From Anaerococcus porci (GTDB lineage Bacteria; Bacillota; Clostridia; Tissierellales; Peptoniphilaceae), in contig NZ_VULQ01000005.1 of the NCBI RefSeq assembly GCF_009696575.1, positions 1-64,000 on the forward strand: DNA of 64,000 nucleotides, read 5' to 3'. The notes under the pieces are model-generated. The model worked only from the letters and a program-made list of their open reading frames with translations, had not been told where the DNA came from and did no database searches. Positions 1 through 64,000 of this stretch are shown in pieces. Each line of letters begins with the position of its first letter. Position 1 is the stretch's first letter. The position numbers were made by a program, and so were the translations under genes.

Positions 1-316
1 TTGAAAGTAGTGCTTTTTCATTTCTTTGATATTTTTCAAAGATTTCTGTTGAGAATTTACCATCTCTTGTCCTAGGTACTCTTAAGGTTAATGTTCCTAT
101 TTTGGTTGTATAGTCACGTTCATAGTAGCCATTGCGGTAGGTGATTCTGTTAGGATCCCTTTGATATGCTGTATTTTCTAAGTATTCATCTCTCTCTTTT
201 TCCATAAGTTCATTAAAAACTTTTGTTAAGATGGATTTGGCAATTTTATCATCTACAGATTCATTAATTAAATTTTGTATTTCTTCTTGATTAATTGTAA
301 AATGTAATTGGGTCAT
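1..316 (-). CDS. IS256-family transposase, N-terminal part (cut by window edge)
   Basis: The reverse strand reads from an ATG at 316 through 105 codons to the window edge. The start region MTQLHFTINQEEIQ and the later stretches NRITYRNGYYERDYTTKIGT and LTLRVPRTRDGKFSTEIFEK are typical of the N-terminal domain of IS256/mutator-type DDE transposases. A ribosome binding site (TAGGAGG) lies just upstream. The catalytic residues would lie outside the window, so it cannot be said whether the element is intact. The visible part has no stop codon or frameshift. A decayed relative lies at about 3.4-3.77 kb on the same strand. Confidence 0.9.
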   Translation of the reverse strand, partial: MTQLHFTINQEEIQNLINESVDDKIAKSILTKVFNELMEKERDEYLENTAYQRDPNRITYRNGYYERDYTTKIGTLTLRVPRTRDGKFSTEIFEKYQRNEKALLS

Positions 317-435
317 TTGATACCTCCTAGTTTAGTTTTGGCTTGTTAAAAACATTGTACTAGTTTAGGTTTCAAATGACCTTTTTCTTTTTACACAATT
401 ATACGGACTCTATCTCAATTTTTATTTTCAAAATT

Positions 436-978
436 TTATATTAAATTTTCTGTTTTAAGAACTTCTCCATATAGTGGAAAAATTTCATTTATTACAAACT
501 CATGTTGTTTCTCTTTTGGAGCTGATATTGCATCTTCAACAAAATATATCTTGTAGTTTAGTTGATATCCATCTCTTGCAGCTGTATCTATACCTATATG
601 GGTAGAAACTCCTGCAAAAACAAGATTTTCTACATTATGACGTCTTAATTCTAAGTCCAAGTCTGTTCCGAAAAAAGCACTAAAACCTCTTTTTGTAACG
701 AGATAATCGTTTTGTTTGAAATCTAATCTATTATCAATTTGATCAAAACTTTCTTTTAAATCTGAAAGAGATCGTAAGTTCTTATCTGCAGGTAAAATGT
801 CTATATTATCTATAAAAGCAGTTCTAACAAAGGCTATAAAGCCATTTTCTTTTCTGAAATTTTTTATCAAATTGTTAGTATTTGCAATAATTTGTTCTGC
901 CTTATGAGGTTTTAAGTCAACAGCAGTTACTCCTTTTTGCAAATCTATTAATATTAAAGCACTTTTTGAAATATCCAT
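436..978 (-). CDS. Isochorismatase-family hydrolase (Cys nucleophile replaced by Gly)
   Basis: This 180-residue protein has the alpha/beta fold signature of isochorismatase-like hydrolases: ALILIDLQKG with Asp12, VTKRGFSAF with Lys96, and AGVSTHIGIDTAARDGYQ near residue 122. In cysteine hydrolases of the family (nicotinamidase, N-carbamoylsarcosine amidase) the residue at position 129 is the nucleophilic Cys; here it is Gly, as in true isochorismatases of the EntB/PhzD type. The substrate is unknown and no siderophore or phenazine genes are nearby. The start has a good site (AAGGAG). A candidate promoter reads TTGAAA-18-TATAGT on the minus strand. It stands alone next to the IS256 gene. Confidence 0.85.
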   Translation of the reverse strand: MDISKSALILIDLQKGVTAVDLKPHKAEQIIANTNNLIKNFRKENGFIAFVRTAFIDNIDILPADKNLRSLSDLKESFDQIDNRLDFKQNDYLVTKRGFSAFFGTDLDLELRRHNVENLVFAGVSTHIGIDTAARDGYQLNYKIYFVEDAISAPKEKQHEFVINEIFPLYGEVLKTENLI

Positions 979-1419
979 TTTAGTATTCTCCTTCTTAAAT
1001 AAATTGTAAATAAATGTTCTTTATTTCTTCTTCTAAACAGAACTATACCTGTTTTTTGTTTTGATTTTCAACAAAATATAATAAATTGAAAAAAATTTTT
1101 TAATCAGTATAATATTTAAAATAGAATATTATAATTAAAATCATAAAGTATTGTAAAAATCGGATATTTATTCATTAAAAAAGTTGAGATGTATTAATAT
1201 TTTAGTAATTGTGCAAGTACTTTAGCGTCTATTTTTATTGTAGTATGTAAGACTATGAGTGAAACTTGATGTGGCTGATAAGTAAGAAAATTATAGATGT
1301 ATAAAAATTATCGTTTTGCTGCATTAAGAAATAAACTAAATAAAGGAAAAAATGTAAGATTAAATGATTCGTTAATAAAGAATTTAATTTTAGTATTTAA
1401 ACAGTGAAAGGAGTTTCAT
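979..1419. other. Intergenic region, mostly without recognisable content
   Basis: This 441-base AT-rich gap separates the divergent isochorismatase-like and pyruvate oxidase genes. On the minus strand a plausible promoter for the former is seen (-35 TTGAAA at 1066-1071, -10 TATAGT at 1042-1047). On the plus strand only the ribosome binding site of the oxidase gene (GAAAGGAG) is clear. A 36-codon reading frame at 1297-1407 has no convincing start site. No other gene, repeat or structured RNA was recognised. Confidence 0.5.
1042..1071 (-). promoter_or_regulatory. Candidate sigma-A promoter for the isochorismatase-like gene
   Basis: On the minus strand a TTGAAA -35 box is followed after 18 bases by TATAGT. 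It sits 64 bases upstream of the ATG. This is judged from sequence only. Confidence 0.4.
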
Positions 1420-3162
1420 ATGAAAATTAGTGCCGCTCAAGCTTTGTTAAAAGAATTGGAACGTTGGGGAATTGATCATATTTATGGTATACCTGGAAGT
1501 TCTTTAAATGGAATGATGGATGCACTTGAAAAAGAAAAAGATAAGATAAGCTATATACAAGTAAGGCAAGAAGGAGCAGGTGCTATGGCAGCTACTGCTG
1601 ATTATAAATTTTCTCATAAAATAGGGGTAGCATTCGGTTCAGGCGGGCCTGGTGCTAGCAATATGCTTAATGGACTTTATGATGCAAAGCTTGATAGAGT
1701 TCCTATGCTTGCTCTTGTAGCCCAAGGAGATTCTACTTTACAAAATACAAGTGGTTTTCAAGAAACAGAAGTTTTACCTTTGTATGAAAATGTAGGTATC
1801 TACAATAGGAAAGCTATGAATGCTAAATCTATTCCTTATATGGTAGAAGATGCAATTAGGGCAGCTTATGAATATAAGGGACCAGCTGTTATAATTTTGC
1901 ACAATGATTTTATGGAGGAGAAAATTAAATATAAACCACTAAGAACTCCGTTAAATGAATTTCAATCACCTCATTATCCAATAAAGGATGAGCAAATTGA
2001 CGAGGTTGTTGATTCTCTGTTAAAGGCGGAAAATCCTGTTTTATATCTTGGAGAAGGGGTTAGAGGATATAGAGATTTGGCTGTTGCAGTTTCAGAAAAA
2101 TTTAATTTACCTACTTTATCATCAGCTCTTTCTACTGGGAATTCTTTCCCAAGTGAGCATAAAAATTATCTTGGTGCTTTTGGTAGACTCGGAACAAAGC
2201 CTGCTTTTGAAATAATGCAAAATACTGATTTAGTTTTATATGTTGGTTCAAATTTTCCGTTTGCCAGATATTGGAATAAATCTATAAAATTCATTCAAGT
2301 TAATAATTCATATAGAGATTTGGGTAGACAAATGCCTTCAGATTTGTCAATCTTAGCAGACAGTGGAGATTTCTTGAATGCTTTATTAGATAGAAAAGAA
2401 ACAAGAAAAGAAAGCAAATTTTTACTTGCTGCAAGAGAAAATATGAAAAATTGGAGAGATTGGCTAAGGCAAATTGCTGATAGCGAAGCACCACATTTAC
2501 TTGGGGAAACAGTAATGCTTGCTATAAAGGATAAACTAGCTAAGGATGATTCCTTGTTTGCTCTTGATGTAGGAAATAATAAGGCTCATGCTATAAGAAA
2601 TTTACCTTTTAATGAGAACCAAAAGATGATTATGAGCGGTAGATTCGCTACTTTAGGTTATGGTCTACCAGGAGGTATTGCAGGAAAAATTTCATATCCT
2701 GATAGGGAAGTTTTCACTATTCAAGGAGATGGTGGCTATGCCATGAATATGCAAGAGATTGTAACTCAAGCAAAATATAATTTACCAATTATTAATATTT
2801 TGCTTACAGATTTAAGTTTTGGTTTTATTGAACATTCACAAAAAGAAAATTTAGAATATCCTTTTGGTATAAAGATAGCAGATGCAGATTGGGCAAAGAC
2901 TGCTGAAGCTATGGGAGCTATAGCTTTTAGTGTAAAAACTAAAGAAGAATTAGATAAAGCTATAGAAGAAGTCAATAAATTACAAGAAAATGGCAATAGC
3001 AAACCAATTTTTATTGAAGCTAAGATTCTTTATAGGGATCCAGTTGATACAGGAAATATGAAACTTGATTTCAATAAATATTCAAAGGAAGAGATAGAAA
3101 AATTTAAAGAAGAATATAAAATAGATCTTCCTAATTATGAAGATTTGATTAAAAAATATTAA
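1420..3162 (+). CDS. spxB: Pyruvate oxidase-type thiamine pyrophosphate enzyme
   Basis: A 580-residue ThDP-dependent enzyme of the acetolactate synthase/pyruvate oxidase superfamily. Order: PYR domain with catalytic Glu51 in VRQEGAGA, a central FAD/nucleotide-type domain, and the PP domain with the ThDP/Mg motif beginning GDGGYAMN at residue 436. The C-terminal stretch FGIKIADADWAKTAEAMGA and the pattern GVAFGSGGPGASNMLNGLYDA resemble streptococcal SpxB and lactobacillar Pox. Those enzymes convert pyruvate, phosphate and O2 to acetyl phosphate, CO2 and H2O2. Length matches the family (about 590). Oxidase activity in an anaerobe is not proven; a pyruvate:quinone or acetolactate-like role is possible. 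The ATG follows GAAAGGAG. Monocistronic. Confidence 0.8.
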   Translation: MKISAAQALLKELERWGIDHIYGIPGSSLNGMMDALEKEKDKISYIQVRQEGAGAMAATADYKFSHKIGVAFGSGGPGASNMLNGLYDAKLDRVPMLALVAQGDSTLQNTSGFQETEVLPLYENVGIYNRKAMNAKSIPYMVEDAIRAAYEYKGPAVIILHNDFMEEKIKYKPLRTPLNEFQSPHYPIKDEQIDEVVDSLLKAENPVLYLGEGVRGYRDLAVAVSEKFNLPTLSSALSTGNSFPSEHKNYLGAFGRLGTKPAFEIMQNTDLVLYVGSNFPFARYWNKSIKFIQVNNSYRDLGRQMPSDLSILADSGDFLNALLDRKETRKESKFLLAARENMKNWRDWLRQIADSEAPHLLGETVMLAIKDKLAKDDSLFALDVGNNKAHAIRNLPFNENQKMIMSGRFATLGYGLPGGIAGKISYPDREVFTIQGDGGYAMNMQEIVTQAKYNLPIINILLTDLSFGFIEHSQKENLEYPFGIKIADADWAKTAEAMGAIAFSVKTKEELDKAIEEVNKLQENGNSKPIFIEAKILYRDPVDTGNMKLDFNKYSKEEIEKFKEEYKIDLPNYEDLIKKY

Positions 3163-3399
3163 GAAAATAAGAAAATTTTAAATTGAGTTAATAAAAACAC
3201 TCGAATAAGAAGTGTAAAATTTTATGTAAAAAATAGAACAAAAAAACTTAGTTGAGTCTATCCACAAAGTCAAGATTATTATATTTTGTAGATTAATCTA
3301 TTTCGATATTTATTAATATTATAGTCTTATATAAATTATAGAAAACCATATTCACTCCTCGATTATATAAACGAGGAGTGAACCTATTAATAGGAGTCA
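3163..3399. other. Intergenic stretch with one perfect hairpin
   Basis: No gene is visible here. The one clear structure is the 11-bp inverted repeat at 3351-3382, listed separately. No U-rich tract follows it on either strand. Confidence 0.5.
3351..3382. repeat. Perfect 11-bp inverted repeat (hairpin)
   Basis: The arms TTCACTCCTCG (3351-3361) and CGAGGAGTGAA (3372-3382) are exact complements around a 10-base AT loop. There is no T-run after either arm, so a simple terminator is unlikely. A second small palindrome, CCTATTAATAGG, follows immediately. It could be an operator, an mRNA end or a mobile-element remnant. Confidence 0.6.
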
Positions 3400-3770
3400 G
3401 TTTCTTCTTCGTTTAAGTAAAAAAGACTTTTCGAATCTTTCATATAGTATTTCAAATCTTTTTTGTTAGCTATTATCTTATTCATATTTGATGGATATTT
3501 ATTCTTTCATTTTTATGATTAGTTTTATATTTGTTATTTTTAAAATTGCTTTCAAGTCTTCTCTGATTCTTTTGTGTTTTTCTTTATCTAATATATTTTT
3601 ATTAGGAGATACAATTAATTTAGAGTATATATTTCTTTAAAAGTTCTAATTTTAGATTTACTATCTCTAGTTTTTGATACTCTTAGATTTAAAGTACCTA
3701 TTTTTGTTTTATAAACACGTTTAAAGTTATGCTTTCTTATCTAAATACTCATCTTTTTATTTCTACACAA
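3400..3770 (-). pseudogene. Decayed IS256-family transposase remnant
   Basis: Read on the minus strand, the part around 3640-3740 translates to KRVYKTKIGTLNLRVSKTRD. This aligns with ERDYTTKIGTLTLRVPRTRD of the transposase at the start of the window. Further on the same strand REDLKAILK and a KYPS-like segment recall the middle of IS256 transposases, but in other frames and with stops. The remnant has frameshifts and a large internal deletion. The outer limits are approximate; the 3605-3765 part is secure and the 3400-3600 part is less so. Confidence 0.7.
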
Positions 3771-3791
3771 TTAAAGTGGTATCCTATTTTT

Positions 3792-3830
3792 AATCTTGCA
3801 AGATAAAGAATATTTTGCAAGATTTTTTAT
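3792..3830 (+). terminator. Rho-independent terminator upstream of cdaA
   Basis: Arms AATCTTGCAA (3792-3801) and TTGCAAGATT (3815-3824) are followed by TTTTAT. No plus-strand gene ends close by. It may be the original terminator of the pyruvate oxidase unit, separated from it by the decayed IS256 copy (inference). Confidence 0.65.
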
Positions 3831-3897
3831 TTCACTAATTTCTACAAAAAAATACAATTAAGTATATAATAATATTAGGAAGAAAGGGAGGGTATTT

Positions 3898-4716
3898 ATG
3901 ACTTATGTGGAAAATTTTATATCATTTTTGTCCCTTATTAGGATAACTGATATTATTGATATAGCTTTGATTGCCTTTATTACCTACAAGCTATTTTCAC
4001 TTTTGAAAAATACTAGGGCTGAACAGGTAATGAAGGGGTTTATTTTTGTCTTATTTTTTGCATCAATAGCTGATATTTTTAATCTTAATACAGTATCTTG
4101 GCTTATGAATCAATTTTTTACAGTAGCACTTATTTTTATAATTGTAGTTTTCCAACCAGAGTTAAGATCTGCTCTTGAAAGAATAGGTAGGGGGAAGAAT
4201 TTTTTTGTAAGTGATTCTTATAATAAAAATGAAAGATCTATAGATGAGCTTGTTTCAGCTATGAGTTCTCTATCTAGGCAAAAAATAGGAGCTCTAGTAG
4301 TTCTTGAAAGAAAGGTTGGACTTAATGATATTATTGAAAGTGGAACCAATCTTTCAGCTGAGATATCAAGCGAGCTTTTGATTAATATTTTTATACCTAA
4401 CACACCACTCCATGATGGAGCAGTTATAATAAGAAATGACATAATTGAGGCTGCAGCTTGCTATCTCCCACTTACTTCGAGCAATACCGTAGCAAAAGAG
4501 CTTGGTACAAGGCATAGAGCAGCTATAGGAATTAGTGAGAAAAGCGACTGTGTTGTTGTAGTAGTAAGTGAGGAGACAGGAACTATTTCTCTTGTAGAAA
4601 ATGGAGTTATTAATAGGTACTTTGATGATGAATCTTTAAAAGATAGGCTTAAGAAAGAGCTAATAGAGGGTGAAGATTCAATATTTGATTTTGGAAAGAG
4701 TGATAAAGATGAATAA
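3898..4716 (+). CDS. cdaA: Diadenylate cyclase CdaA
   Basis: This membrane-bound enzyme makes the second messenger c-di-AMP from two ATP. The 272 residues start with three hydrophobic helices (about 12-33, 43-60, 68-86) followed by QPELRSALERIGRG. The DisA_N catalytic domain comes next, with the two hallmark motifs DGA (173-175, in PLHDGAVII) and RHR (205-207, in GTRHRAAIG). Length fits CdaA/DacA (about 273). The ATG follows GAAAGGGAGG. It overlaps the cdaR start by eight bases, as usual for the pair. The glmM gene that often follows in Firmicutes is not present here. Confidence 0.97.
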   Translation: MTYVENFISFLSLIRITDIIDIALIAFITYKLFSLLKNTRAEQVMKGFIFVLFFASIADIFNLNTVSWLMNQFFTVALIFIIVVFQPELRSALERIGRGKNFFVSDSYNKNERSIDELVSAMSSLSRQKIGALVVLERKVGLNDIIESGTNLSAEISSELLINIFIPNTPLHDGAVIIRNDIIEAAACYLPLTSSNTVAKELGTRHRAAIGISEKSDCVVVVVSEETGTISLVENGVINRYFDDESLKDRLKKELIEGEDSIFDFGKSDKDE

Positions 4717-5638
4717 AAAAAATGATAGAAAGTTAATGATTTTATCCATTCTTGTTGCAATCATAATGTGGGCATTTGTTATGACTTCAACTAATCCATC
4801 CTTATCGAAGACTATAAGATCTGTTCCACTTACTATTAAAAACCAAGAACAAATCCAAGAACAAGGTTATGCTATTGTTGGAAAAGATGAGGTTTCTAGT
4901 GTAAATGTGAGAGTGGAAGGGGCAAGGTCAGATTTAATAGGACTTTCAAGTGAAGACCTTATAGCAAGTGTTGACTTAGGTTCAGCTAGTGAAGGAATAA
5001 AGACTGTAAATGTAAAGGTCAATGGACCGAGTGGGATAAGGGTTGAAAGTATTACTCCTTCAAACATAAATTTTAAGATCGAAAAGATTGTAGAAAAGAA
5101 ATTACCTGTTGACATAAAGATTGATGATAAGATTAAAGATTCAAAGATTATTGAAGTTGCTGAGCAATCTCCTACAGAAGTTTCTGTAAAGGGACTTAGA
5201 AAAAATGTTGATAAGGTAGAAAAAATCTTGCTTAAAGTAAAAGATGAGAAGGTGCTAGATGGAAAAATTCATGACATAGGTATAATACCTGTTGATAAAG
5301 ATGGAAATCTGGTCGAAAAAGTAGAACTTTCTCAAAATGATGTTTCAATTTCTTTTGATGTTTTAGCAAGTAAGGAAGTTGATGTTAAACTTGATACTGT
5401 AGGAAGCCTTCCTAATAATATGCAAATCAAAGAAGAGGATATTAATCCTCAAAAGGTAGTAATAAAGGGAGAGGCGGCTGTAGTTGAAAAAATCAATTCT
5501 ATTTCTACTAAAAAGATTAACCTATCTGAGATTAGTGATAAGAATTTTGAAAAAAGTGTGGAGCTTGAAATTCCTAATGGGATATCCTTAAATGATAATG
5601 ATGGTTATGTGAATGTTTCATTTAAAGTAGGAAAGTAA
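4709..5638 (+). CDS. cdaR: CdaR, YbbR-domain regulator of CdaA
   Basis: A 309-residue protein with an N-terminal membrane anchor (about residues 9-26, LMILSILVAIIMWAFVMTS) and an extracellular part made of about three YbbR repeats, beginning near residues 32, 115 and 200. CdaR is known to bind and modulate the CdaA cyclase at the membrane. The ATG at 4709 lies inside the cdaA 3' end, eight bases before its end, and has a GGAAAG site upstream. An upstream in-frame start at 4670 would place 13 extra residues before the membrane helix and has no site. The gene is tightly coupled to cdaA and is followed one base later by cca. Confidence 0.93.
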   Translation: MNKKNDRKLMILSILVAIIMWAFVMTSTNPSLSKTIRSVPLTIKNQEQIQEQGYAIVGKDEVSSVNVRVEGARSDLIGLSSEDLIASVDLGSASEGIKTVNVKVNGPSGIRVESITPSNINFKIEKIVEKKLPVDIKIDDKIKDSKIIEVAEQSPTEVSVKGLRKNVDKVEKILLKVKDEKVLDGKIHDIGIIPVDKDGNLVEKVELSQNDVSISFDVLASKEVDVKLDTVGSLPNNMQIKEEDINPQKVVIKGEAAVVEKINSISTKKINLSEISDKNFEKSVELEIPNGISLNDNDGYVNVSFKVGK

Positions 5639-5639
5639 A

Positions 5640-6968
5640 ATGAAAGATTATGAAAAAATCTTAAAAAGACTTGAGGAAAATGACTTTGAGTCCTATCTTG
5701 TCGGAGGCTTTGTAAGAGATAAACTTATGGGAAGAGAAATTCACGATGCCGATATTGCTACAAGAGCAAGACCAAAAGACATTATGAAAATATTCTCTGA
5801 CATGAAACTTATAGATATAGGGAAAAAATTTGGAACTATTAAAGTAATATATAATTCAAAAGAATATGAAATAACAACATTTAGGGGAGAGGCTAAATAT
5901 AAGGATAGAAGACATCCTGATGAGATTGTTTTTTCTGACAAAATCGAAGATGATCTTAAAAGACGAGACTTTACTATAAATGCGATGGCTGAAAGATTCG
6001 GAGAAATTATTGACCTATATAAGGGAAGAGATGACTTGAAATTGAAGGTCATTAAGTCTGTCGGAGATCCATTTGAAAGGATTGAAGAAGATTATCTAAG
6101 GAGTATGAGAGCTATTAGATTTGCTACAATTCTTAATTTTAGCATTGATGATGATTTAAAAAAAGCTATAAAAAAAGAAGCAGAGTATATTAATTATATA
6201 GCTAAAGAAAGAATTTCTGAGGAGTTCAACAAAATCCTTCTTTCAGATATTCCTTCTTATGGAATTAGACTCTTAGATGAGTGTAATCTTTTAGGTGAAA
6301 TACTCCCAGAAATAAAGGTTATGGTAGGTTTTAATCAAAAGTCATCTCACCATGACCTTTCTTTGTTTGATCATACAATGAAAGTTTTAGATAATACTCC
6401 CAAAAACTTAAAGGTGAGAATGGCAGCCCTTTTTCATGATTCAGGAAAACCTGCTTCTATGTTTATAGATGAAAATGGTGAGGGAAGATTTTTTGGTCAT
6501 CAAGATATATCAGCACAAATTGTAAAAAAAAGATTGAGAATTTTAAAATATCCCAAAAATTTTATAAAAGATTGTGAAAAACTTGTAGCTCATCATATGG
6601 ATAATACCAATACATATACTAAAAAGTCAGTAAGAAAATTACTTAGAAAAGTTGGAGATGATAATATCTATGATTTATTTGAGCTTCAATGGGCAGATAC
6701 AGCCGCAACTGTAAATCCATATATAGAAAATATAAAAAATGCCAAGGTTTTATTAAAGGAAATCTATGCAGAAAATTTACCTACAAAGAAAAAAGACCTA
6801 GCAATAGATGGTAGAGATATAATGAATTTGGGCTTTAAAGAAGGTAAGATAATAGGTATCATATTAAATGATGTATATGAATTAGTTTTTAATGAGTTAT
6901 TAGTAAATAAAAAAAATGAAATTATTAAATATATAAAGAATAACTACATTGAAGTTGATAGAAAATAG
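5640..6968 (+). CDS. cca: CCA tRNA nucleotidyltransferase
   Basis: This enzyme adds or repairs the 3' CCA of tRNAs. The 442-residue protein is a class II nucleotidyltransferase: YLVGGFVRD (20-27) and the metal-binding pair Asp36/Asp38 in HDADIAT, then KYKDRRHPDEI, DDLKRRDFTINAMA and the neck/body helices (EEDYLRSMRAIRFA). The C-terminal half carries an HD phosphohydrolase domain (SLFDHTMKVL, AALFHDSGKP, GHQDISA). The length is typical of HD-containing bacterial CCA enzymes. It starts one base after cdaR, so it is probably translated in the same message. Confidence 0.96.
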   Translation: MKDYEKILKRLEENDFESYLVGGFVRDKLMGREIHDADIATRARPKDIMKIFSDMKLIDIGKKFGTIKVIYNSKEYEITTFRGEAKYKDRRHPDEIVFSDKIEDDLKRRDFTINAMAERFGEIIDLYKGRDDLKLKVIKSVGDPFERIEEDYLRSMRAIRFATILNFSIDDDLKKAIKKEAEYINYIAKERISEEFNKILLSDIPSYGIRLLDECNLLGEILPEIKVMVGFNQKSSHHDLSLFDHTMKVLDNTPKNLKVRMAALFHDSGKPASMFIDENGEGRFFGHQDISAQIVKKRLRILKYPKNFIKDCEKLVAHHMDNTNTYTKKSVRKLLRKVGDDNIYDLFELQWADTAATVNPYIENIKNAKVLLKEIYAENLPTKKKDLAIDGRDIMNLGFKEGKIIGIILNDVYELVFNELLVNKKNEIIKYIKNNYIEVDRK

Positions 6969-7012
6969 TAGTATATTAAAATAATGAGTATGCAGTGTTT
7001 TAGGAGGAAATG

Positions 7013-8332
7013 ATGACAGAATTAAAATCACATGAAAATAATATAGCAAAATTTGACCTAACAGTATCAGCAGATGACTTTGCTAAGGCTGTTGACAATG
7101 TATATAGAAAAAATAGGTCTAAATACAGGATAGATGGATTTAGAAAAGGAAAAGTGCCTAAAAAAATCATAGAAAAGATGTATGGTCCAGAAGTATTCTA
7201 TGATGAGGCTATTCAACAAGTTTTCCCTGAACCTTATAACAAGGCTATTGATGAATTAGAGCTTGAAGTAATAGATCAACCATCAGTAGATTTTGACGAT
7301 ATTGAAAAGGGAAAGGATGTAGTATTTAAGATAGAAGTCGAAACAAAACCACATCCAGAACTTGGAGACTATTCAGAGCTTGAAGTTGAAGAAATTCCAA
7401 CAGAAGTTACAGATAGCGATGTAGAACATGAACTTTCTCACCAACAAGATGAAAATGCGAGAATTATACCTATAGAAGATGGTGAAGCTAAAGAAGGAGA
7501 TACAGTAAATATTGACTTTGATGGATTTCTTGATGGGGAAAGATTTGAAGGTGGAAAAGCCGAAGGATATGATTTAGTACTTGGATCAAAGTCATTTGTA
7601 GATGATTTTGAAAAGCAAGTCGAAGGTCACAAAGTAGGAGATAAATTTGAAGTTAATGTAACCTTCCCAGAAGATTATCAAGCTAAAGAATTCCAAGGCA
7701 AAAATGCTAAGTTTGAAGTTGAGATTAATTCGATTTCAAGAAAAGAACTTCCAGAAATTGATGATGAATTCGCAAAAGATATTTCAGAATTTGAAACTTT
7801 AGATGAGTTAAAAGAAGACATTAGAAAAAACCTCAAAGATAGAAAAGAAAAAGCAGTAAAAACACAAATTCAAAATGAGGCTATAAGAACCCTTGTTGAA
7901 AAATCAGATGTAAAGGCACCAGAAGCATTAATCAAACAAGAGATTGATCTTGAAATGCAAAATCTTGATCAAAGATTACAACAAATGGGTATCTCACTTC
8001 AACAATATATTGAAATGACTAAGATGGACCTAGATGCTATAAGAGGCCAATATAGAGCGATTGCTGAAGATAAAGTAAAGTCAAATCTTGTAATGGATGA
8101 AGTAGCCATAAAAGAAGGCATTGAAGTTACAGATGAAGAAGTAGAAGAAGAAATTAAAGATGCTGCTAAACAATATGGAGTAGATGATTACGAAAAATTC
8201 AAAGAAATCTTCGAAAAAAACATTTCTAGAGCCACAGTTGAAGAAAACATTAAGAGAAGAAAGGCTGTAGAAATTCTAGAAAAAAATGTAAAGTTAGTTC
8301 CTAAAAAGGAAGAAGAAAGTAAGGAAGATTAG
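7013..8332 (+). CDS. tig: Trigger factor
   Basis: A ribosome-bound chaperone and peptidyl-prolyl isomerase acting on nascent chains. The N-terminal ribosome-binding domain has the signature [11 protein letters not shown] (about residues 42-52). A FKBP-like domain runs from about 150 to 235 ([11 protein letters not shown] ... FPEDY). The helical C-terminal domain follows and ends in an acidic/basic tail. Two ATG codons stand in tandem. The second (7013) is chosen because TAGGAGG is five bases before it and only two before the first (7010). It opens the tig-clpP-clpX-lon-ysxC quality-control cluster. Confidence 0.97.
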
Positions 8333-8366
8333 TAACATAAACTCCAAGAATATAGAAGGAGATTTT

Positions 8367-8954
8367 ATGAACGCAAAAAACTTTTTAGTTCCAACAGTTA
8401 TAGAGCAAACTAATAGGGGAGAGAGAGCCTATGATATTTATTCAAGACTTCTTAAGGATAGGATTATATTCCTAACAGGACCTGTAGAAGATGGAGTAAG
8501 TGATATTATAATAGCTCAATTACTATTTTTAGAAAGCGAAGATCCTAACAAGGATATTCAATTTTATATTAACTCACCAGGTGGAGTTGTTACAGCAGGA
8601 CTTGCAATTTATGATACCATGAACTATATAAAACCAGATGTATCAACAATTTGTATAGGTCAAGCTGCGTCAATGGGAGCAGTTCTCCTATCATCTGGAG
8701 CAAAAGGAAAGAGATTTTCTCTCCCAAATTCAAATATCTTAATCCACCAACCATCAGGCGGGGCTCAAGGACAAGCTAGCGATATACAAATTCAAGCTGA
8801 ACAAATTTTAAAGATTAAGAAAAGACTTAATAAAATATTGGCTGATAATACTGGTCAATCAATTGATAAGATTCACAAAGATACAGATAGAGACTTTGCT
8901 ATGGATGCCTATGAGGCTAAAGAATATGGCTTAATAGATGAGGTTATTGAGTAA
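8367..8954 (+). CDS. clpP: ATP-dependent Clp protease proteolytic subunit
   Basis: A serine protease that forms the tetradecameric barrel served by ClpX. The catalytic triad is visible: Ser102 in [11 protein letters not shown], His127 in ILIHQPSGG and Asp176 in KDTDRDF. At 195 residues it matches the family. The start follows AGAAGGAG. It lies 34 bases after tig and 5 bases before clpX, consistent with one operon. No CtsR-type heptad repeat or CIRCE was seen upstream. Confidence 0.98.
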
Positions 8955-8959
8955 TTAGT

Positions 8960-10168
8960 ATGAGTAGAATGGAATTAGAAGAAAATAGATGTTCCTTTTG
9001 TGGGAAAAGGGCTGATGAGGTTGATAGACTAATCGCAGGACCTGATGTATTCATTTGTAATGAATGTATCGAGCTTTGCTCATCTATTATAGAAAGGGAG
9101 AATATGGTGGAAAATACCTATTCTGAGCTAGAACTTGCTACACCAAGTGAGATAAAAGACTATCTTGACCAATATGTTATCCAACAAGAAATGGCAAAAA
9201 AGACCCTTTCAGTGTCAGTTTATAACCACTATAAGAGAATCAATTCAAATTATGCTCAAGACTCAGATGTTGAGCTTCAAAAGTCAAACATCTTGATGCT
9301 TGGACCAACAGGTTCTGGTAAGACCCTTCTTGCCCAAACTTTAGCTAAAAAGCTAAATGTACCATTTGCGATTGCAGATGCAACAAGCCTAACAGAGGCA
9401 GGATATGTTGGTGAAGATGTTGAAAATATAATCCTTAAATTGGTACAAGCTGCAGACTATGATATAGAGCTTGCTCAAACAGGAATAATCTATATAGACG
9501 AAATTGACAAAATAACTAGAAAAAGTGAGAATCCTTCTATAACTCGTGATGTAAGTGGTGAAGGTGTTCAACAAGCTTTACTTAAATTAATTGAAGGTAC
9601 AGTAGCCAATGTTCCACCACAAGGCGGCAGAAAACACCCTAGCCAAGAATATATTCAAGTAGACACTACAAATATTTTGTTTATAGTAGGCGGAGCCTTT
9701 GATGGTATAAAGGATATTATTAAGCAAAGAACTAGCAAAAAATCTATAGGTTTTGGAGCAGAAGATAGCGAAAATAAGGATATTTCTTTAAATGATGTAT
9801 CTACAGAAGACCTCCTTAAATATGGACTTATACCAGAATTTATAGGAAGGGTTCCTATAGTAGTATCGCTTGAAGACTTAGATGTAGATAGTCTTGTTAG
9901 AATTTTAAAAGAGCCAAAAAACTCCCTAATCAAGCAATACCAAAAGCTTTTTGAATTAGACGGAGTAAAGCTTACTTTTGAAGATGAGGCTATAAAAGAA
10001 ATAGCAGAAAAAGCTTTCAAGCAAGAAACTGGAGCAAGAGGTCTAAGGACAATACTTGAAGACTTACTTCTTGATGTGATGTTTGATATTCCTTCAAAAA
10101 CTGATATAAAAGAAGTGATAGTACCAAAAGGTGCAATAAAAGATAATAATAAATTAATATATAAGTAA
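8960..10168 (+). CDS. clpX: Clp protease ATP-binding subunit ClpX
   Basis: AAA+ unfoldase that feeds substrates to ClpP. The N-terminal zinc-binding domain has Cys11, Cys14, Cys33 and Cys36 (CSFCGK ... CNECIELC). Walker A is GPTGSGKT (about 115-122), Walker B is [10 protein letters not shown], and the GYVGEDVEN and sensor-2 GARGLR motifs are present. The 402 residues fit the family. A weak hairpin terminator follows the stop, so transcription into lon may be reduced. Confidence 0.98.
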
Positions 10169-10192
10169 AGGGAGACGTGGGTGCTCCCTTTT
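10167..10192 (+). terminator. Hairpin between clpX and lon
   Basis: AAAGGGAG (10167-10174) pairs with CTCCCTTT (10184-10191) over a 9-base loop, with a short T-run. It begins at the clpX stop codon. With only three to four Ts it may act as a partial terminator or processing point before lon. Confidence 0.55.
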
Positions 10193-10210
10193 CCAACATA
10201 AGGAGTTAAG

Positions 10211-12541
10211 ATGAATCTTATCTATAAAATAGATACAAATGAATATCCTATGGTCCCAGTTAGGGGGTTATGGGCATTTCCTGATACGCTAGTCCACTTT
10301 GATTGTCAAAGATCAGTCTCAAAAAAAGCGGTAGAAGATGCACTTTTAAATGAAACAGACATATTCTTGGTAAATCAAAAGGATATCTTAGAAGAAAATC
10401 CTAAAAAAGATGATGTATACGACTTTGGTACAGTTGCATCTATAAAACAAACCTTTAACCTTCAAAATGGAGAGCTTAGGGTTCTAATAGAGGCTAAGTC
10501 TGTAGCAAAGATTAAGGATATAACAATTAAGGAAGGTTTCTTTAAGGCAGAAGTCGAAGAGTATATTTTTAATGAAGAAGACTTTGAATTAAATCCAACT
10601 CTTGAAGCCTTGAATAAGCTTCTTATAGAAGACTTTCAAGCTTATGTTGCAATAGATAACTCTATACCTGCAGAAGTTGTATTCTCTCTTATAGAAGTTG
10701 ATAACCTTGACAAACTATCAAATCTTATAGCCTACTACCTTCCCTTATCTCCCTCCGAAAATTACAAACTTTTAAAAGAACTTGATATAGAAGAAAAAAT
10801 GCTAAATCTTCACAAGTTTATCCAAAAGGAAATTGAAATTAAAAATTTATCCAAAAAGATAGACCAAAAGGTGCAAGAATCTATAAATAGGGGTCAAAAG
10901 GAATATTATCTAAGAGAAAAACTTGATGCAGTCAAGAAAGAACTTAATGAGGTAATAGGAAAAGACCTAAATGAGGCTGATGGATTTAGGAAAAAAATAT
11001 CTAAACTTAAAATACCGAAAGAAGACAAGGATATCTTACTTAAAAGTGTAGATAGGCTTGAAATGATACCAGAGATGAGTCCTGACTATGGTGTTATAAC
11101 TTCATACCTTGACTTTGTTTTGGGACTTCCATGGGCTAAGAAATCAAAAGATAACCTTGATATAGACCATGCTCAAAAAGTACTTAATGAAGATCACTAC
11201 GGACTTTATGAAGTAAAGGAAAGAATCCTTGAATCTATTGCAGTAAGAAAGAAAAAGGCTAACAACCAGGGCTCTATAATCTGTCTTGCTGGTCCTCCAG
11301 GAGTAGGAAAAACATCTATAGCTAAGTCCATAGCTCGTGCCCTAAACCGTAAATTTGTATCAATGAGATTAGGTGGGGTTACAGATGAGTCTGAAATAAG
11401 AGGCCATAGAAGAACCTACGTAGGAGCTATGGCGGGTAGAGTTTTATCAAATATCAATAGAGTAAAGGTCAAAAACCCAGTATTCTTGTTAGATGAGATA
11501 GATAAGCTTGGATCAGATTTTAGAGGAGATCCATCATCAGCCTTACTAGAAGTATTAGATCCTGAGCAAAATGATAAATTTATAGATCGTTATCTTGATA
11601 TAGGATTTGACCTATCAGAGGTTTTCTTTATAACAACAGCTAATGATATATCTCAAATTCCCCAAGCACTTATAGATAGACTTGAGATTATTGAAATATC
11701 AGGTTATACCCAAAGGGAAAAAGAGGAAATAGCCAAAAGATATCTTATAAAAAAAGAAAAAGAAAACAATGGTCTTAAAGAATATGAGCTTTCAATATCT
11801 GATAATGTTATAGAAAAAATTATAAAATCTTATACCAGAGAGGCAGGAGTAAGAAATCTCGAAAGAAATGTAGCAAAAATAGCAAGGCGTGCAGTAAAAG
11901 AGATTTTACAAGGAAAAGAAAGGGTACAAGTAAGCCTAAATAACTATCAAAAATACCTTGGTAAGGAAAGATTCTTTGAAGATCAAAGACTTAAAGAAGA
12001 TAAGGTGGGCGTTGCAAATGGTCTTGCTTGGACACAAGTAGGTGGTACCATCCTTACAATTGAAGTAAATGCTATGGAGGGAAAAGGAAACAATATGTTT
12101 ACAGGCTCATTGGGAGATGTAATGAAAGAATCGGCTCAAGCAGCTATAACATATCTTAGAGCAAACTCCAAAGATTTTGATATAAACAAGGACTTTTACA
12201 AAACAAAGGATATCCATGTTCATGTTCCAGAAGGGGCGACACCAAAAGACGGACCTTCTGCTGGAATTACCATGACTACAGCCATAGCAAGTGCTCTTTC
12301 AGATAAAAAGGTAAGAAGCAATCTTGCCATGACAGGAGAGGTTACAATAACAGGAGAAGTTCTACCTATAGGAGGACTCAAAGAAAAAGCTCTTGCAGCC
12401 TACTCTTACAATATTACAGAGGTTATAATACCAAAAGATAATATAAAAGATATAGATGATATAGACAAGGATATAAGGGATAAGATAAACTTTATACCTG
12501 TCTCCAATGTAAAAGAAGTATTAAGGAAAGCATTAATATGA
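10211..12541 (+). CDS. lon: Endopeptidase La (Lon protease)
   Basis: ATP-dependent serine protease for damaged and regulatory proteins. The order is the N-terminal LAN substrate domain (about 1-200), a coiled helical linker, the AAA+ module with GPPGVGKT near residue 360 and VFLLDEIDK, and the protease domain. The catalytic dyad is Ser683 ([10 protein letters not shown]) and Lys726 ([10 protein letters not shown]). At 776 residues it is a typical LonA. The ATG follows AAGGAG. Its stop overlaps the ysxC start (ATGA), showing translational coupling. Confidence 0.98.
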
Positions 12542-13125
12542 AGATAAAAAGTGTAAACTTAGACCAAGTGGCAGGATTTCCTAGCCAATTTCCAAAAGAT
12601 GATTTTGATGAGATTGCCTTTGCAGGCAGGTCTAATGTTGGTAAATCTTCCTTTATAAATTCGTTTTTGGGAAAGAAAAACCTAGCTAAAACTTCATCAA
12701 AGCCTGGAAAGACAAAGACTATAAACTTCTACAAGATAAATGACAAATTTAGGCTTGTAGACCTTCCAGGTTATGGTTTTGCAAGGGTAAGCAAAAAGGA
12801 AAAGGAAAAGTGGAACAAGCTAATCCACGATTACCTTTATACAAGAGAAAACCTAAAAGAAGTTTTTCTTTTAGTTGATATAAGACATGCTCCAACAAAA
12901 CAAGATATGCAAATGTATGATTGGATAATAGATTCTGGATTTACAGGTTTTGTTATAGCAACCAAATACGACAAGATTCCTAAAACACACCTTAAAAAAC
13001 ATATCAAAGAGCTTACAAAAACCCTAAACATAGATGATGAAGGTCTTGTATTTGCTTATTCATCTCTTACAGGACATAATAATGATGTTTTACTTGAACA
13101 AGTTGGAGTAATAATAGATAGTTAA
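12538..13125 (+). CDS. ysxC: Ribosome biogenesis GTPase YsxC/EngB
   Basis: A small TRAFAC GTPase needed for 50S subunit assembly. The 195 residues show G1 GRSNVGKSS (about 30-38), G2 region KPGKTKTINFY, G3 DLPGYGFA and G4 ATKYDK, and end like other EngB proteins. It overlaps lon by four bases and closes the protein-quality operon, an arrangement common in Firmicutes. The next 460 bases hold no gene. Confidence 0.96.
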   Translation: MKIKSVNLDQVAGFPSQFPKDDFDEIAFAGRSNVGKSSFINSFLGKKNLAKTSSKPGKTKTINFYKINDKFRLVDLPGYGFARVSKKEKEKWNKLIHDYLYTRENLKEVFLLVDIRHAPTKQDMQMYDWIIDSGFTGFVIATKYDKIPKTHLKKHIKELTKTLNIDDEGLVFAYSSLTGHNNDVLLEQVGVIIDS

Positions 13126-13561
13126 TTTAGCGATTTCAGATTGTATACAATAGATAAAATTTTAAAATTCTATCTACTTTATTTACACTCCAAGAGAGGT
13201 TATTGCAAAATTATGAATTTATATAGTTCCATCATTACAAGTTATTCATAGACAATTTGAGAATAGCCTGTAGGTTTATTAAGGTCAAATTGTTGTAATA
13301 ATGATCTTGAAACTATTAATTCATTCTGCAGCAGCCTCTTTTTTGTGAAGAAATTTATAAGTTTTTTATTAGAAATTAGTCACATGAATTTATCTTCAAA
13401 AATTCGGGGATATTGGCTAAGAAATTTTCAAAAGATTATAATTATATATGGATATTTTTAATAATTTAACACATTTGATATTATTGACAATTAGATAATA
13501 AAATAAATCTTTGTACTTTTGAAATGAAAAGAATATGGAAATTTCTAGCCTGAAATCTTTC
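13126..13561. other. Intergenic region with inverted-repeat remnants
   Basis: No gene is visible between ysxC and the IS630 element. Near 13151-13176 an AT-rich palindrome (TAGATA...TATCTA) could form a weak hairpin after ysxC. Between about 13194 and 13345 two related sequences face each other and look like ends of a small decayed element. The rest is AT-rich without recognisable features. Confidence 0.45.
13194..13345. repeat. Imperfect inverted repeat pair, possible MITE or IS ends
   Basis: The left arm contains GAGGTTATTGCAAAATTAT. The reverse complement of the right arm contains GAGGCTGCTGCAGAATGAATT. They agree in most positions over about 20 bases and flank about 110 bases with no open frame. 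The motif GTTGCARAAT resembles ends of several IS families, but no family is assigned. Confidence 0.4.
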
Positions 13562-14655
13562 TACTAATACTAAAACCTAATTAAAAGTGTATAATAAGAA
13601 TATGAAAAAGATAATAGATGAAAAAACAAAAAAAGAAATTTATGAGCTTGAAAAAGCCAGAAAAAATACAAACAATAAAAAAGAAGAAGTTAGACTAAAA
13701 GCAATGATTTTAAAACTTCAAGGGGTAACAACACGAGAAATTTCTGAAAAGCTTGATGTTGCAATGTCTACAATCTTTGAATGGTTAAGAAAATATAAAA
13801 AAAGTTCTATTGATGGACTCAAAAATAAAAAAAGAATTGGTAATAATAGAAATTTGACATTCGAAGAGGAAAAAGAATTTTTAAGACAATTCGAAGAAAG
13901 GGCAGAAAAAGGTCAAATAATAACAGCCAAAGAAATAGAAAAAGCTTACCGAGAACTAGTTGGTCACTCTATAGGTAATGGACAAATATATTATGTTCTA
14001 AAAAGACACGGATTCAGAAAAATAATGCCAAGGAGTAGACATCCCAAAAAAGCAAACGAAGAGGCTATAGAAGCCTCAAAAAAATTAAATCCAAAATAGG
14101 AGAAATTAGAAACGTTAACCCGAATAAAAGAGTAAGAATCATATTTCAAGACGAAGCAGGATTTGGACGCATAAACAAGCCAAAATATTGCTGGTGCAAT
14201 AAAAAGATAAGACCACAAGTCCTATGCCACCACATAAGGGAATATAGATATGCATATGGTGCGGTAGAGCCAATTATTGGCGAAAATTTCTTTTTAGTAC
14301 TTCCTTATTGCAACACAAATTGCATGAACGTGTTTTTAGAAGAGTTATCAAAAGATTATAAGGAAGATAAAATACTACTAGTTTGTGATGGTGCAACATG
14401 GCATAAATCAAATGGACTTAAAATCCCAGAAAACATAGAAATAATACATATACCACCCTATACTCCAGAAATGAACCCCATAGAACAAATTTGGAAACAA
14501 ATAAGGTCAATGGGATTTAGAAATGAGTTTTTTCATTCATTGACAGATGTTGTAAATAGATTATGTGAAACTATAAATCACCTTACTAAAGAAATGGTTA
14601 AAAGTATAAATCATAGAGATTGGATACAATATATGGAGTTAAATAGGTATTAGTA
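13562..14655 (+). mobile_element. IS630-family insertion sequence
   Basis: The element is bounded by exact 9-bp inverted repeats TACTAATAC (13562-13570) and GTATTAGTA (14647-14655). Each begins or ends with TA, the target dinucleotide of IS630/Tc1-mariner elements. The single transposase gene is split over two frames. A decayed copy in the opposite orientation lies at 19.09-19.35 kb. The exact ends are inferred from the inverted repeats only. Confidence 0.75.
13602..14653 (+). CDS. IS630-family transposase, made by -1 frameshifting
   Basis: The first frame runs to a stop at 14097-14099. It encodes an N-terminal helix-turn-helix region (LQGVTTREISEKLDVAMSTI) and a second helical domain. The catalytic part continues in the -1 frame to 14653. 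The slippery run A AAA AAA lies at 14078-14084 in the right phase, just before the first-frame stop. The DDE triad is complete in the fused product: Asp in FQDEAGFG (codon 14150), Asp in LVCDGATWH (14387) and Glu in MNPIEQIWKQ (14483). The ATG at 13602 is preferred over a GTG at 13587; neither has a good ribosome site. Programmed frameshifting is known in IS630 elements, so this is probably functional rather than a pseudogene. Confidence 0.8.
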
Positions 14656-14700
14656 TAACAATTTTATTAGTGGTTGAAAATATTAAAAAAATATTAAAAA

Positions 14701-14727
14701 TAAAAAAAGATGGCTTTTAACCATCTT
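14701..14727 (-). terminator. Terminator of xpt
   Basis: On the minus strand AAGATGG and CCATCTT (arms at 14721-14727 and 14707-14713) form a stem followed by a run of Ts. It lies 13 bases after the xpt stop codon. Confidence 0.8.
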
Positions 14728-14739
14728 AAATATGAAAAA

Positions 14740-15312
14740 TTAATCAATAAAATCTATTTCTTTTCCATCCATATGACTTATTCTTGCTAAAGAGTAAACA
14801 TCTATACCCATATCATCTAGAAGGGCTCTTCCATCTTGATATGATTTTTCTATAACTATTCCTATACCACATACATTTGCACCAGCTTGTTTGCAGATTG
14901 CAACCATGGCCTTTGCTGCTTGACCATTTGCTAAAAAATCATCTATTAATAAAACATTGTCTTCCTCACTAAGGAAGTTTTTAGATACCATTAATCTTTT
15001 CATTTCTTCTTTTGTGTAGGAATAACAAGTAGAGGAATATGTATTATCATCAGTTGTAAGAGATTTTTGCTTTCTTGCAAATACCACATCACAGCCAAGC
15101 TTTAATCCTGTTAAAAGGGCAGGGGCTATACCTGATGATTCAACTGTAAGAATCTTTGTTATATTTTTATCTTTGAAATGATCTGCAAATTCTTCTGCCA
15201 TTTCTTGAATCAATTTTGGTTTTATTTGATGGTTTAGGAATGAATCAACTTTTAAAATATCTTTACCATAGACTTCTCCATGGCTCAATATTATTTCTTC
15301 TAATTTTTTCAT
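14740..15312 (-). CDS. xpt: Xanthine phosphoribosyltransferase
   Basis: Salvages xanthine to XMP using PRPP. The 190-residue protein has the PRPP-binding motif VLLIDDFLANGQA (120-132) and the N-terminal pattern HQIKPKLIQEMAEEFADHF found in Xpt. SSGIAPALLTG and VFARKQKSLT are also typical. The ATG follows GGAGGT. There is no purine riboswitch in the 100-base leader, and no permease partner follows. An NCS2 purine permease lies 4 kb away. Confidence 0.93.
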   Translation of the reverse strand: MKKLEEIILSHGEVYGKDILKVDSFLNHQIKPKLIQEMAEEFADHFKDKNITKILTVESSGIAPALLTGLKLGCDVVFARKQKSLTTDDNTYSSTCYSYTKEEMKRLMVSKNFLSEEDNVLLIDDFLANGQAAKAMVAICKQAGANVCGIGIVIEKSYQDGRALLDDMGIDVYSLARISHMDGKEIDFID

Positions 15313-15372
15313 TATAAATATTTACCTCCATAATCTTTCTATTATTATAAAGCAAAGGGGCTTTAAAAGTCA

Positions 15373-15398
15373 AAAGCACTTTATATAAAGTGTTTTTT
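15373..15398 (+). terminator. Palindrome with T-run in the leader of the M18 peptidase gene
   Basis: CACTTTATATAAAGTG (15377-15392) is a perfect 16-base palindrome followed by six Ts, 16 bases before the aminopeptidase ATG. No plus-strand gene ends upstream, as xpt reads away. It may be an attenuator in the peptidase leader or a leftover terminator. Confidence 0.45.
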
Positions 15399-15413
15399 GG
15401 GTAAGATAATAAT

Positions 15414-16700
15414 ATGGATAAATATAATATAATTAAAGATTTGTTAGGATTTATTGATAATAGTCCACTGAATTATTTTGCGGTGGAAAATTCTAAGAAT
15501 CTACTAAAAGAAAATAGTTTTGTAGAACTTAAGGATAATGAAAAATGGAAGCTTAAAAGAGGTGGCAAGTACTTTATAGACCGAGAAGGTACTGCTCTTA
15601 TAGCCTTTAGCGTAGGAGATGATTTAAGAAAGGGCTTTGATATAATAGGTTCACATACAGACTCTCCAACTTTTAAAATTAAGACTAAGGCAGAAATGAC
15701 TAAGAATGGGTTTTTGAAATTAAATGTTGAAGCTTATGGAGGTATGATTGTTTCAACTTGGCTTGATAGGACCTTATCTTTGGCTGGCAAGGTGGTATTT
15801 GAAGATGGGGATAAGCTTAAATCAAAACTTGTAAAAATTGATAGAGATTTATTAACTATAGCAAATTGTGCTATTCATATTAATAGAGACTTAAATTCAG
15901 CTTATAAATATAATATACAAGATGAATTATCACCAATTCTAGCTTTAGTTGAAGATGATTTTGAAAAAAATGGTTTTTTACAAAAGCTTATTGCAGATGA
16001 AATAGGAATAGATTATAAATCTATAGTAGATTTGGATCTTGCCCTTTTTGATAGACAAAAAGGCTCTATTCTTGGTGCAAACAATGAGTTTATTCAAGTA
16101 GGAAGACTTGACAATCTAGCTAGTGTTCACCAATCTATAAGAGCTTTAGTGGAAAGTGAAAATAATAAATTTAATGTTTGTGTATTAAATGATAATGAAG
16201 AAATAGGTTCAAGGACAAGAGCAGGAGCACAATCTCCATTTTTAGATGAAGTTTTAGAAAGAATTTCTCTAAATCTAGGCTATGATAAAGAAGATTATAT
16301 GATTGCAATTTCTAATTCATACCTAATATCAGCTGACCTAGCTCATTCTATCCATCCAAACTATACAAGTCTTTACGATCCAACAAACAATACTAGGATA
16401 AACAAGGGTATAGCTATAAAAATAGCATCCAATGGAGCTTATTCAACGAATATTGAAACTAGGGCTAGATTTTTAAAACATGCTCAAAATGTAGGAGCTA
16501 ATGTTCAGACATTCCACAATAGGTCTGATAAAGTTGGTGGGTCAACCATAGGACCGATAGTTTCTGCTAAGTCTGGGATAAAATCAATAGATGTAGGAAC
16601 ACCAATTTTAGCTATGCATTCTATAAGAGAATTTGCAGGTGTAGAAGACCATATAAAAGCTATAGAAATTTTCAAAGATTTTTACAATAAGAAATACTGA
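15414..16700 (+). CDS. apeB: M18-family aminopeptidase
   Basis: A 428-residue zinc metallopeptidase of the aspartyl aminopeptidase/aminopeptidase I family, which removes N-terminal residues from peptides in the cytoplasm. Metal ligands and catalytic residues are visible: GSHTDSP (His81, Asp83), GRLDNLAS (Asp233), NDNEEIGSRT (Glu262/Glu263) and HSIHPNY. The C-terminal PILAMHSIREFAG carries the last His ligand. The length fits. No strong ribosome site precedes the ATG. A second M18 enzyme lies after htpG at 33.8 kb. Confidence 0.93.
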   Translation: MDKYNIIKDLLGFIDNSPLNYFAVENSKNLLKENSFVELKDNEKWKLKRGGKYFIDREGTALIAFSVGDDLRKGFDIIGSHTDSPTFKIKTKAEMTKNGFLKLNVEAYGGMIVSTWLDRTLSLAGKVVFEDGDKLKSKLVKIDRDLLTIANCAIHINRDLNSAYKYNIQDELSPILALVEDDFEKNGFLQKLIADEIGIDYKSIVDLDLALFDRQKGSILGANNEFIQVGRLDNLASVHQSIRALVESENNKFNVCVLNDNEEIGSRTRAGAQSPFLDEVLERISLNLGYDKEDYMIAISNSYLISADLAHSIHPNYTSLYDPTNNTRINKGIAIKIASNGAYSTNIETRARFLKHAQNVGANVQTFHNRSDKVGGSTIGPIVSAKSGIKSIDVGTPILAMHSIREFAGVEDHIKAIEIFKDFYNKKY

Positions 16701-16831
16701 TTATTTTAAAAGTTATAATCTTAGAGGATTTAAGTTATTAAAGAGTTTGTTTTTGTTACAGGAAATATTTACAAGTCATCATTAAAAGCTATGTAATGTG
16801 GCATAGATGCTATAAAAAGAAAGGAATAAAA

Positions 16832-17131
16832 ATGGCAGTATTAGAGCTAACAGTAGTACCAATTGGAACAAAAGAAACATCAGTATCAAAATATGTGGCA
16901 GGATGTGAAAAAGTATTACAAAACTATCCTGATCTCGAAATAAGGCTAAATCCAATGGGAACAGTCATCTATGGAGATATAGATAAAGCCTTTGAAGCAA
17001 TAAGAGCTTGTCAAGAATCTGTTTTTGAAAATGGTGCAGACAGAGTTTACTCGGTAATCAAGATAGATGATAGGCGAGATAAAAAAGCCAGCCTTGATCA
17101 AAAAATTAAATCGGTTGAAGATAAAATGTAG
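16832..17131 (+). CDS. MTH1187/YqgV-family thiamine-binding protein
   Basis: A 99-residue ferredoxin-fold protein of the MTH1187/YkoF-like family (LTVVPIGTKETSVSKYVAGCE ... NPMGTVIYGD ... VYSVIKIDDRRDK), a group reported to bind thiamine or related ligands. The ATG at 16832 follows AGAAAGGAAT. An upstream in-frame start would add 12 residues without a site. It is monocistronic and ends before a strong terminator. The cellular role is not established. Confidence 0.8.
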   Translation: MAVLELTVVPIGTKETSVSKYVAGCEKVLQNYPDLEIRLNPMGTVIYGDIDKAFEAIRACQESVFENGADRVYSVIKIDDRRDKKASLDQKIKSVEDKM

Positions 17132-17140
17132 TATAAAAGC

Positions 17141-17203
17141 TTCTATAATAATTGTGTTAGCAAAAGTATTATTTACTTTCATCAACACGATTATTATAGA
17201 CTC
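17141..17203. repeat. Conserved hairpin repeat, copy A
   Basis: The sequence around 17150-17203 matches 46740-46794 over about 54 bases with roughly 80% identity, although the flanks differ. Both copies can fold with an inner stem AAAGTA/TACTTT and an outer stem (here ATTGTGTT with AACACGAT). Both end in ATTATTATAGACT or TTTATTATAGACT. No open frame is involved. It lies just after a coding region. It could be a small mobile repeat or a structured RNA. Confidence 0.55.
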
Positions 17204-17240
17204 AAAAAATTTTAAAAATTGTTCAAATAAATTATTTTTT

Positions 17241-17280
17241 AAAGGCTATGAGCGAATAAACTCATAGCCTTTTATCTTTT
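17241..17280 (+). terminator. Strong terminator after the YqgV-like gene
   Basis: A perfect 12-bp stem AAAGGCTATGAG/CTCATAGCCTTT with an 8-base loop is followed by TTATCTTTTTT. It separates the YqgV-like gene from the convergent GPH symporter. Confidence 0.85.
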
Positions 17281-17349
17281 TTGTCTAAAAACTTCTTTTA
17301 ATTAGTTTTTAAAAAATCCTAATCCAAAAAGCCTAAGGTTCTATTAGTA

Positions 17350-18849
17350 TTATTTAATTTCAATTTCTGTACGCTCTTCATTATTTAGATGGTCTTCTTT
17401 TACCTTCTTTCTTACAGCTATATCTTCAGCTATAAGCTCCATCTCTTTTCTATCGAGTGGGTAGTGCCTGATGACAATCATTGTAACTATAATGCTTGCA
17501 AGCACAACACCTAGTATAATGAGCCCTCCCATAAATATAGATGGTGTTAGGGTATCTCCTGGTTGAGGATAGCCATCTGCATATCCAATACCAGCTACTA
17601 TCCAACCGATAACAACTGGTGCAAGTGAAGAAGCTATTGAGTCGGTTAGTGAGAAGATAGTGCCTATAAGGCCAGGGGCAAACTTACCAGTCTTTGCTGT
17701 AACATAGTCTGTGATATCAGCACTCATAGTGAGGACTATAGAAGTAGGATATTGGACAGAAATTTTAGCTAAGATCCAAAGTACTATAAATATAATAGAT
17801 AAGGTTGAGAAGCTAGAAAGGCTTCTTGTATCTGGAGCTATAAGTAAAAGTCCTATAACAGCTGCAAGTCCAATACTTGCGATAGTAACAGAGGACTTGT
17901 ATGAGAATTTAAGATCTTTCTTTTGGGCAAATCTTGTAAATAGGAATACAAAAGCAAGCTGTGGTATTATTGTCCAAGCTGCTATATCACCAGAAAGCAT
18001 GTAGTTGCCAACTATTATACCAAAGAAGATGGCAAGGAAGTTTTGATCTCCTATAACTGTCGCTGCAAACTTAATCATAGCTCCACAAAATGCAAGGACT
18101 TTTAGAGGCTTATTATCTTTAAGGATTGAGAAATATTCCTTAAGAGATTGTTTTTCACCTTCTTCTTCTCCAAGACCAAAGTACTTTGGATTATCCTTTC
18201 TTTTGATACCAAACATGGCAAGAATTGTAAAGCCAAAGGATATAGCACAAAGAAGAGGTAGGAAATTACCATAAAATTCCATATTGTATGCACCTATACG
18301 AGCAAATAGAATCCTAGTAACAAAAAGTTGGCCACCTGTAAACACGACTAAGTTAAATATAGAGTCAAAGATCGAAAATAAAGGTCTTTGTTCTGGATCA
18401 TTAGTCAGTGAAGCTTGGGCTGCCTTGGTAACTGTTTGTTGGAATGAATACACAATTTTATGAAATATTAGTCCTATAAATAAGGCAACTACTGTTGGTA
18501 TAGGCATCCTATGTATATTAAATAAAAATATAAAAGATAAAATCAAGCCTATATTAGATAGAAGCATGATTGGTCTATAACGTCCCCATTTTGTGTTTAC
18601 ATTATCGATAATAGTACCGATTGCTGGGTCGATAATACCGTCAAAAAGTCTTGCAAGACCTAGTACACTTGCTATAACAACTGTAGCCATGCCAGCTACA
18701 CCTGTTGCATAAAAACCTAAAAATCCAAAGGCAAAGAGGTAGAAGTTTGAAGCACTATTGTTAAGTGAAAAAAGAGCAATCTCCCACATTTTGGCCCTAT
18801 GGTAAGGCTCGGTCTCATGACCTGCTACATAAAGTTTCTTATCATCCAT
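17350..18849 (-). CDS. GPH-family (MelB-like) sugar:cation symporter
   Basis: A 499-residue membrane protein with about 12 transmembrane helices. The early motif DGIIDPAIGTIIDNVNTKWG followed by RYRP matches the signature of the glycoside-pentoside-hexuronide:cation symporter family (MelB, XynB-like carriers). These carry sugars or glycosides with Na+ or H+. The substrate is not determined and no glycosidase is adjacent. The ATG follows AAGGAG. A cre-like site between the promoter and the gene suggests catabolite or LacI-type repression. Confidence 0.85.
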   Translation of the reverse strand: MDDKKLYVAGHETEPYHRAKMWEIALFSLNNSASNFYLFAFGFLGFYATGVAGMATVVIASVLGLARLFDGIIDPAIGTIIDNVNTKWGRYRPIMLLSNIGLILSFIFLFNIHRMPIPTVVALFIGLIFHKIVYSFQQTVTKAAQASLTNDPEQRPLFSIFDSIFNLVVFTGGQLFVTRILFARIGAYNMEFYGNFLPLLCAISFGFTILAMFGIKRKDNPKYFGLGEEEGEKQSLKEYFSILKDNKPLKVLAFCGAMIKFAATVIGDQNFLAIFFGIIVGNYMLSGDIAAWTIIPQLAFVFLFTRFAQKKDLKFSYKSSVTIASIGLAAVIGLLLIAPDTRSLSSFSTLSIIFIVLWILAKISVQYPTSIVLTMSADITDYVTAKTGKFAPGLIGTIFSLTDSIASSLAPVVIGWIVAGIGYADGYPQPGDTLTPSIFMGGLIILGVVLASIIVTMIVIRHYPLDRKEMELIAEDIAVRKKVKEDHLNNEERTEIEIK

Positions 18850-18920
18850 TTATTTCTCCTTATAAAATATTTACCGATACAAGATATGTGCAAAAGTTTA
18901 CATAGGTTAAAAACCAATCA

Positions 18921-18972
18921 TGTAATCGGTTACATCAATTAATAAAATACAATAATATTTAGGATTTGTCAA
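18921..18972 (-). promoter_or_regulatory. Promoter with cre/LacI-type operator for the GPH symporter
   Basis: On the minus strand TTGACA (18967-18972) is followed after 17 bases by TATTTT (18944-18949). About ten bases downstream, over the likely start of transcription, lies the palindrome TGTAATCGGTTACA (18921-18934). It fits the CcpA consensus TGWNANCGNTNWCA and also LacI-family operators. Repression of sugar transport is inferred. Confidence 0.75.
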
Positions 18973-19093
18973 GCATTAACTCGATAAACTTTTTTCTATC
19001 CATATATCAAACAAATATGAAGAAATTGAATGAAAAATTGCAAATATTGCGGATGCTTTACTTGCTTTGCCTGATGTGAAAGTAATATAATAA
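18973..19093. other. Intergenic stretch upstream of the symporter promoter
   Basis: AT-rich sequence between the symporter promoter and the decayed IS630 copy. No gene or clear structure was seen. Confidence 0.4.
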
Positions 19094-19345
19094 TACTAAT
19101 TAATTTTTCTAAACTATCAATCCCTAGGGTTAACGCTTTTAATAATCTTTTAGTTAATATTTATTATTTTACACAACCTATCAGCATCTAGTAAGAAATT
19201 AAAGAATTCGTTTTTTAATCTATAGACCTAAATTGTTTCCAGATTTGTTCTATTGGGTTTATTCTTGTGTATATGCTGTTTACCATGTATTATTTCTTTT
19301 GATTTATATCATATAATCCTATCACAAATTAGTAAAATTATATAT
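19094..19345 (-). pseudogene. Decayed IS630 transposase 3' fragment
   Basis: On the minus strand the region reads NPIEQIWKQ-FRS, closely matching MNPIEQIWKQIRS of the IS630 transposase at 14.48 kb. Nucleotide similarity extends to the end of the gene and to a TACTAAT inverted-repeat end at 19094-19100. The upstream part (EIIHIPPYTPE in the intact copy) is present but frameshifted. Only the last quarter of the element is left. The other boundary is approximate. Confidence 0.75.
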
Positions 19346-19429
19346 CTCTATTTTTTCATAATTATGTGATACTATATTTTTATATATGGCTTTAACAAGA
19401 CTTTATATAAGCTATTAAGAAAAAGATAA

Positions 19430-19465
19430 AAAAGATTCCAAACTCATTTGAGCTTGGAATCTTTT
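19430..19465 (-). terminator. Bidirectional terminator after the purine permease
   Basis: AGATTCCAAACTCA (19433-19446) pairs with TGAGCTTGGAATCT (19449-19462), with T-runs on both strands. On the minus strand it lies four bases after the NCS2 permease stop. Confidence 0.8.
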
Positions 19466-19468
19466 AAA

Positions 19469-20791
19469 TTATGCAAATAGTGGAATCATGTACCTTATTA
19501 AAAATAATATAGCTAGGATATAAACTAAAGGTGAAACTTCCTTTCCCTTTCCACATAGAAGTTTTACTATAGCATAAGAAATCATACCAAAGGCAATCCC
19601 TTCTGCTATAGAATAGGCAAATGGCATCATTATAATTGTCATAAAGGCTGGGAAGCTTTCTGTAAAGTCTCCAAAATTTATATCAACTATTGAGTCAATC
19701 ATGAAAAGTCCTACCATAATTAAGGCAGCAGATGTAGCTTGTGCTGGGATTATTGCTATTAGTGGATAGAAAAATATTGCTAGTAGAAAGCAAAATCCTG
19801 TTGAAAGAGCAGTAAGTCCCGTTCTTCCACCTTCTGCAACCCCAGTTGCACTTTCTACGAATGTTGTAACAGTTGAAGTACCTAATAGGGCACCAATAGT
19901 TGTACCAACTGCATCAGCAAAAAGGGCTTTTCCTGCATTAGGAAGTTTTCCATCTTCATCGAGCATATTAGCCTTTGTTGCTACACCTGTAAGGGTTCCT
20001 ACTGTATCAAATAAGTCAACAAATAAAAAGGCAAATACAACAGAGAACATCTCAAATGAAAATATAGATGAGAAGTCAAGTTTGAATGCTATAGGACTAA
20101 GTGTTGGAGGAAGCTGTACAATTCCATTTTCAGGTAGATGGCTTACCCCAGTAAAAAGTGCCAAAATTGTTGATACTACTATACCAATAAGGAGGGCCCC
20201 TTTTACCTTTCTAGCAGTTAAAACTGCCATTATTAATAAGGATATGAAAAATATAAAGCTTTCTTTGCTTACAAGGTTTCCAAGTCCTAAAGAAACATCA
20301 GTTTTTACAATAACTGTTGAATTTAAAAGGCCTATTAGGGCTATAAAGAGTCCTATACCTACTGAAACTGCTGTTTTTAAACTTCTTGGAATTGCGTTAA
20401 ATATGGCTTCTCTAACATTAAAAAGGGATAAAAGTATAAATATAATTCCTTCAATAAACACTGCTGTTAGGGCAAATTCCCAACTTTTTCCCATAGTAAG
20501 TACTACAGTATAGGCAAAAAATGCGTTAAGTCCCATACCTGGAGCAAGTCCAAATGGAAGATTGGCATATAGGCCCATTACAAGTATTGCCACTATAGAT
20601 GAGATAATTGTCGCAGTAAATACTGCACCCTTATCCATACCAGCATCTCCTAAGATTTGTGGATTGACTGCCAAAATATAAGACATAGTCATAAAGGTAG
20701 TAATCCCTGCCATAATTTCAGTTTTTACATCACTGCCATTTTTTTTGAGCTTAAAAAATCTTTCGGCAAGTGAATTTTGATTCTTTACCAT
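19469..20791 (-). CDS. NCS2-family purine permease (AzgA/PbuG type)
   Basis: A 440-residue membrane protein with 12-14 hydrophobic segments. The N-terminal pattern TEIMAGITTFMTMSYILAVNPQIL and the stretches LPFGLAPGMGLNAFFAY and LFVDLFDTVGTLTGVA are typical of the hypoxanthine/guanine/adenine subgroup of NCS2 transporters. The start at 20791 is used because AAGGAGG lies seven bases upstream. An in-frame upstream ATG would put that site inside the coding region. No purine riboswitch is visible. The exact base specificity cannot be told. Confidence 0.88.
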   Translation of the reverse strand: MVKNQNSLAERFFKLKKNGSDVKTEIMAGITTFMTMSYILAVNPQILGDAGMDKGAVFTATIISSIVAILVMGLYANLPFGLAPGMGLNAFFAYTVVLTMGKSWEFALTAVFIEGIIFILLSLFNVREAIFNAIPRSLKTAVSVGIGLFIALIGLLNSTVIVKTDVSLGLGNLVSKESFIFFISLLIMAVLTARKVKGALLIGIVVSTILALFTGVSHLPENGIVQLPPTLSPIAFKLDFSSIFSFEMFSVVFAFLFVDLFDTVGTLTGVATKANMLDEDGKLPNAGKALFADAVGTTIGALLGTSTVTTFVESATGVAEGGRTGLTALSTGFCFLLAIFFYPLIAIIPAQATSAALIMVGLFMIDSIVDINFGDFTESFPAFMTIIMMPFAYSIAEGIAFGMISYAIVKLLCGKGKEVSPLVYILAILFLIRYMIPLFA

Positions 20792-20898
20792 TAATACCTC
20801 CTTAAGTATTTTACGGCACATATTATACCATAATTGCTTTAATTAATCACTTTATTTTTTTATAACCTTCTATTATAATGTATGTTAAGGAGGGCGTT

Positions 20899-22149
20899 TT
20901 GACGACAAAAAACATTATAGAACTTATAGCTATGATTACAGGTATTTTATTATCTGCATTTTTTTCATCATCAGAAACAGCTATTACATCGATTAACAAG
21001 TTTAAACTAAGGCAGCTTGAAGAAAAAGAAGTTAAGAATGCTAGTCTTTTGAAAAAATTAGTGGAAGATAGCCAAAACACAATAACAACTATCCTAGTTG
21101 GGAATAATATAGTAAATATACTTACTACTACTATAGCAACTTTATTTTTTACAGATATATTTGGGGCAGCAGGAGCTGCAATATCAACAGTTATTGTTAC
21201 TATAACAGTACTTATTTTTGGTGAAATTACTCCAAAGATGGCAGCTCAAATAAATAGTGAAAAAATTGCCCTTAGATTTGCAAGAACTATTTATTTTATA
21301 TCACTAATATTAAAACCACTTGTATTTTTGTTGGGAATTTTCACAAAGTACTTAACCAAGCTTATGTCAGATGAGGGTGTTGATAAAAACCAGGTTACAG
21401 AAGAAGACTTAAAGACCATAGTAGATGTTGGTGAAGAGCAAGGTGTCCTAAATAACGAAGAAAGTGAAATTATAAATAATGTATTTGACTTTGGTCAGTC
21501 TTTTGCATCAGATATAATGACTCCGAGGACTAACATGGAAACTATCTCAATTGATGCAAGCAAGAAGGAGTTAGATGAGTTTTTAATAGAATGTAAACAT
21601 TCAAGAATTCCAGTTTATGGAGAAAGCATTGATAATATTGTAGGTGTCCTTCATATGAAAGACATAGTAACCTTTATAGCAGAAGGAAGAGATCCAAAAT
21701 TAAAGGATATGTTAAGACAAACCTACTATGCCTATGAGAATATGAATATTATTGATTTGTTTAAGTCTATGAAGAAGATGAATGTTTCCCTTGCAATTGT
21801 AGTTGATGAATATGGTGGAACAGAAGGTCTTGTTTCCATAGAGGATATAGTAGAAGAGCTGGTTGGTGATATTTATGATGAATATGACCTAAATAATGAG
21901 AAAATCTATAAAGTTTCCGACAATGAATTTATAATTGAAGCTAGTATGCATATAAATGACTTCAATGATTATTTCAACAAAAATTTACAAGAAGTAAAGA
22001 ACGATTCTATTGGTGGTCTTGTTATAGATTATTTAAATAGGTTACCTAAAGCTGGTGATTTGGTAAAAGTTTCAGGTATTACCCTTATATGTGAAAAGGT
22101 TGAAAGATATAAAATTGACTTAGTTAGGGTAAGATTTAATGAAAATTAA
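20899..22149 (+). CDS. CNNM/CorC (hemolysin C-like) family membrane protein
   Basis: A 416-residue protein with an N-terminal DUF21/CNNM transmembrane domain (about residues 1-140, SAFFSSSETAITSINKFK), a CBS pair (DIMTPRTNMETI ... VVDEYGGTEGLVSIEDIVEE) and a C-terminal CorC_HlyC domain. Members are linked to Mg2+ or Co2+ transport rather than hemolysis. A TTG at 20899 is taken as the start because AAGGAGG is five bases before it. An ATG at 20878 would put that site inside the gene and lies at the -10 box (TATAAT, 20874-20879). Confidence 0.88.
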   Translation: MTTKNIIELIAMITGILLSAFFSSSETAITSINKFKLRQLEEKEVKNASLLKKLVEDSQNTITTILVGNNIVNILTTTIATLFFTDIFGAAGAAISTVIVTITVLIFGEITPKMAAQINSEKIALRFARTIYFISLILKPLVFLLGIFTKYLTKLMSDEGVDKNQVTEEDLKTIVDVGEEQGVLNNEESEIINNVFDFGQSFASDIMTPRTNMETISIDASKKELDEFLIECKHSRIPVYGESIDNIVGVLHMKDIVTFIAEGRDPKLKDMLRQTYYAYENMNIIDLFKSMKKMNVSLAIVVDEYGGTEGLVSIEDIVEELVGDIYDEYDLNNEKIYKVSDNEFIIEASMHINDFNDYFNKNLQEVKNDSIGGLVIDYLNRLPKAGDLVKVSGITLICEKVERYKIDLVRVRFNEN

Positions 22150-22158
22150 GAGGTGATT

Positions 22159-23814
22159 ATGAAAGATACAGTATATATTACAGGGCATAAAAATCCAGAT
22201 ACAGACTCTATATGCTCGGCTCTTGCCTATGCTAATTTAAAGAATAGGCTAGGAGAAACAGATGCTATACCAATAAGGCTTGGACATATAAATCAAGAAA
22301 CTCAATTTGTCCTAGATTATTTTGGAATGAAGGCACCTATATTCAAGGATTCAATGAAACTTCAAATAAAGGATATAAATTACGATAATTCTTATAATGT
22401 GGATGAATCTTTGCCAATTAGACATGCTTGGTCAATAATTCAAGAAAATAAGCTTAACTCGCTTTTTGTAGTAGATGAAAGAGAAAAACTTATAGGAGTA
22501 GCAAGTCTTTCAAATCTCACCCATTCATATATGGAAGTTTGGGATGATAAGATAATAGGAAGAACTCATACTTCTTTAGAAAATATTGCTGATGTGTTAT
22601 CAGCTAAGGTTATAGTAAATCCTGAAAATCCAAGAGAGTTTACAGGAAAGATGATGGTATTTGCCATGAATGAGAAAGATTCTCCACAAAATGATTTGAT
22701 TGGGGATGGAGATCTTGTAATCACAGGAAATAGGAGAGAAGCTCAAGAGTATTTATTAGAAAGAAATGTATCTCTTATAATCTTAACTAATGGCTCAGAT
22801 ATTAGTGAAGATTTAAAGGAAATGGCTAAGAACAATCACATAACAATAATTTCTACAGAGTATGATACATTCATGACGGCAAGGCTTCTTCCAATGTCCA
22901 TTCCTATAGCAAATGTTATGAGTACAGAAAATATTGTATATTTTACACCAGATGATACTGTAGATACTGTTAGAGAGCTTATGGGTAAAACAAGATTTAG
23001 ATCCTACCCTATCCTTGATACTAGGGGGAGAGTTTTAGGTGCAATTTCTAGATACCATCTTATAACAGATGATAAGAAAAAACTCATCCTAGTCGACCAC
23101 AATGAACGTAATCAGTCAATAGATGACATAGACTATGCTGAAATAGTAGAGATAATAGACCATCATAGGGTGGCAAATGTTGTTACAAATTCACCCCTAT
23201 TCTTTAGGGCAGAACCTGTAGGTTCAACCGCAACAATAGTTGCAAAGATGTTTTTTGAATCAGGAATTAGGCCATCAAAGGAGATTGCAGGCATTCTTTC
23301 TGCAGCTATTATCTCAGATACCCTTTTGTTTAGGTCGCCTACAACCACAGAGACAGACAAGAGAATTCTAAAAAGACTTACAAAAATAGCAGACCTTGAT
23401 GAAGAAGATTTTGCTATGAAGATGTTTAAGGCAGGTACAAGTCTCAAAAACAAGTCTCCAGAAGATTTGATAGAAGGTGATGTAAAGACCTTTACCATAG
23501 GTGAAGATAAGATTAGGGTAGGTCAGGTTATGACTATGAATCCAGAAGAGCTTGAGCCTATAAAGGAAGAATTAGAAGAGCTGATGAAAGAGAAAATTAG
23601 ATCAAAAGGAGAAAACACCTTTGTCTTGGTTCTTACAGATATATTTAATAAAAAATCTGAACTTTTAGTTGTAGGTAATTATTTATCTGATATAGAAAAT
23701 GTGTTTGGAAATAAGGTTAAAAATGGTACAATATCAGCCCCTGGAGTTCTTTCAAGAAAGAAACAAGTTATACCCAAAATTACTGAAGCAATTGTAAATA
23801 GCCATAATAATTAA
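22159..23814 (+). CDS. Family II manganese-dependent inorganic pyrophosphatase with CBS-DRTGG insert
   Basis: Hydrolyses pyrophosphate to phosphate. The 551-residue protein has the DHH phosphoesterase core split by a regulatory insert: VYITGHKNPDTDSICSALAY at the N terminus, CBS1 (about 60-120), a DRTGG domain, CBS2 (ANVMSTENIVYFTPDDTV), and then VDHNERNQ with the IIDHHRVANV (DHH) motif. The C-terminal DHHA2 domain includes SRKKQVIP. CBS-containing PPases are known to be regulated by adenine nucleotides. The ATG at 22159 follows AGAGGTG; a GTG six bases upstream is part of that site. It follows the CorC gene closely. Confidence 0.9.
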   Translation: MKDTVYITGHKNPDTDSICSALAYANLKNRLGETDAIPIRLGHINQETQFVLDYFGMKAPIFKDSMKLQIKDINYDNSYNVDESLPIRHAWSIIQENKLNSLFVVDEREKLIGVASLSNLTHSYMEVWDDKIIGRTHTSLENIADVLSAKVIVNPENPREFTGKMMVFAMNEKDSPQNDLIGDGDLVITGNRREAQEYLLERNVSLIILTNGSDISEDLKEMAKNNHITIISTEYDTFMTARLLPMSIPIANVMSTENIVYFTPDDTVDTVRELMGKTRFRSYPILDTRGRVLGAISRYHLITDDKKKLILVDHNERNQSIDDIDYAEIVEIIDHHRVANVVTNSPLFFRAEPVGSTATIVAKMFFESGIRPSKEIAGILSAAIISDTLLFRSPTTTETDKRILKRLTKIADLDEEDFAMKMFKAGTSLKNKSPEDLIEGDVKTFTIGEDKIRVGQVMTMNPEELEPIKEELEELMKEKIRSKGENTFVLVLTDIFNKKSELLVVGNYLSDIENVFGNKVKNGTISAPGVLSRKKQVIPKITEAIVNSHNN

Positions 23815-23815
23815 T

Positions 23816-23844
23816 TTTACTTTTTAGGAAAATCATGCTATAAT
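23816..23844 (+). promoter_or_regulatory. Promoter of the aromatic amino acid operon
   Basis: TTTACT (23816-23821) and TATAAT (23839-23844) are 17 bases apart, directly after the pyrophosphatase gene and 33 bases before the leader peptide start codon. Confidence 0.7.
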
Positions 23845-23877
23845 AATTTCAATTAAAACTTAGAGGAGATTAAAGTA

Positions 23878-23979
23878 ATGAAAACCATAAATTTTGCACA
23901 ATATAGCTTTTACTTTTTTTACTTTACTTTTAATAAGAGTAAGGCTATTTATCATGTGCAAAATCCAAAAACACTTTAA
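23878..23979 (+). CDS. Phe/Tyr-rich leader peptide of the aroF-aroC-pheA operon
   Basis: A 33-codon frame with a good ribosome site (AGAGGAG). It encodes six Phe and four Tyr; residues 9-18 read YSFYFFYFTF. It sits between a promoter and a strong terminator, upstream of genes for aromatic amino acid synthesis. This is the layout of ribosome-mediated attenuation, as in enterobacterial pheA and trp leaders. A hairpin of ATTTTGCAC (23891-23899) with GTGCAAAAT (23956-23964), extended by ATAGCTTTTAC with GTAAGGCTAT, encloses the aromatic codons. A ribosome stalled there would open it. The role is inferred from layout. Confidence 0.8.
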   Translation: MKTINFAQYSFYFFYFTFNKSKAIYHVQNPKTL

Positions 23980-23990
23980 GTTTTGAATTT

Positions 23991-24019
23991 AGCTTCTTGG
24001 TAGATTGCCAAGAAGCTTT
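23991..24019 (+). terminator. Attenuator terminator upstream of aroF
   Basis: AGCTTCTTGG (23991-24000) and CCAAGAAGCT (24008-24017) form a perfect 10-bp stem followed by a T-run, between the leader peptide and aroF. Released sequence around 23935-23949 (AAGAGTAAGGCTA) can pair in a bulged way with AGCTTCTT, giving a possible antiterminator. Confidence 0.8.
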
Positions 24020-24045
24020 TTTTATTTAATTTGGAGGAAAAGAAT

Positions 24046-25056
24046 ATGATTATTAAACTAAAAAATGGAGTAAAAAAAGAAAAAATAGAAGAACTAATTA
24101 AAGAAATTGAAGATATGGGGCTTAAGGTATCCACTGCAGTTGGAGAAAATACTACTATCCTTGGTCTTTTAGGAGATACATCAAAAGTATCAAAAGATGA
24201 TATGAAATCAAAAGAGGTTGTAGATGATGTTATAAGAATTCAAGAACCATACAAAAAAGCAAATAGAAAATTTCACCCAGAAGATACAATAATAAGACTA
24301 AATAATGGAACTCAAATTGGTGGAGGTACTTTTGTATATATGGCAGGTCCATGCTCTGTTGAAAGCGAAGAGCAAATTGTATCAATTGCAAAAAAAATAA
24401 AAGAATCAGGAGCTACGATACTTAGGGGTGGAGCGTTCAAACCAAGGACTAGCCCATACTCATTCCAAGGCTATGGTCCAAAAGCTATAGACTACCTAGT
24501 ATCTGCTAAAAAGGAAACAGGACTTGCCTTAGTATCTGAGATAATGGAAATAAATCAATTAAAATACTTTGATGACATAGATATCCTTCAAGTAGGAGCA
24601 AGAAATATGCAAAATTTTGACTTACTTAAGGAACTTGGGAAAACTGACAAACCTATATTACTTAAGAGAGGACTTTCAGCAACTTATGAAGAGCTTTTAA
24701 TGGCTGCTGAATATATTATGTCAAATGGAAATACCAAGGTTATTTTATGTGAAAGAGGAATAAGAACATTTGAAACAGCAACAAGAAATACCCTTGATGT
24801 AACAGCTGTACCTTTCTTACACGAAAAAACCCACCTTCCAGTAATTATTGATCCATCCCATGCGGCAGGAATAGCAAGATATGTAAGAGACTTATCCTTA
24901 TCTGCAGTTGCAGTTGGAGCAGATGGACTAATGATAGAAGTACATGAAAATCCAGCTAAGGCCTTCTCGGATGGAGCTCAATGTATCATTCCAGATGAGT
25001 TTGATATGCTATTAAAGGCAACAAAACAAATTCATGAATTAAGAAAAAGCTTATAG
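24046..25056 (+). CDS. aroF: 3-deoxy-7-phosphoheptulonate synthase (DAHP synthase, type I-beta)
   Basis: First step of the shikimate pathway: phosphoenolpyruvate plus erythrose 4-phosphate gives DAHP. The N-terminal 70 residues form a ferredoxin-like regulatory domain (IIKLKNGVKKEKIEELIKEI). The catalytic barrel follows, with MAGPCSVES, LRGGAFKPRTSPYSFQG, LKRGLSATYEELL, ILCERGIRTFE and IIDPSHAAG. This is the Thermotoga-like I-beta type that is allosterically inhibited by Tyr/Phe. The ATG at 24046 follows GGAGG; an upstream TTG is part of that site. First gene after the attenuator. Confidence 0.96.
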   Translation: MIIKLKNGVKKEKIEELIKEIEDMGLKVSTAVGENTTILGLLGDTSKVSKDDMKSKEVVDDVIRIQEPYKKANRKFHPEDTIIRLNNGTQIGGGTFVYMAGPCSVESEEQIVSIAKKIKESGATILRGGAFKPRTSPYSFQGYGPKAIDYLVSAKKETGLALVSEIMEINQLKYFDDIDILQVGARNMQNFDLLKELGKTDKPILLKRGLSATYEELLMAAEYIMSNGNTKVILCERGIRTFETATRNTLDVTAVPFLHEKTHLPVIIDPSHAAGIARYVRDLSLSAVAVGADGLMIEVHENPAKAFSDGAQCIIPDEFDMLLKATKQIHELRKSL

Positions 25057-25065
25057 GAGAAATAA

Positions 25066-26145
25066 ATGACCCAAAGCTTTGGAAAAAATTTAAAGACAAC
25101 TATATTTGGCTCAAGTCACCAATCTTTTATTGGGGTAGTAATGGATGATATAAAACCGGGCTTTGAGATAGACTATGAAAAACTTTGCACTTTTATGCAA
25201 AGAAGAGCTCCGGGAAAGTCTAAATATACTACAAAGAGAAAAGAAGTAGATAAACCTGAGTTTTTATCTGGTGTAATAGACAATAAAATTGTATCCAAGA
25301 CCATAGTAGGGATTATAAGAAATGGAGATTATCTTTCAAAAGACTATAAAAACTTAATAGATGTACCAAGGCCTTCTCATGCTGACTACACTTCCCTTAT
25401 AAAATATGGAAAAGATTTGGATATGAATGGATCAGGACCTTTTTCAGGTCGTATAACAGCTCCGCTTTGCCTTGCAGGAGGTATTGCTAAGCAAATAATT
25501 GAAAAAAAAGGTATAAAAATTCATGCTAGACTTAAAAATATAGGAGGAATAGAAGATAGGAAAATATCTCTGCTAAATCCTCCTATGGATGAGCTTGATA
25601 AAATAAAGAACAAAGAAATTGCAGTTCTTGATGAAAAAAAGGAAAAAGAGATAAGAGTCTTACTTGAAGATGTAAGGGGAAATCTTGACTCGGTTGGGGG
25701 AATCTGTCAAGTTTTTGCAACAGGAGTTCCAAAAGGTCTTGGAGATCCAAACTACGATTCTTTTGAATCAAGGATTGCCTACCTTTCTTATGGAGTTCCA
25801 GCAGTTAGGGCAGTTTCTTTTGGAGATGGCTTAGACTCTTTTAAAATGAGAGGGTCAGAACATAATGATCAATTTGAAATAATAGACGGAAAAGTAAGGA
25901 CTAAAACAAACCATGCAGGTGGTGTTGTAGGTGGAATTACAAATGGTGAGGCTGTGGTATTTGATCTTATTTTCAAGCCTACAGCATCAATATCCCTTCC
26001 TCAAAAGTCATTTTCCTTAAAAGAAAAAAAAGAAAAAGAGCTTGTAATAAAGGGACGTCATGATCCATGCCTTGCCCTAAGAACGCCACCTATAGCAGAA
26101 TCTATAATGGCCCTTACAATATTGGACTTCTTAAATGACTTATAA
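25066..26145 (+). CDS. aroC: Chorismate synthase
   Basis: Converts 5-enolpyruvylshikimate 3-phosphate to chorismate with reduced FMN. The 359 residues keep the conserved His in FGSSHQSF (His18) and in RPSHADYTS, plus GPFSGRITAPLCLAGGIA, the NLDSVGG region and the C-terminal GRHDPCLALRTPPIAE. The first signature deviates from the usual GESHG (here GSSHQ). The length fits. It lies 9 bases after aroF and overlaps pheA by 11 bases. Confidence 0.95.
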   Translation: MTQSFGKNLKTTIFGSSHQSFIGVVMDDIKPGFEIDYEKLCTFMQRRAPGKSKYTTKRKEVDKPEFLSGVIDNKIVSKTIVGIIRNGDYLSKDYKNLIDVPRPSHADYTSLIKYGKDLDMNGSGPFSGRITAPLCLAGGIAKQIIEKKGIKIHARLKNIGGIEDRKISLLNPPMDELDKIKNKEIAVLDEKKEKEIRVLLEDVRGNLDSVGGICQVFATGVPKGLGDPNYDSFESRIAYLSYGVPAVRAVSFGDGLDSFKMRGSEHNDQFEIIDGKVRTKTNHAGGVVGGITNGEAVVFDLIFKPTASISLPQKSFSLKEKKEKELVIKGRHDPCLALRTPPIAESIMALTILDFLNDL

Positions 26146-27121
26146 ATATATATATGACTTAAAAAATAACATAGACAGATTTTCTGAAGATAAGCTAAAA
26201 GAAATTGAAGATATTATAAAAGATAGGTATCAATATATACTTCTTTCAAAAGAAGATGGAGAATTTTCAAAAAAAATATATCAAAAACTTTCAAAAAATC
26301 CTTTTATTAAAAAAGGTAAAATTGCAGTAGGAGGATGTAAGGGCTCTTATGCAGATCAGGTTGCAAATATAATTTTTGAAGATAAGAAAATTTCTTATTT
26401 TAAGAGATTTTCAGAAATTCTAGATAGCATAGAAAAAGAAAAATCTCAGTATGGAATTTTACCATTAGAAAATTCATCTTATGGATCTGTTAAAGAAGTT
26501 TATAATCTTATGCTTAAGAGAAATTTTTATATTATTGGGTCATTTAAGCTAGACATAAATCATTTTTTACTTGGAAATATAGATGCAAATTTAGCTGATA
26601 TAAAAGAAGTATATTCTCATCCCCAAGCACTGGGTCAGTGTAGGGACTATATTTATGAAAGAAACTTTAAGGAAAATGAGTATTTTAATACAGCTCTTTC
26701 TGCAAAGTATGTTAAAGAATCTAATGATAAGAGTAAGGCAGCCATAGCTAGCAAATTTGCAGCAAAAGAGTATGGATTAAAAATACTTGATAAGAATATC
26801 CAAAATGAAGAAAACAACTACACTAGATTTATTATTGTAGCTAAGGATATAAAAATCTTTGAAAATTCAAACAAAATTTCCATAAGACTAAAGGCCCTAG
26901 ATAAACCGGGATCTCTTATAGAAATAGTAGAATTTTTTAAAATTTTAGGTATAAATATGACTAAACTTGAGTCAAGTCCTATACCAGGTTCAGACTTTAA
27001 ATTTATTTTTTATTTTGACTTTGATGGAAATATAAGAGAAAAGAAGGTAAGAGTACTTTTAGATATATTGAAAAAGGAAGCTGATGATTTTGAATTTATG
27101 GGAAATTATATAGAATTTTAA
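26135..27121 (+). CDS. pheA: Prephenate dehydratase with ACT domain and an unassigned N-terminal segment
   Basis: Makes phenylpyruvate for Phe synthesis. The catalytic domain (about 62-250) shows GCKGSYADQVAN, LPLENSSYGSV, SHPQALGQC and the essential NYTRFIIV. A C-terminal ACT domain (KPGSLIEIVEFF, then a LESSPIPG-type loop) should give Phe feedback control. The first 60 residues are helical and charged (LKNNIDRFSEDKLKEIEDII), placed where bifunctional P-proteins carry chorismate mutase, but they are short and lack clear AroQ active-site residues. The start overlaps aroC by 11 bases. Confidence 0.92.
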   Translation: MTYKYIYDLKNNIDRFSEDKLKEIEDIIKDRYQYILLSKEDGEFSKKIYQKLSKNPFIKKGKIAVGGCKGSYADQVANIIFEDKKISYFKRFSEILDSIEKEKSQYGILPLENSSYGSVKEVYNLMLKRNFYIIGSFKLDINHFLLGNIDANLADIKEVYSHPQALGQCRDYIYERNFKENEYFNTALSAKYVKESNDKSKAAIASKFAAKEYGLKILDKNIQNEENNYTRFIIVAKDIKIFENSNKISIRLKALDKPGSLIEIVEFFKILGINMTKLESSPIPGSDFKFIFYFDFDGNIREKKVRVLLDILKKEADDFEFMGNYIEF

Positions 27122-27136
27122 AGATAGTAAATTAAT

Positions 27137-27165
27137 TTGACAAATCCTAAAAATGGATATATAAT
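27137..27165 (+). promoter_or_regulatory. Promoter of the T-box/trpP unit
   Basis: Consensus TTGACA (27137-27142) and TATAAT (27160-27165) with 17-base spacing, starting 15 bases after pheA. trpP is therefore a separate transcription unit. Confidence 0.85.
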
Positions 27166-27210
27166 CATAATAACTTATAAGTTATTAGTTTTAGATTATT
27201 TTAAAACTTT

Positions 27211-27469
27211 GATCAGAAGTAAGTAAGTTTTACAATTCTTTTATAGAGAGCTTGTGTGTGGTGGAAACAAGTAAGGAACTAAGACTGAATGGATCTGAGA
27301 GTGCGAGGTGAATATAGTAGCCGAGTCGTTTCCCGCGTTATAGGGATATGATATGAAAGTTATTATGATTAGTATCAGAATAAAGATGTGCAGATTTTTT
27401 TGCATAAGTAGGATGGCACCGCGAATTTATACCATTTGCTCCTAATATAGGAGCAAGTGGTTTTTTATT
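27211..27469 (+). ncRNA. T-box riboswitch, tryptophan specific
   Basis: The leader has the stem I region with the GGTGGAA-type element, a specifier loop containing TGG (27290-27292, in CTGAATGGATC), the T-box AGGATGGCACCGCG (27410-27423) and a terminator (ACCATTTGCTCC paired with AGGAGCAAGTGGT, then TTTTTT, 27431-27466). TGGC in the T-box pairs with GCCA, fitting tRNA-Trp with discriminator G73. Uncharged tRNA-Trp would favour readthrough into trpP. Confidence 0.93.
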
Positions 27470-27505
27470 GGGAATTTTTAAATATTAGGAAAAAAGGAGT
27501 TTATA

Positions 27506-28015
27506 ATGAAAACAAGAACAATTACACAGTCAGCTATACTTTTAGCTATAGGAACAATACTTCACCTTATACCAGGTTTCGTAAATATGGTAAAACCAGA
27601 TTTTATGTTAGTTTGCGTATTTACTATAATAATTGCAAATAAAGATATTAAAACAGCCTTAGCAGTAGGTGTTGCTGGTGGAATCCTTGCTGGAATTACA
27701 ACAAGTGCTCCAGGTGGATTTGTTCCGAATTTTGTAGATAAGGTCATTTCAAGCTTATTTGTTTATGCAGGAAGTAAATTTATAGCTGAAAATAAAATAG
27801 GAAGTCTAGTATCAAAAGGAGCACTTTACTTTTTAGGAACATGTCTTTCTGGACTTATATTTTTATTTTTAATGAACTTAGCAGGAGCTCTTCCTAAAGG
27901 CGTTGGAGTGCCAGCTATGTTTTTAGCTCTAGTTATACCAACAGCAGCAGTAAATATAATAGTGGGTTTATTCTTTGACAAAATTTTAGGACTTTATAAT
28001 AAAAGATTTGTATAG
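27506..28015 (+). CDS. trpP: Tryptophan transporter TrpP
   Basis: A 169-residue integral membrane protein with about five helices. It resembles Bacillus TrpP (YhaG): ITQSAILLAIGTILHLIPGF, KPDFMLVCVFTIII and ITTSAPGGFVPNFVDKVI. The upstream T-box with a TGG specifier supports tryptophan as the substrate. The ATG follows AAAAAAGGAG. No trp biosynthesis gene is in the window, so uptake may be the main source (inference). Confidence 0.9.
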   Translation: MKTRTITQSAILLAIGTILHLIPGFVNMVKPDFMLVCVFTIIIANKDIKTALAVGVAGGILAGITTSAPGGFVPNFVDKVISSLFVYAGSKFIAENKIGSLVSKGALYFLGTCLSGLIFLFLMNLAGALPKGVGVPAMFLALVIPTAAVNIIVGLFFDKILGLYNKRFV

Positions 28016-28033
28016 ATAATTAAATATGAAATT

Positions 28034-28272
28034 TATGATTAGAAGTAAGAAATCCCTACAAGGCTTTAAAGAAAATAAGCATATGGTTGGAAGCTTATAG
28101 GATGAGTAAGGATGAATGGAGATATGAATGAGAGCTGAAGAAAGTAACTGAGTTGCTTTCTTCATCTATAAAAATAGGATTTGTAATTATCTGATAGAAA
28201 ATCGAAAGCTTTAAGTATAGGATGGCATCACGAATTAACCATTTGTTCCTATAGGGGACAAGTGGTTTTTTA
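28034..28272 (+). ncRNA. Second, degenerate tryptophan T-box without a downstream trp gene
   Basis: It mirrors the first T-box: start GATTAGAAGTAAG, a GGTTGGAAGC element, GATGAATGGAG with TGG at 28117-28119, a T-box AGGATGGCATCACG (28219-28232, where the first copy has ACCGCG), and a terminator ACCATTTGTTCC/GGGACAAGTGGT plus T-run (28238-28267). About 290 bases without a gene follow before alr. It looks like a duplicated and decaying leader whose gene has been lost. Confidence 0.8.
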
Positions 28273-28561
28273 TAGAAAAATTTAAGCAAAAATAAGGATT
28301 ACTCTATATTACAAGCAAAATATTAGTTGCAAATAGGATGGTTAAATAATAGAATAAAAATATAAAAGTTATTAGTTAACTGATAATTGTATAGAAATTT
28401 ATCCGACTTATTTTTTGAAGTAAGATTAGAAATTTGCTTTTTTTTAATAAAGTGCTTTGTCTCGGTTTTTTATACATATTTTTAATAGAATAATTTGCTA
28501 TTTTACTTTATTAGATAATAAAATTTATTTATAACAGAGAAGGATAGAAGGTGTAATACTT
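28273..28561. other. AT-rich gap between the orphan T-box and alr
   Basis: No open frame of note is present. A GAAGGTG ribosome site for alr lies at its end. This is where a T-box-controlled gene would be expected, but nothing recognisable is left. Confidence 0.45.
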
Positions 28562-29629
28562 GTGGAAACTTATTTAGAAGTCAATTTAAGTAATATAAAA
28601 TACAATCTCAATGCTATGAGAAATTTAGATAAGGATGCTATGTTTTGTGCAGTTCTTAAAGCAGATGCCTATGGGTTAGGAGCTGTAAAAATTGCCAAAG
28701 AAATAGAGGGGGATATAGATTATATAGCTGTAGCAAGACTTTCTGAGGCTATAGAATTAAGAGAAAATAGTATCGATACTCCTATATTGATACTTGGATA
28801 TGTTCCAGTAGAAAATATAGAAAAATGCATAAAATATAATATTGATATAGCAATTTATGATTTGGACTTAGCTAAGGCTATTAATAGTTGTATTGATAAT
28901 AAAATAAAGGGTCACTTAGCTCTTGATACAGGACATAGTAGGATTGGCTTTAGAGATTTTGAAATTGATAAGATAAAAGAGCTTAAAAAACTAGATAATA
29001 TAGATATAATATCTGCTTTCTCACATTTTTCTACTGCTGATGAAGAAGATAAGTCTTATACTAAGTTTCAGTATGAAACATTCAATAAGATAATAGATAA
29101 AGTAAAGAATGACTTTGATTTTAAATTTGTACATATTTCAAATGATGCATCAGCAATAGCTCACAATATTACAAAGGATATGGTAAGAAGTGGAATAAGT
29201 TTATTTGGAATATATCCATCTGATTATATGAGAGAATTAAATCAGATAGAAATTAAAAAAACTTTTGAATTATATTCAAGTGTGTCATTTATAAAAGAAG
29301 TTAAAAAAGGGACTTATATTAGCTATGGGAGAACATTTAAGGCACCTAAAAATATGAAAATTGCCACTATATCTATCGGTTATGCTGATGGTTACTTTAG
29401 AAAATTCTCAAATTGTGGAACAATGATTATAAATGGAAAGCCTTGTCAGGTAGTAGGTAGGGTTTGTATGGATCAAGTTATGGTTGATATTACCGGATTA
29501 GATTGCAAAGTTGGAGATAAGGTAATAGTTTATTCAGATATATATGAAGAAGCAAATAAGGTTGATACCATAGTTTATGAGCTTATGACCTCAGTAAGTA
29601 AAAGAGTTCCAAGAATATATAAAAAATAA
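28562..29629 (+). CDS. alr: Alanine racemase
   Basis: PLP enzyme that interconverts L- and D-alanine for peptidoglycan. The 355 residues show the PLP lysine Lys33 in AVLKADAYGLG, the catalytic Tyr255 in ISYGRTFKAP, LDTGHSRIGF, and GRVCMDQVMVDITG near the C terminus. It begins with GTG. The length is slightly below the 370-390 average but no motif is lost. A strong terminator follows. The next gene is an alanine-type symporter, which fits alanine handling. Confidence 0.95.
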   Translation: METYLEVNLSNIKYNLNAMRNLDKDAMFCAVLKADAYGLGAVKIAKEIEGDIDYIAVARLSEAIELRENSIDTPILILGYVPVENIEKCIKYNIDIAIYDLDLAKAINSCIDNKIKGHLALDTGHSRIGFRDFEIDKIKELKKLDNIDIISAFSHFSTADEEDKSYTKFQYETFNKIIDKVKNDFDFKFVHISNDASAIAHNITKDMVRSGISLFGIYPSDYMRELNQIEIKKTFELYSSVSFIKEVKKGTYISYGRTFKAPKNMKIATISIGYADGYFRKFSNCGTMIINGKPCQVVGRVCMDQVMVDITGLDCKVGDKVIVYSDIYEEANKVDTIVYELMTSVSKRVPRIYKK

Positions 29630-29633
29630 TGAT

Positions 29634-29674
29634 ACTCTTGCAGCAAAGAAAATTTACTGCAAGAGTTTTTTTTA
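29634..29674 (+). terminator. Terminator of alr
   Basis: ACTCTTGCAG (29634-29643) pairs with CTGCAAGAGT (29657-29666), followed by eight Ts. Confidence 0.9.
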
Positions 29675-29792
29675 TTTAAAAAATATTTAAATTATTTATT
29701 TTGTCTAAAGAAATAATATAAAAAAAGATTTTAAAATTTTCATTTTGCTTTATAATAAAAATATTAGTTTTTAATTAAAAAGGATGGAAACA

Positions 29793-31202
29793 ATGGATAG
29801 AATTATAAAAATAAATACAGAACTAAGCAACTTTTTATGGGGATATCCAATGATTGTTGTACTTTTATTTGGAGGAATTTACCTTATAATAAAATCTGAT
29901 TTTTGGGTCTTTAAGAACTTCTCATATATTTTTAAAAATACATTTGGAAGACTTTTTAAAGATTCAAAAAGTGATAAAAATTCAATTTCTCCCTTCCAGG
30001 CTGTATCAACTGCCCTTGCTGGAACAATAGGAGCTGGGAATATAGTTGGAGTTGCAACAGCTATTGAATTTGGAGGTGCTGGTGCTATATTTTGGATGTG
30101 GATTGCAGCCCTTATTTGTATGACTACAAAGATGGTTGAAGTGTCGATGGCTGTAGCTACTAGAGAAAATGATTATGATGGTAAGCTCATTGGTGGTCCT
30201 ATGTATTATATATCAAAAGGTGCAGGATCTAAATTTTTAGCAAAACTTTTTTCTTTTTTTGCCTTCATTGCAATAATTGGTACAGGTGCCCTAGTTCAGT
30301 CTAACTCAATTTCTGAATCAGTTAATAGCATTACAGGTTTACCCCTATACATAACTGGAATAATAATTTTAGTATTTATGTTTCTAGTAATAGTTGGAGG
30401 TATCAAAAGAATAGGAGCTTTTGCGGCAAAGATAGTTCCATTTATGTCAATTTTTTATATTTTGGGTTGTATTTTAATTCTTATTCTTCAGATAGATAAA
30501 TTACTGCCAGCTTTTAAAGAAATTTTTATAAGTGCATTTACTAAATCATCAGCTATTGGTGGATTTACTGGAGGAGGAATTCTTGTGTCTATAAGATGGG
30601 GACTAGCAAGAGGGATTTTTTCAAATGAGGCAGGTCTCGGAACAGCTCCTATGGCCCATGCCACAAGCCATACAGACCATCCTATAAGACAAGGTATGTG
30701 GGGAGCTGTAGAAGTTTTTGTATCATCAATGATAATATGTACCATGACAGCCCTAGTAATTATAACAAGTGGACTTTGGAAAAATCCAGAACTTCAAGGT
30801 GCAGCCTTAACAGCTCATTCCTTTTCAAAAGTTCTTCCTCTAGGGAAATATATAGTAGCTGTAGCCCTTATTCTTTTTGCTTTTACAACAGCTGTATCAT
30901 GGTGTTATTATGGTCAAAGATGTGTAAAATATCTTACTGGTTCAAGTAAGTTGTCAGAAATTTTTAAGTATGCCTATATTGGATTTTGTTATCTAGGTTC
31001 TATCGGTGGTCTTAAATTCGCATGGGGTGTTGCCGATACAGCCAATGCTCTTATGGTAATACCAAATGTTATAGCACTTATTATAATGAGTAATACTTAT
31101 AGAAAGATTTTAAAAGATTTTGATAAGTATAAGGATGGATCTTTAAGAGGGGATTATAAATGGACTTATGATAATAAGTGGAGAAAATATTTTGAAAATT
31201 AA
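29793..31202 (+). CDS. Alanine or glycine:cation symporter (AGCS family)
   Basis: A 469-residue membrane protein with about 10-11 helices. SPFQAVSTALAGTIGAGNIVGVATAI and RWGLARGIFSNEAGLGTAPMAHA are the classic AGCS (AlsT/DagA) signatures for Na+- or H+-coupled alanine/glycine uptake. The ATG at 29793 is preferred because AAAGGATGG then sits six bases upstream. An ATG at 29784 overlaps that site. It follows alr in the same direction but after a terminator, so it is a separate unit. Confidence 0.88.
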   Translation: MDRIIKINTELSNFLWGYPMIVVLLFGGIYLIIKSDFWVFKNFSYIFKNTFGRLFKDSKSDKNSISPFQAVSTALAGTIGAGNIVGVATAIEFGGAGAIFWMWIAALICMTTKMVEVSMAVATRENDYDGKLIGGPMYYISKGAGSKFLAKLFSFFAFIAIIGTGALVQSNSISESVNSITGLPLYITGIIILVFMFLVIVGGIKRIGAFAAKIVPFMSIFYILGCILILILQIDKLLPAFKEIFISAFTKSSAIGGFTGGGILVSIRWGLARGIFSNEAGLGTAPMAHATSHTDHPIRQGMWGAVEVFVSSMIICTMTALVIITSGLWKNPELQGAALTAHSFSKVLPLGKYIVAVALILFAFTTAVSWCYYGQRCVKYLTGSSKLSEIFKYAYIGFCYLGSIGGLKFAWGVADTANALMVIPNVIALIIMSNTYRKILKDFDKYKDGSLRGDYKWTYDNKWRKYFEN

Positions 31203-31218
31203 AAACAAGTAAACAAAA

Positions 31219-31250
31219 ATCAGCTGATTATAAAGTCAGCTGATTTTTAT
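31219..31250. terminator. Bidirectional terminator between the symporter and the DUF1858 gene
   Basis: AATCAGCTGA (31219-31228) pairs with TCAGCTGATT (31236-31245). T-runs are present on both sides and serve the two convergent genes. Confidence 0.85.
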
Positions 31251-31465
31251 TAATTATTTAAAAGTTCAAGCATATAATCAGGATCTAGTCCATGTACCAT
31301 ACAAGCTTCATCAAGGGTTTCGTATAATGATGAAGGGCATGCTATACAACCCATTCCTACTTGTAGGAATTTATTTATTGATTCTGGTTTTGCTTGTATT
31401 ATATCACCGATTAACATATCGTGTGTAATTTCTACCTTTTCTTTTCTTTTCTCTTCTAAAGCCAT
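31250..31465 (-). CDS. DUF1858-domain protein
   Basis: A 71-residue protein with the DUF1858 pattern: ITHDMLIGDIIQAKPESINKFLQVGMGCIACPSS. The GCIACPSS motif holds two Cys and may bind a metal or serve in redox chemistry, as suggested for related hybrid-cluster-associated proteins. Function is unknown. The ATG follows GGAGGG. Monocistronic and convergent with the symporter. Confidence 0.82.
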   Translation of the reverse strand: MALEEKRKEKVEITHDMLIGDIIQAKPESINKFLQVGMGCIACPSSLYETLDEACMVHGLDPDYMLELLNN

Positions 31466-31564
31466 AAATAACCCTCCTTTAGTATAGATACATTTTACTA
31501 TAAGATATATAAAAAATCAAAGCATTTTACTATGGATTGGAGTACAATTTACTTAGGAGTTATT

Positions 31565-31894
31565 ATGGATAAGGAAAAATTAAATCAAATAAATGAACTA
31601 AGAGAAGAACTTAGAAAAATAGATGAAAAAATGATTGAATTATCAAATAAGGGGAATTTCCTTTTATTTTTTATTAAATCTATTCTTACAGCTATAGTCT
31701 TTGTATTAGTATCAAATCTTTTTAATCTTCCAAATCAAGCTAAAATTATAGTTTTTGTTCTTATTTTTATCATGGCAAATTTCTTTCAGGCTTTAATAAT
31801 TAAGCATACTAGAAAAGATGAACTAGAAAATTTAAAAAAAGAGCAAATTAAAATTCAAGTTGAAATATTTAAACTTTCAAAAGACTTGAAATAG
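31565..31894 (+). CDS. Small membrane protein of unknown function
   Basis: A 109-residue protein not recognised. An N-terminal charged coiled-coil-like stretch (ELREELRKIDEKMIELSNK) leads to two hydrophobic helices (about 32-50 and 58-76). A second charged helix (KDELENLKKEQIKIQVEIFKLS) follows, so both ends are probably cytoplasmic. The ATG at 31565 follows TTAGGAG. An upstream in-frame ATG at 31532 has no site. It lies just before the htpG promoter. Confidence 0.65.
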   Translation: MDKEKLNQINELREELRKIDEKMIELSNKGNFLLFFIKSILTAIVFVLVSNLFNLPNQAKIIVFVLIFIMANFFQALIIKHTRKDELENLKKEQIKIQVEIFKLSKDLK

Positions 31895-31902
31895 ATTAAC
31901 AA

Positions 31903-31958
31903 TTGAAAAAGATATAAGTATTAGTATAATATTAGCAGTCGAAAGAGTAAAGTGCTAA
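31903..31958 (+). promoter_or_regulatory. htpG promoter with CIRCE-like HrcA operator
   Basis: TTGAAA (31903-31908) and TATAAT (31925-31930) with 16-base spacing are followed at once by TTAGCAGTC, nine bases, and AAGTGCTAA (31932-31958). This is CIRCE (TTAGCACTC-N9-GAGTGCTAA) with one change in each arm, placed over the transcription start. It suggests HrcA repression of htpG. Confidence 0.75.
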
Positions 31959-31967
31959 GGAGGATTT

Positions 31968-33803
31968 ATGAAAAAAGAATTTAAAGCTGAAGCTAAAAAA
32001 GTTATGGATTTAATGATTAATTCTATTTATACAAATAAGGATATTTTTCTTAGAGAATTAATTTCAAATGCTTCAGATGCTATTGATAAATTATATTATA
32101 AAGATTTAAAATCAGATAAAAATGTTGATAAAAGTGATTATTATATAGAAATTATACCAAATAAGGATCAGAGAAGTCTTACTATAAAAGATACTGGTAT
32201 AGGAATGGATGAAACTGAACTTGAAGAAAATCTCGGAACTATAGCAAAATCAGGAACTGAGATATTCAAAAAAAATGTCAAAGATGAAAATATAGATAAT
32301 CTTATTGGACAATTTGGTGTAGGATTCTATTCGGCTTTTATGGTAAGTGATAAGATTGTAGTAAATTCCAAAAAAGATGACAAAGCTCATAAATGGATTA
32401 GTGAAAATGCTGAAAACTATGAAATAGAAGATTCAGAAAAAGAGGACCAAGGTACAGAGATTACCCTATTCTTAAAAGAGAATACTAAAGATGAAAATTA
32501 TGACATCTACATTGACCAATATAAAATAAAAGAACTTGTAAGAAGATATTCCAACTATATTAGATATCCTATAAAAATGGAAGTTACAAAGTCTAGAAAG
32601 GCTGAAGACTCCACTGATGAAAATCCAAAATATGAAGAATATACAGAAGTTGAAGTCCTAAATTCAGAAATTCCAATTTGGAAGAAGAATAAAAAAGATT
32701 TAAAAGATGAAGAATATATAAATTTCTATAAGGATCAAGGATATGGATTTGATGATCCACTTTCATGGATTCATTTAGACATAGAAGGTGCGGTTAGATT
32801 TAAGGCAATTATCTATATACCAAGAAAGGCTCCTTTTGATTTTTATTCAAAAGACTTTCAAAAAGGGCTTGAGCTTTACTCAAATGGTGTAAAAATAAAA
32901 GAAAGACATGAAGATCTTTTAGATGATGAATTTGCCTTCGCCAAGGGAGTTGTAGAAAGTGATGATATATCACTTAATATATCAAGAGAAACCCTACAAC
33001 AAACAAGAGAGCTTAGGTTTATATCCAAACAAATAAACAAGAGAATAAAATCTCATCTTCTAGACTTAATGAACAATGACAGGGAAAAATATGAAACTTT
33101 CTTCAAAGAATTTGGGAACAATATTAAAGTCGCTATATATGAATCATACGGAGCAAAAAAGGATAAGTTAGAAGATTTACTTCTATTTTATTCAAGAAAT
33201 GAAGATAAGCTAATTTCACTTTCCGAATACAAGGAAAATATGAAATCAACTGATGAAAGTATATTATATGCGGTTGGAGAAAGTTTGGAAAAAATAAAAG
33301 AATCACCAGCCCTCAAATCAGTTGACAAAGACTGTGATGTACTTCTACTTTATGAAAAGCTTGATGAATTCTTAATAAAGATGCTAGGAAAATACAAGGA
33401 CATAGAGTTTAAGTCTATAAGTCAAGTAGAAGATAATGAAGAAGAATCAGAAGATGACAAGGATCTTATAGGAAAGATGAAAGAAATTTTACCAGATGAG
33501 GTAGTTGATGTAAAGATATCTGAAAATCTATCTGATGAAGTAATATCTATGATTAAGCAAAAGGGTGAAGTTTCTATAGAAATGGAGAAAACCCTAAAAT
33601 TGCAAGAAAATGCTCCTCATATCAAAGCTCAAAAAGTTCTTGAAATAAATAAGAATTCTAAGGCTTATGACCTACTCAAAAAGGCAGATGAGAATGAATT
33701 AAAAATATTGACAAATATCTTATTTGACCAAGCAAAATTATTAGAAGGACTAGAAATAGAAGATCCAATGACCTATACTAAAAATATTTGGAAATTAATT
33801 TAG
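31968..33803 (+). CDS. htpG: Molecular chaperone HtpG (Hsp90)
   Basis: ATP-driven chaperone of the Hsp90 family. The N-terminal GHKL ATPase has Glu30 and Asn34 (FLRELISNASDAIDKL), DTGIGM with Asp75, and GQFGVGFYSAF (115-125). The middle domain (LSWIHLDIEGAVRFKAIIYIP, DLSLNISRE-like NISRETLQQ) and the C-terminal dimerisation domain follow. The 611 residues match bacterial HtpG. A CIRCE-like operator overlaps its promoter. The next gene starts nine bases after the stop. Confidence 0.97.
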   Translation: MKKEFKAEAKKVMDLMINSIYTNKDIFLRELISNASDAIDKLYYKDLKSDKNVDKSDYYIEIIPNKDQRSLTIKDTGIGMDETELEENLGTIAKSGTEIFKKNVKDENIDNLIGQFGVGFYSAFMVSDKIVVNSKKDDKAHKWISENAENYEIEDSEKEDQGTEITLFLKENTKDENYDIYIDQYKIKELVRRYSNYIRYPIKMEVTKSRKAEDSTDENPKYEEYTEVEVLNSEIPIWKKNKKDLKDEEYINFYKDQGYGFDDPLSWIHLDIEGAVRFKAIIYIPRKAPFDFYSKDFQKGLELYSNGVKIKERHEDLLDDEFAFAKGVVESDDISLNISRETLQQTRELRFISKQINKRIKSHLLDLMNNDREKYETFFKEFGNNIKVAIYESYGAKKDKLEDLLLFYSRNEDKLISLSEYKENMKSTDESILYAVGESLEKIKESPALKSVDKDCDVLLLYEKLDEFLIKMLGKYKDIEFKSISQVEDNEEESEDDKDLIGKMKEILPDEVVDVKISENLSDEVISMIKQKGEVSIEMEKTLKLQENAPHIKAQKVLEINKNSKAYDLLKKADENELKILTNILFDQAKLLEGLEIEDPMTYTKNIWKLI

Positions 33804-33811
33804 GAGAAATC

Positions 33812-35197
33812 ATGACAGAGTATAAGAGAAAAAATGTTTGGCAAAATCTTACAACAGATGAAGAAAAAGAATTAGAGAATCTATCAAAAGATTATATGAA
33901 TTTTCTTGATGTTGCAAAAACTGAAAGGCTTGATTGTAGTGAAATTGTAAGATATGCCAAAGAAAATGGTTATGTTGATATCGAAGAAAAAATCAAAGAC
34001 GGAAAACTCCAAGCAGGGGACAAGGTTTATGCTATAAATAAAAACAAAGCAGTAGCTATGTTTCATATAGGAAGTGAGGATTTCAGTAAGGGTCTTTCTA
34101 TAGTAGGAGGTCATATAGACTCACCTAGGCTTGATTTAAAGCCAGTTCCACTTAAAGAAGATAATGGAATTGCCTATCTTAAGACCCACTATTATGGTGG
34201 AGTAAAAAAATACCATTGGACAAACATCCCGCTTGCCCTACATGGTGTAGTCTTTACAAAAGATGGTGAAAAAATAGATATTTCTATAGGAGAAAGAGAA
34301 GATGAACCTGTATTTTTCATCTCAGAGCTTTTAATTCACCTATCAAAAGAATTACTTACAAAAGCTGCTAAAGATGTTGTAACAGGAGAGCAACTTTCAA
34401 TCATAGTTGGAAACAGACCTTTAAAAAATGAGGATGACAATCCAGTTAAAAAAAATATCCTAAAGATATTAAATGATAAGTACAATATTGAAGAAGAAGA
34501 TTTCATTACAGCAGAACTTGAAGTAGTTCCAGCTGGAAAATCAAGAGAAGTTGGATTTGATAGGTCAATGATTGCAGCTCATGGACATGATGATAGGGTG
34601 TGTTCGTATGCGGCCTTAAGAGCCTTACTTGATATAAAGGAAACTAAAAAAACTCTAGTTGGGCTTTTTGTAGACAAAGAAGAAATAGGTTCTGTTGGAG
34701 CTACAGGCATGACATCACAATTTTTTGAAAATACCCTACTTGAGCTGATGAATTTAAAAGAAGCAGTAAATTTAGTGACTTTCAAAAGAGCCTTAAAAAA
34801 TTCTAAGGTACTTTCAGCAGATGTTACTCTTGCTGACGATCCTAATTTTCCCGATGCTACAGAAAGCCAAAATGCAGCCCAATTATCTCATGGTGTAGCT
34901 TTAACTAAATATACAGGTTCAGGTGGAAAAGGTGGCTCAAATGATGCTAATGCAGAATATCTTTCAGAAGTACGTATTGCCTTTAATAAAGAGAAAGTTA
35001 TTTACCAAACAGGAGAGCTTGGAAAGATTGACCAAGGTGGTGGTGGAACTATAGCTTATATACTTGCAGAATATGGAATGGATGTAGTAGATTGTGGGAC
35101 ACCAGTTATATCCATGCATGCACCAATTGAACTAATCTCAAAAGCTGACTTTTACTCTACATTTACAGCATATAAAGCATTTTATAAAAACATTTGA
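33812..35197 (+). CDS. M18-family aminopeptidase (second copy in window)
   Basis: A 461-residue aminopeptidase I-type zinc peptidase. Motifs are GGHIDSPRLDLKP (His/Asp), HGHDDRVCSYAALRA (Asp), DKEEIGSVGATG (Glu pair) and the C-terminal GTPVISMHAPIELISK. It is longer than the 15.4-kb paralogue and clearly diverged, so it represents a different subgroup. The ATG at 33812 follows TAGGAG. An upstream in-frame start inside htpG is less likely. It may be cotranscribed with htpG. Confidence 0.92.
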   Translation: MTEYKRKNVWQNLTTDEEKELENLSKDYMNFLDVAKTERLDCSEIVRYAKENGYVDIEEKIKDGKLQAGDKVYAINKNKAVAMFHIGSEDFSKGLSIVGGHIDSPRLDLKPVPLKEDNGIAYLKTHYYGGVKKYHWTNIPLALHGVVFTKDGEKIDISIGEREDEPVFFISELLIHLSKELLTKAAKDVVTGEQLSIIVGNRPLKNEDDNPVKKNILKILNDKYNIEEEDFITAELEVVPAGKSREVGFDRSMIAAHGHDDRVCSYAALRALLDIKETKKTLVGLFVDKEEIGSVGATGMTSQFFENTLLELMNLKEAVNLVTFKRALKNSKVLSADVTLADDPNFPDATESQNAAQLSHGVALTKYTGSGGKGGSNDANAEYLSEVRIAFNKEKVIYQTGELGKIDQGGGGTIAYILAEYGMDVVDCGTPVISMHAPIELISKADFYSTFTAYKAFYKNI

Positions 35198-35262
35198 CAA
35201 TATATTTAATCTGTCGTATAATATTAAGCTGATTTGACAATTTATGCTTTCTATAGTATAAT
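35194..35262 (+). promoter_or_regulatory. Tandem consensus promoters of veg
   Basis: Two perfect sigma-A promoters lie 40 bases apart: TTGACA (35194-35199) with TATAAT (35217-35222), and TTGACA (35234-35239) with TATAAT (35257-35262). Both have 17-base spacers. The first overlaps the end of the peptidase gene. Very strong expression of veg is expected. Confidence 0.9.
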
Positions 35263-35289
35263 AGTTACAAATGCATGGAAGGTGGATAT

Positions 35290-35529
35290 ATGGAATTTAA
35301 ATCAGTAAATGAAATAAGGACAGCTGTTGAAGAAAATGTAGGTAAGGAAGTTACACTTAAAGCTGATAAAGGTAGGAAAAGAATTGTCACAAAAAATGGT
35401 GTGATTTTAGACGCTTTCCCAAGTGTTTTTACAATAAAAGTAAATAATGATTTTAATACAGAAAGAACTGTATCTTACAGTTACTCAGATGTACTAACTT
35501 CAACTGTTAAGTTACAGATAAAAAACTAA
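35290..35529 (+). CDS. veg: Veg family protein
   Basis: A 79-residue protein of the Veg family (VGKEVTLKADKGRKRIVTKNGV, YPSVFTIK-like FPSVFTIKVN, and SYSYSDVLT). In Bacillus subtilis Veg is abundant and has been tied to biofilm gene control; its mechanism is not settled. The ATG at 35290 follows GAAGGTGG; an ATG at 35275 precedes the site. Two consensus promoters drive it and a terminator follows. Confidence 0.9.
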   Translation: MEFKSVNEIRTAVEENVGKEVTLKADKGRKRIVTKNGVILDAFPSVFTIKVNNDFNTERTVSYSYSDVLTSTVKLQIKN

Positions 35530-35539
35530 ATTAATATAA

Positions 35540-35570
35540 AAATCATCGTTGAGATATACGGTGATTTTTG
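35540..35570 (+). terminator. Terminator of veg
   Basis: AAATCATCGT (35540-35549) pairs with ACGGTGATTT (35558-35567), one G-U pair included, followed by a T-rich run. Confidence 0.75.
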
Positions 35571-35583
35571 ATTTTTAGGTATA

Positions 35584-35622
35584 AAAAAATCTATTGCATT
35601 AATTTGCAATAGATTTTTTCTT
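35584..35622 (-). terminator. Terminator of the lipoprotein gene
   Basis: A perfect 15-bp stem, AAAAAATCTATTGCA with TGCAATAGATTTTTT, with T-runs in both directions. It lies 10 bases after the minus-strand lipoprotein stop. Confidence 0.85.
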
Positions 35623-35631
35623 TTTTACTTA

Positions 35632-35892
35632 TTACTTATTTGAGCTAGCATCATTTGATTCTGGTTTGCTTGAATCGTTTGATTTGTCATCAGATTTAGC
35701 ATTTGATTTATCATCAGATTTAGTCTTTGACTTATCGTTTGATTTATCATTTGACTTAGCATCATTTGATGCTGGAGCTGTTGTTTCTGTTGTTGTTGTA
35801 GAAGCTGGTTCTTCTTTTTTATTGTTTGAGTTTCCACATCCAACTAGTGCAATTGATAATGCTAATACTGGTAATACTTTTTTAATTTTCAT
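35632..35892 (-). CDS. Small low-complexity lipoprotein
   Basis: An 86-residue predicted lipoprotein. The signal peptide (KIKKVLPVLALSIALVGC) has the lipobox LVGC with Cys at residue 19. The mature part is nearly all Ser, Asn, Asp, Lys and Thr in loose repeats of SNDKS/SDDKS, ending SNDASSNK. No domain is recognised. Such a tail could act as a flexible cell-surface linker, but its function is unknown. The repeats may vary in number between strains. The ATG follows a GGGGG-containing site. Confidence 0.8.
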   Translation of the reverse strand: MKIKKVLPVLALSIALVGCGNSNNKKEEPASTTTTETTAPASNDAKSNDKSNDKSKTKSDDKSNAKSDDKSNDSSKPESNDASSNK

Positions 35893-36028
35893 TTTTAAAT
35901 CCCCCTAAAATTATATTGCTACCTTACATTCCTGATAGCAATTATAATATACCTGAATTAATAAAAAATTCAAATATTAGTGGAACTTTATTCCAAATTA
36001 GCTAATATGATTAATAATAATAAATATT

Positions 36029-37369
36029 TTATATTTCTAAGTCAACCCACTTACCTTGTCTAAATCTATGCCACAAACCTAAAAATCTTGAGGCTTGGTC
36101 TGCTAAAACACCCATCCAGATTCCTTGAAGTCCAAGACCTAAAACATTTACAAAAAATAGGGTGGCCGCTGACCTTATTAAAGTTATAGCAATAAGACTT
36201 ACTGCAAGAGTATATTTTACATCTCCTGCAGCTCTTAGGCATCCTCCAAATATAATTTGAGATATTTGGAATATCACTATAAATATTAAGTAGAATGTTA
36301 TGATTGAACCCATTTCAATTATATGAGGATCATCAAAGAACATCATAAAGATATTTTTCCTAAAAAGAACAAGAATAATTGATATTATAACAGAAATAGT
36401 TAGACCTATTTGTTGACAAGTTTTTCCATATATAACAGCATCCTTTTTAAGCTTTGCACCTAAAGCTTTACCCGTTAGTGCAACCGCAGCAACTTGCATA
36501 CCATCACCAAATGAAAATGATAAGGAAAGTAGGTTCATACCTATATTATGAGCTGCAAATTGATCTGTACCAAGCTTTGCAGCTGTAATAGCTGTTACTA
36601 AAAATCCAATCCTTGCTGCTATATTTTCAACAAATATATTTGAACCAAGTCCTAATATCTCTTTAAAAATAGCTTTTGAAAAGTGAAGCTTATCTCTAAC
36701 TATTAACCTAAATGACATAAATGAACTTCTTCTAAATAGGGAAGATATGGACATAAGTGCTGCTACAAAAGTTCCTATAACAGTAGCAAGAGCAGCACCC
36801 GCAACTCCCATTTTTGGGAAACCAAAGTTTCCATTAATTAGTAAAAAGTTAAAACAAATATTTACAATAGAGGAGACTACATTAGTAGTAAAGGCTATTT
36901 GTGTGTTTCCCGAACCCCTTTGAGCTGCATTTATAGTCATAGATATTACATTAAAGATTAATCCTGCCATAATTATTGTAAAATAATCTACAGCCAAGTC
37001 ATGAGTATCTTTTGAACTGCCTGCAAGCCTTATAATTGATGGAGTAAATACAACAAAAATAGTTGAAATTATCATACACAAGATTAAAGCAAATATAAGA
37101 GCTGTCACCATAGTTTGATTGGCCTTATGCTTATCCTCTTCACCTCTACGCCTTGCAACCAAAGCTGATACTGAAACACTGATAGCTATAAAAAATGAAA
37201 GAGCTATAAACTTAGGTTGAGTTGTAAGACCTATAGCTGCAACTGCGGATGAACCAATGCCTGATACCATAAAGGTATCTATGATACCAGCAAGTGAAAT
37301 AAAAAACGACTCTAATACAGAAGGCCAGGCAATTTGTATGGCCCTTTTAACATACTTATTCTTAATCAA
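36029..37369 (-). CDS. MATE-family efflux transporter
   Basis: A 446-residue membrane protein with 12 helices in two related halves. WPSVLESFFISLAGIIDTFMVSGIGSSAVAAIGL at the N terminus and the later VALTGKALGAKLKKDAVIYG (second half) are typical of the NorM/DinF-like MATE family, which exports drugs or metabolites against Na+ or H+. The start is TTG at 37369, placed seven bases after GGTGG. It follows the kinase gene by 19 bases and is probably cotranscribed with it. Confidence 0.87.
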   Translation of the reverse strand: MIKNKYVKRAIQIAWPSVLESFFISLAGIIDTFMVSGIGSSAVAAIGLTTQPKFIALSFFIAISVSVSALVARRRGEEDKHKANQTMVTALIFALILCMIISTIFVVFTPSIIRLAGSSKDTHDLAVDYFTIIMAGLIFNVISMTINAAQRGSGNTQIAFTTNVVSSIVNICFNFLLINGNFGFPKMGVAGAALATVIGTFVAALMSISSLFRRSSFMSFRLIVRDKLHFSKAIFKEILGLGSNIFVENIAARIGFLVTAITAAKLGTDQFAAHNIGMNLLSLSFSFGDGMQVAAVALTGKALGAKLKKDAVIYGKTCQQIGLTISVIISIILVLFRKNIFMMFFDDPHIIEMGSIITFYLIFIVIFQISQIIFGGCLRAAGDVKYTLAVSLIAITLIRSAATLFFVNVLGLGLQGIWMGVLADQASRFLGLWHRFRQGKWVDLEI

Positions 37370-37388
37370 AATAATACCACCATTCTTT

Positions 37389-38171
37389 CTAAATATTTTT
37401 AAAAATCTCTCCTATATCTATATCACTTGTCTTTGGATCAATTTCCATTTGCTTTTTGAGAATTTTCTCAATCATTATCCTAGTTTTTTCTATAGATTCA
37501 ATAAAGCTAAATCCAGCAAGGTAGAAATTTATAAATAAGGCATCGAACAAGTCACCAGTTCCTCCAAAGGAATGGGATATGTATTTAAATTCTACTTTAA
37601 TAAAATCAAATTCCTTAGCATAGATGTAAAATTTATTTCCTTCTTTAACACTTGTAATAATGAGTTTTTTCCCAAAAGATGAAAAATAGTCTAAAAGGGA
37701 CCTAGGATTGTCAAACTTATAATCAGTCAAAAGGCTTGCTTCAGTAAAATTAGGTAAGATAATATCAGCTACGTCTAAAATATCCTTGTATACCCTTATT
37801 ATAGATTCATCCAAAGACTTATACAAAGAACCCTTGTCTCCCATAATAGGATCGAGAAAAATCGGACACTTATAATCTTTTACAAAGTCTTTAATAATAT
37901 CTACCTGGTCTTTTTTTATAAAACCTATAAATATAGCATCATAGCTTTTTTCTTGCTCTTTAAATACTTTTAAGGTATTTTTTAAATAATCACTTTGTAT
38001 AGAAATTTCTATAGGACTTATAGAAAACTTATTTGAAATTAAAGCTGTAGGAACAAAATCAACATTATAGGTATAAAAAGAAAGCACATCCCTAACAAGA
38101 TTGCCCCCTATATTTCCACAGGATAAAAAATCACTTATAAGTAAAATCTTTTTAGCGCTTCTCTTTACCAT
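37389..38171 (-). CDS. Pyridoxal kinase-like protein (ribokinase fold)
   Basis: A 260-residue PfkB/ribokinase-superfamily protein nearest to pyridoxal/pyridoxamine kinases. It has FLDPIMGDKGSLY, the ILPNFTEASLLT motif, and the anion-hole/catalytic stretch SFGGTGDLFDALF with the catalytic Asp in GTGD. The early SDFLSCGNIGGN is also like PdxY. It would phosphorylate a B6 vitamer with ATP; other substrates such as hydroxymethylpyrimidine cannot be excluded. The ATG at 38171 follows AAAAGGAG. An upstream in-frame ATG would put that site inside the gene. Confidence 0.75.
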   Translation of the reverse strand: MVKRSAKKILLISDFLSCGNIGGNLVRDVLSFYTYNVDFVPTALISNKFSISPIEISIQSDYLKNTLKVFKEQEKSYDAIFIGFIKKDQVDIIKDFVKDYKCPIFLDPIMGDKGSLYKSLDESIIRVYKDILDVADIILPNFTEASLLTDYKFDNPRSLLDYFSSFGKKLIITSVKEGNKFYIYAKEFDFIKVEFKYISHSFGGTGDLFDALFINFYLAGFSFIESIEKTRIMIEKILKKQMEIDPKTSDIDIGEIFKNI

Positions 38172-38322
38172 TAAAACTCCTTTTAATTCTTTATATGTTA
38201 TCATTATAGTGATTATTTAAAAAATAAGCAAATATTAAAGAAATATAAAGGTTTGACAGAATATATAATATTTGTAAAAAATTATTAATAGCAATTAAAT
38301 GGGATTTTTTCTCACAATTGGT

Positions 38323-38337
38323 TATAATTATAGTATG
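38323..38337 (+). promoter_or_regulatory. -10 box abutting the cardiolipin synthase start
   Basis: TATAAT (38323-38328) ends six bases before the ATG at 38335, which would put transcription initiation at the start codon. No ribosome binding site is present. The -35 region is poor. Confidence 0.35.
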
Positions 38338-39936
38338 AAGAATAATATTAAAATTAGTAAAGAGAAATACAAAAAAATAAAAGAAATCCTTAATAAAAAT
38401 AGGTTTGTGAAAAAGACTAAGTCTTCAATAATAAGTCTTATATTTTCTAGAGTTGGTATTTATGCCTTTATAATATGCTTGCAAATATTCCTATTTTTCT
38501 ATTTAATTAACTACATATCAGTAGATGCGACGGTAATTTTGGGATCATCAGTGTTACTATCTGCAATCTCACTTTTAGTAATTCTATCTATGGATATAAA
38601 TCCATACCAAAAACTCTCCTGGTTTTTCCTAATAGCAGTAATTCCAAGTTTTGGAATTATATTTTTCATCTTATCGAGAATAGATATAGGAAAAAAGTTA
38701 GAAGAATCCTCAATCATAGATAGCGAAGAAGAAACAAACTACCTACACACCGTAGATGATGAACTTGTACAAACTTTAAAAAAAGAAGATAAGGAATTTT
38801 ATAGGCTAGTCAAATATCTAAATGATTATGGATCTTTCCCAGTTTTTGATAATAATGAGGCTAAATATTATAGCGTAGGTGATGATGCTATGCCTGATAT
38901 AATAGAGGCTATAAGAAGTGCCAAAGACTTTATCTTCTTAGAATTTTTCATAATAAATAAAGGTTATATGTGGGGAACCATACTTGAAGAACTTACCAAA
39001 AAAGCAGCTCAAGGTGTTGAAGTAAGATTGATGTATGATGGGACAAATGCCATACTTAGGCTTCCAAAAAATTTTCCTAAGGAAATGGAAAATTTGGGGA
39101 TAAAATGCAAAGTATTCTCGCCTATCTATCCAATCATATCTACCTACTATAACAATAGAGATCATAGGAAAATCTTGGTAATAGATGGCAAGGAAGTTTT
39201 CACAGGTGGGGTAAATCTAGCAGATGAATATATAAATGTAGAAGAAAGATTTGGTCATTGGAAAGATACCTTTATAAGACTAAGGGGAGCTTGCGTTCAA
39301 ACTTTCACTATAATGTTTTTACAATTATGGGATGCAGATGAGAAAGAAGATTTAAAAAGATACTTAAAAACCTATCCTAGAAATGGAGAAGGTTACGTCG
39401 TAGGACTTGGAGATAATCCTATAAGAAAGGAAAGATTTTTTAAAAATGTCTATATGCATATCCTAGATACAGCCAAAGACTATTGTTATATAATGACACC
39501 GTATCTTATTATTGACAATGAGATGATGAAATCTTTGACTTTTGCAGCAAAAAGGGGGATAGATGTAAGGATGATTCTTCCTGCCATACCAGATAAGAAA
39601 ATTCCTTATTATTTAGCTAAGTCCCATTATAAAAAATTAATAGAGGCAGGAGTAAAAATATACGAGTACTCACCTGGCTTTATTCATGCTAAAACTTGGG
39701 TATCAGATCATAGGGAAGCGGTAGTAGGATCAGTAAATCTGGATTTTAGGGCACTTTACTTAAACTTCGAATGTGGAGTATACCTTCATGATCACCCAGT
39801 AATTTCAGATATACTTGATGATTTTAAAGTATGCTTTGACATATCAAAAAGAGTGAGCATGGAAGATGTAAAGAAATATCCACTTAACAAAAAATTAATG
39901 GCAATACTAGCAAAACCATTTGCTCCTTTGATGTAG
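38335..39936 (+). CDS. cls: Cardiolipin synthase
   Basis: A 533-residue membrane enzyme that condenses two phosphatidylglycerols. Two N-terminal helices (about 35-55 and 60-100) are followed by two phospholipase D domains with HKD motifs: His277 in RDHRKILVIDG and His451 in HAKTWVSDHREAVVGSVNLD. The ending APLM is typical of Cls. The ATG at 38335 lacks a Shine-Dalgarno sequence and may be leaderless; an ATG at 38299 would add 12 residues and also has no site. A strong terminator follows. Confidence 0.92.
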   Translation: MKNNIKISKEKYKKIKEILNKNRFVKKTKSSIISLIFSRVGIYAFIICLQIFLFFYLINYISVDATVILGSSVLLSAISLLVILSMDINPYQKLSWFFLIAVIPSFGIIFFILSRIDIGKKLEESSIIDSEEETNYLHTVDDELVQTLKKEDKEFYRLVKYLNDYGSFPVFDNNEAKYYSVGDDAMPDIIEAIRSAKDFIFLEFFIINKGYMWGTILEELTKKAAQGVEVRLMYDGTNAILRLPKNFPKEMENLGIKCKVFSPIYPIISTYYNNRDHRKILVIDGKEVFTGGVNLADEYINVEERFGHWKDTFIRLRGACVQTFTIMFLQLWDADEKEDLKRYLKTYPRNGEGYVVGLGDNPIRKERFFKNVYMHILDTAKDYCYIMTPYLIIDNEMMKSLTFAAKRGIDVRMILPAIPDKKIPYYLAKSHYKKLIEAGVKIYEYSPGFIHAKTWVSDHREAVVGSVNLDFRALYLNFECGVYLHDHPVISDILDDFKVCFDISKRVSMEDVKKYPLNKKLMAILAKPFAPLM

Positions 39937-39944
39937 AGCTTAAA

Positions 39945-39975
39945 AAAGATTCGATTTTTATCGAGTCTTTTTTTT
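39945..39975 (+). terminator. Terminator of cls
   Basis: AAAGATTCGAT (39945-39955) pairs with ATCGAGTCTTT (39960-39970), one G-U pair included, followed by Ts. Confidence 0.85.
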
Positions 39976-40035
39976 GACTTTTTTTTAAGACCTGTTATAA
40001 TTAAATCAAGAAGTGTATGGAGATATACCATACAC
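39974..40035 (+). promoter_or_regulatory. Promoter and operator of the GntR/ABC operon
   Basis: TTGACT (39974-39979) and an extended -10, TGTTATAAT (TATAAT at 39996-40001), are followed by the perfect 8-bp inverted repeat GTGTATGG (40013-40020) and CCATACAC (40028-40035). Its place at and after the transcription start suggests autorepression by the YtrA-type regulator that follows. Confidence 0.75.
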
Positions 40036-40064
40036 CACACAATCAAAAGAAGAAAGGAGGGCCT

Positions 40065-40430
40065 ATGTTTGATTTAAATCTTTCAGCTGAGATTCCTTTA
40101 AACGAGCAAATAGTCGAAAAAACAAAACTTATGATAGCCAAGGGAATATTAGCAAACGGAGATTCTATGCCAAGTGTAAGAGACTTATCAAAAAGTCTTC
40201 TTATCAATCAATCAACAGTACAAAAGGCTTATAACAAATTAAAGGAAGAGGGAATCTTAGTTTCTAAACCTGGACTTGGGACTTTTGTTTCAATTGATGA
40301 AGAAAAATTTGATTATGAAAGGGAAAATATAATAAAAGACCTATATCAAATTTTTTTAAAATGTAAGCTATATAATATAAATTTTGACAAGATTAAAGAA
40401 ATTTATGAAAAAACTAGGGAGGATATATGA
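40065..40430 (+). CDS. GntR-family (YtrA-type) transcriptional regulator
   Basis: A 121-residue repressor. The winged helix (about 10-72) reads IPLNEQIVEKTKLMIAKGIL, then SVRDLSKSLLINQSTVQKAYNKL, and is followed only by a short dimerisation helix, as in the YtrA subfamily. Such regulators usually control the ABC transporter they are encoded with. The ATG at 40065 follows AAAGGAGG. It overlaps the ATPase gene by four bases (ATGA). A strong inverted repeat overlaps its promoter. Confidence 0.9.
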   Translation: MFDLNLSAEIPLNEQIVEKTKLMIAKGILANGDSMPSVRDLSKSLLINQSTVQKAYNKLKEEGILVSKPGLGTFVSIDEEKFDYERENIIKDLYQIFLKCKLYNINFDKIKEIYEKTREDI

Positions 40431-41290
40431 TTTTAGAAGTAAAAGATTTATCTAAGTCATTTGAAAGTGAAAGAGTCTTGGATAAGCTAAGTTTTAATCT
40501 TGAAGATGGGCAAATCCATGGACTTGTTGGAAGAAATGGTTCAGGTAAAACCACACTTCTTAAGATTTTAGTGGATATTTTAAATATGGACGAGGGGAGT
40601 CTTAAAATTTTAGGTAAAAGCTATAAAGAAGATAGGCATATAATTGAAAATATAGCATATTTGCCTGATAGGTTTGATTATTTTGACTATGATAGTATTT
40701 TAAAGATTAAAGATTATTATAAAATACTTTATCCAAACTTTGATGATAACTTTTTTAAAATAGAACTTAAGAAAAACAAGATAGATGGTAAAAAAACTTT
40801 GAGATCTTTTTCTAAAGGTTATAAGAATCTTATTGGACTTTTAGCGATTATAGCAAGTAATGCTAGAATTGTTCTACTTGATGAAATCCTAGATGGTATG
40901 GATGTCTTAAATAAGGAACTTATAATCTCTTATATTCTTGATATGAAGGATCAGGGAAGAACTGTCCTTGCCTCAAGTCACGAACTTGAAGAATTAGCTA
41001 AAATTGTTGATGTTTGCCTATATCTAACAAAAGATGGAAAGATTAGAAATATATCAAAGAGTAAGAATTCTTTCATAAAAGTTCAGATAGTTGTAAAAGA
41101 TAAGCTCGATGAAGCTATCCTAAACCACTCTGTCCTAAGGTTTAATATGGGTAGGGTTTATGTGATTTTACTTGAAAATAAAGACAATATAAGGAATATC
41201 TTAGATGAAAATAAAACAATTGTTCAATATGACATCTTGGATTCAAAGATAGAAGATAGCTTTTATTGGGAGAAAGGAAGGAGTAAATAA
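40427..41290 (+). CDS. ABC transporter ATP-binding protein
   Basis: A 287-residue ATPase. Walker A is GLVGRNGSGKTTLLKI (about 32-47), the signature region is RSFSKGYKNLIGLLA, Walker B is RIVLLDEILDGMD and the switch His is in LASSHELEEL. The ABC signature is SKGYK rather than LSGGQ, a known variant in YtrB/EcsA-like exporters. It pairs with the permease that begins at its stop codon. The exported or signalled substrate is unknown. Confidence 0.9.
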   Translation: MILEVKDLSKSFESERVLDKLSFNLEDGQIHGLVGRNGSGKTTLLKILVDILNMDEGSLKILGKSYKEDRHIIENIAYLPDRFDYFDYDSILKIKDYYKILYPNFDDNFFKIELKKNKIDGKKTLRSFSKGYKNLIGLLAIIASNARIVLLDEILDGMDVLNKELIISYILDMKDQGRTVLASSHELEELAKIVDVCLYLTKDGKIRNISKSKNSFIKVQIVVKDKLDEAILNHSVLRFNMGRVYVILLENKDNIRNILDENKTIVQYDILDSKIEDSFYWEKGRSK

Positions 41291-42531
41291 TGACAGACTT
41301 AAAAAAACAAGGTCAAATTCTTTTAAAAAGAAATGGTTTTTGGATATTACTAACCTTTTTACTAGCCTTACTTTTTACAGGAATAATCCAAAACAATTCA
41401 CTTGATTCTACTCATTCGACCTTAATTGCCAATGCAAATGACCTTAATTTGATGGGTGAAACTGGTAGAAAATATAGTCTTGATACAAGAATTGATAAGA
41501 AATTCTTCGATGAAAATGAAAAATTATATGAAGAGCTTTCTGAAAAATATGAAGTTGATAAGTATAAAGATTTTGATTACAATGAGGCAAGTGAAAAAGA
41601 ACAGAAAGAGTTTGATGAGTATAATTTAAAAAATGGAGAGTACCTAAGTAGCTTAAAGTCTTATAAGTTCACTAAGGAAGGACTACTTTTTAATAGGGAT
41701 ATGTATATGTTTGATGGCTTGGGAATTGTTCTGGTTCTAGCTTTAGCCTTTCTATTTACTTCAATGGAGCATGCTACAAGCTATTATGAATTCTCTAAGA
41801 TGTATCCTTGGTCAAGAAAAAAAGACTTTTTGATGAAAGTTCTAATAGGAAGTGGGATAATATTTATCTTTTCAATCCTATCATCTATCCTTTCTTATAT
41901 GATTATAAGCACATCTAACTTTGATATATTAAAAATAGGACTTGGCTTTATTCCAGCAATATTAAAAAATATTATCTACCTTTTGGTAATGTTTGTGATA
42001 TTTATGTCAACTGGAATACTTGCAGGAAATGTCATAGGTCACTTTGGTCTAAGTGTAATGTTTTTATTCTTCCTAGACCTTCTAGATTTAATCTTTGCAA
42101 ATATTAAAAATATATTTACAGGTGGATTTGAATGGGAAGGTGGAATCTATTCTATAATAGATAGGATATTTCCTGAAGGAAATAGGATAAATACAGTAAT
42201 TAGGACAATACTTAGACCGATTAATGAATTTGACCGTACAAATGCGAGCCGTTTGGGCTTATTAATCTTTTCAATAATAGTATTTTTCATCGCCTTAAGT
42301 CTTATAGATAGGCTTAAGACAGAAAATTCTGGAATAATGATAATGATAAAGCCTATAGAAATTCTTGCAAAAGTTATGATAACTTTACTTGTAGCAAGTT
42401 ATGGGACATTGATATTTCAAAATTCGGTATTTGATGGCTTCTCAATTGTAAATATCTTTATATTTATAATTCTCACATATGTATTTATAAAGATATTTAA
42501 TATCTTATTTAAGCTGAAATTAAAGGTATAA
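41290..42531 (+). CDS. ABC transporter permease
   Basis: A 413-residue membrane protein with an N-terminal helix (about 13-30), a roughly 110-residue extracytoplasmic loop rich in charged residues (ETGRKYSLDTRIDKKFFDEN), and about six or seven further helices. This matches permeases of YtrC/ABC-2-like exporters. The start overlaps the ATPase stop by one base. A lipoprotein gene follows after one base, so regulator, ATPase, permease and lipoprotein form one operon. Confidence 0.85.
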   Translation: MTDLKKQGQILLKRNGFWILLTFLLALLFTGIIQNNSLDSTHSTLIANANDLNLMGETGRKYSLDTRIDKKFFDENEKLYEELSEKYEVDKYKDFDYNEASEKEQKEFDEYNLKNGEYLSSLKSYKFTKEGLLFNRDMYMFDGLGIVLVLALAFLFTSMEHATSYYEFSKMYPWSRKKDFLMKVLIGSGIIFIFSILSSILSYMIISTSNFDILKIGLGFIPAILKNIIYLLVMFVIFMSTGILAGNVIGHFGLSVMFLFFLDLLDLIFANIKNIFTGGFEWEGGIYSIIDRIFPEGNRINTVIRTILRPINEFDRTNASRLGLLIFSIIVFFIALSLIDRLKTENSGIMIMIKPIEILAKVMITLLVASYGTLIFQNSVFDGFSIVNIFIFIILTYVFIKIFNILFKLKLKV

Positions 42532-42532
42532 G

Positions 42533-43048
42533 ATGAAAAAGAAAATATTACTTCTCCTAAGTCTTTTCTTACTGATAGGGTGTCAAAATAATAATTTAAA
42601 AAAGAAAGAAGCTTCAAATGAAGAAAAAAGTCAAGATTATAAAAAAATAGAGATAGAGCAAAAGTTTGTTGATATGCCAATAAAGACAGGAAAATTAGGG
42701 GAATTCTATGAAATATCAATTCAAAAAGCTGAAGAGATTTCAAAAAATGACTTGTCAAGTGAAAAGATTCTTTCAAAAGATAAAATAAATGAGGATAAAT
42801 CCTATATTATTTTAGAATATATTATAAATGACCTAAGACCAAATCCGGACTATAGTACAAAATCAAACTACACTGAAAATATAACTTGTAAAAGTTATGA
42901 TGGAGAAATAGTCAAAAAAGAAGAAATATCATCTTCAAAAATAAATCCTATAATTAGAGAAATTATAGAAGTAGAAAGTGTTGGAAAAAAGATTGATATA
43001 AATTTTAAAGCAGAAAAAGATGAACTTGATATGAAAGTAATATTATGA
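42533..43048 (+). CDS. Lipoprotein of the YtrA-type ABC operon
   Basis: A 171-residue predicted lipoprotein with signal MKKKILLLLSLFLLIGC (lipobox LIGC, Cys17). The mature part is Lys/Glu-rich (NNNLKKKEASNEEKS) and then has a beta-rich domain with YIILEYIINDLRPN and KIDINFKAEKDE. It resembles the DUF4352-like immunoglobulin-type fold often found next to ABC exporters, but this is only a guess. It may sit at the outer face of the transporter. A terminator hairpin follows. Confidence 0.75.
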   Translation: MKKKILLLLSLFLLIGCQNNNLKKKEASNEEKSQDYKKIEIEQKFVDMPIKTGKLGEFYEISIQKAEEISKNDLSSEKILSKDKINEDKSYIILEYIINDLRPNPDYSTKSNYTENITCKSYDGEIVKKEEISSSKINPIIREIIEVESVGKKIDINFKAEKDELDMKVIL

Positions 43049-43051
43049 AAT

Positions 43052-43089
43052 GGGGCTGTTTAAGAAATAATTCTTAGACAGCTCTTTAA
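43052..43089 (+). terminator. Terminator of the ABC operon
   Basis: GGGCTGTTTAAGAA (43053-43066) pairs over 14 bases with TTCTTAGACAGCTC (43071-43084) when two G-U pairs are allowed, followed by TTTAAT. Confidence 0.75.
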
Positions 43090-43152
43090 TTGCTGATATT
43101 TACTTACAAATTTGGTAAAATAGTATATACAGATAGTTTAAGGAGTGATATT

Positions 43153-43593
43153 ATGGCAAAAGATAGACTAACTTGGGATGAATATTTCATAAAACTTGCC
43201 CATATGGTTGCTATGCGTGGGACTTGTGATAGGGCTTATGTAGGTTGTGTAATAGTAAATAGTGAAAATAGAATAATTTCTACTGGATACAATGGCTCAA
43301 TCAAGGGAAATCCTCACTGTGATGAGGTGGGCCATACTATGAGAGATGATCACTGTATAGCAACAATCCATGCTGAGATGAATGCTCTTTTATATTGTGC
43401 AAAAGAAGGAATATCAGTCAAAAATGCCAAGTGCTATGTGACCCATTTTCCTTGTCTTAATTGTACTAAATCACTAATTCAAGCAGGAATTAAGGAAATT
43501 TATTATTCAAATGCATATAGGGTAGATGATTATGCTTTAACACTTTTGCAAAGAAATAACATAAAATTAAAGCAAATTGAAAATAGAAGTTGA
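43153..43593 (+). CDS. dCMP deaminase family protein
   Basis: A 146-residue zinc deaminase of the dCMP deaminase/ComEB group, which makes dUMP from dCMP. Zinc ligands are His73 (HAEMNALL, with Glu75 as proton shuttle), Cys101 and Cys104 (PCLNC). MRGTCDRAYVGCVIV and GYNGSIKGNPHC are family patterns. The ATG at 43153 follows AAGGAG. Its stop overlaps the start region of the UbiB-like gene. Confidence 0.92.
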   Translation: MAKDRLTWDEYFIKLAHMVAMRGTCDRAYVGCVIVNSENRIISTGYNGSIKGNPHCDEVGHTMRDDHCIATIHAEMNALLYCAKEGISVKNAKCYVTHFPCLNCTKSLIQAGIKEIYYSNAYRVDDYALTLLQRNNIKLKQIENRS

Positions 43594-43598
43594 AAAAA

Positions 43599-45236
43599 AT
43601 GGGATATAAAAAAAGAAAGATTGATATAATTAGGGAATTTCTAAACCTAAATCTACTGATAGATGCAAGAGAAGTTTTTAAGAAAAAAACTGACAAAACA
43701 CAAAAGGACATAGAAAGAGAACATAGGTTTGGCAAAAATCTTAGGACATTATTCGAAGACTTGGGTCCTGTTTTTATTAAATTTGGTCAGCTCTTATCGA
43801 CTAGAAGAGATATATTCTCAGAAAATATAATAAATGAACTTGAGAAACTTCAAGATGAGGTAAAAGAAGAAAACTATGATCATATAAAAGAAGTTATAGA
43901 AGATGAATTCGGTAAAAAAATAGAAGAAATTTACGATGAATTTGATAAAAAGCCTCTAGCTACAGGCTCTATTGCCCAAACTCACCTGGCCTATCTTAAA
44001 GTCGGGTCAGCAAGGAAAAAAGTTGTGGTAAAGGTTCAAAGAAAAGATATAGATAAAAGAGTTAGGATTGATCTTGAAATAATAACAGACCTTTATAAAA
44101 GGCTTGAAAGAAGACTTGAAGGAATTAAATCATTTAATCTTGGTGAGATAATAGAAGAATTTAAAATTTCTTTAAATAAGGAAATAGATTTTAATATAGA
44201 AAAAGAAAATATCAAAAAATATAGGGCCCTAAACACTCGAGATGATGATCTTAAGGCACCAGATGTTTATGAGGATTATTGTAGGGGAAAAGTCATTACT
44301 ATGGAATACATAGAAGGAGAGTCTGTAAGATCTATCTACAATAAAAGATCAGATATAAGAAAAAAGATAGGAGAAGATATCATTAAAGCTTATGTAAATC
44401 AAATGTTCTCCTATGGTTACTTTCACGCAGATCCTCACCCTGGAAATATATTCGTAAATGATAAGCTTGAAATTTATCTTTTAGATTTTGGGATAGTTGC
44501 AAGTCTTTCTGAAAATTACAGGTATCAGATAATGAAAGTGTTTTTGGGAGCAAGCTTCAATGAGGTAAAGATGATAACTGATGCCATTATAGGTATGGGT
44601 CTTTTGGAATTTGATTCTAAGCAAATATCTGACTTTGAGAAAAGAATACAAAGACTTTTGGATAAGTATATGGTAATTAGTTTAAATCAAATTAAGCTTG
44701 CAGACCTTATAAATGATTTTTATACTTTACTTGTAGATTATTCGATTAAAATTCCATCGGAACTTACAAACTTTGCCAAAACAATCTTTACTTTAGAAGG
44801 TCTTATTGAAAAATTAGTTTACAAGGAATCTTTCATAGAACTAGCTCTACCAATAGCAAAAAAGATGGTATTTAAATTAATAAATCCTAAAATTGTATCA
44901 GATAGACTAAGACCAAAGCTTTATGATATATATTCACTAATAAAGGAGTTTCCACAAAGTTCCTTAAACATATTAAGACAACTTTCAAATGGTGATTTTA
45001 GGCTAATAAATCAGAAATCTATAGAAGAGAAAAAATCATATGAAAATGTAGAAAATAAAAAAAGTCAAGCACTCATATTTATGGGTTTATCTATGATAAT
45101 ATCAACAACTATAATATCACTTATTATCTTAGGATACAAAACAAGGTCTATGGAGGCCTTTTTAATCTTAGTACTTAGCATAAGTCTTGTAATGGCTTGT
45201 GGAATACTCATAAATATATTTAGAAGGGAAAATTAA
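43599..45236 (+). CDS. UbiB/ABC1 (AarF)-family atypical kinase
   Basis: A 545-residue protein with the conserved KFGQLLSTRRDI loop, ATGSIAQTHLA (in place of the A-rich loop), the Lys in VVKVQRKD, YFHADPHPGNIF and LLDFGIVAS. Two C-terminal transmembrane helices (last 60 residues) are typical of UbiB members. In ubiquinone-making bacteria the family supports quinone synthesis; in a fermentative Firmicute the role is unclear and may concern lipids. The ATG at 43599 is chosen; a TTG at 43590 is also possible. It lies in a four-gene unit with the deaminase, thioesterase and HD genes. Confidence 0.88.
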   Translation: MGYKKRKIDIIREFLNLNLLIDAREVFKKKTDKTQKDIEREHRFGKNLRTLFEDLGPVFIKFGQLLSTRRDIFSENIINELEKLQDEVKEENYDHIKEVIEDEFGKKIEEIYDEFDKKPLATGSIAQTHLAYLKVGSARKKVVVKVQRKDIDKRVRIDLEIITDLYKRLERRLEGIKSFNLGEIIEEFKISLNKEIDFNIEKENIKKYRALNTRDDDLKAPDVYEDYCRGKVITMEYIEGESVRSIYNKRSDIRKKIGEDIIKAYVNQMFSYGYFHADPHPGNIFVNDKLEIYLLDFGIVASLSENYRYQIMKVFLGASFNEVKMITDAIIGMGLLEFDSKQISDFEKRIQRLLDKYMVISLNQIKLADLINDFYTLLVDYSIKIPSELTNFAKTIFTLEGLIEKLVYKESFIELALPIAKKMVFKLINPKIVSDRLRPKLYDIYSLIKEFPQSSLNILRQLSNGDFRLINQKSIEEKKSYENVENKKSQALIFMGLSMIISTTIISLIILGYKTRSMEAFLILVLSISLVMACGILINIFRREN

Positions 45237-45245
45237 AGGATAAAA

Positions 45246-45944
45246 ATGAAAACAAGTAAAGAATTTATAATAGAAAACTTTCTAACAAATAGTGACGGCT
45301 ATCTTAAAATGAAATATCTATTGGGACTTATGTTTGAAGTATCCTTTGACCAAGCAGATAAACTAGAAGATAAGAATTTAATGAAAGATAAAAGATGGAT
45401 AGTCTACTCTTGGGATATAAAAATAAATGAGCCTATAAAGGCACGTGATAAGCTTAAAATAACAACATTTGCCATAGATATGAAAAGATTTTATGCTAAT
45501 AGAAACTTTATTATAGAAAGAGATGGAGAAACTATAGGACTTGCTTTTTGTTCTTTCTTACTTTTTGATTTAAACAAGATGAGAGCTATAAAAATTCCTG
45601 ATTTTTTAATAAAAGCATATGGGAAAGAAGAACCGGCTTATATAGGAAAAAGACAAAAATATTCCAAAAACTTTGAAGAAGCTCAAAAAATTTATATAAG
45701 AAAAAATGATATAGACATAAATGGTCATGTAAATAATGCATCTTATATGGACCTTATAAGGGAAATATCAGATATCAAAGACCAAGATATAGGATATATA
45801 AATATAGTCTATAAAAATGAAATTAGAGATAAGAACTTTGTTCTTGGAGAAATTGGAAAAGAAGAAAATGAAGAATCTTATAGGATTATAAGTGAAGATG
45901 GGAAAATTTACACCTATGGAAAGATAGGAAGAAGAAATGTATAA
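45246..45944 (+). CDS. Acyl-ACP thioesterase
   Basis: A 232-residue double hot-dog thioesterase of the plant FatA/bacterial acyl-ACP thioesterase family. The hallmark DINGHVNNASYMDLI (about 160-174) carries the Asn/His catalytic residues. The first hot-dog contains RWIVYSWDIKINEP and RFYANRNFII. It releases free fatty acids from acyl-ACP. It lies 9 bases after the UbiB-like gene and overlaps the HD gene by eight bases, so it shares that operon. Confidence 0.88.
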   Translation: MKTSKEFIIENFLTNSDGYLKMKYLLGLMFEVSFDQADKLEDKNLMKDKRWIVYSWDIKINEPIKARDKLKITTFAIDMKRFYANRNFIIERDGETIGLAFCSFLLFDLNKMRAIKIPDFLIKAYGKEEPAYIGKRQKYSKNFEEAQKIYIRKNDIDINGHVNNASYMDLIREISDIKDQDIGYINIVYKNEIRDKNFVLGEIGKEENEESYRIISEDGKIYTYGKIGRRNV

Positions 45945-46563
45945 GAAAAATTACGGAAATATTCCAAATAAAGATAAAATTCACTACTACCTAATAGAAA
46001 GTAATGAAAATTTAGGAGAGTGGGTTTCCCATTCAAAGCTTATAGGAAAAAGTGCAAGAGACATTGCAGATAAGATAGGGCTTGATAAAGATATTGCCTA
46101 CGCTATAGGCTCTCTTCATGATATAGGAAAAAGCAAAAGGAAAACAGGTCTTTCTCAGATAATGGAAAGCTTCTATATGCTTCGTAATGAAGCCTACTTT
46201 TTTCCTGCAAAAATTTCCATCAGTCATTCTTTTATAATAAAAGATATCAAAGCATATGTAGGAGACGATAATATAGGAAAAAGAGATAGGAAAATATTAG
46301 AAAATTTTTTAATATCTCACGATTACAATGACTATGATAAATTAATTCAGCTATTAGATAATTCAATAACAGATACATTCGTAGGGATAGAGAAAAAACA
46401 AGAAATTCTAAAAGAAAAATATGGTAAGATTCCTTTTGAAAAAGAAAAATACAAAATCTTAAAAAAATACGAAATGTATTTTGAAGAAAAACTTGGAGAA
46501 AAAATTGAATATTTCTTAAGAAAGAATGGTCCTTTATCAAATGGTCTTGGTAGACAAAAATAA
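45937..46563 (+). CDS. HD-domain phosphohydrolase-like protein
   Basis: A 208-residue protein with an HD metal site: His32 (WVSHSKL), His61-Asp62 (GSLHDIGKSKR), later His in ISHSFI and ISHDYNDYDKLIQLLDN. The pattern resembles small stand-alone HD hydrolases acting on nucleotides or second messengers. The C-terminal 60 residues are charged and helical. The substrate is unknown. The start overlaps the thioesterase end by eight bases. A strong terminator follows. Confidence 0.8.
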   Translation: MYKKNYGNIPNKDKIHYYLIESNENLGEWVSHSKLIGKSARDIADKIGLDKDIAYAIGSLHDIGKSKRKTGLSQIMESFYMLRNEAYFFPAKISISHSFIIKDIKAYVGDDNIGKRDRKILENFLISHDYNDYDKLIQLLDNSITDTFVGIEKKQEILKEKYGKIPFEKEKYKILKKYEMYFEEKLGEKIEYFLRKNGPLSNGLGRQK

Positions 46564-46575
46564 ACACAATCAAGA

Positions 46576-46610
46576 AGCAGGAAGTAGAACATGCTACTTC
46601 CTGCTTTTTG
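46576..46610 (+). terminator. Terminator of the dCMP deaminase-HD operon
   Basis: A perfect 12-bp stem AGCAGGAAGTAG/CTACTTCCTGCT (46576-46587 and 46594-46605) is followed by TTTTGATTTCTT. Confidence 0.9.
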
Positions 46611-46739
46611 ATTTCTTAAAACTAAAATTCTAGTCATAAAAATTATAGTCCTAAAATTAACAAAAGCTCTAAAACCAATAGGATTAAATAGCCTTAATAA
46701 AAAATGTAAATGATTAAATAAGTATACTTTTTTCAATAA

Positions 46740-46794
46740 AAAATCGCATTATTAAAAGTATCATCTACTTTCACCAATACGATTTATTATAGAC
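46740..46794. repeat. Conserved hairpin repeat, copy B
   Basis: It matches 17150-17203 in the same orientation. It contains AAAGTA...TACTTT as inner stem, AATCGCATT with AATACGATT as imperfect outer stem, and TTTATTATAGACT at the end. Differences between copies fall partly as paired changes in the outer stem. Confidence 0.55.
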
Positions 46795-46862
46795 TAATAT
46801 TATAGGATAGTTTACAAAGTCTCTAGATGTCCAAAGATTTGTTAATTGCGGAACTTTGGATT

Positions 46863-47546
46863 TTAATTAAAGTAATCTGGATATTTGTTGTTTAGAATTT
46901 TCATATCATCTATAAGTTCTAGTATGTGGCTTGTTATTAAACGGGAAGCTTCTTTTGGAGAGTTATTTTTTATTAACTCTAATATATTTTTATGCTCATC
47001 AATATAATTTGTTTGTCTAATATTAGCTTTTAACCTTAATATTCTCATTCTTATAAGATATGAAGTATTATTCTCTATTATTTTTGGGATTTTTTTATAA
47101 TTTAGCTCTTCAAATATTAATTCGTGAAATCTATTATCTAATTTTATTAACTTTTCAAAATCATTAGTTTGATGTAACATTTGCTCTTTTTCAATTATTT
47201 CATTAAACTCTTTTTCAAGTGTTAAATTTCCTTTTTTACATATTTCTATAACTGCATTTTGTTCTAAACTTGACCTGAAAAATAGCAGTTCTTTTGACAT
47301 ATCTATATTTAGAAAAGAAATAAAAGTACCAATTTGTGGCTTTATATCTAAAAGTAAGCTAGAGTTTAAGTCAATGAAAGCTTCTCTAACAGGAGTTCTA
47401 GATAAATTTAAAAGGTCAGATATCTGATTTTCACTTATTTTTTCACCAGGTACTAAATTAAAAAACAAAATATTGTATCTCATATTTCTTATTACATAGT
47501 CTTTTGTTTTTTCTCTATCTTTTCTTTCTAATATTTTAAAATTCAT
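46863..47546 (-). CDS. GntR-family regulator with FCD domain (FadR type)
   Basis: A 227-residue regulator. The winged helix (about 12-75) reads LVPGEKISENQISDLLNLSRTPVREAFIDL, and the C-terminal all-helical FCD domain (about 85-220) includes LIKLDNRFHELIFE with likely metal-binding His residues. FCD regulators respond to small organic acids. It is transcribed away from the dehydrogenase/TRAP operon and probably controls it through the palindromes at 47646-47663. Confidence 0.88.
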   Translation of the reverse strand: MNFKILERKDREKTKDYVIRNMRYNILFFNLVPGEKISENQISDLLNLSRTPVREAFIDLNSSLLLDIKPQIGTFISFLNIDMSKELLFFRSSLEQNAVIEICKKGNLTLEKEFNEIIEKEQMLHQTNDFEKLIKLDNRFHELIFEELNYKKIPKIIENNTSYLIRMRILRLKANIRQTNYIDEHKNILELIKNNSPKEASRLITSHILELIDDMKILNNKYPDYFN

Positions 47547-47614
47547 TTTATCACCTCTTATATTATATCAGAATAGTTTGTATTTTAGGAAATATGTAAA
47601 AAAATATTTTTTTC

Positions 47615-47663
47615 TTGACATCGTTTTACTTTGATGCTATTCTAATAGTGTACTAGTATACTA
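47615..47663 (+). promoter_or_regulatory. Promoter with overlapping GntR(FadR)-type operators
   Basis: TTGACA (47615-47620) and TATTCT (47638-47643), 17 bases apart. Right after the -10 come TAGTGTACTA and TAGTATACTA, which share two bases (47646-47663). Both fit the FadR-type half-site pattern TNGTNNNACNA. The site covers the transcription start, so repression by the divergent GntR regulator is likely. Confidence 0.75.
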
Positions 47664-47693
47664 GAATTCAAGATATCAATAACGGAGGATACG

Positions 47694-48713
47694 ATGAAAG
47701 CAGTAAGGATTAATAAAGTAGAAAACTTAGAAATAGTAGATTTAGAAGAAGTTCAAATAAAAGAACCTGATGATGTGAAAATAAAAATCAAAGCTGTAGG
47801 AATATGTGGTTCTGATGTAGGAATATATAAAGGTTCCAATCCTATGGCAAAATATCCAAGAGTAATAGGTCATGAAATGACAGGAATTGTAGAAGAAGTT
47901 GGAAAAGAAGTTAAAAATTTTAAAAAGGGTGATAAGGTTGTAGTTGATCCTGTTATAAATTGTGGTGAGTGTAAAAACTGCAAAAATGGAAGACCAAATA
48001 TTTGTGAAAATCTTAAAGTAAGAGGTGTACATGTTGAAGGTGGATTTAGTGAAAAGATTGTAGTAAAAGATTATCAAACTTATAAAGTTAATAAAGATAT
48101 GCCATTTAACAGGAGTGTACTTATAGAACCATTTTCTATAGGTTTTCAAGCAAATAGAAGAGCAGATGTTAAAAAAGATGATGTAGTATTTGTTATGGGA
48201 GCTGGAACAATAGGTCAAACAGTAGCCAGAGTAGCTCAATATTTTGGAGCTAAAGTTTTCACATCTGATATGGATCAAAAAAAACTTGAAAGAGCAAAGA
48301 AATTTGGAATGATTCCAATAGATGTTAATACTCAAGACCCTATCGAATTTATTAAAGAAAATAATGAAGGCAGACTTGCTGATGTTGTAGTAGATGCTAT
48401 ATGTACTCCTAAAACATTTGAAATAGCTGTAAAATCAGCAGCAAGTGCTGGAAGAGTTATAAATTTGGGCTTTTCAACACAACCTTCACAAATAGCATCA
48501 GTTGATATTACTTCAAAAGAATTAGATATTCTTGGTTCAAGATTAAGCAATAAGAGATTTCCTGAAGTGATTGAGGCATATAATACTGGAAAATTATCAT
48601 TTGACGATTTAGTAAGTCATGAAATGGAATTTGAAGACGCTGAAAAAGCTATAAAAATGATTATAGATAAAGATATATATACAGAAAAAATAGTATTAAC
48701 TTTGGAAAACTAA
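47694..48713 (+). CDS. Zinc-dependent medium-chain alcohol dehydrogenase
   Basis: A 339-residue MDR dehydrogenase. The catalytic zinc site is VGICGSDVG (Cys) and GHEMTG (His-Glu). The structural zinc site has four Cys in NCGECKNCKNGRPNIC. The NAD-binding motif is VMGAGTIG. It resembles sorbitol, L-idonate and L-threonine/sugar acid dehydrogenases. As first gene of a TRAP transporter operon it probably oxidises the imported polyol or sugar acid. Exact substrate unknown. The ATG follows CGGAGG. Confidence 0.85.
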   Translation: MKAVRINKVENLEIVDLEEVQIKEPDDVKIKIKAVGICGSDVGIYKGSNPMAKYPRVIGHEMTGIVEEVGKEVKNFKKGDKVVVDPVINCGECKNCKNGRPNICENLKVRGVHVEGGFSEKIVVKDYQTYKVNKDMPFNRSVLIEPFSIGFQANRRADVKKDDVVFVMGAGTIGQTVARVAQYFGAKVFTSDMDQKKLERAKKFGMIPIDVNTQDPIEFIKENNEGRLADVVVDAICTPKTFEIAVKSAASAGRVINLGFSTQPSQIASVDITSKELDILGSRLSNKRFPEVIEAYNTGKLSFDDLVSHEMEFEDAEKAIKMIIDKDIYTEKIVLTLEN

Positions 48714-48728
48714 AGCTGGAGGATAGAA

Positions 48729-49736
48729 ATGAGAAAGAATAAATTATTTAGCTTAATTATAGCAATATTTTTTTTGTTCTCTCTAACATCATGTAGTGAT
48801 GATACTTCTGGTAATGGTGGCCAGCTTGTAAAAGTTGCCACCGTTGTAGCACCTACTCACCCTGTAAATATAGCTATGAGAGAAGTTTTTTTACCTATGA
48901 TTGAAGAGGAAACTAATGGTAGATATAATGTTCAACTATATGATTCTGGTAGACTTGGAGGAGAAAAACAACTCTACGATTATACTAGATCAGGAATTAT
49001 TGAAATATCTGCAGTAGGTACTGTTATGTGGTCTGAAATAGACATGATGGCTACGCCAGATTTTCCATTTATATTTAGAGATGTAGAACATGCTAGGAAA
49101 GTATATGAAGGAGAAATTGGGGATGAGATAGCTAAATATTTAGAAGATAGGGAGCCACTTAAGTTTATGGCTTGGGCTCCAAATGGAGCAAGAGTGTTTT
49201 CTTCATCTAAAGATCTCAAAAAAATAGAAGATTTTAAAGGTCAAAAATTAAGAATGCCTAATAATCCTATCCACGTTAAATTAGCTGAGTCCTTAGGTGC
49301 AAACGTTGTTATTATGGATATGAGTGAAGTATTTACTTCGTTAGAACAAGGGGTTATTGATGGACAAGACAACCCACTATCAACATTTAGACAAGAAGGA
49401 TGGTATACTGTTTCAAAAGATATATATGAAACAAATCATATGGTATCCTCTATAGAAATGTTGGGCAATAAAGAGTTCTTAGATAGTCTGCCTAAAGAAG
49501 ATAGGGAAATTTTTGAAAAAGTAGCAAAAAAAACAGCTCAAAGAGCTTGGGATATATATGAGAAAAGTATAGAAGACGATAAGGAGTTCTTGAAAAAAGA
49601 AGGTTTAAATATAACCGAACCTACAGAAGAAGATAGACAAAAAATGAAAGAAATGGCTAAGCCAGTATATGATTATTTATATAAAAAATATGATTGGGCT
49701 GAAGACCTAATTAAAAGAATTGAACAAGTAAAGTAG
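48729..49736 (+). CDS. TRAP transporter substrate-binding lipoprotein (DctP type)
   Basis: A 335-residue periplasmic-type binding protein anchored as a lipoprotein (signal to residue 18, lipobox LTSC). DctP-family patterns are visible: PTHPVNIAMREVFLPMIEEETNGRY (shortened here in thought to its first part), the conserved Arg in LRMPNNP, and DGQDNP. Family members bind carboxylates and sugar acids. The neighbouring dehydrogenase and acid-sugar genes suggest an acid sugar ligand (inference). It is followed 9 bases later by the small permease. Confidence 0.9.
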   Translation: MRKNKLFSLIIAIFFLFSLTSCSDDTSGNGGQLVKVATVVAPTHPVNIAMREVFLPMIEEETNGRYNVQLYDSGRLGGEKQLYDYTRSGIIEISAVGTVMWSEIDMMATPDFPFIFRDVEHARKVYEGEIGDEIAKYLEDREPLKFMAWAPNGARVFSSSKDLKKIEDFKGQKLRMPNNPIHVKLAESLGANVVIMDMSEVFTSLEQGVIDGQDNPLSTFRQEGWYTVSKDIYETNHMVSSIEMLGNKEFLDSLPKEDREIFEKVAKKTAQRAWDIYEKSIEDDKEFLKKEGLNITEPTEEDRQKMKEMAKPVYDYLYKKYDWAEDLIKRIEQVK

Positions 49737-49745
49737 GAGAACTAA

Positions 49746-50282
49746 ATGAAAAAGTTTAATAAAATATATAAAGCTATTGATATCTTATTAGGAATAATGA
49801 TGGGGATAATGGTAGCGTTTGTATTCTTGAATGTAGTTTTAAGATTTATTTTCAATACAGGACTTGCTTCTTCAGAGGAGATATCAAGATATACATTTGT
49901 ATTTATGACATTTATAGGTGCAATAGTTGCTATGAGAGAGAACGAACACCTAAGTGTGGATATGTTAGTAAAAAGATTTCCTAGAAAAGGACAACTTATA
50001 TCTTTTATTATAGTAAATTTGATAATAATTGCTATGATGATAATTTTATCACTAGGATCTATAAAGATGGTAATTCAAAGTTCTGGAGCAAGAACAGCTG
50101 TTCTTGGAATCCCATTTTCATTCTTATATTCTATTTGCATAGTTTCAGCAGTTTTAATTGGAGTTATAGCAATCGAAAAAATATATACTGCTATTATAAA
50201 TCCAAATGAAATTGATTTTTGCGAAGATGATTATATAGAAAAGGAATTTAAAAAAATTGATAATAAGGAGAAAAATATATGA
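49746..50282 (+). CDS. TRAP transporter small permease (DctQ)
   Basis: A 178-residue protein with four transmembrane helices (about 10-32, 45-65, 88-108, 124-145). The signature FNTGLASSEEISRYTFVFMT and the loop RENEHLSVDML are typical of DctQ. The C-terminal tail is acidic. It overlaps the large permease gene by four bases, showing coupling. Confidence 0.9.
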   Translation: MKKFNKIYKAIDILLGIMMGIMVAFVFLNVVLRFIFNTGLASSEEISRYTFVFMTFIGAIVAMRENEHLSVDMLVKRFPRKGQLISFIIVNLIIIAMMIILSLGSIKMVIQSSGARTAVLGIPFSFLYSICIVSAVLIGVIAIEKIYTAIINPNEIDFCEDDYIEKEFKKIDNKEKNI

Positions 50283-51562
50283 CTCTTATAGTATTTATAA
50301 TATCTTTATTAGGCTCCATGGCAATAGGATTGCCTATAGCATTTGCCCTGATTTTTAGTGGTGTAAGCATGCTTGCATATCTTAATGGTTTTGATGTTCA
50401 AATAATTTCTCAAAACATGTTTAATGGAGCAGATAGCTATTCAATGATGGCTCTACCATTTTTTATGCTTGCTGGAGACTTGATGAATAGAGGTGGACTT
50501 ACAAATAGATTAGTTGATGCTGCTGGTGCATGGGTTGGCCATTTTAGAGGTGGTCTGGGATATGTAACAATAATTGCAACATTGCTTTTTGCAAGCATGG
50601 TAGGCTCAGCAGTGGCTTCTACAGCAGCTTTAGGTGGAATACTAATACCGATGATGGTTAAAGCAAATTATGATAGAGATGATGCGACTGGTCTTGTAGC
50701 TGCTTCAAATCTTTTATCACCAATTATGCCACCATCAGCACCAATGATTGTATTGGGTGTAACAGCTAATATACCTGTATCACATTTGTTTTTAGCCGGA
50801 GTAGCACCTGCAATATACATATCTGTAGGATTATCTATAATGTGGTTTATAGTGGCTAAAAAAAGAAGTGTAGCCCCTCTTCCTAAAGCTCCTGTAGAAA
50901 AAAGAATAAAGGCAACGGTTGATGCAATATGGGCTATTTTAATGCCAGTTGGAATTTTGTTGGGTTTGCAAACAGGGGTTTTTACTCCTACAGAAGCAGG
51001 TGTGGTTGCAGTAGTTTATTCAATGATAATAGGACTTGTAGTTTATAAAGAGTTAAAAATTAGAGATTTAATTGAAGGATTAATATCTTCAGCTAAATCG
51101 GCTGCTACGATAATGTTCTTAGTTGCTGCTTCCGCAATTTCATCATGGGTAATGACTGTTGCAAATATTCCATTATTAGTTTCAAATTTATTACATCCTT
51201 TTATAGGGTCCCCTAGAATTTTAATGCTTATAATACTAGGATTAATATTAATAATTGGTACAACTATGGATGTAAATCCAACTATACTAATATTAGCACC
51301 AGTTGTTATGCCAGTTATAAGAGAAGCAGGAATTAATGAAGTGTACTTTGGAGTAGTATTTGTAATATCTATAGTTATGGGACTTCTGACTCCACCAGTA
51401 GGGACGGTATTAAATGTAGCGAGTGCTGCAGGTGGCATAAGTATGGAGAGAGTAGTAAAATCAGTTCTTCCATTTTTACTTGTTGAAGTAATAATTATAG
51501 TTCTTATGATTATATTTCCACAAATAGTTATATTTCCTTTCCAAATTTTATCTGGAGTTTAA
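50279..51562 (+). CDS. TRAP transporter large permease (DctM)
   Basis: A 427-residue membrane protein with about 12 helices. It contains GLPIAFALIFSGV, MVGSAVASTAALGGILIP, LLSPIMPPSAPMIVLG and LLTPPVGTVLNVAS, all standard DctM motifs. It forms the Na+-driven translocation unit with DctQ. It is the last gene of the dehydrogenase-TRAP operon; a long hairpin follows. Confidence 0.93.
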   Translation: MTLIVFIISLLGSMAIGLPIAFALIFSGVSMLAYLNGFDVQIISQNMFNGADSYSMMALPFFMLAGDLMNRGGLTNRLVDAAGAWVGHFRGGLGYVTIIATLLFASMVGSAVASTAALGGILIPMMVKANYDRDDATGLVAASNLLSPIMPPSAPMIVLGVTANIPVSHLFLAGVAPAIYISVGLSIMWFIVAKKRSVAPLPKAPVEKRIKATVDAIWAILMPVGILLGLQTGVFTPTEAGVVAVVYSMIIGLVVYKELKIRDLIEGLISSAKSAATIMFLVAASAISSWVMTVANIPLLVSNLLHPFIGSPRILMLIILGLILIIGTTMDVNPTILILAPVVMPVIREAGINEVYFGVVFVISIVMGLLTPPVGTVLNVASAAGGISMERVVKSVLPFLLVEVIIIVLMIIFPQIVIFPFQILSGV

Positions 51563-51583
51563 AATTTATTTCTTATTCTAAAT

Positions 51584-51640
51584 AAAGGTGGTGTTGCAGA
51601 ATAGAATTATCTGTTCTGTAACATCACCTTTCTTATAATT
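51584..51640 (+). terminator. Long hairpin after dctM
   Basis: An 18-base arm starting AAAGGTGGTGTTGCAG (51584-51601) pairs fully with 51614-51631 if two G-U pairs are allowed. A modest T-rich tail follows. The core GTTGCAGAAT also resembles the inverted repeats near 13.2-13.3 kb. Confidence 0.7.
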
Positions 51641-51721
51641 TTAACTATTAGTATATAAAAAACTTATACTTTCTTAAATTTGTATTTAAGTTTTTGAATT
51701 TTTAAAAAACATATATTTTTC

Positions 51722-51750
51722 TTGCAAACGTTATAAATATATGTTAGAAT
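51722..51750 (+). promoter_or_regulatory. Promoter with degenerate cre site upstream of the DeoR gene
   Basis: TTGCAA (51722-51727) and TAGAAT (51745-51750) with 17-base spacing. TGCAAACGTTATAA (51723-51736) overlaps the -35 box and fits the CcpA consensus at 12 of 14 positions. Two AACGAAA repeats lie between the promoter and the start codon and may bind the DeoR regulator. Confidence 0.5.
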
Positions 51751-51786
51751 AAAAAAAGAAAACGAAAGGAAATGAAATAAAACGAA

Positions 51787-52509
51787 ATGTTTTTAGAAGA
51801 AAGGCTTAGTTTTATCACTAATAAATTAAATGAAAAAAATAGGGTAAATGTATCTGATTTATCGGAACAACTTAAAGTTTCCGAAGTAACTATTAGAAAA
51901 GATCTTAAAGAACTTGAAGATAGAAAAATAGCTATAAGGACTCATGGAGGAGCTATAAAGGTTAAAGAGCATGTATTAGAAAATCCTATAGATAATAAAA
52001 TTTTAGATAATATAGGCTTAAAAAAAATTATAGCTAAGAAAGCTAGAAAATATCTAAGAGATGATATTACAATTTTCTTAGATGCTGGGACCACTACTAG
52101 AATGCTAATAGAGTATATATCTAAACTAAAAAATGTAATGGTTATTACTTATGATTTAGATATAGCTACTCTTTTATCTAAATACAATTCTATAAATACA
52201 TATTTATTAGGTGGTTATATAGAAAAGAAAACAAGGACTTCTTTGTCTATTGAAGGATTTCAAAATTTATCAAGTTTTCATGGGGATATTTGCTTTATAG
52301 GTACAGATGCCTTTGATGATGAATATGTTTATTCTACCTCTGAAAATAAAGGGAAAATAAAAAATATGATGATTGTTAATTCAGAAATAAGCATATTGTT
52401 ATGTGATAGTACTAAGTATGGTAAAACTGGTTTATACTCATTTTATAAAAGTAAAAATTTCGATTATTTTATAAGCGATAAGAAAATAGAGGGGTTAAGC
52501 AATGTATAA
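51787..52509 (+). CDS. DeoR-family transcriptional regulator
   Basis: A 240-residue repressor. The N-terminal helix-turn-helix (VNVSDLSEQLKVSEVTIRKDL, about 20-40) is followed by the family marker TRTHGGAI-like RTHGGAIKV. The C-terminal sugar-phosphate sensor domain includes FLDAGTTTRML and LLGGYIEK. DeoR regulators usually sense a phosphorylated intermediate of the pathway they control. It heads the kinase-PdxA2-GntP operon and lies 15 bases before the kinase gene. Confidence 0.9.
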   Translation: MFLEERLSFITNKLNEKNRVNVSDLSEQLKVSEVTIRKDLKELEDRKIAIRTHGGAIKVKEHVLENPIDNKILDNIGLKKIIAKKARKYLRDDITIFLDAGTTTRMLIEYISKLKNVMVITYDLDIATLLSKYNSINTYLLGGYIEKKTRTSLSIEGFQNLSSFHGDICFIGTDAFDDEYVYSTSENKGKIKNMMIVNSEISILLCDSTKYGKTGLYSFYKSKNFDYFISDKKIEGLSNV

Positions 52510-52524
52510 ATTTTGGAGGCATAT

Positions 52525-53805
52525 ATGAGTGAAGTTATTATTATAGCTGATGATTTAACAGGAGCTAATGCTAATTGTGCTTTAATGAAGAGTATAGGAT
52601 TAAGAGCTGCAAGCGTTACTGGAGATGACATTAAACATCTTGATGAAGATATTGATGTTTATGCATTTACAACAGATTCAAGAGCTATGACTAAAGATCA
52701 AGCTTATAGAAGAGTATATGATAGAGTAAGAAAATTAAAAAAAGAAGATGTAATCTTATACTCAAAAAGAATAGACTCTACCTTAAGGGGAAATCTAGGA
52801 TCAGAACTTAGGGCATTTCAAGATGCATTAGAGACTAATAACTTAGCTATATGTGTGCCATCTTTTCCAGATTCGAAAAGAATTGTAGTAAATGATTTTA
52901 TGTATGTTGATGGAGTTCCTTTAATGAATACGGATGCTGGTAAGGATTCAAAGATATCAGCTGTTTCAAATTTTGTAACAGAAAATTTTAGTAAGGATTA
53001 TAAAGGTGAAATAATACATATTTCTATAGATGAAATAGAAAAAGGTATAGAAAATATTAGTAAAAAAATTATCGAAAATAAAAATAAAGACTTGATAATA
53101 TTTGATGCAATTACTAATAAGCAAATAGAAAATATTGCAATTGCAAGTGTAAGTACTAATATTAGATTTATTAGTGTCGACCCAGGTCCATTTACAAAAG
53201 AAGTTACTAAAGTGATGTATAAAAAAAGTAGTATTAGTACTAAATCATTAGCCATTATTGGATCGGTAACAAATGTAACCATTAATCAGATGAAAGCCTT
53301 ATATGGAAACTTTGATATTTTTAAAATTGAAGTAGATCCTTTAAAATTAATTGATATAAATCTAGCATTAAATGAAATTGATAGATGTAGTCTTTTGGCT
53401 AGAGAAAAGCTAAATGATAATAATCTCATTATTATAACTACTACACCAGATGATATTTCTCAAAGATTAAATTTAAAGGAAATATCTGAAAGTAGGGATA
53501 TGAGTATAGATGATTTGTCCTTAATGATATCAAGAGGACTTGCAAAAATTGGTAAATCAATAGTTACAAAAGATAAATCGATTTCAGGAATATTTTCATC
53601 GGGAGGTGATGTAACGATAGCAGTAACAGAAGAATTAGGTAGTCAAGGAATAGAAATTAGAGAAGAAATAGAGCCTTTAGTAGCGTATGGAAGACTTATT
53701 GGTGGAGAAGTAGATGGTCTAAAAATTGTTAGTAAGGGTGGAATGGTAGGAAGTGACTCGGTTATGGTTAAATGTATAGCTAGATTATTAAGCAAAGGAG
53801 AATAA
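52525..53805 (+). CDS. dtnK: Four-carbon acid sugar kinase (DUF1537; D-threonate/D-erythronate kinase type)
   Basis: A 426-residue kinase of the DUF1537 family. The N-terminal SBD_N domain starts VIIIADDLTGANANC (residues 4-18) and contains YSKRIDSTLRGNLGSEL. The C-terminal NBD domain has SGIFSSGGDVTIAV and the glycine-rich VSKGGMVGSDSV. Members phosphorylate C4 acid sugars with ATP. Pairing with a PdxA2 homologue points to D-threonate or D-erythronate. The ATG at 52525 follows GGAGG; the symbol is by family, not proven. Confidence 0.85.
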   Translation: MSEVIIIADDLTGANANCALMKSIGLRAASVTGDDIKHLDEDIDVYAFTTDSRAMTKDQAYRRVYDRVRKLKKEDVILYSKRIDSTLRGNLGSELRAFQDALETNNLAICVPSFPDSKRIVVNDFMYVDGVPLMNTDAGKDSKISAVSNFVTENFSKDYKGEIIHISIDEIEKGIENISKKIIENKNKDLIIFDAITNKQIENIAIASVSTNIRFISVDPGPFTKEVTKVMYKKSSISTKSLAIIGSVTNVTINQMKALYGNFDIFKIEVDPLKLIDINLALNEIDRCSLLAREKLNDNNLIIITTTPDDISQRLNLKEISESRDMSIDDLSLMISRGLAKIGKSIVTKDKSISGIFSSGGDVTIAVTEELGSQGIEIREEIEPLVAYGRLIGGEVDGLKIVSKGGMVGSDSVMVKCIARLLSKGE

Positions 53806-53806
53806 C

Positions 53807-54802
53807 ATGAAAAAAAGTAGAATTGCAGTAACACTTGGAGATCCAGCAGGAATAGGCCCAGAAATAGTAGTAAAGACATTTGCTAAAAAAGAATTATATG
53901 AAGATGCAGATATAGTTTTAGTAGGTGATAAAAATGTAGTAGAAAAGGCTCTAGAAGTTACCAAGCTTGGTTTAAAAATTAATGTAATAGATCATGTTAA
54001 AGATGGTCTATATGAATATGGAACAATAGATTTAATAGATCTTAATAATATGAGTAAAGACTATGAATTCGGAAAAGTTAGCGCTGAATGTGGTAAAGCA
54101 GCATATGAATATATATTTAAAGCAGGGGAATTAGCGATGAATGGAGAGGTTGAATCAGTAGCGACATCACCAATTAACAAAGAATCATTAAGAGCTGCAG
54201 AAATACCTTTCATAGGTCATACAGAAATGTTTGAAGAAATATCTAAAGTATCAGATCCTCTAACAATGTTTGAAGTTGAAGGTCTAAGAGTTTTCTTTTT
54301 ATCAAGACATTTATCTTTGAGGGATGCCATAGATGAGGTTAAATATGACAAGATTTATGAATACATTCAAAGATGTACAGAAGCAATGCATAGGTTAGGA
54401 GTAGAAGGAACTTTAGCAGTTGCTGGACTTAATCCTCATTCAGGAGAACATGGCTTATTTGGATATGAAGAAGTAGATGAGATAATTCCTGCAATAGAAG
54501 ATGCTAAGAAAAAAGGATATGATGTTGTAGGACCAATAGGAGCAGATTCGGTTTTTGCTCAAGGGCTTCAAGGAAAATATGCAGCTGTATTATCACTTTA
54601 TCATGATCAAGGTCATATAGCCACAAAAACATATAATTTTATGAAAACTATATCTCTAACAAACTCTATGCCATTTTTAAGAACATCTGTAGATCATGGT
54701 ACAGCATTTGATGTTGCTGGGAAAAATGTAGCATCAGAGGTTAGCATGGTAGAAGCTGTAAAATTAGCAGCTAAATATGGACCACAATTTAGAAAAAATT
54801 AG
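53807..54802 (+). CDS. pdxA2: PdxA2-type 4-phospho-D-threonate/erythronate dehydrogenase
   Basis: A 331-residue PdxA-family oxidoreductase. VTLGDPAGIGPEIV opens the protein. Metal ligands are the His of IGHTEMF, of LNPHSGEHGLFG and of YHDQGHI. Besides the vitamin B6 enzyme, PdxA2 members oxidise 4-phospho-D-threonate or -erythronate and decarboxylate it to dihydroxyacetone phosphate. The neighbouring DUF1537 kinase strongly favours that role over B6 synthesis. It lies one base after the kinase stop. Confidence 0.88.
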   Translation: MKKSRIAVTLGDPAGIGPEIVVKTFAKKELYEDADIVLVGDKNVVEKALEVTKLGLKINVIDHVKDGLYEYGTIDLIDLNNMSKDYEFGKVSAECGKAAYEYIFKAGELAMNGEVESVATSPINKESLRAAEIPFIGHTEMFEEISKVSDPLTMFEVEGLRVFFLSRHLSLRDAIDEVKYDKIYEYIQRCTEAMHRLGVEGTLAVAGLNPHSGEHGLFGYEEVDEIIPAIEDAKKKGYDVVGPIGADSVFAQGLQGKYAAVLSLYHDQGHIATKTYNFMKTISLTNSMPFLRTSVDHGTAFDVAGKNVASEVSMVEAVKLAAKYGPQFRKN

Positions 54803-54811
54803 GAGTTTATT

Positions 54812-56191
54812 ATGTCAGATAATAGGATAATAATTGCTTTAATAATTGGACTTATTTTATTAATAGGTCTAATTGTTAAGACAAAAATACATACATTTTT
54901 AGCATTAATAATATCAGCTTTGTTTATAGGTATTGCTGGGGGTATGCCTTACGAAAATGTAATAAAAAGTGTAACCGATGGATTTGGTGGAACTTTAGGT
55001 TCTATAGGAATAATAATTGGTTTTGGTGTTATGATGGGGCAGCTATTTGAAATATCAAATGCAGCAAAAAGGATGGCTCTAACTTTTATCAAGATATTTG
55101 GTAAGGGAAGGGAAGACTTAGCTATGGCAATAACTGGATTCTTAGTATCTATACCAATATATTGTGATTCTGGTTTTGTTATATTATTTCCTGTGGCAAA
55201 AGCATTGTCAAAGAATACAAGAAAATCAATAATAACATTAGGACTTGCTTTGGCTTCAGGTTTAGTTATAACCCACACTCTTGTACCTCCAACACCTGGC
55301 CCTGTTGGAGCTGCTGGAATTTTTGAAGCTAATGTAGGGGCAGTAATCCTATGGGGTATTGTTATAGCTATACCTATGGTTATTGCAACATTGTTATATG
55401 CAAGATTTTATGGAAAAAAGATTTATCAAATACCAGATGAGGAAGGCAATTGGATAAGGCCTGAGAAATCATCTTTAGCAGATATTAATGATTATACAAT
55501 TGAAGATAATGAAAAAATGCCATCAACACTGATAGCGTTTTTACCGATTATAATACCAATAATTTTAATTCTAATAAACACAATTTTATCAACAATTTCT
55601 AAAGTATCAGGATTAGAAATAAAAGGAATTTATTCTGCTTTGTCATTCCTAGGAACACCTATTGTAGCTGTAGGTATAGGTTTAATAATAGCTATTATTA
55701 CATTAACTAAGGGCATGAGTAGAGATAAGGTAATAAAAGAGTTAGAAGTTGGGATACAATCTGCAGGAATTATAATTTTAGTTACAGGTGGTGGTGGAGC
55801 TTTAGGTAAAGTTTTAACTGAATCAGGAGTAGGGGCTGATATAGCTAATTCTATATCGAAAATGAATATAAACCCTCTATTACTTCCTTTTATTATATCT
55901 ACCTTAATTAGATTTATACAAGGCTCTGGAACAGTAGCCATGCTTACATCAGCTTCAATTTCAGCACCAATAGTATTACCTTTAGGTGTTAATCCTGTAT
56001 TTGCAACACTATCAGCATGTGTAGGCTCACTTTTTTTCTCATATTTTAATGATTCATTCTTTTGGGTTGTTAATAGATCATTGGGCTTAACAGATGCAAA
56101 AGAACAAATTAAAGGATATTCAATTATATCAACTATAGCATGGGCAGTAGGATTTGTTACTATTGTTTTATTAAATTTAATATTTGGATAA
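54812..56191 (+). CDS. GntP-family gluconate/acid sugar permease
   Basis: A 459-residue transporter with about 12-14 helices. IAGGMPYENVIKSVTDGFGGTLGSIG, IPIYCDSGFVILFPVAKAL and LVPPTPGPVGAAG are hallmarks of the GntP (gluconate:H+ symporter) family. In this operon it probably imports the C4 acid sugar used by the kinase. It lies nine bases after pdxA2 and is the last gene before a bidirectional terminator. Confidence 0.92.
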   Translation: MSDNRIIIALIIGLILLIGLIVKTKIHTFLALIISALFIGIAGGMPYENVIKSVTDGFGGTLGSIGIIIGFGVMMGQLFEISNAAKRMALTFIKIFGKGREDLAMAITGFLVSIPIYCDSGFVILFPVAKALSKNTRKSIITLGLALASGLVITHTLVPPTPGPVGAAGIFEANVGAVILWGIVIAIPMVIATLLYARFYGKKIYQIPDEEGNWIRPEKSSLADINDYTIEDNEKMPSTLIAFLPIIIPIILILINTILSTISKVSGLEIKGIYSALSFLGTPIVAVGIGLIIAIITLTKGMSRDKVIKELEVGIQSAGIIILVTGGGGALGKVLTESGVGADIANSISKMNINPLLLPFIISTLIRFIQGSGTVAMLTSASISAPIVLPLGVNPVFATLSACVGSLFFSYFNDSFFWVVNRSLGLTDAKEQIKGYSIISTIAWAVGFVTIVLLNLIFG

Positions 56192-56225
56192 AATAAAAAG
56201 TAACATTTATAAGTAGTCAATAAAA

Positions 56226-56272
56226 TAACCTCAAAAGGTTGGAAGCCAAAATTCAACTTTTTGAGGTCATTA
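56226..56272. terminator. Bidirectional terminator between GntP and radical SAM genes
   Basis: ACCTCAAAAGGTTG (56228-56241) pairs with CAACTTTTTGAGGT (56254-56267), with one G-U pair, and has T-rich ends on both strands. It serves two convergent genes. Confidence 0.75.
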
Positions 56273-56282
56273 TTTTATTTGT

Positions 56283-57626
56283 CTATTTTTTATTTGAATA
56301 CCAAATTTCATCTGCTGTTTCTTTCCATACTTCAGCATAGTCGTCACATTTTCCACAAAGATCATCTACATCTTCTTTTACTAATATATCTGTTGATTTA
56401 GCTTGTGATTTTTTAACCATATCTCTAAGTAGAGTTGGATTTTCAAGCATTGGACAAGGTCTTAACATATTATCATTAAATGGTTGTCCGTTACGATATG
56501 CCACAAACAATGGTGATTGCAAAGCCTCTATTAAAGTTTTATCCTTAATATTAGAATCAGAATAATGAATGAATACACAAGGTTCCATATCTCCATTTGC
56601 ATTTATATGAAAATAGTTTCTTCCTCCTGCTATACAACCACCTACATATTCTGCATCATTTTGGAAATCTAAGAAGAATAGTGGCTTTGTTGCTCTAAAT
56701 TTTCTAATTTGTTCATACACATGTTTCCTTTGATAAGGTTTTAGAAGTAATTGCTTACTCGTTGATTTTCCTACAGGCATAAAATGAAAGTACCAAGCAA
56801 ACAAAGCACCCTTATCTATCATATAATCAACAAATTCTTCACTAACTATAGATTTATAATTTTCTGAAGTATAACAACAAGATATACCAAATGGAAGTTT
56901 ATAATTGTTCAATATTTCTATAGAATTCATAATTTTTTTATAAGTACCTTTACCTCTTCTAGAATCTGTAGTAAATTCAGATCCTTCTATAGATATTGCA
57001 GGTATTATATTTTTGATTCTTAGCATTTCTTTAGCAAAATCTTCATCAATCAAAGTTGAATTTGTAAAAATTAAAAATTCACAATCTTTATGTTTTTCAC
57101 ATATTGTTAGGATATCTTTTTTTCTAGCCAAAGGTTCTCCACCCGTAAAAATGTAGAAATATATACCCATATCCTTACCTTGATTTATAATATCATCTAT
57201 TTGTTCATTAGATAAATTTAAACTATAACCATATTCTGCTGCCCAACAACCCTTACATTTTAGATTGCAAGCTGTTGTGGGATCTAAAAGTATAGTCCAT
57301 GGAACATTACAATTATATTTAGTCCTAGTATCTTGTTTTATTTCTTCAGAAAATAATGTAGCATTTAATAAGAAATTTTCAATGAAAGTATCAACAACAT
57401 CCGAATCAATTCTATCAAGTATGTCAAGTATATATTTATAATAGACATTATCTTTATCATTTACAGTTTGCTCTATCAAATCTATTTGACTTTTAAAATC
57501 GTTAGGTGAAATTTTTTTCGCAAAATCTATCGCCTTTGGTAAATTGTTTTCTGGATCTTTGTGTACATATTTTAATAACTTATCTAATCCATAAGCTTTC
57601 ATTTTTTGATCTAAACTAAGTTTCAT
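56283..57626 (-). CDS. Radical SAM protein with SPASM-like C-terminal cysteines
   Basis: A 447-residue radical SAM enzyme. A helical N-terminal domain of about 105 residues is followed by the 4Fe-4S motif CNLKCKGC (Cys120, 124, 127) and GGEP (162-165). The C-terminal part holds many Cys (GGCIAGG, EPCVFIHY, PCPMLENP, LCGKCDDY), which suggests one or two auxiliary clusters of the SPASM or twitch type. No precursor peptide was seen nearby. The substrate is unknown. It starts 26 bases after the tetR gene and is probably cotranscribed with it. Confidence 0.82.
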   Translation of the reverse strand: MKLSLDQKMKAYGLDKLLKYVHKDPENNLPKAIDFAKKISPNDFKSQIDLIEQTVNDKDNVYYKYILDILDRIDSDVVDTFIENFLLNATLFSEEIKQDTRTKYNCNVPWTILLDPTTACNLKCKGCWAAEYGYSLNLSNEQIDDIINQGKDMGIYFYIFTGGEPLARKKDILTICEKHKDCEFLIFTNSTLIDEDFAKEMLRIKNIIPAISIEGSEFTTDSRRGKGTYKKIMNSIEILNNYKLPFGISCCYTSENYKSIVSEEFVDYMIDKGALFAWYFHFMPVGKSTSKQLLLKPYQRKHVYEQIRKFRATKPLFFLDFQNDAEYVGGCIAGGRNYFHINANGDMEPCVFIHYSDSNIKDKTLIEALQSPLFVAYRNGQPFNDNMLRPCPMLENPTLLRDMVKKSQAKSTDILVKEDVDDLCGKCDDYAEVWKETADEIWYSNKK

Positions 57627-57652
57627 AATTTCTCCTTTAAAATTTTAGTTAT

Positions 57653-58228
57653 TTACAAAATGTATTCTAATTTTTTATATGTATCTTTTAAAAGTTCAAG
57701 CAGTTCCTCTTCTTTTTCTGGATTTGCATCATGAAGTTTTATTGCGAAAAGTATTGGGGAATAAAATATTGTGGAAATAACTTTTAAACTTCCATATTTA
57801 CTTAAACCATAGTAATTTATTATCTCTTCTTGTTTTCTCATAGGAGTTTCTATGAATCTATCAACATAAAATTTCATGGCTTGAGGGTTTTTATACATTT
57901 CTATAGAAATCATCTTTCTTACTCTAGAAACATAAGAATCGTTAAGCAGATAGGAAAAAATATCTATTGCTAATTTTTCGATATTTAGACTTTTTTTACC
58001 ATCTCTAATAATTTTATAATCTTCAGCATCATGAATCTTTTCATCTAGGCTTATTATTGCATTATTTAAAATGGTATCAAAAATTTCTTCCTTTGATTTA
58101 AAATGTTTATAAATAGATGGAGCTTTAATCCCAACCTCGTTTGCTATATCTTTCATACTAACGTCTGAATAACCAAACTTAGAAAATAAAAATAAAGCCT
58201 TATCTAAAATTATTTCTCTAGTAGTCAC
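57653..58228 (-). CDS. TetR-family transcriptional regulator
   Basis: A 191-residue regulator. The N-terminal helix-turn-helix reads SKFGYSDVSMKDIANEVGIKAPSIYKHFKSKEEIFD (in part: VSMKDIANEVGIKAP). The ligand domain is all-helical without a recognised ligand motif. The GTG at 58228 is chosen because AGGAGG lies five bases upstream; a GTG at 58234 is part of that site. Two matching palindromes in its promoter indicate autoregulation. The radical SAM gene is the likely target. Confidence 0.85.
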   Translation of the reverse strand: MTTREIILDKALFLFSKFGYSDVSMKDIANEVGIKAPSIYKHFKSKEEIFDTILNNAIISLDEKIHDAEDYKIIRDGKKSLNIEKLAIDIFSYLLNDSYVSRVRKMISIEMYKNPQAMKFYVDRFIETPMRKQEEIINYYGLSKYGSLKVISTIFYSPILFAIKLHDANPEKEEELLELLKDTYKKLEYIL

Positions 58229-58241
58229 ATTCACCTCCTAA

Positions 58242-58289
58242 GCTAATACTTGTTAGCTTTATTATAGGATAACAATCGTTAGCTGTCAA
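58242..58289 (-). promoter_or_regulatory. tetR promoter with two TetR-type operators
   Basis: On the minus strand TTGACA (58284-58289) and TATAAT (58261-58266) are 17 bases apart. The spacer is filled by a palindrome, GATAACAATCGTTAGC on the plus strand (58268-58283). A second one, GCTAATACTTGTTAGC (58242-58257), lies just downstream of the -10. Both share TTAGC arms around a 6-base centre. Confidence 0.85.
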
Positions 58290-58344
58290 ATATATTTTAA
58301 TTCTAATAATTCTTTTATATACAAACTTAATATGTAATAAAATT

Positions 58345-58375
58345 AAAAAAAATCCACTATAAAAGTGAATTTTTT
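58345..58375 (-). terminator. Terminator-like hairpin downstream of xylR
   Basis: AAAAAATCCACT pairs with AGTGAATTTTTT (one mismatch or wobble) and is flanked by A and T runs. It lies about 275 bases after the xylR stop on the minus strand and may end that transcript. Confidence 0.5.
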
Positions 58376-58648
58376 TGTGAAAGTGTGATAATGTTTTTTA
58401 TATAAATTCCATAAGATTTTTTGGCCTGTAAATTATTTTCTGTATCAATCCTTACTATATTAATTAGGATTTAGGTTGATGCATAAAATTTTTAACAGAC
58501 TTGATTAAAAAGCGCTTTCTTCCAGATTAAATAGTATATGTTAGCAAATTATTATATAGTAGTTTAAATAATATATTTTATACTATTCTACCTTATCAGT
58601 ATATTTTCCAATAAAATAATTTTATAGTTTAATTAAGATATTTTTATA

Positions 58649-59767
58649 TTATTTATTTTCTATGAATTTTTTAATACCATAGTAAATGCATCCAAGTAGT
58701 GTAGATCTTTTATAGAAAGTAGATACCTCTACAATTACATTTTGTTTGAAAGATTCATTCATATGCTTTAGAATTCTTTCAATGTAATTATCTATATTAT
58801 AAGCCAAGTAAGAATTTATAAAGATTATCTCAGGAGCAATAATTTTTATTAAGTTATTAATACCTATTGACATATAGAATATATTCCTATTTATTGTTTC
58901 AATTGCGGCATAATTACCATTCTTATATAGTGCTGTAAGATCTTGTACAGATGATATTTTTTCTTTTGAAATGGTATTGAAGTAAGAAATATCAGCGCTT
59001 TCTGAACAATATTGTTCGAAACAGCCATTATTACCACATCTACAAAGTTTTCCATTTGGAACTACTATCATATGTCCTATTTCACCTGCATAACCTTCAA
59101 AACCTTCTATTAATTTATCATTAATAACTAAACCGCAGCCTATACCTGTTCTTATGTTTATACTTGCTAAGTTTTTATATTTATTAAAATGATGTTCACA
59201 AAGAGCGGCTGCATTTGCTTCATTTATTAGATAAATATTAACTCCATCATTCTCTCTTTTTAATCTACTAATAAAATCAGACTTATCTAAATCATAATTA
59301 GGAGTAAATGTAATTTTATTGTTAAAAATTATTCCATGAATAGAAATACTAATAGAAAATAACTTATTTTCTTTTTTATCTATATAGTAATTCTTAAGAT
59401 TATTTAAAACTCTATTTACTTCATAATATATATTTTCTTTGCTAATAGATGTTTCTTTTAATCCATATTTAATTATATTAAGATTTAAATTTGTTAAGGC
59501 ATATGATATATAATTTTTTGAAATATCAAATCCCAAAAATAATTTTTTATCATAATTTAACATTAAGTTAATAGGTTTTTTTCCGCCCTTTGGAGTAGAA
59601 TTTCCCTTACTTGTTTCTTTTAAAAAATTAAAATCTAATAGTCTTTGAACATTAGTAGAAATTGTACTTTTATTTATGTTAAGAACATTTGATAAATCAA
59701 CTCTAGACAAATTTGGATTTTCAAATAATACTTTTAAAATTTTATTTTGTGTTTTATTTCTTTTCAT
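58649..59767 (-). CDS. xylR: ROK-family xylose repressor (XylR type)
   Basis: A 372-residue regulator. An N-terminal winged helix (LSRVDLSNVLNINKSTISTNV, about 21-41) precedes a ROK sugar-binding domain with NIRTGIGCGLVI, YAGEIGHM and the zinc motif GKLCRCGNNGCFEQYCS. Such proteins repress xylose genes until xylose binds. The ATG at 59767 follows AGGTG; a GTG at 59776 is part of that site. It lies next to xylB and xylA, and two matching operators are found upstream of xylA and the GH31 gene. Confidence 0.88.
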   Translation of the reverse strand: MKRNKTQNKILKVLFENPNLSRVDLSNVLNINKSTISTNVQRLLDFNFLKETSKGNSTPKGGKKPINLMLNYDKKLFLGFDISKNYISYALTNLNLNIIKYGLKETSISKENIYYEVNRVLNNLKNYYIDKKENKLFSISISIHGIIFNNKITFTPNYDLDKSDFISRLKRENDGVNIYLINEANAAALCEHHFNKYKNLASINIRTGIGCGLVINDKLIEGFEGYAGEIGHMIVVPNGKLCRCGNNGCFEQYCSESADISYFNTISKEKISSVQDLTALYKNGNYAAIETINRNIFYMSIGINNLIKIIAPEIIFINSYLAYNIDNYIERILKHMNESFKQNVIVEVSTFYKRSTLLGCIYYGIKKFIENK

Positions 59768-59864
59768 ATAAATCACCTAACTATATAAATAGTATATCAT
59801 ATATTTAAGCATAAGCTATAAATTAGTTTTGTTGTTTCTATTTATATATTTCATATTAAAATTC

Positions 59865-61358
59865 TTATATTATTGAAAGATTTTTGCATATATCCTTAGT
59901 GTTAGTATAAATTTTTCTATATTCTTTAAAAAGCTTTTCGTAAATTTTTACATTCTCTAAATTTGGCTTTATTAAATTATTATATTTTATGAAAGCTTTA
60001 GAACATTCAACTAAATTTTTGTAATAACCCATACCTAATGCTGCAATCATTGCAGCTCCTAATCCTGGGCCTTCTTCAATATCAATAGTTAGTATATTTT
60101 TATTAAATATATCAGCTTGAATTTGAAGCCAGTCTTTGTTTTTACTACCACCTCCGGTTGATATTATATTATCTATTTTACTATCTAAGGAATTATTGAT
60201 AATTTCAAAGTTATCTTTTAAAGAAAAAGTTATGCCTTCTAAAATAGATCTGACTAAATGTAATTTAGTATGGGATATGTCAAGACCTATGAAGCTTGCT
60301 CTAATTTTACTATCAAAATAAGGACTCCTTTCACCATTTAAATAAGGAGTAAATAATAACCCATCTGATCCTGGACTTATTTTATCAATATTTTCTGTGA
60401 GCTTACCAAAGCTCTCATCTTTTGCGAAATTATTTTTAAACCAACTCAAAGACTGTCCCGCTGCAAGTGTAACACCCATCGAGTAGTATAAATTTTTATT
60501 TATACTATTAAAAAAATGTAATTTACCTTTATATAAATTATGGACATTTTTTTCTGGATATAATATTACACCTGAAGTTCCTATACTTAATAGCATAGAA
60601 TTTTCTTTACCTATTACACCACTTCCTATTTCACTAGCACTATTGTCAGCGGCACCAGCAAATACTTTTACATCATTTTTAAAACCATATTTTTTCTTTA
60701 AATCCTCCCTGATACTACCAATTAAATCAGTGGAGTTAACTAAATCTGGAAGGCATTCTTTATTAATCTCAAATTTATCTAGAATTTCATCGGACCATTT
60801 ATGTTTTTTTAAATCTAATAAAAGAGTACCAGAAGCATCAGAATAATCCATATTGAACTTTCCAGTAAGATAATATCTTAAATAATCTTTAGGTAAAAGA
60901 ATTTTATTTACATTTTCATAAATTTTAGGTTCATTTTCTTTAACCCATAATATTTTAGGAAGAGTGAAGCCCTCTAGGGCTATATTATTAGTCATGCATA
61001 AAAGATCTTGAGAAAATTCATTCATTATATAATCACATTGTTTACTATTTCTTACATCATTCCATAATATAGCTTTTCTAAGAGGGATAGAGTTTTTATC
61101 TAATAAAACCAAACTGTGCATTTGTCCTGAAAAACTTAAGGCTACTAAATTATCCTTTATATTTAAAGAATTATTTAAATTATCAACTACTTTTTCAAAT
61201 GCTTTAATCCAATCATTAGGGTCTTGTTCAGAATATCCTTTTTTAGGATTATAAACATCATAGGATGCTGACGATGAACCTATAAAGTTTGCTTTATCAT
61301 CAAAAACTACACCTTTTAAAGAACTTGTTCCTAAGTCTATTCCAAGAATATAATTCAT
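59865..61358 (-). CDS. xylB: Xylulokinase
   Basis: Phosphorylates D-xylulose to xylulose 5-phosphate. The 497-residue FGGY kinase starts YILGIDLGTSSLKGVVFD and contains ALSFSGQMHSLVLLD, AILWNDVRN, GAADNSASEIGSGVIG, and NGERSPYFDSKIRASFIGL, with a C-terminal STGGGSKNKDWLQIQADIF. The ATG at 61358 follows AAAGGAG; an upstream in-frame start would put that site inside the gene. A strong hairpin lies between xylA and xylB, so xylB level may be lower than xylA. Confidence 0.95.
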   Translation of the reverse strand: MNYILGIDLGTSSLKGVVFDDKANFIGSSSASYDVYNPKKGYSEQDPNDWIKAFEKVVDNLNNSLNIKDNLVALSFSGQMHSLVLLDKNSIPLRKAILWNDVRNSKQCDYIMNEFSQDLLCMTNNIALEGFTLPKILWVKENEPKIYENVNKILLPKDYLRYYLTGKFNMDYSDASGTLLLDLKKHKWSDEILDKFEINKECLPDLVNSTDLIGSIREDLKKKYGFKNDVKVFAGAADNSASEIGSGVIGKENSMLLSIGTSGVILYPEKNVHNLYKGKLHFFNSINKNLYYSMGVTLAAGQSLSWFKNNFAKDESFGKLTENIDKISPGSDGLLFTPYLNGERSPYFDSKIRASFIGLDISHTKLHLVRSILEGITFSLKDNFEIINNSLDSKIDNIISTGGGSKNKDWLQIQADIFNKNILTIDIEEGPGLGAAMIAALGMGYYKNLVECSKAFIKYNNLIKPNLENVKIYEKLFKEYRKIYTNTKDICKNLSII

Positions 61359-61371
61359 TTTTTCTCCTTTC

Positions 61372-61412
61372 AAAAAAAGTTTTCGTAAATTATTGATACG
61401 AAAACTTTTTTT
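61372..61412 (-). terminator. Perfect 16-bp hairpin between xylA and xylB
   Basis: AAAAAAAGTTTTCGTA (61372-61387) and TACGAAAACTTTTTTT (61397-61412) are exact complements with a 9-base loop. On the minus strand it begins 5 bases after the xylA stop and ends in a T-run right before the xylB ribosome site. Confidence 0.85.
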
Positions 61413-61416
61413 AATA

Positions 61417-62724
61417 TTATACTAGATAATCATTAATTCTAGCTTTTATATACTCTAGATGATTTGATTCTACATTTATTTGGTCATGTTCTAAAGCATA
61501 TTTAGTTAAAGATTCTAGTGACTCTTTACCTTCAACAATTGATTTTCCTATCCCACTATCGTAAGATTCATATCTTTTATCAAGTATATTTTCTAAGAAA
61601 TTATCTTCTTTTATCTTAGCTGCCGCTCTTAATGATCTAGCGAAGGTATCAATTCCAGAAATATGACCTAAAAATATATCATCAGGGCTTGTCGAAGTTC
61701 TTCTTAGTTTAGCATCAAAGTTTATGCCACCTGGATTTAATCCATCATTTTCTAAAATTTCGTACATGGCTAATGTTATGTGGAATATATCATATGGAAA
61801 CTCATCAGTATCCCATCCTAATTGACATTCAGCATGGTTTGCATCAATAGAACCTAGAGCGTTGTTCTCCCTAGCAACCCTTAATTCATGCTCAAAAGTA
61901 TGGCCTGCTAAAGAAGCATGATTACCTTCAATATTTAATTTAAATCTATCTTGAAGGTCATATTTGTTTATAAATGATAGGGCAGTGGCGGCATCAAAAT
62001 CATATTGATGTGTCATTGGTTCTTTTGGTTTAGGTTCGATTAAAAATGGCACTTTATGTCCAATTTTATCAGAATAGTCTATAGCCATATGGAAAAATCT
62101 TGCCATATTATCTAATTCTAATCCGTAATTTGTATTAATTAAGGATTCATATCCTTCTCTACCTCCCCAGAATACATAGTTATCACCATTAAGTTTTTTG
62201 CTAATATCAATACCTTTTTTTACTTGAGCAGCTGCATAAGCAAATACATCAGCATTATTACTTGTAGCAGCACCATTAACATACCTTGGATGAGTAAACA
62301 TATTTGCAGTATTCCAAAGAAGTTTTTTATCATATTCTTTCATCTTATCTTTGATTATATCTGTCATCTCATCAAGATTATCGAAAAATTCTTGTAAACT
62401 ATTCCCTTGATCAGCAATATCTACATCATGGAAGCAGAAAAAATCAACATTCATTTTTGATAGTATTTCAAAAAAGGCATCAGCTCTATTTTTTGTAGTT
62501 TCTTTAGTTGTTCTTCCAAACCAATTTCTTTTATAAGTTCCAACACCAAATGGATCAGAACCGTCAGCTGTCATAGTATGCCAATAGGCAAGAGCAAATC
62601 TTAAATGTTCCCTCATTGATTTTCCAAGAATTACTTCATTTGGACTATAGTAGCGGTAAGAAAATGGGTTCTTTGAATCTTTTCCTTCATATTTTATTTC
62701 TTTAATATTGTTAAAAAAAGTCAT
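61417..62724 (-). CDS. xylA: Xylose isomerase
   Basis: Converts D-xylose to D-xylulose. The 435 residues carry the catalytic His99/Asp102 (FCFHDVDIADQG), the metal ligands in LIEPKPKEPMTHQYDFD, LNIEGNHASLAGHTFEHEL, SIDANHAE and GWDTDEFP. The length fits class II enzymes. The ATG follows AAAAAGGAG. The promoter (TTTACT-16-TATAAT on the minus strand) has an XylR-type operator just downstream. Confidence 0.97.
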   Translation of the reverse strand: MTFFNNIKEIKYEGKDSKNPFSYRYYSPNEVILGKSMREHLRFALAYWHTMTADGSDPFGVGTYKRNWFGRTTKETTKNRADAFFEILSKMNVDFFCFHDVDIADQGNSLQEFFDNLDEMTDIIKDKMKEYDKKLLWNTANMFTHPRYVNGAATSNNADVFAYAAAQVKKGIDISKKLNGDNYVFWGGREGYESLINTNYGLELDNMARFFHMAIDYSDKIGHKVPFLIEPKPKEPMTHQYDFDAATALSFINKYDLQDRFKLNIEGNHASLAGHTFEHELRVARENNALGSIDANHAECQLGWDTDEFPYDIFHITLAMYEILENDGLNPGGINFDAKLRRTSTSPDDIFLGHISGIDTFARSLRAAAKIKEDNFLENILDKRYESYDSGIGKSIVEGKESLESLTKYALEHDQINVESNHLEYIKARINDYLV

Positions 62725-62748
62725 TTTTTCTCCTTTTTAATGCACTAG

Positions 62749-62809
62749 TTAGTAAATAATTAAAACAAACTATTTGTTTATATTATAATACTATTTTAAA
62801 AAAAGTAAA
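62749..62809 (-). promoter_or_regulatory. xylA promoter with XylR-type operator
   Basis: On the minus strand TTTACT (62804-62809) and TATAAT (62782-62787) are 16 bases apart. A 24-base site at 62749-62772, with outer ends TTAGTAAA and AAACAAACTA, lies downstream of the -10. It matches the site at 62970-62993 at 20 of 24 positions, and AACAAACTA fits known XylR half-sites. Confidence 0.8.
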
Positions 62810-62936
62810 GATTTTTAAATATCTAATTAATTTTTAAAACATAAAGTAAGTTTTGCAATCATTGAAAATAGTGTAGTTAAGGATGAAAAGTATTCTGTAT
62901 AATAGATATCACTATTATCAAATAAAATTAGAATGC

Positions 62937-62993
62937 TTTACTTTTTAAAAAATATATGCTATACTTCAGTTAGTAAAATATACAAACAAACTA
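62937..62993 (+). promoter_or_regulatory. GH31 gene promoter with XylR-type operator
   Basis: TTTACT (62937-62942) and TATACT (62960-62965), 17 bases apart, are followed by the second XylR-type site (62970-62993; ends TTAGTAAA and AAACAAACTA). The layout mirrors the xylA promoter. Confidence 0.8.
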
Positions 62994-63019
62994 TTTTTGG
63001 TGTCATTAAGGAGGTTAAA

Positions 63020-64000
63020 TTGATTGTTACAAGTGATCATAAATTAATAAAAAAATATGATGGTGAATTAATAATCATAGAACCATGGGGAAATAATTCA
63101 TTGAGATTTAGAGCTTTTCCGGCAGGTAAACTTATAGATGAAAACTTTGCGTTATTAGTTCCTGAAAATAATTACGAAGAAGTAGAGATTAAGAAACTTG
63201 ATTCTGAAGAATATTATATTAGGAATGGAAATATTTATGCTATTTTAGATCACAGAGATAGAATAACATATTATAACAATAATGGAGATATTTTATTAAA
63301 AGAGTTTATAAGGTTAAGAGCAGTAAAACATGATGATGGTTCAGAAGATGTTGGAACAATTCAAGTAACTCGCGATTTTAATTCTACTTTGAAATTGAAA
63401 TCAAGACAATATAGAGCGAATTTTGGTGGAGATTTTGAAATAACTACAAGATTTGAATCTAATAATTCTGAAAAAATATTTGGTATGGGTCAATATCAAC
63501 ATGAGTTTTTAGATTTAAAATATACAAGCTTAGAATTAGCTCAAAGAAATTCTCAAATTTCTGTGCCTTTTTATATATCTAATTTGAACTATGGATTTCT
63601 TTGGAATAATCCTGGTATAGGAATAGTTAATTTTGCAAAGAATCTAACTGAGTGGAATATGAAATCTACTTATAGTATTGATTATTGGATTACGTCAGAA
63701 GATACACCTAAAAAACTAATTAATAATTATACTGAAGTTACAGGTAGGGTACCAATAATGCCAAAAAAACTTCTTGGTTTATGGCAGAGTAAATTAAGGT
63801 ATAGAACTCCAGAAGAAGTATTAGATGTAGTAAAGAGGTATAAGGAAAAAAATATTCAATTATCTACTATAGCTATAGATTATTTTCATTGGTCACATCA
63901 AGGAGAATATAGGTTTGATGAAAATTTCTGGCCTAATCCTGAGAAGCTAGTAGATGAATTAAAAAATAATTACAAAGTTGAGCCAATAATTTCAGTATGG
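63020..64000 (+). CDS. GH31-family alpha-xylosidase/alpha-glucosidase, N-terminal part (cut by window edge)
   Basis: 327 codons are visible and open to the window edge. The start is TTG at 63020, five bases after AAGGAGG; no ATG is better placed. The N-terminal beta-sandwich (GNNSLRFRAFPAG, KIFGMGQYQHEF) leads into the barrel with LLGLWQSKLRYRTPEEVLDV and the GH31 marker IDYFHWSHQGEYRFDENFWP. This pattern is close to YicI-type alpha-xylosidases, which release xylose from isoprimeverose or xyloglucan oligosaccharides. The catalytic Asp lies beyond the edge. The XylR operator and xylAB neighbours support a xylose-yielding role. Confidence 0.88.
   Translation, partial: MIVTSDHKLIKKYDGELIIIEPWGNNSLRFRAFPAGKLIDENFALLVPENNYEEVEIKKLDSEEYYIRNGNIYAILDHRDRITYYNNNGDILLKEFIRLRAVKHDDGSEDVGTIQVTRDFNSTLKLKSRQYRANFGGDFEITTRFESNNSEKIFGMGQYQHEFLDLKYTSLELAQRNSQISVPFYISNLNYGFLWNNPGIGIVNFAKNLTEWNMKSTYSIDYWITSEDTPKKLINNYTEVTGRVPIMPKKLLGLWQSKLRYRTPEEVLDVVKRYKEKNIQLSTIAIDYFHWSHQGEYRFDENFWPNPEKLVDELKNNYKVEPIISVW

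Follow-up and report, generated by a model that had tools for sequence, protein, structure and literature searches.

A predicted Phe/Tyr leader-peptide attenuator before aroF-aroC-pheA in Anaerococcus porci, and similar leaders of one AroF subclade

In a stretch of 64,000 nucleotides from Anaerococcus porci (positions 1 to 64,000 of contig NZ_VULQ01000005.1, here called the window; all features lie on its forward strand), the operon aroF-aroC-pheA is preceded by what is very probably a ribosome-mediated transcription attenuator that senses the charging of tRNA-Phe and, less so, of tRNA-Tyr. Classical ribosome-mediated attenuation, as the original prediction had proposed, is the mechanism best supported by the anatomy of the leader, by its mutually exclusive helices and by its conservation in relatives.

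The leader, its operon and the metabolic setting

The features expected of a Phe/Tyr leader-peptide attenuator were confirmed between a sigma-A promoter and aroF. The promoter is of the form TTTACT-17-TATAAT with a TG-extended -10 (23816-23844) and is kept in the close Anaerococcus relatives, as is the Shine-Dalgarno (SD) sequence AGGAG (23864-23868) of the leader peptide. The leader ORF (MKTINFAQYSFYFFYFTFNKSKAIYHVQNPKTL, 23878-23979) has 33 codons, of which 10 are Phe/Tyr (6 Phe, 4 Tyr) and none is Trp, and residues 9-18 form a regulatory codon cluster, YSFYFFYFTF (23902-23931), with the predicted eight aromatic residues out of ten. Around these codons lies the 1:2 anti-antiterminator hairpin (23891-23964), starting with TTTTGCAC and ending with GTGCAAAA, whose arms were located at 23891-23905 and 23950-23964 and flank the aromatic codons as had been described. 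The 3:4 intrinsic terminator (23991-24023) follows with 12 pairs, one of them G-U, a 3-nt loop and a U-tract, and it contains the 10 perfect pairs of the prediction. No antiterminator had been named before; we place it at 23943-23954 (strand 2, GGCUAUUUAUCA) and 23998-24009 (strand 3, UGGUAGAUUGCC), the latter made up of the 5' arm of the terminator, its loop and the start of its 3' arm, with the leader stop codon at 23977 between the two strands. A further, outer stem (23853-23865/23974-23986) begins near the transcription start and encloses the entire leader ORF together with some of its SD; relatives have a similar outer stem with another 5' partner.

All three genes of the proposed operon follow the leader, namely aroF, encoding a DAHP synthase of the NF006421 type (24046-25056; SD GGAGG at 24033-24037), aroC, encoding chorismate synthase (25066-26145), and pheA, encoding prephenate dehydratase (26135-27121). 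The start of aroF is the ATG at 24046, a small correction to the earlier reading. The neighbouring T-box-controlled trpP was likewise recovered, with a T-box leader (RF00230, 102 bits, putative UGG (Trp) specifier) at 27200-27446 in front of the gene of a tryptophan transporter (PF17099, 27506-28015). Another contig of the same genome (C4) carries tyrA-aroB-aroA, a gene for a fused chorismate mutase/shikimate dehydrogenase/shikimate kinase (aroE/aroK) and aroQ (L184:5597-10549, reverse strand), immediately downstream of the gene for a ribosome hibernation factor, and before tyrA-aroB-aroA we found neither a second leader nor a T-box, nor any Rfam match. Neither TrpE nor a chorismate-binding enzyme of any other kind was detected in the genome, and by this search Phe and Tyr are therefore the only products for which chorismate is used. 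Such a metabolism matches a leader that has codons for Phe and Tyr but none for Trp, as well as a Trp transporter behind a putative Trp T-box.

Conservation in Anaerococcus and the alternative helices

Among 31 Anaerococcus genomes this AroF is present in only 10 (counting G044 as the genome of L022 and G046 as that of L017, by coordinates), and all ten have the leader. The AroF proteins of A. senegalensis, A. hydrogenalis, A. vaginalis, A. jeddahensis and others are 87-89% identical to that of the window. In every one of the ten, an SD is followed by an aromatic-rich ORF of about 30 codons, a 1:2 hairpin, a 2:3 antiterminator and a 3:4 terminator, so that the Phe/Tyr codons and the terminator, whose conservation had been proposed as a check, are both kept. 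The close group has the cluster SFYFFNFTF or near variants of it, with SFYF.(N/Y)F largely conserved. Two more distant species have the Tyr-rich clusters AYFYYYFTS and AYYYYLTS (YFYYYF and YYYY), which at the nucleotide level show little similarity although the design is unchanged. The operon of these two species is aroF-tyrA-aroB..., that of the window's group aroF-aroC-pheA; within Anaerococcus the operon with pheA therefore has the Phe-rich leader and the one with tyrA the Tyr-rich leader. No AroF was matched at 1e-20 in 17 of the 31 genomes, and a different AroF is present in several others; aromatic biosynthesis is therefore patchy in the genus. In two genomes that still have the aroF operon and its leader (G014:C10, G046:C1), aroA is interrupted by stops or split, which suggests pathway decay or assembly errors.

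Folding supports mutually exclusive 1:2, 2:3 and 3:4 helices. For the entire leader the folding energy is -48.2 kcal/mol (z = -6.85), a value equalled by none of 200 shuffles. When the RNA up to 24004 was folded in full, 1:2 formed, 2:3 did not and strand 3 stayed unpaired. When the RNA upstream of 23935 was masked, which mimics a ribosome stalled in the cluster, 2:3 formed at -16.7 kcal/mol (RNA to 24010), as the antiterminator GGCUAUUUAUCA/UGGUAGAUUGCC plus inner helices. In the window, 2:3 (-16.7) is a little less stable than the finished terminator (-18.2), and antitermination must therefore be kinetic, with 2:3 winning by forming first. For the window alone the antiterminator is marginal, its 2:3 only just beating shuffles (z -1.2 to -1.8), and its 1:2 hairpin stands at z -3.0; in all ten Anaerococcus leaders the matching antiterminator is the best masked fold (z -1.2 to -3.8).

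Over nine aligned Anaerococcus rows, 98% of cells are paired in 3:4, 86.5% in 2:3 and 84.8% in 1:2, against 25-66%, 27-53% and 37-54% in slid controls. Covariation across these rows is weak, with one pair changed on both sides between two Anaerococcus groups in 2:3 and one in 3:4. Thus, of the Rfam and covariance check that had been suggested, pairing well above the controls speaks for the helices, the covariation is thin, and Rfam returned no match in the leader. The same helices are supported over 41 mutually dissimilar leaders, where 2:3 (the terminator 5' arm against the stretch after the aromatic codons) has a mean z of -1.25 (Wilcoxon p 6e-7), the leader's own terminator arm outpairs swapped arms in 37 of 41 cases (p 2e-9), and 1:2 has a mean z of -2.28 (p 1.5e-11). 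Here 2:3 was scored by folding the masked RNA, in place of a simple duplex scoring that was dropped for picking spurious duplexes in AT-rich Anaerococcus leaders.

Aromatic leaders before aroF outside the genus

A fixed criterion, an SD with an aromatic-cluster ORF and a terminator before aroF, was applied to 150 aroF loci. Requiring five aromatics in 12 codons, it picked out 59 of them; raising the cut to six left 46, and to seven 30. The loci were chosen by similarity to the window's AroF, and these fractions are therefore not prevalences for the phylum. Reverse complements gave 0 of 150 at each cut. The same criterion was then applied to a follow-up sample of 27 loci, taken from 398 genomes of the phylum, and 15 were positive; a few of these, among them a Veillonella-like one and L211, resemble leaders found earlier. 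A single subclade of the AroF tree (81 rows, support 100) holds 58 of the 59 leaders of the first set, and the sister group of 29 holds the remaining one. The top-scoring NF006421 AroF loci are of the sister type and have the leader in only 1 of 69 cases, which showed that the leader is associated with one AroF subclade. With the terminator requirement dropped, 61 of 81 loci were positive in the subclade versus 2.8 expected from shuffles, and 5 of 69 in the sister set versus 3.6 expected.

Most of the 80 AroF loci closest to that of the window (L015-L094) have an F/Y/W-rich ORF and then a terminator, including those of Veillonella (TAKQYFYWFFIQRTGKELF), Acetobacterium (NAYYYINQSYWFFSFGYF), Trichococcus (QTNFYFTYFTFWGFYFSAGYF) and Ruminococcus-like metagenome-assembled genomes (MAGs; SARFFEYFTFFSCFYFWYG). 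Single loci labelled Coriobacteriaceae and Synergistota (MAGs) also have the leader with its terminator. An aromatic-rich ORF (FYFYYGYWWF) was also seen in two MAGs of Victivallales (L040, L055), where no terminator was detected. The view that such a leader is unusual in Firmicutes thus has to be given up, given the 59 positive loci, the leaders before most aroF genes of the subclade and a precedent in Acholeplasma (PMC8632094).

These comparisons also bear on what else the leader might be. That a T-box, a riboswitch or a protein-bound RNA switch governs the terminator, with the ORF incidental, is very unlikely: RNA switches too typically use terminators with alternative folds, and some genomes do have T-boxes close to an aroF of the sister type, but neither at gathering nor at relaxed thresholds did Rfam find a riboswitch or T-box in the leader (23790-24060), the relaxed search returning only chance matches to PyrR and PyrG leaders far below gathering. 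In addition, aromatic-rich ORFs recur before the same gene even though their nucleotide sequences are unrelated, a pattern not expected of an RNA aptamer, and F/Y/W clusters occur at 46 of 150 loci against 0 or 1 for other residue sets. The sister-type T-boxes, near aroF in 8 of 40 loci (L142, L148, L157, L158, L113, L120, L123 and L125), make it seem that the two AroF types differ in their mode of control.

Still less probable is that the leader ORF acts mainly through translational coupling or reinitiation on aroF instead of transcription termination. Reinitiation from leader to gene has been proposed for many bacteria (PMC4833913), but here a strong terminator stands between the leader stop and aroF, whose SD and start lie 53 and 66 nt past that stop, far from the published reinitiation peak of 10-16 nt (PMC4833913). 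Least probable, and already contradicted, is a constitutive terminator of the upstream gene next to a chance ORF: the region is AT-rich and TTT and TAT codons are frequent in such DNA, but the arrangement is present in relatives and none of 450 dinucleotide-shuffled upstream regions and none of 150 reverse complements gave a match at the cut (six aromatics) at which 46 of 150 real loci did, the low fold z and the conserved promoter, SD, cluster and three helices argue against chance, and GC-richer sequences have the arrangement too.

The codon content of the leaders that we read as attenuators follows the operon behind them. Where the operon contains tyrA, the proportion Y/(Y+F) of the cluster is 0.55 (n=36), compared with 0.26 where it contains pheA (n=22; p 2e-7); after de-duplication the values are 0.54 (27) and 0.24 (8), with p 0.001. 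Only four phylogenetically independent tyrA/Tyr pairs are available, of which about three agree and none opposes, too few for significance, and the association is therefore suggestive on the tree. The leader ORF has a dN/dS of 0.28-0.42 in Acetobacterium, Veillonella, Trichococcus and one MAG group, and of 0.77 in a looser group. In the close Anaerococcus leaders it is about 1.3 (1.26) with few synonymous changes, so that coding selection is not told apart there from RNA structure. We consider it likely that aromatic leader-peptide attenuators form a widespread, unannotated family, which has moved along with a single AroF subclade across Clostridia, Negativicutes, part of the Bacilli and a small number of other phyla, with peptide and RNA rewritten almost freely and with Phe, Tyr and Trp codons tuned to tyrA or pheA and to the auxotrophies of the host.

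Proposed mechanism, known systems and implications

From the parts, their conservation, the mutual exclusivity of the helices and the match between codons and operon, we infer the following course of stalling and termination, and with it the direction in which the operon would respond. RNA polymerase would begin near 23851 and the ribosome at 23878. A shortage of charged Phe- or Tyr-tRNA would stall the ribosome at codons 9-18, so that it covers strand 1, leaving strand 2 to pair with strand 3 before the terminator is complete, and transcription would go on. When Phe and Tyr are plentiful, the ribosome would get to the stop codon, where either 1:2 reforms or the ribosome itself blocks 2:3, so that the terminator forms and transcription would end near 24023. 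If the leader is not translated at all, 1:2 and 3:4 would both form and the operon would be off.

The enterobacterial attenuators of pheA (pheL) and trp (trpL) have regulatory codons in a short leader peptide, an alternative antiterminator and terminator, and a biosynthetic operon downstream. The Anaerococcus leader, likened to them by design, has the same layout, but it mixes Phe with Tyr codons, its target starts with aroF, and its stop codon comes after strand 2. Closer in its target gene is the motif uORFC-13-1, known from 24 examples before aroF in Acholeplasma and unassigned environmental sequences only, for which attenuation was proposed by its authors (RNA Biol 2021, PMC8632094). The Anaerococcus leader fits the general description of that motif (PMC8632094), with which it was compared by description and without an Rfam match: both precede aroF and have a promoter, a ribosome-binding site, an upstream ORF with Phe codon(s) and a terminator directly behind. 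However, uORFC-13-1 is described with at least one Phe codon, and in the Anaerococcus leader the Phe/Tyr codons number ten and a 1:2/2:3/3:4 scheme is defined. Among Gram-positive bacteria, attenuation of transcription by a leader peptide has genetic support in the ilv-leu operon of Staphylococcus aureus, where the attenuator peptide is Leu-rich (PMC5794164); it differs in its Leu/Ile codons and its ilvD operon. Classical His attenuators are predicted for the Bacillus cereus group, Peptostreptococcaceae and Erysipelotrichales (PMC2965389, PMC9413887), and they differ in having His codons and his or hisS genes. The Anaerococcus leader is as such a good example, as far as its predicted design goes, of a known kind of attenuator and not a rarity. 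In the literature searched we found no description of aroF leaders of Clostridia, Negativicutes or Anaerococcus; the 2010 survey of Lopatovskaya et al. lies outside that search, and priority is uncertain.

Textbook accounts of aromatic control in Gram-positives stress T-boxes and TRAP. The leaders described here point to leader-peptide attenuation of the first gene of the aromatic pathway as common in these bacteria. They also make the coupling of transcription and translation testable in Clostridia and Negativicutes, given that in B. subtilis RNA polymerase is reported to outrun the ribosome (PMC9226507), which, if true here, would weaken the attenuation mechanism. A wide family matched to its operons is, we think, a more interesting result than a single leader. 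Should the predictions for this family hold, one could tell from the leader sequence alone to which aromatic amino acids an operon responds, and DNA might therefore suffice to read the regulatory logic of uncultured bacteria and their auxotrophies.
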